This document shows positions 1 to 19,311 of a DNA stretch of 19,311 nt, one piece after another; the first letter of the stretch is position 1, and every line of letters begins with the position of its first letter. Under the pieces are notes generated by a model. It made no database searches, had not been told where the DNA came from, and saw nothing but the letters and a program-made list of their open reading frames with translations. The position numbers and the translations under genes were made by a program. The stretch is from an uncultured Gemmatimonadales bacterium (GTDB taxonomy: Bacteria; Gemmatimonadota; Gemmatimonadetes; JACCXV01; JAHWKZ01), in the NCBI GenBank assembly GCA_947259315.1, contig CAMYLR010000008.1, forward strand, positions 96,839 to 116,149, written 5' to 3'.

Positions 1-190
1 TCTGAGCCAGCTTTACCCCGCCGGCTTTGCCGCGCCCCCCGACGTGAACCTGAGCTTTGACAACCACTGAGCCACCCAACTCACGAGCCGCGGCCTCGGC
101 CTGCTCAGCGGTCTCGGCAACTCGATCCGGCGGCACCGGTAGCCCGTGCTGGCGAAAGATCTCGCGCGCTTGGTATTCGTGGATCTTCAT
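1..190 (-). CDS. sucC: Succinyl-CoA synthetase (ADP-forming) beta subunit, N-terminal part
   Basis: Only the first 63 codons are in the window; the gene continues past the left edge. The start is the ATG at 190-188. The protein opens with [12 protein letters not shown], followed by [18 protein letters not shown] at residues 43-60. This is the opening of the ATP-grasp domain of SucC; Lys45 and the glycine loop GGRGK (51-55) are the nucleotide-binding part. In the family, SucC pairs with SucD to convert succinyl-CoA to succinate with formation of ATP or GTP, in the TCA cycle in the cytoplasm. No clear Shine-Dalgarno site precedes the ATG. A hairpin (211-240) lies just upstream, between this gene and the UPF0182 gene on the same strand. 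sucD would be expected next, outside the window. The identification is firm; the malate-CoA ligase beta subunit is a close relative that the N-terminus alone cannot fully exclude. Confidence 0.88.
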
Positions 191-210
191 GGTTGAGGCC
201 CGGCAAGCTA

Positions 211-240
211 GGCGTTGAACGTTAGCCGTTCAAACGCGCC
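211..240 (-). promoter_or_regulatory. Intercistronic hairpin in front of sucC
   Basis: TTGAACG (215-221) and CGTTCAA (227-233) are a perfect 7-bp inverted repeat around a 5-nt loop. GGCG (211-214) and CGCC (237-240) can extend the stem across a 3-nt bulge. It sits in the 62-nt gap between the UPF0182 stop (253) and the sucC start (190). No run of T follows on either strand, so it is not a classical intrinsic terminator. It could be an operator palindrome, an mRNA processing or stabilising hairpin, or part of a weak terminator. Seen in the sequence; the function is inferred. Confidence 0.4.
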
Positions 241-252
241 TCGCGACCGCGG

Positions 253-2991
253 CTACTCCTCCGATTCCGTTAACCGCTCGAGGATCTGACCCAGCTCTTC
301 GAGCGCTGCCCCGTACGCCGCCCAATCCCCTCTCCGCTGAGCGGCCACCGCTCGGTCGTACGCCGTTTGCGCCTGGCTGGCCAACGATCGCTGACCCGGG
401 GATGGCGCGGTCTCGCGAACCGCTTCGACCTCTGCGACATCGGTCTCGACAGCCGGCGCGGCGCCTCGAATCAGCGCCATCATCGCATCCTCGAGCGTGG
501 GCTCCATCACGATTTGGCTTCCGTAGGTAGCGATTACCCGCCGCAACTCGGGCAGCTGGCTCTGCTGGGCCTGAAGGAACAGCGGCTCCACGTACAGCAC
601 CGATTTGCCGATCGGGATCACCAACAGGTTGCCGCGGATCACGCTGGAACCCTTCTGGCTCCATAGTGTGATCTGCTCGCTGATCGTCGGATCCTGATCG
701 ATTCTGGCTTCGACCTGCATCGGACCATAGATCAGGCGGTCTTTTGGAAACTCGTAAATCACGCGCCGGCCGTAATCGCCGGGGTCGCTCTTCGCGGCCA
801 GCAGCGCGACCATGTTGTCTCGCCGGGTCGGTGTGAACGGCAGCACGAGCTGGAATGCCGGCTGACTGTCGTCCGGCAGCTGCAACAACACGTAGTACGG
901 GACCATTTTCGTTGGTTGGCCCTGGTAGACTTCGTTCGGGATGTTCCACATATCCTCGCGATTGTAGAACACCCGCGGATCCTGCATATGGTAGGCGCGC
1001 AGGACCTCGGCCTGGATCAAGAACAGGTCTTCTGGATAGCGCAGGTGAGCTTCCAGCCCGGCCGGCATCTCGTCGGCCGACCGAAACAGGTCCGGAAAGA
1101 TCAATCGATAGGTCTGAAGAATCGGATCTTCTTCATCCCAGGCAAAGAAGGTCACGTCACCGTCGTAAGCATCGATCACGACCTTGACGCTGTTGCGGAT
1201 ATAGTTGAGCTGCTGTCGGCCGCCAAAACCGCGAACCGGCTCCGAGTACGGATAGCGGCCCGAGGTCGTGTAGGCGTCGATGATCCACACCAACCTCCCG
1301 TCGAGCAACACCAGATAGGGATCCAAATCGTATGATAGAAACGGAGCCAGCCGTCGTGTTCGTTGCTGGATCTGACGGAAGAACATGAGCCGCGAGTCGG
1401 GCGTGATGTCATCGGTCAGCAGAAACTTGATCGATCCTACATACCAACTGAACAACGCTTTGCGCCAAAGCGCGTTGATCTCGAGACCACCCTCTCCGCG
1501 ATACGATGTATAGATGTTCTGATCGCCTCTCGGATAATCGAACTCTTGCTCCCTCGTGGCCGCCAGCACGTAGTTGGTGGTTCGCTCACCGTAGTAGATC
1601 TCGGGGCGTTCGACGCGCAGAACATCAGCCAGCTCGGGTGGCGCCGAGGGTGGGATATCGCTCAGGTAGAAGACCGGCAACCCCTCCCTCGTCACCTCGT
1701 TCACGGGACTCATGACCAATCCATAGCCGTGAGTGAAGATCAAGTGCTGGTTCTGCCACGTCTGGACATTCGGAGCGAGCTCGCCGACCGCCATCTCACG
1801 ACCCGCGAGCATCACCTGCCGAGGGCCGGAGCCGAGATCGTAGCGGTCGACGTCGACATCCTCGAACTCGTAGTACAGCCTCAGCTTCTGGAGCTGGCTG
1901 TAAGTGTCGAGCAACGGACGCCAGTCCCAGAGCCGGATGTTGCTGAGCGTCCCCTCGGACTCCTGCAAGGTCGCGCTCGCGGAAGTTTCGGTGACCTCGA
2001 ACGGTCGCACCTCGATGACATCCAGATCGAACGCGCGTCGGGTGAGCTCGATGTTGCGCGCGATGTAGAGGGCTTCCTTGCCGATCTCGTTGGGCTCGAC
2101 CTCGAACTGCTGGACCGCTCCGGGATAAAGACCTTTGAAGATCACCATCCCGAGTATCAGTGCGCCGGCAGCGGTGAGCGTGAGCACGTAGCGACGGCGG
2201 AAAAGGTCGTAGGCGGCCATGCCGAACGCGGCCAAGGCCAGCACCGCCAGCACCCTGTAGCCGAGCACCTGGGCGTGAGCATCGGTGTACGAAGCGCCGT
2301 AGACGACGCCCCGGCCGGAGTACACCAGCTCGTACAAATCCAACCGGAAGCCCCACGCCAAGACGAGAAACAGCAGCGCCATGATCGCTACCAAGTGACG
2401 CAGCGGTGTGTCCTTGAGCCGGACCCGGTTGTTATCGATCTCCAGCCCACCGCTGGTTATGTACACGATCCCGAGGATGATGAGCGCGGCGATAACCAAC
2501 AGGAACGCCATGTTCTGAGCCATCCGGTAAACCGGGAGCGAGAAGATGTAGAAGCCGATGTCGCGACCGAACATCGGCTCGACTTGATCAAACGGTTGCT
2601 GATGGAAGTAAGCGAGAACGTCCAACCACGTTGTCCCCGCGGCGGCGCTAAAGAGAAACGCCAGAAACGCTGCCCCGGCCATCGCGGTCAAGGTCAAGTA
2701 CCGGGCCGGTACCTCTTCATGAATCTCGATGTTGGAGATCCGCCGTCGGATCGATCCGAAGGAGGCGGCTGCGATCCTCAAGTTGACAAAGAAGAAAGCG
2801 AACATGACCACCGCGACCACAACCCGGAGCAGCAGTCGCATCTTGAGCCCGGTCCAGAACACACTCTGGAACCCAAGCGCGTCGAACCACAACAGATCCA
2901 CGGTGGTATTGACGATCGAGCCTAGGAAGAACAGCGCCAATACGACGAGCACCGCGACTACCGTGACGCTGTGGCGTCTCAACCTCGCCAT
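253..2991 (-). CDS. UPF0182 family large integral membrane protein
   Basis: The 912-residue protein has about seven predicted membrane segments in its first third (near residues 9-28, 53-72, 98-118, 158-180, 200-217, 244-263 and 268-288), followed by a soluble domain of some 600 residues. Family hallmarks are visible: FGRDIGFYIFSLPVYR (141-156), QQFEVEPNEIGKEALYIARN (294-313), and a C-terminal tail with AYDRAVAAQRRGDWAAYGAA, preceded by a low-complexity Ala/Glu/Val linker. The length is normal for UPF0182 (COG1615). The family is widespread, but I know of no established biochemical role. The ATG at 2991-2989 is preceded by GGAGG with 4-nt spacing. It overlaps the last 13 nt of the mutase gene, so translation of the two is probably coupled. 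No substrate or catalytic motif can be named from the sequence. Confidence 0.9.
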   Translation of the reverse strand: MARLRRHSVTVVAVLVVLALFFLGSIVNTTVDLLWFDALGFQSVFWTGLKMRLLLRVVVAVVMFAFFFVNLRIAAASFGSIRRRISNIEIHEEVPARYLTLTAMAGAAFLAFLFSAAAGTTWLDVLAYFHQQPFDQVEPMFGRDIGFYIFSLPVYRMAQNMAFLLVIAALIILGIVYITSGGLEIDNNRVRLKDTPLRHLVAIMALLFLVLAWGFRLDLYELVYSGRGVVYGASYTDAHAQVLGYRVLAVLALAAFGMAAYDLFRRRYVLTLTAAGALILGMVIFKGLYPGAVQQFEVEPNEIGKEALYIARNIELTRRAFDLDVIEVRPFEVTETSASATLQESEGTLSNIRLWDWRPLLDTYSQLQKLRLYYEFEDVDVDRYDLGSGPRQVMLAGREMAVGELAPNVQTWQNQHLIFTHGYGLVMSPVNEVTREGLPVFYLSDIPPSAPPELADVLRVERPEIYYGERTTNYVLAATREQEFDYPRGDQNIYTSYRGEGGLEINALWRKALFSWYVGSIKFLLTDDITPDSRLMFFRQIQQRTRRLAPFLSYDLDPYLVLLDGRLVWIIDAYTTSGRYPYSEPVRGFGGRQQLNYIRNSVKVVIDAYDGDVTFFAWDEEDPILQTYRLIFPDLFRSADEMPAGLEAHLRYPEDLFLIQAEVLRAYHMQDPRVFYNREDMWNIPNEVYQGQPTKMVPYYVLLQLPDDSQPAFQLVLPFTPTRRDNMVALLAAKSDPGDYGRRVIYEFPKDRLIYGPMQVEARIDQDPTISEQITLWSQKGSSVIRGNLLVIPIGKSVLYVEPLFLQAQQSQLPELRRVIATYGSQIVMEPTLEDAMMALIRGAAPAVETDVAEVEAVRETAPSPGQRSLASQAQTAYDRAVAAQRRGDWAAYGAALEELGQILERLTESEE

Positions 2992-4358
2992 GGAACCTCC
3001 ACACTACAGCCGGAGAGGAACTCCTCCAGCTCAGACTGTATAGCAGCCAGCTCTTCTTTGGTCTCGCCTTCGGCTCGAACGACGACTACCGGTTGGGTAT
3101 TGGAGGCCCTCAACAGCGCCCACCCGTGCGGGAACGCGATCCGCACACCGTCGATGTCAACGGTCTCGTACCGTGACCCAAAATGATCCTTGGCAGCGGA
3201 GACGATCTCCCACTTCTGCTCTTCGGTTGTATCGACCCGTATCTCGGGCGTCGACGCGTACTCGTTTAGCTGGCCAACCATCTCTCCCAACGACGTCTCG
3301 TTCTTGGCTATGATCTCGCACAGGCGACAAGCTGCGTAGATGGCGTCATCAAAACCATAGTAATCGTGATAGAAGAAGAGGTGCCCGCTCATCTCGCCGC
3401 CGAACGGGATCCCGTCGGCATGCATTTTCTTCTTCGCCAAGCTGTGGCCGGTCTTCCACATCACCGGCACGCCCCCGTGCGCAATGATGTCTTCCTCCAG
3501 GGCGCGTGAAGACTTGACGTCAAACAGGATCCTCTCACCCGGCGTCATCGTCAGTTGATCCCGGGCGAAGATCGCCGTCAACTGATCCCCGCGGATCGTC
3601 CCGCCACTTTCGTCGACCGCTCCGATCCGGTCGCAATCGCCGTCCAAGCCGATCCCCAGCTCGGCCGACGTTGACGCGGTGCGGGACTTGAGGTCGGCGA
3701 TAAACGCATCGACGGTCGGGTCGGGGTGATGGTTTGGGAAGGTCCCGTCTACCGTGCAGTACATACAGTCGACCCTGGCTCCCACCCGTTCCAGCAGCTC
3801 GGCCGCGAATAGCGCGCCGGTGGCGTTGGCGGGATCGAGAACGACATCGACCGGGCGGGCGAGGGAGACCTTGGACGCCACCATATCGCAGTACTCATCG
3901 GTCACCGGTCGCTCGGTGATCGACCCGGCTCCGGTTGTGTAGTCGTCGGCTTCGATCAGCTGGTGGATCGATTGAATCTCGGACCCCGACAGCGGAAGCT
4001 CGCGGTAACCCAGCTTGAAGCCGTTGTACTCGGGCGGATTGTGACTGCCAGTGATCATCACGCCACCATCGGTCTCCAGTCGATGACCAGCGAAGTAGAG
4101 CACGGGCGTCGGTACGACACCGATGTCGAGAACATCGGCCCCGGCGGCGACCATCCCCGCCGCCATCGCGTCTCGCAGCGAGTCTGACGACGGCCGGACA
4201 TCGCGGCCCAGAGCGACGACAGGCAACTCGAGCCCTCGCTGTCGCCTAAGGTGAGTAACAAACCCACGGCCGATCGCTTCGACAACATCGGTCGCGAGAT
4301 CCTCATCGACTACACCGCGGATGTCGTACTCGCGAAAGATGTGAGCTGGTGCCTGCAC
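2979..4358 (-). CDS. manB: Phosphomannomutase/phosphoglucomutase (alpha-D-phosphohexomutase family)
   Basis: At 459 residues it has the full length of the AlgC/ManB branch. It moves phosphate between C6 and C1 of mannose or glucose through a phosphoserine, feeding GDP-mannose or UDP-glucose and hence cell-surface polysaccharide. Motifs in order: the active-site loop TGSHNPP (104-109) with phospho-acceptor Ser105; the metal loop GLDGDCDR (237-244) with Asp239, Asp241 and Asp243; the sugar-specificity loop GEMSGH (321-326); and the phosphate-binding loop RASNTQP (417-423) followed by VRAEG. The combination GEMSGH plus RASNTQP is typical of dual PMM/PGM enzymes rather than phosphoglucosamine mutase (GlmM). 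The start is GTG at 4358-4356, supported by AGGAG 9 nt upstream and by the alignment of the opening HIFREYDIRG with the family N-terminus. The 3' end overlaps the UPF0182 start. Whether mannose or glucose is the main substrate cannot be told. Confidence 0.93.
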   Translation of the reverse strand: MQAPAHIFREYDIRGVVDEDLATDVVEAIGRGFVTHLRRQRGLELPVVALGRDVRPSSDSLRDAMAAGMVAAGADVLDIGVVPTPVLYFAGHRLETDGGVMITGSHNPPEYNGFKLGYRELPLSGSEIQSIHQLIEADDYTTGAGSITERPVTDEYCDMVASKVSLARPVDVVLDPANATGALFAAELLERVGARVDCMYCTVDGTFPNHHPDPTVDAFIADLKSRTASTSAELGIGLDGDCDRIGAVDESGGTIRGDQLTAIFARDQLTMTPGERILFDVKSSRALEEDIIAHGGVPVMWKTGHSLAKKKMHADGIPFGGEMSGHLFFYHDYYGFDDAIYAACRLCEIIAKNETSLGEMVGQLNEYASTPEIRVDTTEEQKWEIVSAAKDHFGSRYETVDIDGVRIAFPHGWALLRASNTQPVVVVRAEGETKEELAAIQSELEEFLSGCSVEVPWRG

Positions 4359-4367
4359 CGGGATCCA

Positions 4368-4372
4368 CTCCT
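4368..4372 (-). promoter_or_regulatory. Shine-Dalgarno site deciding the GTG start of the mutase
   Basis: On the minus strand AGGAG lies 9 nt before the GTG at 4358. No ATG in frame gives the conserved N-terminal IFREYDIRG segment, so this site supports a GTG start. Confidence 0.6.
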
Positions 4373-4432
4373 GGGTTGACTGGAGAACGGATGAACCAAG
4401 CGGAGGGAAGGTACTCCGGGCCTAGGATGGTT

Positions 4433-4466
4433 GGCGAGGCGGCAGGGTCATCCCCGCCGCCTCGCC
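4433..4466 (-). terminator. GC-rich hairpin after the SusC/SusD unit, probable terminator
   Basis: GGCGAGGCGGC (4433-4443) and GCCGCCTCGCC (4456-4466) form a perfect 11-bp stem around a 12-nt loop, and GGG/CCC inside the loop can add pairs. It begins 14 nt after the SusD stop codon (4481) and lies within the 122-nt gap (4359-4480) before the mutase. There is no T run on either side, so if it ends transcription it does so as a tail-less hairpin or together with Rho. The rest of the gap (4373-4432) shows no clear -10/-35 pair. Confidence 0.6.
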
Positions 4467-4480
4467 GTCTGGATGTGCTC

Positions 4481-5830
<1,350 letters not shown>

Positions 5831-5836
5831 CGTTCG

Positions 5837-5843
5837 CTCCTCC
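5837..5843 (-). promoter_or_regulatory. Shine-Dalgarno site deciding the SusD start
   Basis: GGAGGAG on the minus strand sits 6 nt before ATG 5830. The upstream in-frame ATG (5845-5843) overlaps this site and would add five charged residues (MEERT) to the signal peptide, so 5830 is preferred. Confidence 0.75.
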
Positions 5844-5847
5844 ATCG

Positions 5848-8775
5848 CTAAAAGCCCAGGTCAACCGAGAACCAGTAACTCCGGCTCGGCGGGTACGGCG
5901 ACGTATCGACGTTCCTCGCGATCGGCTGGTTCCCGAAGTTGCTGACCTCGGGGTCGAGGCCGTCGTAGTCCGTGAACGTCAGCAGGTCGCGCCCGCTGAA
6001 GCTCAGTCGGGCACGCTGCGCCCACGGCCACCACGTCTGGACCCAATCGATCGGCACCTCATACGACACCCGCAACTCGCGCAGCTTCACGAACCCTGCG
6101 TCTTCGATGTAGACGGGGCTCGTGGCTGCCAAGCGGTCCGCGCCGTTGGCTTCGAAGTCGTTTGTCGTCTGACCGAGGTCCGACAAGAACTTCGTCAGAT
6201 TCAGGACATCCGCTCCGGGCGCCCAATCAAACAGCGTGTAGAAGTTCCAGTTACCCCACGATACGTCGTTGCTGAACGACATCTTGAAGTCGGGGTTGGT
6301 GTCACCGACGATCTCGAGCTCGCCGTCGACGAGCCCGACCCACTTCGTCGGATCCTCGCCCTCGGCGATCTGGAAGTCTCCGAGACCGGCACCAAAGACC
6401 GCGTTCAAGACGAAGTCGGGCACCGGCAGCTCGGTGATCTCAGCCCTATCGGTCGAGAACAGCGTCCGTGACACCCACAGGACGTCATCGGTCCGGACCG
6501 GTGTCACACCGAACGCGAGCTCGAAGCCGCGAACGCGCAGCTCGCCGCCGTTGAAGAACTGCGACGTGAACCCCGACGACGGCGCGATCTGTCGCTCGAG
6601 CAACAAGTCAGTGATGTTCTGTTGATAGAACGTCGCGTCGAGGACGGCGTTGCCGTCGAACAGATTCATGTCGACGCCAAACTCGATCTCCCGGGTCCGC
6701 TCCGGCGTGATGTTCGGATCGCCAACCTGGGGGTTGACCGTCAGCCCTGGGTTACCGGCGATATTCTGGGTCGCGTTCAAAGTGACGAACTTCTGACCGA
6801 AAAGCGGCTGATTGCCCGACTCGCCGTACGCGATACGGACCTTGATCTCGTCAAAGACGTCGCTGACTTCCGGAAACCGGAGTGAAGCTGACGCCTTGGG
6901 GTACCAGAAGATTTCCTCGTCATCGCCGTTGGCACTCGACTGCTCGCCGCGGATGGCGCCGGTGAGCGTCAACCGCTCGTCGAGCATGAGCAACTCTTCC
7001 TGGCCGTAAAACCCAAAATCTTTGACCAGCTCACGCCGCTCATCGACCTGGATGTTGGTCCCCGAGCTCACGTTGGGCTCGCCCGCGATCAGGTTCTGGG
7101 CCACGATCCGGGCGATGTTGAGGTCTCGCTCCTCGTACTGGAAACCACCCGAGGTGCGCGATGTGTACGAGCCCGGGCTGTGTGTGTAGACGAGGTTTAT
7201 GCTGCTGTTGAGGTTCAGGTTGTCGCTGTCCGAGACCAGCGACGTACCCGGCTGTCCATCCGCCGGCTCGAAAAACAGCTCCGGGGGGAAGAGCAGGTCG
7301 TTCTTCTGCCGGAACCAGTCGACACCACCACTGGCCAACAGCTGCAGCGCGTCGTCGTCCTGCCGCCAAATGTCCCACCCTAGTTCGACCGCACCCAGAA
7401 TGCGCCACACATCCTCTTCGTTCTCGGCCAGCGTAAACGTTTGCAGCGGGTTGGTGCCACCGCCAAACGGCGGCTCGGGGAACGACCCGTCCGCTCGCTG
7501 CGAGAGGTCAAAGAATCGCGGAATGAACGGCAGCGCAAAGTACGGTGTCACCAAAAAGTTGTCGTTGTTGAAAAGACCCCGCTGTGCGAGGCTGTGGATC
7601 ACCGACGTGTTGACGCCGACCGTCACCCGCGAGCCGAGCTGTTGCTCGACGTTGACGCGCATCGATTGCAGCTCGTAGCCGGTGTTGATCACGACGCCTT
7701 CATTGTTCTTGATGGCGCCCGATGCGTAGTACGTCGTGTTGTCGTCGCCGCCGCTGACGCTGACGATCGTCTCCGAGGAGAGGTCGTGCTGACCCGCAAG
7801 CTGTTCTTCGTGATCGAAGAACCGGCCCTGGAGAAACGGCTCGCGTGCGAGCTCACCAAAAACTTCGACGACCTCGTCGACGGTGTTATTGCTAAATGTC
7901 CGATACTCGAGCTTGTTGGAGAGGTCGAACACGCCAAAACGCTGGGTAATGTCGACTCGGGGCGGACCCGGCCGGCCGCGTTTGGTGGTAATGATCACCA
8001 CCCCGTTGGACGCTTTCGAGCCGTAGATCGCCGACGCCGACGCGCCCTTGAGGATCTCGATCGACTCGATGTCCTCGGGCGGGATGTCGGAGATCCGGTT
8101 GACCTGGTCCTGCTGCAAGACGGAGGGGTTTGATCCGCCGCTCGACTGCAGCACCACATCTTGGTTGTTTACGACCGCCGCGTTGGAGACGATGATGCCG
8201 TCGACAACGTAAAGCGGCTCGGATGCGGCGTTGATTGACGAGACGCCACGCAGGTTTACCTGGATGCCGCCGCCGGGCGCACCGGAGTTCTTCTGGATGT
8301 CGGCTCCGGCGACCTTCCCCTGGATCTGCTTCTCGACCGATTGAGCCGGAACGCGCTCGATCTCGGCCGCGTTGACCGTCGCCACCGAGTTGGCGGCGTT
8401 CCTGCGCGCCAACGATGTCGCCCGACCGGTGACGATGATCTCGTCGGCTTTCAAGTAGTCGGTGGTCAGCGCGATCTCGATCTCGTCTTGACTGGCCGGT
8501 ACCGGGATGTCCAGGGTCCTGTACCCGAGCCCCTGCAGGCGCAGCGTCACCGTTCCGTCGGGGACACCGGTCAGTACAAATCGGCCATCGCCCTCTGCCA
8601 CCGTTCCCATCGTCGTCCCGACGACCCCGATCTGCACGAACGGAACCGGGTCCCGCGTGTCGCGGTCGACGACGGTACCTGATATCGTGCGCTGGGCAGC
8701 CAGGTTGGCGGGCGCCAACAGAGCGATGAACAACAGCGAGAGAAAGGCGAGGTGCGAACGAAGTACCCGTTCCAT
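5848..8775 (-). CDS. SusC/RagA-like TonB-dependent outer-membrane receptor
   Basis: The mature start gives a 975-residue protein. Residues 1-27 are a Sec signal peptide ending in NLAA. Residues 29-105 are a carboxypeptidase-regulatory-like beta domain (ISGTVVDRDTRDPVPF, then GRFVLTGVPDG). A TonB-box-like DEIIVTG lies at 111-117. The plug is at about 118-266, with the SusC signatures LYVVDGI (188-194) and IEILKGASASAIYGSKASNG (239-258), then VVIITTKRG. The rest is a 22-stranded-type barrel ending in SVDLGF, with the C-terminal Phe typical of outer-membrane insertion. With TonB-ExbBD it would import a ligand presented by the SusD partner directly downstream. The frame stays open 64 codons further upstream, but AGGAGG at 8781-8786 and the signal peptide set the start at ATG 8775. 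No hydrolase gene is adjacent, so the substrate (glycan, peptide or other) is unknown. Confidence 0.94.
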   Translation of the reverse strand: MERVLRSHLAFLSLLFIALLAPANLAAQRTISGTVVDRDTRDPVPFVQIGVVGTTMGTVAEGDGRFVLTGVPDGTVTLRLQGLGYRTLDIPVPASQDEIEIALTTDYLKADEIIVTGRATSLARRNAANSVATVNAAEIERVPAQSVEKQIQGKVAGADIQKNSGAPGGGIQVNLRGVSSINAASEPLYVVDGIIVSNAAVVNNQDVVLQSSGGSNPSVLQQDQVNRISDIPPEDIESIEILKGASASAIYGSKASNGVVIITTKRGRPGPPRVDITQRFGVFDLSNKLEYRTFSNNTVDEVVEVFGELAREPFLQGRFFDHEEQLAGQHDLSSETIVSVSGGDDNTTYYASGAIKNNEGVVINTGYELQSMRVNVEQQLGSRVTVGVNTSVIHSLAQRGLFNNDNFLVTPYFALPFIPRFFDLSQRADGSFPEPPFGGGTNPLQTFTLAENEEDVWRILGAVELGWDIWRQDDDALQLLASGGVDWFRQKNDLLFPPELFFEPADGQPGTSLVSDSDNLNLNSSINLVYTHSPGSYTSRTSGGFQYEERDLNIARIVAQNLIAGEPNVSSGTNIQVDERRELVKDFGFYGQEELLMLDERLTLTGAIRGEQSSANGDDEEIFWYPKASASLRFPEVSDVFDEIKVRIAYGESGNQPLFGQKFVTLNATQNIAGNPGLTVNPQVGDPNITPERTREIEFGVDMNLFDGNAVLDATFYQQNITDLLLERQIAPSSGFTSQFFNGGELRVRGFELAFGVTPVRTDDVLWVSRTLFSTDRAEITELPVPDFVLNAVFGAGLGDFQIAEGEDPTKWVGLVDGELEIVGDTNPDFKMSFSNDVSWGNWNFYTLFDWAPGADVLNLTKFLSDLGQTTNDFEANGADRLAATSPVYIEDAGFVKLRELRVSYEVPIDWVQTWWPWAQRARLSFSGRDLLTFTDYDGLDPEVSNFGNQPIARNVDTSPYPPSRSYWFSVDLGF

Positions 8776-8780
8776 GGACA

Positions 8781-8786
8781 CCTCCT
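8781..8786 (-). promoter_or_regulatory. Shine-Dalgarno site deciding the SusC start
   Basis: AGGAGG on the minus strand lies 5 nt before ATG 8775, which opens a normal signal peptide. It rules against the 64-residue longer reading from 8967, which would cover the divergent lipoprotein gene. Confidence 0.85.
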
Positions 8787-8787
8787 G

Positions 8788-8801
8788 GTTCTTTAATGAA
8801 C
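8788..8801. promoter_or_regulatory. Operator-like near-palindrome between susC and the lipoprotein gene
   Basis: GTTCTTTAATGAAC matches its reverse complement at 12 of 14 positions. It lies in the 48-nt gap (8776-8823) between divergent genes, directly upstream of the SusC SD site. On the minus strand TATCAT (8829-8824), over the start codon of the lipoprotein gene, is a -10-like hexamer about 50 nt before the susC ATG; no convincing -35 accompanies it. The AT-rich palindrome stands out in GC-rich DNA and could bind a repressor or be part of the promoters. Functional role inferred only. Confidence 0.3.
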
Positions 8802-8823
8802 TTGGCCTTTTTAGAAGAGCCCT

Positions 8824-9219
8824 ATGATACCACGTTTTCGATCTGAGGTGAAATCCCCTACCATCACGGCCTTGGCCTGGCTGGTGGTCTCCGCCTGCGC
8901 GACCACTGATGGGCCGCCGGCTGGGGAGACCGACCAGCCTGTCTCCGCGGCGGTGATCGTCAACCACGGCCGATTGGACGTGCGGGTCTACGTCACCGGG
9001 GATGGCACTCGCGATCTGCTCGGTTTCGTGACGGCGGGTAGCATTCAGCGCTTTACGATCGAACCCGATATCGTGCGCGCAGCGTGGCTAACGTTGAGCG
9101 CCGACCCGGTCGGCTCGACGGGGGTCATCGAGACCGATTCGTTCGTCTTGCGTCCGGGTGACGTCGTCGAGTGGACGATCCGAACACGAACCGAGAACTC
9201 GAGCTTTGTCATCTATTAG
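8824..9219 (+). CDS. Small lipoprotein of unknown function
   Basis: The 131-residue protein opens with a short basic region, a hydrophobic stretch (TALAWLVV) and a canonical lipobox VSAC with Cys25, followed by a Gly/Pro-rich linker. The mature part looks like one small beta-sandwich: VNHGRLDVRVYVTGDG, LGFVTAGSIQRFTI, LSADPVGSTGVIETDSF, and RPGDVVEWTIR near the end. Similar short secreted proteins with a 'LDVRVYV...DPVGS...PGDxVxW' layout seem familiar to me from Gemmatimonadota-like genomes; that is recollection, not a search. There are no enzyme motifs. The ATG has only a weak AGAAG upstream. A GTG at 8848 would also give a workable signal peptide, but it has no SD. It is divergent from susC and 46 nt ahead of mutY on the same strand. 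It probably faces the periplasm or outer membrane. Confidence 0.7.
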   Translation: MIPRFRSEVKSPTITALAWLVVSACATTDGPPAGETDQPVSAAVIVNHGRLDVRVYVTGDGTRDLLGFVTAGSIQRFTIEPDIVRAAWLTLSADPVGSTGVIETDSFVLRPGDVVEWTIRTRTENSSFVIY

Positions 9220-9265
9220 TGCGGACGCTTGAGGCCAATCGCCCAATGCTCGATCTTGCTCGGCG

Positions 9266-10360
9266 ATGAAAAAGATTCAGCGCGCTCTTCTCGATTGGTA
9301 CGACCAGCATCGTCGGCCGCTGCCCTGGCGCGACAACACCGATCCTTATCGCGTGCTGGTCTCGGAGGTGATGCTCCAGCAGACGCGGGCGGAAACGGTC
9401 GGCCCCTACTTCGAGCGTTGGACCACCCGCTTCCCGACCGTGGAAGCGCTCGCGGAAGCCGATCAGGAAGAGGTACTCGGGCTATGGAGCGGGCTCGGAT
9501 ACTACTCGCGGGCCCGCAATCTCCATCGCACGGCGATGATCGTGTGCGATCGAAACGGCGGACGGATCCCCGACACCGCGGAAGCGCTGCGCGAGCTTCC
9601 CGGGATCGGCGAGTACACCGCCGGCGCGGTGGCCTCGATCGCCTTCGGGCGGTGCGAGCCGGCGGTCGACGGCAACGCGCGACGCGTTCTTGCACGGCTC
9701 TTCGACCTCGAAGCGCCAACTCCGAGCGAGCTCCGACAACTCGCCGGAGGGCTCGTCGCTAACGACCGGCCCGGCGACTTCAATCAAGCGTTGATGGAGC
9801 TCGGGGCGCGCGTCTGTCGCCCCCGTTCCCCGGAGTGCCAGAGCTGCCCTTTGCAGGCGCCGTGTCTGTCTCACGCCCGGGGCACAGTCGATCTGCGACC
9901 GGCGAGGCGCCCACGAACCTCGATCCCAACGTATGCGATCGGAACCGCGGTGATCGTCTCAACAACCGACCGCGCGTTGTTGACTCGCCGACCCGAGAAC
10001 GGGCTATTGGGCGGGATGTGGGAGTACCCGGGACTTCAGGTTGACCAGGATGAAGAGCCGATCGCCGCGGCGGCGCGCGCTATTCGAGAGTTGTTCGGTG
10101 ACATCGCGGTCGAGAGTTGGTCTGACGGAGGCGAGCTGACGGAGATCACACACACCTTCTCTCACCGCCGTCATCTCTACCGAGCGTTTGGCTTTCGCAT
10201 CAGCGACGAACCGGTACCCGACTTGTCGAGCACCGATTGGACAGACGCTCGGTGGTGCTCGGCCGACGCATTGGCCGAACTCCCGTTGTCCGCGGCGCAG
10301 AGAAAACTCGCGCAGATCGTGGCCGCGATCGAAACAACGGGCGCCGAGGCGCCATGCTGA
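9266..10360 (+). CDS. mutY: A/G-specific adenine glycosylase MutY
   Basis: The 364-residue length is normal for MutY. It removes adenine mispaired with 8-oxoguanine in base-excision repair. Visible motifs: SEVMLQQT (33-40) with catalytic Glu34; GLGYYSRARNLH (76-87); helix-hairpin-helix LPGIGEYTAGA (111-121); VDGNARRV (134-141) with catalytic Asp135; and the iron-sulfur loop Cys184-X6-Cys191-X2-Cys194-X5-Cys200, with the exact MutY spacing. The C-terminal NUDIX-like domain (about 222-350) recognises 8-oxoG and carries the HTFSHR loop (296-301). The ATG at 9266 has no obvious SD site, but it gives the standard start MKKIQRALLDWYDQHRRPLPW. The last codons overlap the addB start (ATGCTGA), so mutY leads a repair operon. 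All key residues are present. Confidence 0.96.
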   Translation: MKKIQRALLDWYDQHRRPLPWRDNTDPYRVLVSEVMLQQTRAETVGPYFERWTTRFPTVEALAEADQEEVLGLWSGLGYYSRARNLHRTAMIVCDRNGGRIPDTAEALRELPGIGEYTAGAVASIAFGRCEPAVDGNARRVLARLFDLEAPTPSELRQLAGGLVANDRPGDFNQALMELGARVCRPRSPECQSCPLQAPCLSHARGTVDLRPARRPRTSIPTYAIGTAVIVSTTDRALLTRRPENGLLGGMWEYPGLQVDQDEEPIAAAARAIRELFGDIAVESWSDGGELTEITHTFSHRRHLYRAFGFRISDEPVPDLSSTDWTDARWCSADALAELPLSAAQRKLAQIVAAIETTGAEAPC

Positions 10361-13209
10361 CGGTCGTCCCATCGCGCCGCGCAGCCAACCAACGGATCGA
10401 TCAGCGGCTGGCCGAGCGTGAACCGGTTGCCGGTCTTGGGTCCCAAAGCGCGTGGACACACGACACCACCACGCTGCGAGAGCTGACCGCGCGGGCGTAC
10501 CGCGACCACCCAAGCCCTGGACGGTTGCTCCACTCCCCCGCGCCGAGATTTCTGCTGGCCGAGATCCTGGAGCAGCTCGAGCCCGAGGTACGATCGCTCT
10601 TCGGCCCCGGCATCGGGTTGGCCGGAACCGCTCGCGCAGTCGAAGCCGCGATCGCAGAGATCCGCCAAACGGGTCTATCGGCACTCGACTTGGCGCAGGC
10701 CACGCGCGGCAGGCGACGACTCAAGGCGCTGGCGTGCGTCCTCGACGCTTACGAACGACGGCTAGCAGCCAACGATTGGTGGGACGAGGCGGACGTACTT
10801 GCCGCCGCCGCCGATCGAATCCGTTCCGGCGAATGGGCGCCCCCGGAGCTTGACCGACTCGAGGTCAGCGGCCTGTACGACGTCACCCGCCTTCAGGGAC
10901 GACTGCTGATCGAGCTCGCGCGACGCGCGACGCAAGCGACGATCACCGTTCCTTTCGATCCGCACCACGAGCGCTTGTGCGCGTACGCATTTCCGTACAT
11001 CAAGATGTGGGAGGGTGTTGTCGATCCCGGATTGGCGATCGATATCGAGTTCCTCGATGGCGATCAGCAAAGCTCCGCTCTGCCGGTCGTGTACCGGGCC
11101 GCGGATCCGGCCGACGAGGCGGCTCGGGTCGCCGAGTGGGTCCGCGAGCGTGCCGAGACCGGATGTGCGCTCGAGGAGATCGGCGTCGTCGCGGCCGGTG
11201 GCGATCGCACGTACGCGCTGCTCGCGCGTGAACTCGACAGGGTGGGCGTGCGCCACTACGCGCGTCGCGCGACGCGACTAGCCGAGACCCCGTTCTTCGG
11301 CGCCACGCTGATGGTATTCCGCCTGCTCGACGAAGGGTTCACACGCGAACACCTCCAGGCCTGGGTATCGACCGCGCTGACGTCGCGGCTCGACGCCAGC
11401 CTGCTCGGCTCCCCGCTCGGAGCCGGGCCACCCGCCTCGGACTCACCGACGACCTGGAAACGCGCGCTCGCCGGTATTCAGAGCCCGTCCGCGGCGGCGT
11501 TCAACACCGCCCTCGATCAGCTCCACGAGCTAGCCACTCGAGAGCACTCACCATCCGCGTTCTGGCGAAAGTACGAGCGTGTTCTGGACGTCGTGGGCCT
11601 CAGCGGCACAAACGTGATTCCGACCCGGGATCGCGATCGATGGGAGGAGGCGATCGATCAAGTTCGGCAGTCGCTGACGATGCTCGGTCGCTGGCATGCG
11701 CCGGCCGTCGGATGGCGCACCCATCGGCGCCACTTGCTGGAATCGCTTTCCGGGAGGTCCGCGCCGACCGGGACGGCCAGCCGCGGGGTTGCGGTGTTGA
11801 CCCCGCTCGATGCCCGAGCACTCGTCTTTCGTCACACTGCTGTCATGGGCCTCGGCGAGGGCGCGTACGCTCGGCAACGATCGGCGACAGCGGTATTCGG
11901 GGACGGGGAGCGTGAGTCGCTAAACGAGCAGATCGGCGAGCGCGTCTTTCGCGTCGCGACCGACGAGGCACGCGAAGCGGTGCTGTTGCTCACCGAGCGC
12001 GTGCGCGTCACCTCCGGTGACGTGATGCTGAGCTACGCCGGCCAGGACGATGACGGAAACCCGCAACTACCGGCATATGCGCTTACCGCGATCGAAGACG
12101 AGCTCGAGCTCGACCCGGCGACCACGACCGAGAGTCACTCGCTTCCCGCTTGGCGCCGTGCGCGATCTTCGGATCTCATCGTCCGCGGCCAAGAGTTGGA
12201 GCGCCAGCGCGCGGTTTACTTTTCGCAGGCGGCTGATCGACGTAGAGGTCAGGGAAACGCTTTTGATGGCCAACTCTCGCCAACGACGACCGCCGAGTTG
12301 GGTTCGGAGCTGCGCGACGGGCGGTTGACGCATTGGTCAGCCAGTCGGCTCGAGAGCTGGCGCCAGTGCCCACATCAGTTCTTTATGCGTCATGTGCTGC
12401 GCTTCTATGAGCCCGACGAACAACCACTCGAGGCCGAGCCGACGGCTCTCGGGACGGTCGCGCACGAAGCGCTCCGGCGACTGTATCAGGAGGACCCCGG
12501 GTTACAGAACCCCGGCCGCAAATCGATCGCGGCCGCAGTCCAAGAAGCCGGCGCTTCGCTCCCCGGGTCGGAGCGCGGCGACCCGGCGATTTGGAACGTG
12601 CTGTCTGAACGGGTGACCGCGGTCTTGGCGCGCTACTTCGACTACCTGGAGGAGAAAGTACCGCACGGCGGCCGCGTTCCGGTCGCTTTCGAGTTGTCGT
12701 TCGGGCGCCCGGACGACGAGCTGCCGCCCGTGCTCGTCCCGACGTCGACCGAGACGGTGGAGCTGTCGGGACGCCTCGATCGGCTCGATCGCGACCCGGC
12801 AGGTGGAGATCTCAGTGTGGTCGATTACAAGTACAGCCTCGCGAGGCCACACCACAAACGCGCCGTCGATCCGGCCGAGTGCGGTATCAACCAGTTCCAG
12901 CTGTACGTCTACTTCCTCGGTTCGCTCGCCTGGGCCGAAGCCAACCAGATGCCGCCGGCGCCGACCTTGACCGGCACGATTCACTGCTTGCGCGAACCTA
13001 GAGTGCTCGATGAGGTGGTAGCCCCTAACTCGTCTGATATCAACCGGATGATCGGGTCCACGATCGATGACGCTGTCGACGGCAGCTACGATCCATCGCC
13101 GGCCGATCCTAACCTCTGCAAGTGGTGCGACTTTCGGCGCGCCTGCCGGATCGCCACAGCGACACCGACCTACGTCGGGCTCGACCCGACCAAGGGCGAC
13201 GCCGAATGA
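10354..13209 (+). CDS. addB: AddB-like subunit of the AddAB helicase-nuclease (iron-sulfur PD-(D/E)XK nuclease)
   Basis: At 951 residues this is the partner of AddA in processing double-strand breaks for RecA-dependent repair. The N-terminal two-thirds has a UvrD-like helicase fold: VVPSRRAANQ near residue 4 (motif-Ia-like), then AADPADEAARVAEWV and VMGLGEGAYARQ in the second helicase half. The protein begins at the motif Ia region, so no Walker A is present. The C-terminal RecB-type nuclease is complete: SASRLESWRQCP with Cys672; GTVAHEAL with His704; GRLDRLD with Asp809; VDYK with Asp824 and Lys826; QFQLYVYF from Gln847; and LCKWCDFRRAC with Cys922, Cys925 and Cys931. The four Cys match the AddB 4Fe-4S cage. 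The start at ATG 10354 overlaps the mutY stop by 7 nt; an upstream in-frame reading from 10237 is only mutY in another frame. The stop overlaps the addA start (ATGA). A diverged Cas4-like or RexB-type name would also fit the sequence. Confidence 0.88.
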   Translation: MLTVVPSRRAANQRIDQRLAEREPVAGLGSQSAWTHDTTTLRELTARAYRDHPSPGRLLHSPAPRFLLAEILEQLEPEVRSLFGPGIGLAGTARAVEAAIAEIRQTGLSALDLAQATRGRRRLKALACVLDAYERRLAANDWWDEADVLAAAADRIRSGEWAPPELDRLEVSGLYDVTRLQGRLLIELARRATQATITVPFDPHHERLCAYAFPYIKMWEGVVDPGLAIDIEFLDGDQQSSALPVVYRAADPADEAARVAEWVRERAETGCALEEIGVVAAGGDRTYALLARELDRVGVRHYARRATRLAETPFFGATLMVFRLLDEGFTREHLQAWVSTALTSRLDASLLGSPLGAGPPASDSPTTWKRALAGIQSPSAAAFNTALDQLHELATREHSPSAFWRKYERVLDVVGLSGTNVIPTRDRDRWEEAIDQVRQSLTMLGRWHAPAVGWRTHRRHLLESLSGRSAPTGTASRGVAVLTPLDARALVFRHTAVMGLGEGAYARQRSATAVFGDGERESLNEQIGERVFRVATDEAREAVLLLTERVRVTSGDVMLSYAGQDDDGNPQLPAYALTAIEDELELDPATTTESHSLPAWRRARSSDLIVRGQELERQRAVYFSQAADRRRGQGNAFDGQLSPTTTAELGSELRDGRLTHWSASRLESWRQCPHQFFMRHVLRFYEPDEQPLEAEPTALGTVAHEALRRLYQEDPGLQNPGRKSIAAAVQEAGASLPGSERGDPAIWNVLSERVTAVLARYFDYLEEKVPHGGRVPVAFELSFGRPDDELPPVLVPTSTETVELSGRLDRLDRDPAGGDLSVVDYKYSLARPHHKRAVDPAECGINQFQLYVYFLGSLAWAEANQMPPAPTLTGTIHCLREPRVLDEVVAPNSSDINRMIGSTIDDAVDGSYDPSPADPNLCKWCDFRRACRIATATPTYVGLDPTKGDAE

Positions 13210-16200
13210 GCAACCAGCTCGAGCTGTCGCTCGCCGAGCGGACCGGGGTCGAGAACGTGGCCGACCCGAACAACAGATCGGCGGTTGACCGAGAGCTGTC
13301 ACCAGAGCAGCTGGCCGTCGTCCGTTTCGAGGACGATCTGGTGGTCACCGCTGGCGCGGGCTCCGGGAAGACCCGCACGTTGGTCGAGCTGTACGCCCAC
13401 CTCGTCGAATCGCCGCAGTCGATCCCCACCGCGGATGACGACTTCGGTCCGGAGCGGATCCTCTGCCTGACGTTTACCGAGCGTGCCGCGCGTGAGATAA
13501 AGGAGCGCATCCGCGAGACAATCTCCGATCCAGAGCACCGCCGACAGCTCGAGACCGCACCGATCTCAACATTTCACGCTTTCTGCGCCGGCGTTCTGCG
13601 TCGCCATCCGCTGGAGGCCAACGTCGATCCGGGGTTCTCGGTCCTCTCCGATGACGTGGCCCAAGAGCTGCTCATGCGGGTCGCGGTCGAGACCCTGCAT
13701 CGCGGCGTCGCGGGTGGCGATCTCCCGGCGCGCCAGGCGGTGAGAATCCTGGGGCTCGCGCGAGCCGGCGAGCGCCTGGTTGACCTGGTCCAAGCGATTC
13801 GCACGGCGGGGTGGGAGCTGCGCCAACCGATCGTGCGGTTCGAAGAGCAACTAGAACAGATCGGTGCAGCGATCGAGCACGATCTGCCGCAAGCGATAGC
13901 CACGGCGGTGGAGACGGTTATCGCCGCAGCGCACGAGGCAGACCTCAAGTCACCCAAGGCGAAGCACTATCTGAGAGTGATCGAGAATACGTACGCCGAA
14001 TGGAGCAGTGACCCCACACCTGCCAATGAGGAGAGCCTCGACCAAGCGTGTAACGCCCCAGCCCACAGCTGGCGCTTCCAAGACGTGACCAAGCTGCGGC
14101 ACGCGGCGCGCGACGCGATCACCCTGCTGCGTGGCGCGCGCGCCGAGCTCGAGCACCAAGGGGAGCTCGGTTGCTGGCCGGCGCTAGCGGTTTCGGTGCG
14201 GGCCGCCTACCGCGATGCGCGCGTCAGCCGGCGCGTGCTCGACTACGACGACCTGTTGCTGAGAACCCGCGACTTGCTGATCAGCCACCCGGAGGTTCGG
14301 CGCCACTACACAGAGCGTTTTCGCGCCGTGTTGGTCGACGAGCACCAGGACACCGACCCGGTCCAGCAGGAGATCCTGACGCTATTGATCGGCGCCGAAA
14401 CGATGGCCGGTCAGAGCATCGAAGGCGCCCCCAGATGGTGCGTCGTTGGCGACGCCAAGCAAGCGATCTACGGCTTCCGCGGCGCCCGCGTCTCGGCCTA
14501 CCGCGAGCTCGCGACCAATGCTGAACAGCGCGACGCGCTCAGAATCCTGCGGTCCAACTACCGATCGCGGCCGGGGCTGGTCGCGTTCCACAACGCCTTC
14601 TTTCCGGATGTGCTCGACCCCGATACACACGCTGGCCAGGCACCGTACGAAGAGCAGGTAGCACACCGTGAACCCAGCGCTGAGCCAGCGGTCGAGTTTC
14701 TGCGACCACTCGATGCGAACGGCGGCAACAAGACGAAACGGGCGGTCTCACAACGCGAGCACGAAGCACGCGCGCTCGCGATGCGACTCAAAGCCGCCTG
14801 TGACCCCACCGACACGGACGCGATCCAGATCCAGGACCCGGCGAGCGGAGAGACCCGGCTCGCCGCTCCCGGCGACATCGCCGTGTTGTTACGCCGCATG
14901 ACCGACGTCGAGCCGTATCGTCACGCATTGCAGGCGGTCGGGTTGGAGTCGGTCGTCGTCGGCAGCGGTTCGTTCTACGGGCGACAAGAGGTCTACGATT
15001 GCTTGAACGCGATCGACGCCGCGCTCACACCTCGAGATCCGATCCCATTGATCGCGTTTCTGCGCTCGCCGATGGCCGGGCTGACCGATGACGCGATCTA
15101 CCGGTTGGCGCGTGATTGGGATCGACGCTCGGGGCCACCGCTGCGCGATCACGTGTTCGCTTCACCGGAGAATGTGTTGTCAGACGAGGAGTTGGCGGTC
15201 ATCCAAGACGCCGAATCGACCCTCGACGAGCTCGCGAGTCGGGCCGACACCGAACCCCCTGGAAACACGCTGGCGTGGCTGATCGACCGAACGGCGTACA
15301 CGGCGATCGTCGATGCGTTGCCCGACCGCGCCCAGCGACGCGCGAACCTCAAGCGGTTGGTTTCGGTCGCCGACCGCGCCCCGCGCGATGGGGTCAAGCT
15401 GTTGGCCGAGTGGGCGGCGGCCATCAGGCGGCGCACCGACGTGCCACCGCGCGAGCGCGATGCCCCGCTCCCCGACGCCGGCAATCGAGCCGTGATCATG
15501 TCGATCCACCAAGCCAAGGGCCTCGAGTTTCCGATCGTGGCACTGGCCGACATCGGTTCGAGGTCGCGCTTCAGTATCAACGAAGTCGCCTTCGACTCGG
15601 AGCTGGGGATCGTCGCTAGGCGGTGGGATGACGCGCTGGGCGATTGGGTGCCGACGCTGTCCCACGAACGGGCCAAAGCACGAGACAAGGAGCGCGACGC
15701 GGCCGAGGAGGCGCGGCTCCTCTACGTAGCGTCGACCCGGGCCCGAGATCGCTTGATCTTCTCCGCTGGGGTCAAAGGCAATGTCTGGCTCGAGCTGGTC
15801 GAAACATTTGCTCAGCGCGACGACTCGGGTCTGGTGACCCCGTCACAATCGGAGTGGGCCGATCGGTTTGCAACCGCGGCCGCTATCGAAGCCGAGCTAC
15901 CCGATCCCGGGCGGTCGTGCCTGGAGCCGCTACCGACCGCGCCGGGCGACACGACCGCTCGCGAGGTGGCCGCGCTGCTGGCTGGCTTGCCGGCCGATAC
16001 CGGACCGCGCGCTACCGCTGCATACGACGCGATGCGCGCTTCGCGCTGGCGTGGCCTGGTCGGCCATGAGGCGTTGCAGCGCGTCCCGCTCGATCCGCCG
16101 TCAAGTTTCAAACTCGAGCGGTGGCTGAGTGGCGTGGTCGGCCCCGACGCAGATGAGATTTCGTCGCTAGCCAGCTTTATAAAGGACCACGTGCAGCCGA

Positions 16201-16553
16201 CTCTCGGAACCGCCCAACGGGTGGAGCGTGAGCACGCGTTTCGGCTGCGCCTGCCGGACGCCGGAACGGTCGTCGGAATGATCGACTGTCTGTGGCAAGA
16301 CACCGACGGCGCATGGCGGGTCTGGGACTACAAGTTCGGCGGCCCGAACCCCGACCTGGAAGCGTTCCACGATGCGCAGTTGGCGGTCTACGCGCTAGCC
16401 GCGGCGGCGGCTCTAGACTTGGAGCGAGTCAGTGGTCGCGTGTGGCACGTCGACGGAACCGAGCACCGTGATCTCGAGTGGGACCGCGACGCGTTGGCTG
16501 CGCTCGAGCGCCAGATCGTCGACGTGCTGGCTACGCGTGCGAGTACGGCGTAA
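13206..16553 (+). CDS. addA: AddA: UvrD/RecB-like helicase-nuclease
   Basis: The 1115-residue protein has the full superfamily 1A helicase set: Walker A GAGSGKT with Lys55; motif Ia around LTFTERAAREIKERI; motif II VDEHQDTDP (377-385, Asp378/Glu379), where the usual Phe or Tyr after DE is His; motif III GDAKQAIYGFRGA (415-427); motif IV LRSNYRS; motif V SIHQAKGLEFP (766-776); and motif VI LLYVASTRARDRL (838-850). The C-terminal RecB-family nuclease has GMIDCLW (Asp1027), VWDYK (Asp1041, Lys1043) and AQLAVYAL (Gln1058, Tyr1062). It would unwind and cut DNA from broken ends together with AddB. The start at ATG 13206 overlaps the addB stop as ATGA; the frame is open 28 codons upstream inside addB, but that segment is the addB shadow. 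The 3' end overlaps the convergent eIF-2B-like gene by 23 bp. The AddAB reading is preferred over AdnAB because AddB lacks a Walker A. Confidence 0.93.
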   Translation: MSNQLELSLAERTGVENVADPNNRSAVDRELSPEQLAVVRFEDDLVVTAGAGSGKTRTLVELYAHLVESPQSIPTADDDFGPERILCLTFTERAAREIKERIRETISDPEHRRQLETAPISTFHAFCAGVLRRHPLEANVDPGFSVLSDDVAQELLMRVAVETLHRGVAGGDLPARQAVRILGLARAGERLVDLVQAIRTAGWELRQPIVRFEEQLEQIGAAIEHDLPQAIATAVETVIAAAHEADLKSPKAKHYLRVIENTYAEWSSDPTPANEESLDQACNAPAHSWRFQDVTKLRHAARDAITLLRGARAELEHQGELGCWPALAVSVRAAYRDARVSRRVLDYDDLLLRTRDLLISHPEVRRHYTERFRAVLVDEHQDTDPVQQEILTLLIGAETMAGQSIEGAPRWCVVGDAKQAIYGFRGARVSAYRELATNAEQRDALRILRSNYRSRPGLVAFHNAFFPDVLDPDTHAGQAPYEEQVAHREPSAEPAVEFLRPLDANGGNKTKRAVSQREHEARALAMRLKAACDPTDTDAIQIQDPASGETRLAAPGDIAVLLRRMTDVEPYRHALQAVGLESVVVGSGSFYGRQEVYDCLNAIDAALTPRDPIPLIAFLRSPMAGLTDDAIYRLARDWDRRSGPPLRDHVFASPENVLSDEELAVIQDAESTLDELASRADTEPPGNTLAWLIDRTAYTAIVDALPDRAQRRANLKRLVSVADRAPRDGVKLLAEWAAAIRRRTDVPPRERDAPLPDAGNRAVIMSIHQAKGLEFPIVALADIGSRSRFSINEVAFDSELGIVARRWDDALGDWVPTLSHERAKARDKERDAAEEARLLYVASTRARDRLIFSAGVKGNVWLELVETFAQRDDSGLVTPSQSEWADRFATAAAIEAELPDPGRSCLEPLPTAPGDTTAREVAALLAGLPADTGPRATAAYDAMRASRWRGLVGHEALQRVPLDPPSSFKLERWLSGVVGPDADEISSLASFIKDHVQPTLGTAQRVEREHAFRLRLPDAGTVVGMIDCLWQDTDGAWRVWDYKFGGPNPDLEAFHDAQLAVYALAAAAALDLERVSGRVWHVDGTEHRDLEWDRDALAALERQIVDVLATRASTA

Positions 16554-17442
16554 GCGCCGCCGCGACCTCCACGTCTCCCGATCGCAAATCCTCGGGTCGG
16601 GTGACCCCGCGCTCGGTAATCAGCCGATCTACCATGCTGTACGGAATCTCCTCGAAGTAGATGTTGCACGCGTCGAGTGACTCCGGCGGCTTGAAGACGA
16701 TCTCGGCCGGATCGCGATCGTAGACCCGCGGTAGCCCGGCCAAGCCCGATGGCAACCGCTTGCTCGTGTCGGCCGCCACGATGACGTCGATCCCCTGATC
16801 GGCGGCGCGAGCGGCCAGCGCTCGTGAGCCGATCTTGTTGACCCACCCACCCGGCAGGAGCGCGTCGGCTCCCAAGAGCAGCGCGCCTTCGTCTTCGAGC
16901 GCATTCCACAACCAGGCGTCGATACCGAGCTTGACCGGTACGCCGCGCTCGGCCAAACCCGCCGCCATGCGCGACCCTTCGCTCCCCGGCCGGCTCTCGG
17001 ACATGACGACCTGGAACCAGTTGCCAGTGGCGTGGTGGGTTTCGATCGCGCGACGGATCGTGCTCGACGCGGAGTAAGTGTAGATGACCTCGACGCCTTC
17101 GATCGCGCGACAGAGGTGGAGCCGTACCGACTCGACAGCAGCCGCCAGTCGCGTGCGCCAATCACCGGCGACAGCGGAAACGCCCTCACGGACGGCGGCT
17201 TCATCTGCCCCTTCGCGACGCTCGAGCTCGACCAGAAAGTCGTTGGCCACCCGCAACACCGGCGCTAGCGCCGCCTGCGACCGCGCGACGTCGATCAGCT
17301 GCGATGTCGCCTCCGCCACTTGCGTACCGGGATCGTCGACCCACCGCTCGCCCCAGGTAATCAGCTTATCAGCGACTTCGGCCGCGCCCCGGCGTCGGTC
17401 GGCCGCGATCGTTTCAAGCTCCGGGACGAGGTCCGTCGTCAA
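16531..17442 (-). CDS. eIF-2B/MtnA-superfamily protein without the isomerase catalytic Cys
   Basis: Read from TTG 17442 the protein has 303 residues, the usual size of single-domain eIF-2B alpha-like proteins. An all-helical N-terminus (about 1-110, starting ELETIAADRRRGAAEVA) is followed by a Rossmann-like domain with VIYTYSASSTI (119-129), SESRPGSEGSRMA (148-160), LLGADALLPGGWVNKIGS (189-206) and a C-terminal FEEIP. Isomerases of the superfamily (MtnA for methylthioribose-1-phosphate, and archaeal ribose-1,5-bisphosphate isomerase) use a Cys in the HCN-type loop and an Asp in GAD. Here Asp193 is kept, but the loop reads TYSAS with no Cys, as in eIF-2B regulatory subunits. That argues against isomerase activity by the known mechanism. 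No ATG or GTG is near the expected start; the TTG overlaps the permease stop as TTGA. It is the last gene of an ABC-exporter operon and convergent with addA. Function unknown; it may bind a sugar phosphate or nucleotide. Confidence 0.8.
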   Translation of the reverse strand: MTTDLVPELETIAADRRRGAAEVADKLITWGERWVDDPGTQVAEATSQLIDVARSQAALAPVLRVANDFLVELERREGADEAAVREGVSAVAGDWRTRLAAAVESVRLHLCRAIEGVEVIYTYSASSTIRRAIETHHATGNWFQVVMSESRPGSEGSRMAAGLAERGVPVKLGIDAWLWNALEDEGALLLGADALLPGGWVNKIGSRALAARAADQGIDVIVAADTSKRLPSGLAGLPRVYDRDPAEIVFKPPESLDACNIYFEEIPYSMVDRLITERGVTRPEDLRSGDVEVAAALTPYSHA

Positions 17443-18221
17443 CGAATGAGTCGTCGCCGGATGAGACGCGTGGCGAGCCAGAAGGCTCCAACGGTAAACA
17501 ACACCAGCACCCCGGCGTGCATCCACAGATCCGGGCTCGGGACGCCGGTCGTGAGCGTCCTCGTGAGCACTACGGCGTGTGTCAGTGGCAGGAACTGGGC
17601 TGCCGCCACCGCCCAATCAGGCAACCCGGTCAACGGGAAGAAGACGCCGCTGAACAAGTACATGACGGTGATGACGAGCGTGAAGAAGTAATTGAAGAAA
17701 GTGTACGACGGGCACAGCGCGGTGTACGCCATCCCGAGTGCGCCGAACATCACGCCCACAACAAACGCCACTCCCAGCGCGGCGATCGCTACCGGAGAGT
17801 TCACAAGACCTAGAAACGCCATGATCACCAGCACGAACGCTCCGCCGAGTGCGCCTTTCGACGCTCCCCAGAAGATGTCGCCGGCGACGATCTCCTCGAC
17901 CGCGACCGGCGTCTTTACGATCGCCTCGAACGTCCGTTGCTCCGTCAATCGCGTGAACGAGCCGAACGTCGTCTCGAACGCCGCCGCGGTCATCGCCGTC
18001 GAAGCGATCAGACCCGGCGCCAGAAACGCGACGTACGGCTGACCGTCGATCGGATTCACGAACCGGCCTAGTCCATAACCGATAGCGAGCAGCGTCAAGA
18101 TCGGCTCGGCCAACGTGCCGACCAGCGATGCCAACGCAAAATCCTTCCACGATTCGAAGTTTCGGGACCATACGCGGCTGGCGCCGCGAATCCAATCAAC
18201 CGGTGCCGCGATAGCGCTCAA
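17439..18221 (-). CDS. ABC-2 type exporter permease (NodJ/DrrB-like)
   Basis: From TTG 18221 the protein has 260 residues and about six membrane segments (near 30-50, 62-82, 122-140, 143-168, 175-197 and 233-252), the normal plan of an ABC-2 permease. The amphipathic FESWKDFALASLVG at the start and the LFSGVFFPLTGLP-to-FLPLTHAVVLTRTL block (189-223) are NodJ/DrrB-like. It would form the membrane channel for the ATPase encoded just upstream. The frame is open for 131 codons further upstream, but those lie inside the ATPase gene and read as arginine-rich shadow. No ATG or GTG is found near the ATPase stop, and TTG overlaps that stop as TTGA, so a coupled TTG start is preferred. The gene's own stop overlaps the next start in the same way. 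Substrate unknown; relatives export lipo-oligosaccharides, drugs or polysaccharide. Confidence 0.88.
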   Translation of the reverse strand: MSAIAAPVDWIRGASRVWSRNFESWKDFALASLVGTLAEPILTLLAIGYGLGRFVNPIDGQPYVAFLAPGLIASTAMTAAAFETTFGSFTRLTEQRTFEAIVKTPVAVEEIVAGDIFWGASKGALGGAFVLVIMAFLGLVNSPVAIAALGVAFVVGVMFGALGMAYTALCPSYTFFNYFFTLVITVMYLFSGVFFPLTGLPDWAVAAAQFLPLTHAVVLTRTLTTGVPSPDLWMHAGVLVLFTVGAFWLATRLIRRRLIR

Positions 18222-19291
18222 TCGCGGAGCTCGCGACCAGTGAGCTTTAGAAAGACGTCCTCGAGCGTCGCCCGGCGATGGAGAAAGTCGAGCGTGCCGA
18301 GCCTCGGGAGCAGTGTCCGCGCCATCTCGGCATCGCGGAAAAAGCCGTACACTTCGTCGCCGGCCTGCTCGACGTGGTCGGCGGTCGAGTGGAGCGCACC
18401 GATCGCGTCCTCGTCGTCGCCGCCCCGCAGGAAACACTCGATGACCTCGGCGCCGATATGCTCGGCGATCAGGTCGGCCGGAGAGCCACGCACGACGATC
18501 TCCCCACGGTCCATGATCAACAGCCGATCGCAGAGCTGCTCGGCCTCCTCCATGTAGTGGGTCGTGAGGAGCATCGTGACGCCGGCCCGGTTCAAGGCCC
18601 TCAGCTTCTGCCACACGACGTGACGGGCCTGCGGATCGAGACCCGTCGTCGGCTCGTCGAGGATCAGTAGCTCCGGGTTCGAGATCAGCGCTCTAGCCAG
18701 CGTCAGCCGGCGCTGCATGCCGCCCGACAGCTCGCGGATGTGGGCGTCGCGCTTGTCACTTAGCTGCACGAACTCGAGCAGCTCTTCGGCCCGCAGTCTC
18801 CGCTCACCGTACGGCAGCCCGAAGTAGCGCCCAAAGACGAGCAGATTCTTGAGCACCGTAAGATCGGGGTCGAGGTTGTTCTCTTGGGACACGATCCCCA
18901 AGCGGCTCTTTATCTGTCGCTGGCCGCCTTTCACCGGATAGCCGAACACGTCGAGCTCACCCGATCCGACGCTGACGAAGCAAGCGATCATGTTGATCGT
19001 CGTCGTCTTGCCGGCTCCGTTCGGACCTAGCACACCTAAGCACTCGCCACGGTGAACCTCGAAGTCGATGCTCTTCACGACCGGATCTTCGGCATACGCC
19101 TTAGTGAGGTTCCGGGCGACGATCAGGGGAACCTCGTCGTCCGCAGTTTCGGGAGTGATGTCGACCGGTAACTCTTCGGTGTCAGCGGGCTGTTCGGTTA
19201 TAGGGGCCTCGGCTTCGGTTTCGATGTGTGGAGATTGGGCCGAGAAGCTCAAGTCGAGCTGATCGACCGGCTGGCGTTTAGGAGCGATCAC
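18218..19291 (-). CDS. ABC exporter ATP-binding protein (NodI/DrrA/CcmA-like)
   Basis: The 357-residue reading contains a complete ATPase domain: Walker A GPNGAGKTT (89-97), Q-loop Gln136, signature LSGGMQ (188-193), Walker B LLILDEP (208-214) with Glu213, D-loop GLDP, and the switch His in TTHYMEEAE (His245). The C-terminal part (about 275-357), ending in ATLEDVFLKLTGRELRD, is typical of NodI/DrrA ATPases. The first ~54 residues are an acidic, Pro/Thr-rich, probably disordered extension that is unusual for the family. The start used is GTG 19291 with GGAG 6 nt upstream. The frame stays open to the right edge, so a start outside the window is possible. The stop overlaps the permease start (TTGA). 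It drives ABC-2 export of an unknown substrate. Confidence 0.93.
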   Translation of the reverse strand: MIAPKRQPVDQLDLSFSAQSPHIETEAEAPITEQPADTEELPVDITPETADDEVPLIVARNLTKAYAEDPVVKSIDFEVHRGECLGVLGPNGAGKTTTINMIACFVSVGSGELDVFGYPVKGGQRQIKSRLGIVSQENNLDPDLTVLKNLLVFGRYFGLPYGERRLRAEELLEFVQLSDKRDAHIRELSGGMQRRLTLARALISNPELLILDEPTTGLDPQARHVVWQKLRALNRAGVTMLLTTHYMEEAEQLCDRLLIMDRGEIVVRGSPADLIAEHIGAEVIECFLRGGDDEDAIGALHSTADHVEQAGDEVYGFFRDAEMARTLLPRLGTLDFLHRRATLEDVFLKLTGRELRD

Positions 19292-19311
19292 GACTCCGAT
19301 GGGCGCGAGAA

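Follow-up and report, generated by a model that had tools for sequence, protein, structure and literature searches.

A Cys-less protein of the IF-2B superfamily, which by sequence belongs to the ribose-1,5-bisphosphate isomerase (R15Pi)/eIF2B side of that superfamily, is encoded in one operon with a NodIJ-type ABC-2 exporter at the end of the window (the whole stretch of 19,311 nucleotides analysed, from an uncultured Gemmatimonadales bacterium). The loss of the catalytic cysteine, together with a partly retained ligand pocket, appears from the alignments to be family-wide in Gemmatimonadota and resembles the pattern of human eIF2B-alpha, a stress-sensing subunit that binds sugar phosphates without catalysis. 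The link with the exporter is real but local to one bacterial family.

The exporter operon and its conservation

The operon consists of three genes, which lie where the first-pass annotation placed them and are given here in the order in which they are read:

18218..19291, minus strand: ABC exporter ATPase gene, NodI/DrrA-type, with Walker A, signature and Walker B present
17439..18221, minus strand: ABC-2 permease gene, NodJ-type, 260 aa, TTG start
16531..17442, minus strand: IF-2B-family protein gene, 303 aa, TTG start

The ATPase motifs are GPNGAGKTT (Walker A), LSGGMQ (signature) and LLILDEPTTGLD (Walker B). Where exactly its gene begins is uncertain, as only 20 nt of contig precede the first listed start. 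It had been proposed that the three genes are joined by 4-nt overlaps and that their products are made together. Both overlaps are confirmed and both read TTGA, with the TTG start of the permease gene lying over the TGA stop of the ATPase gene, and the TTG start of the IF-2B gene over the TGA stop of the permease gene, so that in this genome both downstream genes start with TTG. The stop of the IF-2B gene overlaps that of a convergent AddA-like gene tail to tail by 23 bp. Since the window lies at the end of contig C8 (source genome of 2.4 Mb, 96% complete), it shows only the downstream side of the operon, and the contig end cuts off the region upstream of the ATPase gene.

The exporter assignment is based on Pfam, in which the ATPase matched ABC_tran (116 bits) and the permease ABC2_membrane (68 bits), both over cut-off, the combination that defines an ABC-2 type exporter. 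The closer family models were matched below their cut-offs, with 344.7 bits (cut-off 521) and 307.1 bits (cut-off 424) for the ATPase against two NodI models, and 203.3 bits (cut-off 206.65) for the permease against the NodJ subfamily. PADLOC returned no match for the IF-2B protein or the permease, and its matches to the ATPase are read here as generic ATPase matches.

G004 and G002 (another genus, same family) share the three-gene set and its order, convergent with AddA, and their IF-2B proteins show 60% and 57% identity to that of the window, respectively. In both, the permease and IF-2B genes overlap as in the window, the IF-2B start codon being TTG in G004 and ATG in G002. Pairwise comparison of the IF-2B coding sequence among the operon genomes gave pN of 0.17-0.33 versus pS of 0.55-0.61, which indicates purifying selection; together with the recurring overlap, this argues that the arrangement of the IF-2B gene is not due to chance. 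Joint production of the three proteins is thus supported in three genomes of a single family. These are three of the five genomes of that family (f1), the other two being incomplete or broken at the locus: in G001 (79% complete) the contig stops within the AddA gene, short of the locus, and G003 is 55% complete. Upstream of the exporter genes, both G002 and G004 have a methyltransferase gene, accompanied in G004 by a CYTH gene. The tree groups the three operon IF-2B proteins in a single long-branched clade (support 100/100). Given that the operon occurs in only one family and that the surrounding synteny is conserved as well, the three occurrences of the linkage do not count as independent evidence.

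Two further gene pairs were observed in the window. On the plus strand, adjacent overlapping genes at 10237-16553 encode a large AddB-like PD-(D/E)XK protein and an AddA-like UvrD helicase-nuclease; a MutY-type glycosylase gene lies upstream of them. The gene for a UPF0182 membrane protein of 912 aa (253-2991, minus strand; 971 bits) adjoins a phosphomannomutase/phosphoglucomutase gene (2979-4358).

Family, fold and ligand pocket of the IF-2B protein

The first-pass annotation had named the third gene product eIF-2B/MtnA-like and proposed a Pfam search. That search matched IF-2B (PF01008) at 93.2 bits against a gathering cut-off of 22.4, and membership of the superfamily therefore stands. The MtnA part of the name is imprecise, because the protein scores higher against TIGR00511 (R15Pi, 86.1 bits, equivalog cut-off 314.1) than against TIGR00512 (MtnA, 43.7 bits, cut-off 279), both values being well below the cut-offs. 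An AlphaFold2 model built from 14 sequences (mean pLDDT 85, pTM 0.85) has its best structural matches in R15Pi, including the complex of the C135S variant with substrate (VIA Z 29.5, 2.9 A, 291 residues), followed by 1vb5, MtnA and eIF2B subunits and, more distantly, by ribose-5-phosphate isomerase A (RpiA) and a DeoR repressor (Z about 13). A canonical MtnA with the THCNAG motif is encoded elsewhere in the source genome (G000:C6:242346-243215), so that housekeeping methionine salvage does not need the operon protein.

The published residue assignments of the R15Pi PH0208 allow the pocket to be read in two halves: R22, R65, Q166 and K215 bind the 1-phosphate, S137 and K240 the 5-phosphate, and D204, N214 and K215 the sugar (Gogoi and Kanaujia, PMC5789824). 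The motifs TYSAS, GAD (Asp193) and VNKIG were verified in the window protein, in line with the earlier observation that GAD and NKIG are kept and TYSAS replaces the segment with the catalytic Cys. In the phmmer alignment to PH0208 (PDB), gap-free over the key motif, Ser124 is aligned with the catalytic Cys135, and Asp193 with Asp204. A displaced cysteine had been named as what could overturn the Cys-less reading, and no other Cys is placed at the catalytic site of the window protein in this alignment. Phmmer and profile alignments further equate Ser126 with Ser137, Asn202 with Asn214, Lys203 with Lys215 and Lys228 with Lys240, as well as Glu155 with Gln166, Gln56 with Arg65 and Arg18 with Arg22. 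Compared with R15Pi, the catalytic Asp204 is therefore retained, and the catalytic Cys135 and the 1-phosphate set R22/R65/Q166 are not, apart from the Arg (R18) that the window protein itself keeps at the R22 position.

The same pattern extends over 23 Ser-type proteins, which were selected on how similar they are to the window protein and on alignment, not on the Ser residue, and which, being related sequences, do not amount to 23 independent events. All 23 have Ser at the Cys135 position and keep the equivalents of S137, D204, N214, K215 and K240, and in all of them the R65 equivalent is lost and that of Q166 is Glu. The R22 equivalent is lost in 19 of the 23 and kept as Arg in four (R, S, G or H being seen among relatives). 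Ser124, Ser126, Glu155, Asp193, Asn202, Lys203 and Lys228 are invariant across this divergent family. Three MtnA controls showed the reverse, with R22, R65, the Cys and Q166 kept, and S137 and K240 missing.

Two precedents bear on what such a pocket might do. The C135S variant of PH0208 is inactive, yet still binds R15P (Kd 13.8 uM) and RuBP (7.5 uM). In human eIF2B-alpha, neither the Cys nor the 1-phosphate residues are left, while those for the sugar and the 5-phosphate are retained (PMC5789824); in the same pocket of eIF2B-alpha, fructose-6-phosphate binds as an activator (PMC8187479). From the residues kept and lost in the window protein, R18 excepted, it follows that the eIF2B-alpha pattern is present in a bacterium. 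The earlier suggestion of a Cys-less, ligand-binding and probably non-catalytic protein is well supported by the serine in 23 of 23 sequences, the invariant pocket and the C135S precedent. By analogy with C135S and eIF2B-alpha, we infer that the protein would bind a ligand without isomerising it. We are largely confident that it is not an isomerase of the R15Pi or MtnA type, and consider it probable, with some reservation, that it binds a 5- or 6-phosphosugar or a nucleotide. Automatic annotation would name Ser-type proteins isomerases or translation factors, and both names are likely wrong.

Limits and explanations of the exporter link

Conserved linkage to ABC genes, the neighbourhood test proposed at first, was found within one family (three genomes) and failed elsewhere in Gemmatimonadota: in our survey of this phylum, the ABC-2/IF-2B pair is confined to family f1 and is not kept beyond close relatives. 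A class-wide search recovered the permease in five of 119 genomes, of which three belong to the operon family and two to other families. In the nearest exporter relative (G005, from a sister family of the same order), the ATPase and permease genes are followed by a gene with a Ku-like start, recognised by sequence and not by a family search, and no IF-2B gene was found beside them. Conversely, IF-2B relatives were present in 16 further genomes of the 295 in the class (E <= 1e-15), one of which (G112) is MtnA, and none of those examined outside the family had ABC genes similar to the exporter (E 1e-10) beside it. The Ser-type IF-2B gene of family f6 has a conserved setting of its own, usually transcribed divergently from gcvP and followed downstream by genes for an acyl-CoA dehydrogenase, an MFS protein, a SpoU methylase, a GAF-GGDEF protein and an inositol monophosphatase. 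A general functional pairing with the exporter is thus not borne out, as other relatives lack such ABC genes and the sister-family exporter lacks the IF-2B gene.

A scan of genome contigs with the single IF-2B protein gave no relative, and a contig scan with a 10-member IF-2B alignment gave 15 Gemmatimonadota loci, the operon family not among them; in plasmid records only weak MtnA matches were seen. In the largely open-access literature searched, no described IF-2B/ABC exporter pairing was found.

Some loci met in the survey are recorded for their own sake. The f6 setting was seen at L038 3528-13990 and at the matching loci L061, L064-L067, L069 and L070. One Gemmatimonadota MAG (G190) has two Ser-type copies, L062 (G190:C129) and L063 (G190:C20), of which one adjoins 4HBT thioesterase and cyclophilin genes and the other a phage-integrase gene. 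At L072 962-2011 (G224:C49), a gene for an IF-2B protein with THSLS, in which the R22-like Arg is kept, shares 4 nt with an ADP-ribosylglycohydrolase gene. This could possibly link ADP-ribose breakdown to a phosphoribose-binding protein; the placement of the G224 protein is unsure, because in the tree it sits on a long branch joining MtnA.

The explanation that we tentatively favour, while stopping short of endorsing it, is that a Cys-less protein of the R15Pi/eIF2B branch, made together with a NodIJ-type exporter, lets export follow sugar-phosphate status. The third gene product would not carry out 1-phosphate aldose-ketose isomerisation and would keep the part of the pocket that takes up the sugar and the 5-phosphate; its oligomer would most likely bind a 5- or 6-phosphosugar, or a nucleotide; and through co-production in this one family, the activity of the exporter, or the supply of the exported compound, may track sugar-phosphate status. 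A functional tie of any kind between the IF-2B protein and the exporter is conceivable, but we lean against it, and contact with the exporter, or control of it, is conjecture. The most far-reaching version, a Gemmatimonadota counterpart of eIF2B-alpha in which a dead isomerase has become a 5/6-phosphosugar sensor gating an ABC-2 exporter in one family, strikes us as improbable.

The strongest competitor, which we hold to be possible though rather doubtful, keeps the Cys-less sugar-phosphate binder and drops the functional tie: the protein would be a general Gemmatimonadota sensor or accessory protein, merely co-transcribed with the exporter. The Ser-type relatives outside the family are consistent with it, as those examined have no such ABC genes and several share the gcvP/acyl-CoA dehydrogenase setting instead, and so are the rarity of the permease in the class, its position next to Ku in G005 and the genes upstream, which differ between orthologous loci. 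It accounts less well for the permease/IF-2B overlap, kept across two genera at 57-60% identity despite the change between TTG and ATG, which suggests selection for coupled translation.

Other enzymes of the superfamily, such as RpiA, work without a catalytic Cys. The protein could be an active NagB/RpiA/IF-2B superfamily enzyme that acts on a 5-phosphosugar through Asp193, with or without Ser124, perhaps as an isomerase or epimerase making an export precursor. The seven invariant residues are more conservation than a loose regulator needs, and RpiA and other superfamily enzymes are among the structural matches. We nevertheless think this unlikely, since PH0208 loses its activity when the Cys is changed to Ser (PMC5789824), no 1-phosphate site remains, and eIF2B-alpha exemplifies such conservation serving ligand sensing. 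Finally, an ordinary MtnA or R15Pi misread through a sequencing error or a displaced Cys has a negligible chance of being right and is rejected: the assigned Pfam family does hold both enzymes, but 23 sequences, drawn from many genomes, all align a Ser in this column, no other Cys lies close by, and a normal MtnA is present in the same genome.

Comparison with known exporters and IF-2B proteins

Set beside the NodIJ/DrrAB ABC-2 exporters, the ATPase resembles NodI (345 bits) and the permease the NodJ family (203 bits), although both stay under the curated cut-offs; the window exporter differs in carrying IF-2B as a third gene, and no nod genes were seen nearby. The MtnA of the same genome shares the superfamily, the fold and the GAD and NKIG motifs with the operon protein; it has the Cys and the 1-phosphate Arg/Gln and is without the 5-phosphate Ser and Lys, and the operon protein reaches only 44 bits against TIGR00512.

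R15Pi (T. kodakarensis TK0185, PDB 3a11/3vm6) is the best match in both sequence and fold (Z 29.5, 21% identity), and its S137, D204, N214, K215 and K240 are all kept. The differences lie in Cys135 (Ser124 in the window protein), R65 (Gln56), Q166 (Glu155) and R22, mostly lost in relatives, and in a score far under the curated cut-off (86 versus 314 bits).

With eIF2B-alpha (PDB 7kmf/7kma) the window protein shares the fold, the absence of the catalytic Cys and of the 1-phosphate site, and the sugar/5-phosphate Lys and Asn. In eIF2B-alpha, however, Ala stands at the Cys position instead of Ser, and Glu198 corresponds to Asp193; moreover, the window protein is bacterial, has no eIF2/eIF2B partners and is encoded with an ABC exporter. 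The regulatory core of eIF2B has its relatives among sugar-phosphate isomerases, and the present role of eIF2B-alpha is to sense sugar phosphates. A protein family in bacteria with the same catalytic losses and the same half-pocket would offer a small, testable case of an enzyme turned sensor outside translation.
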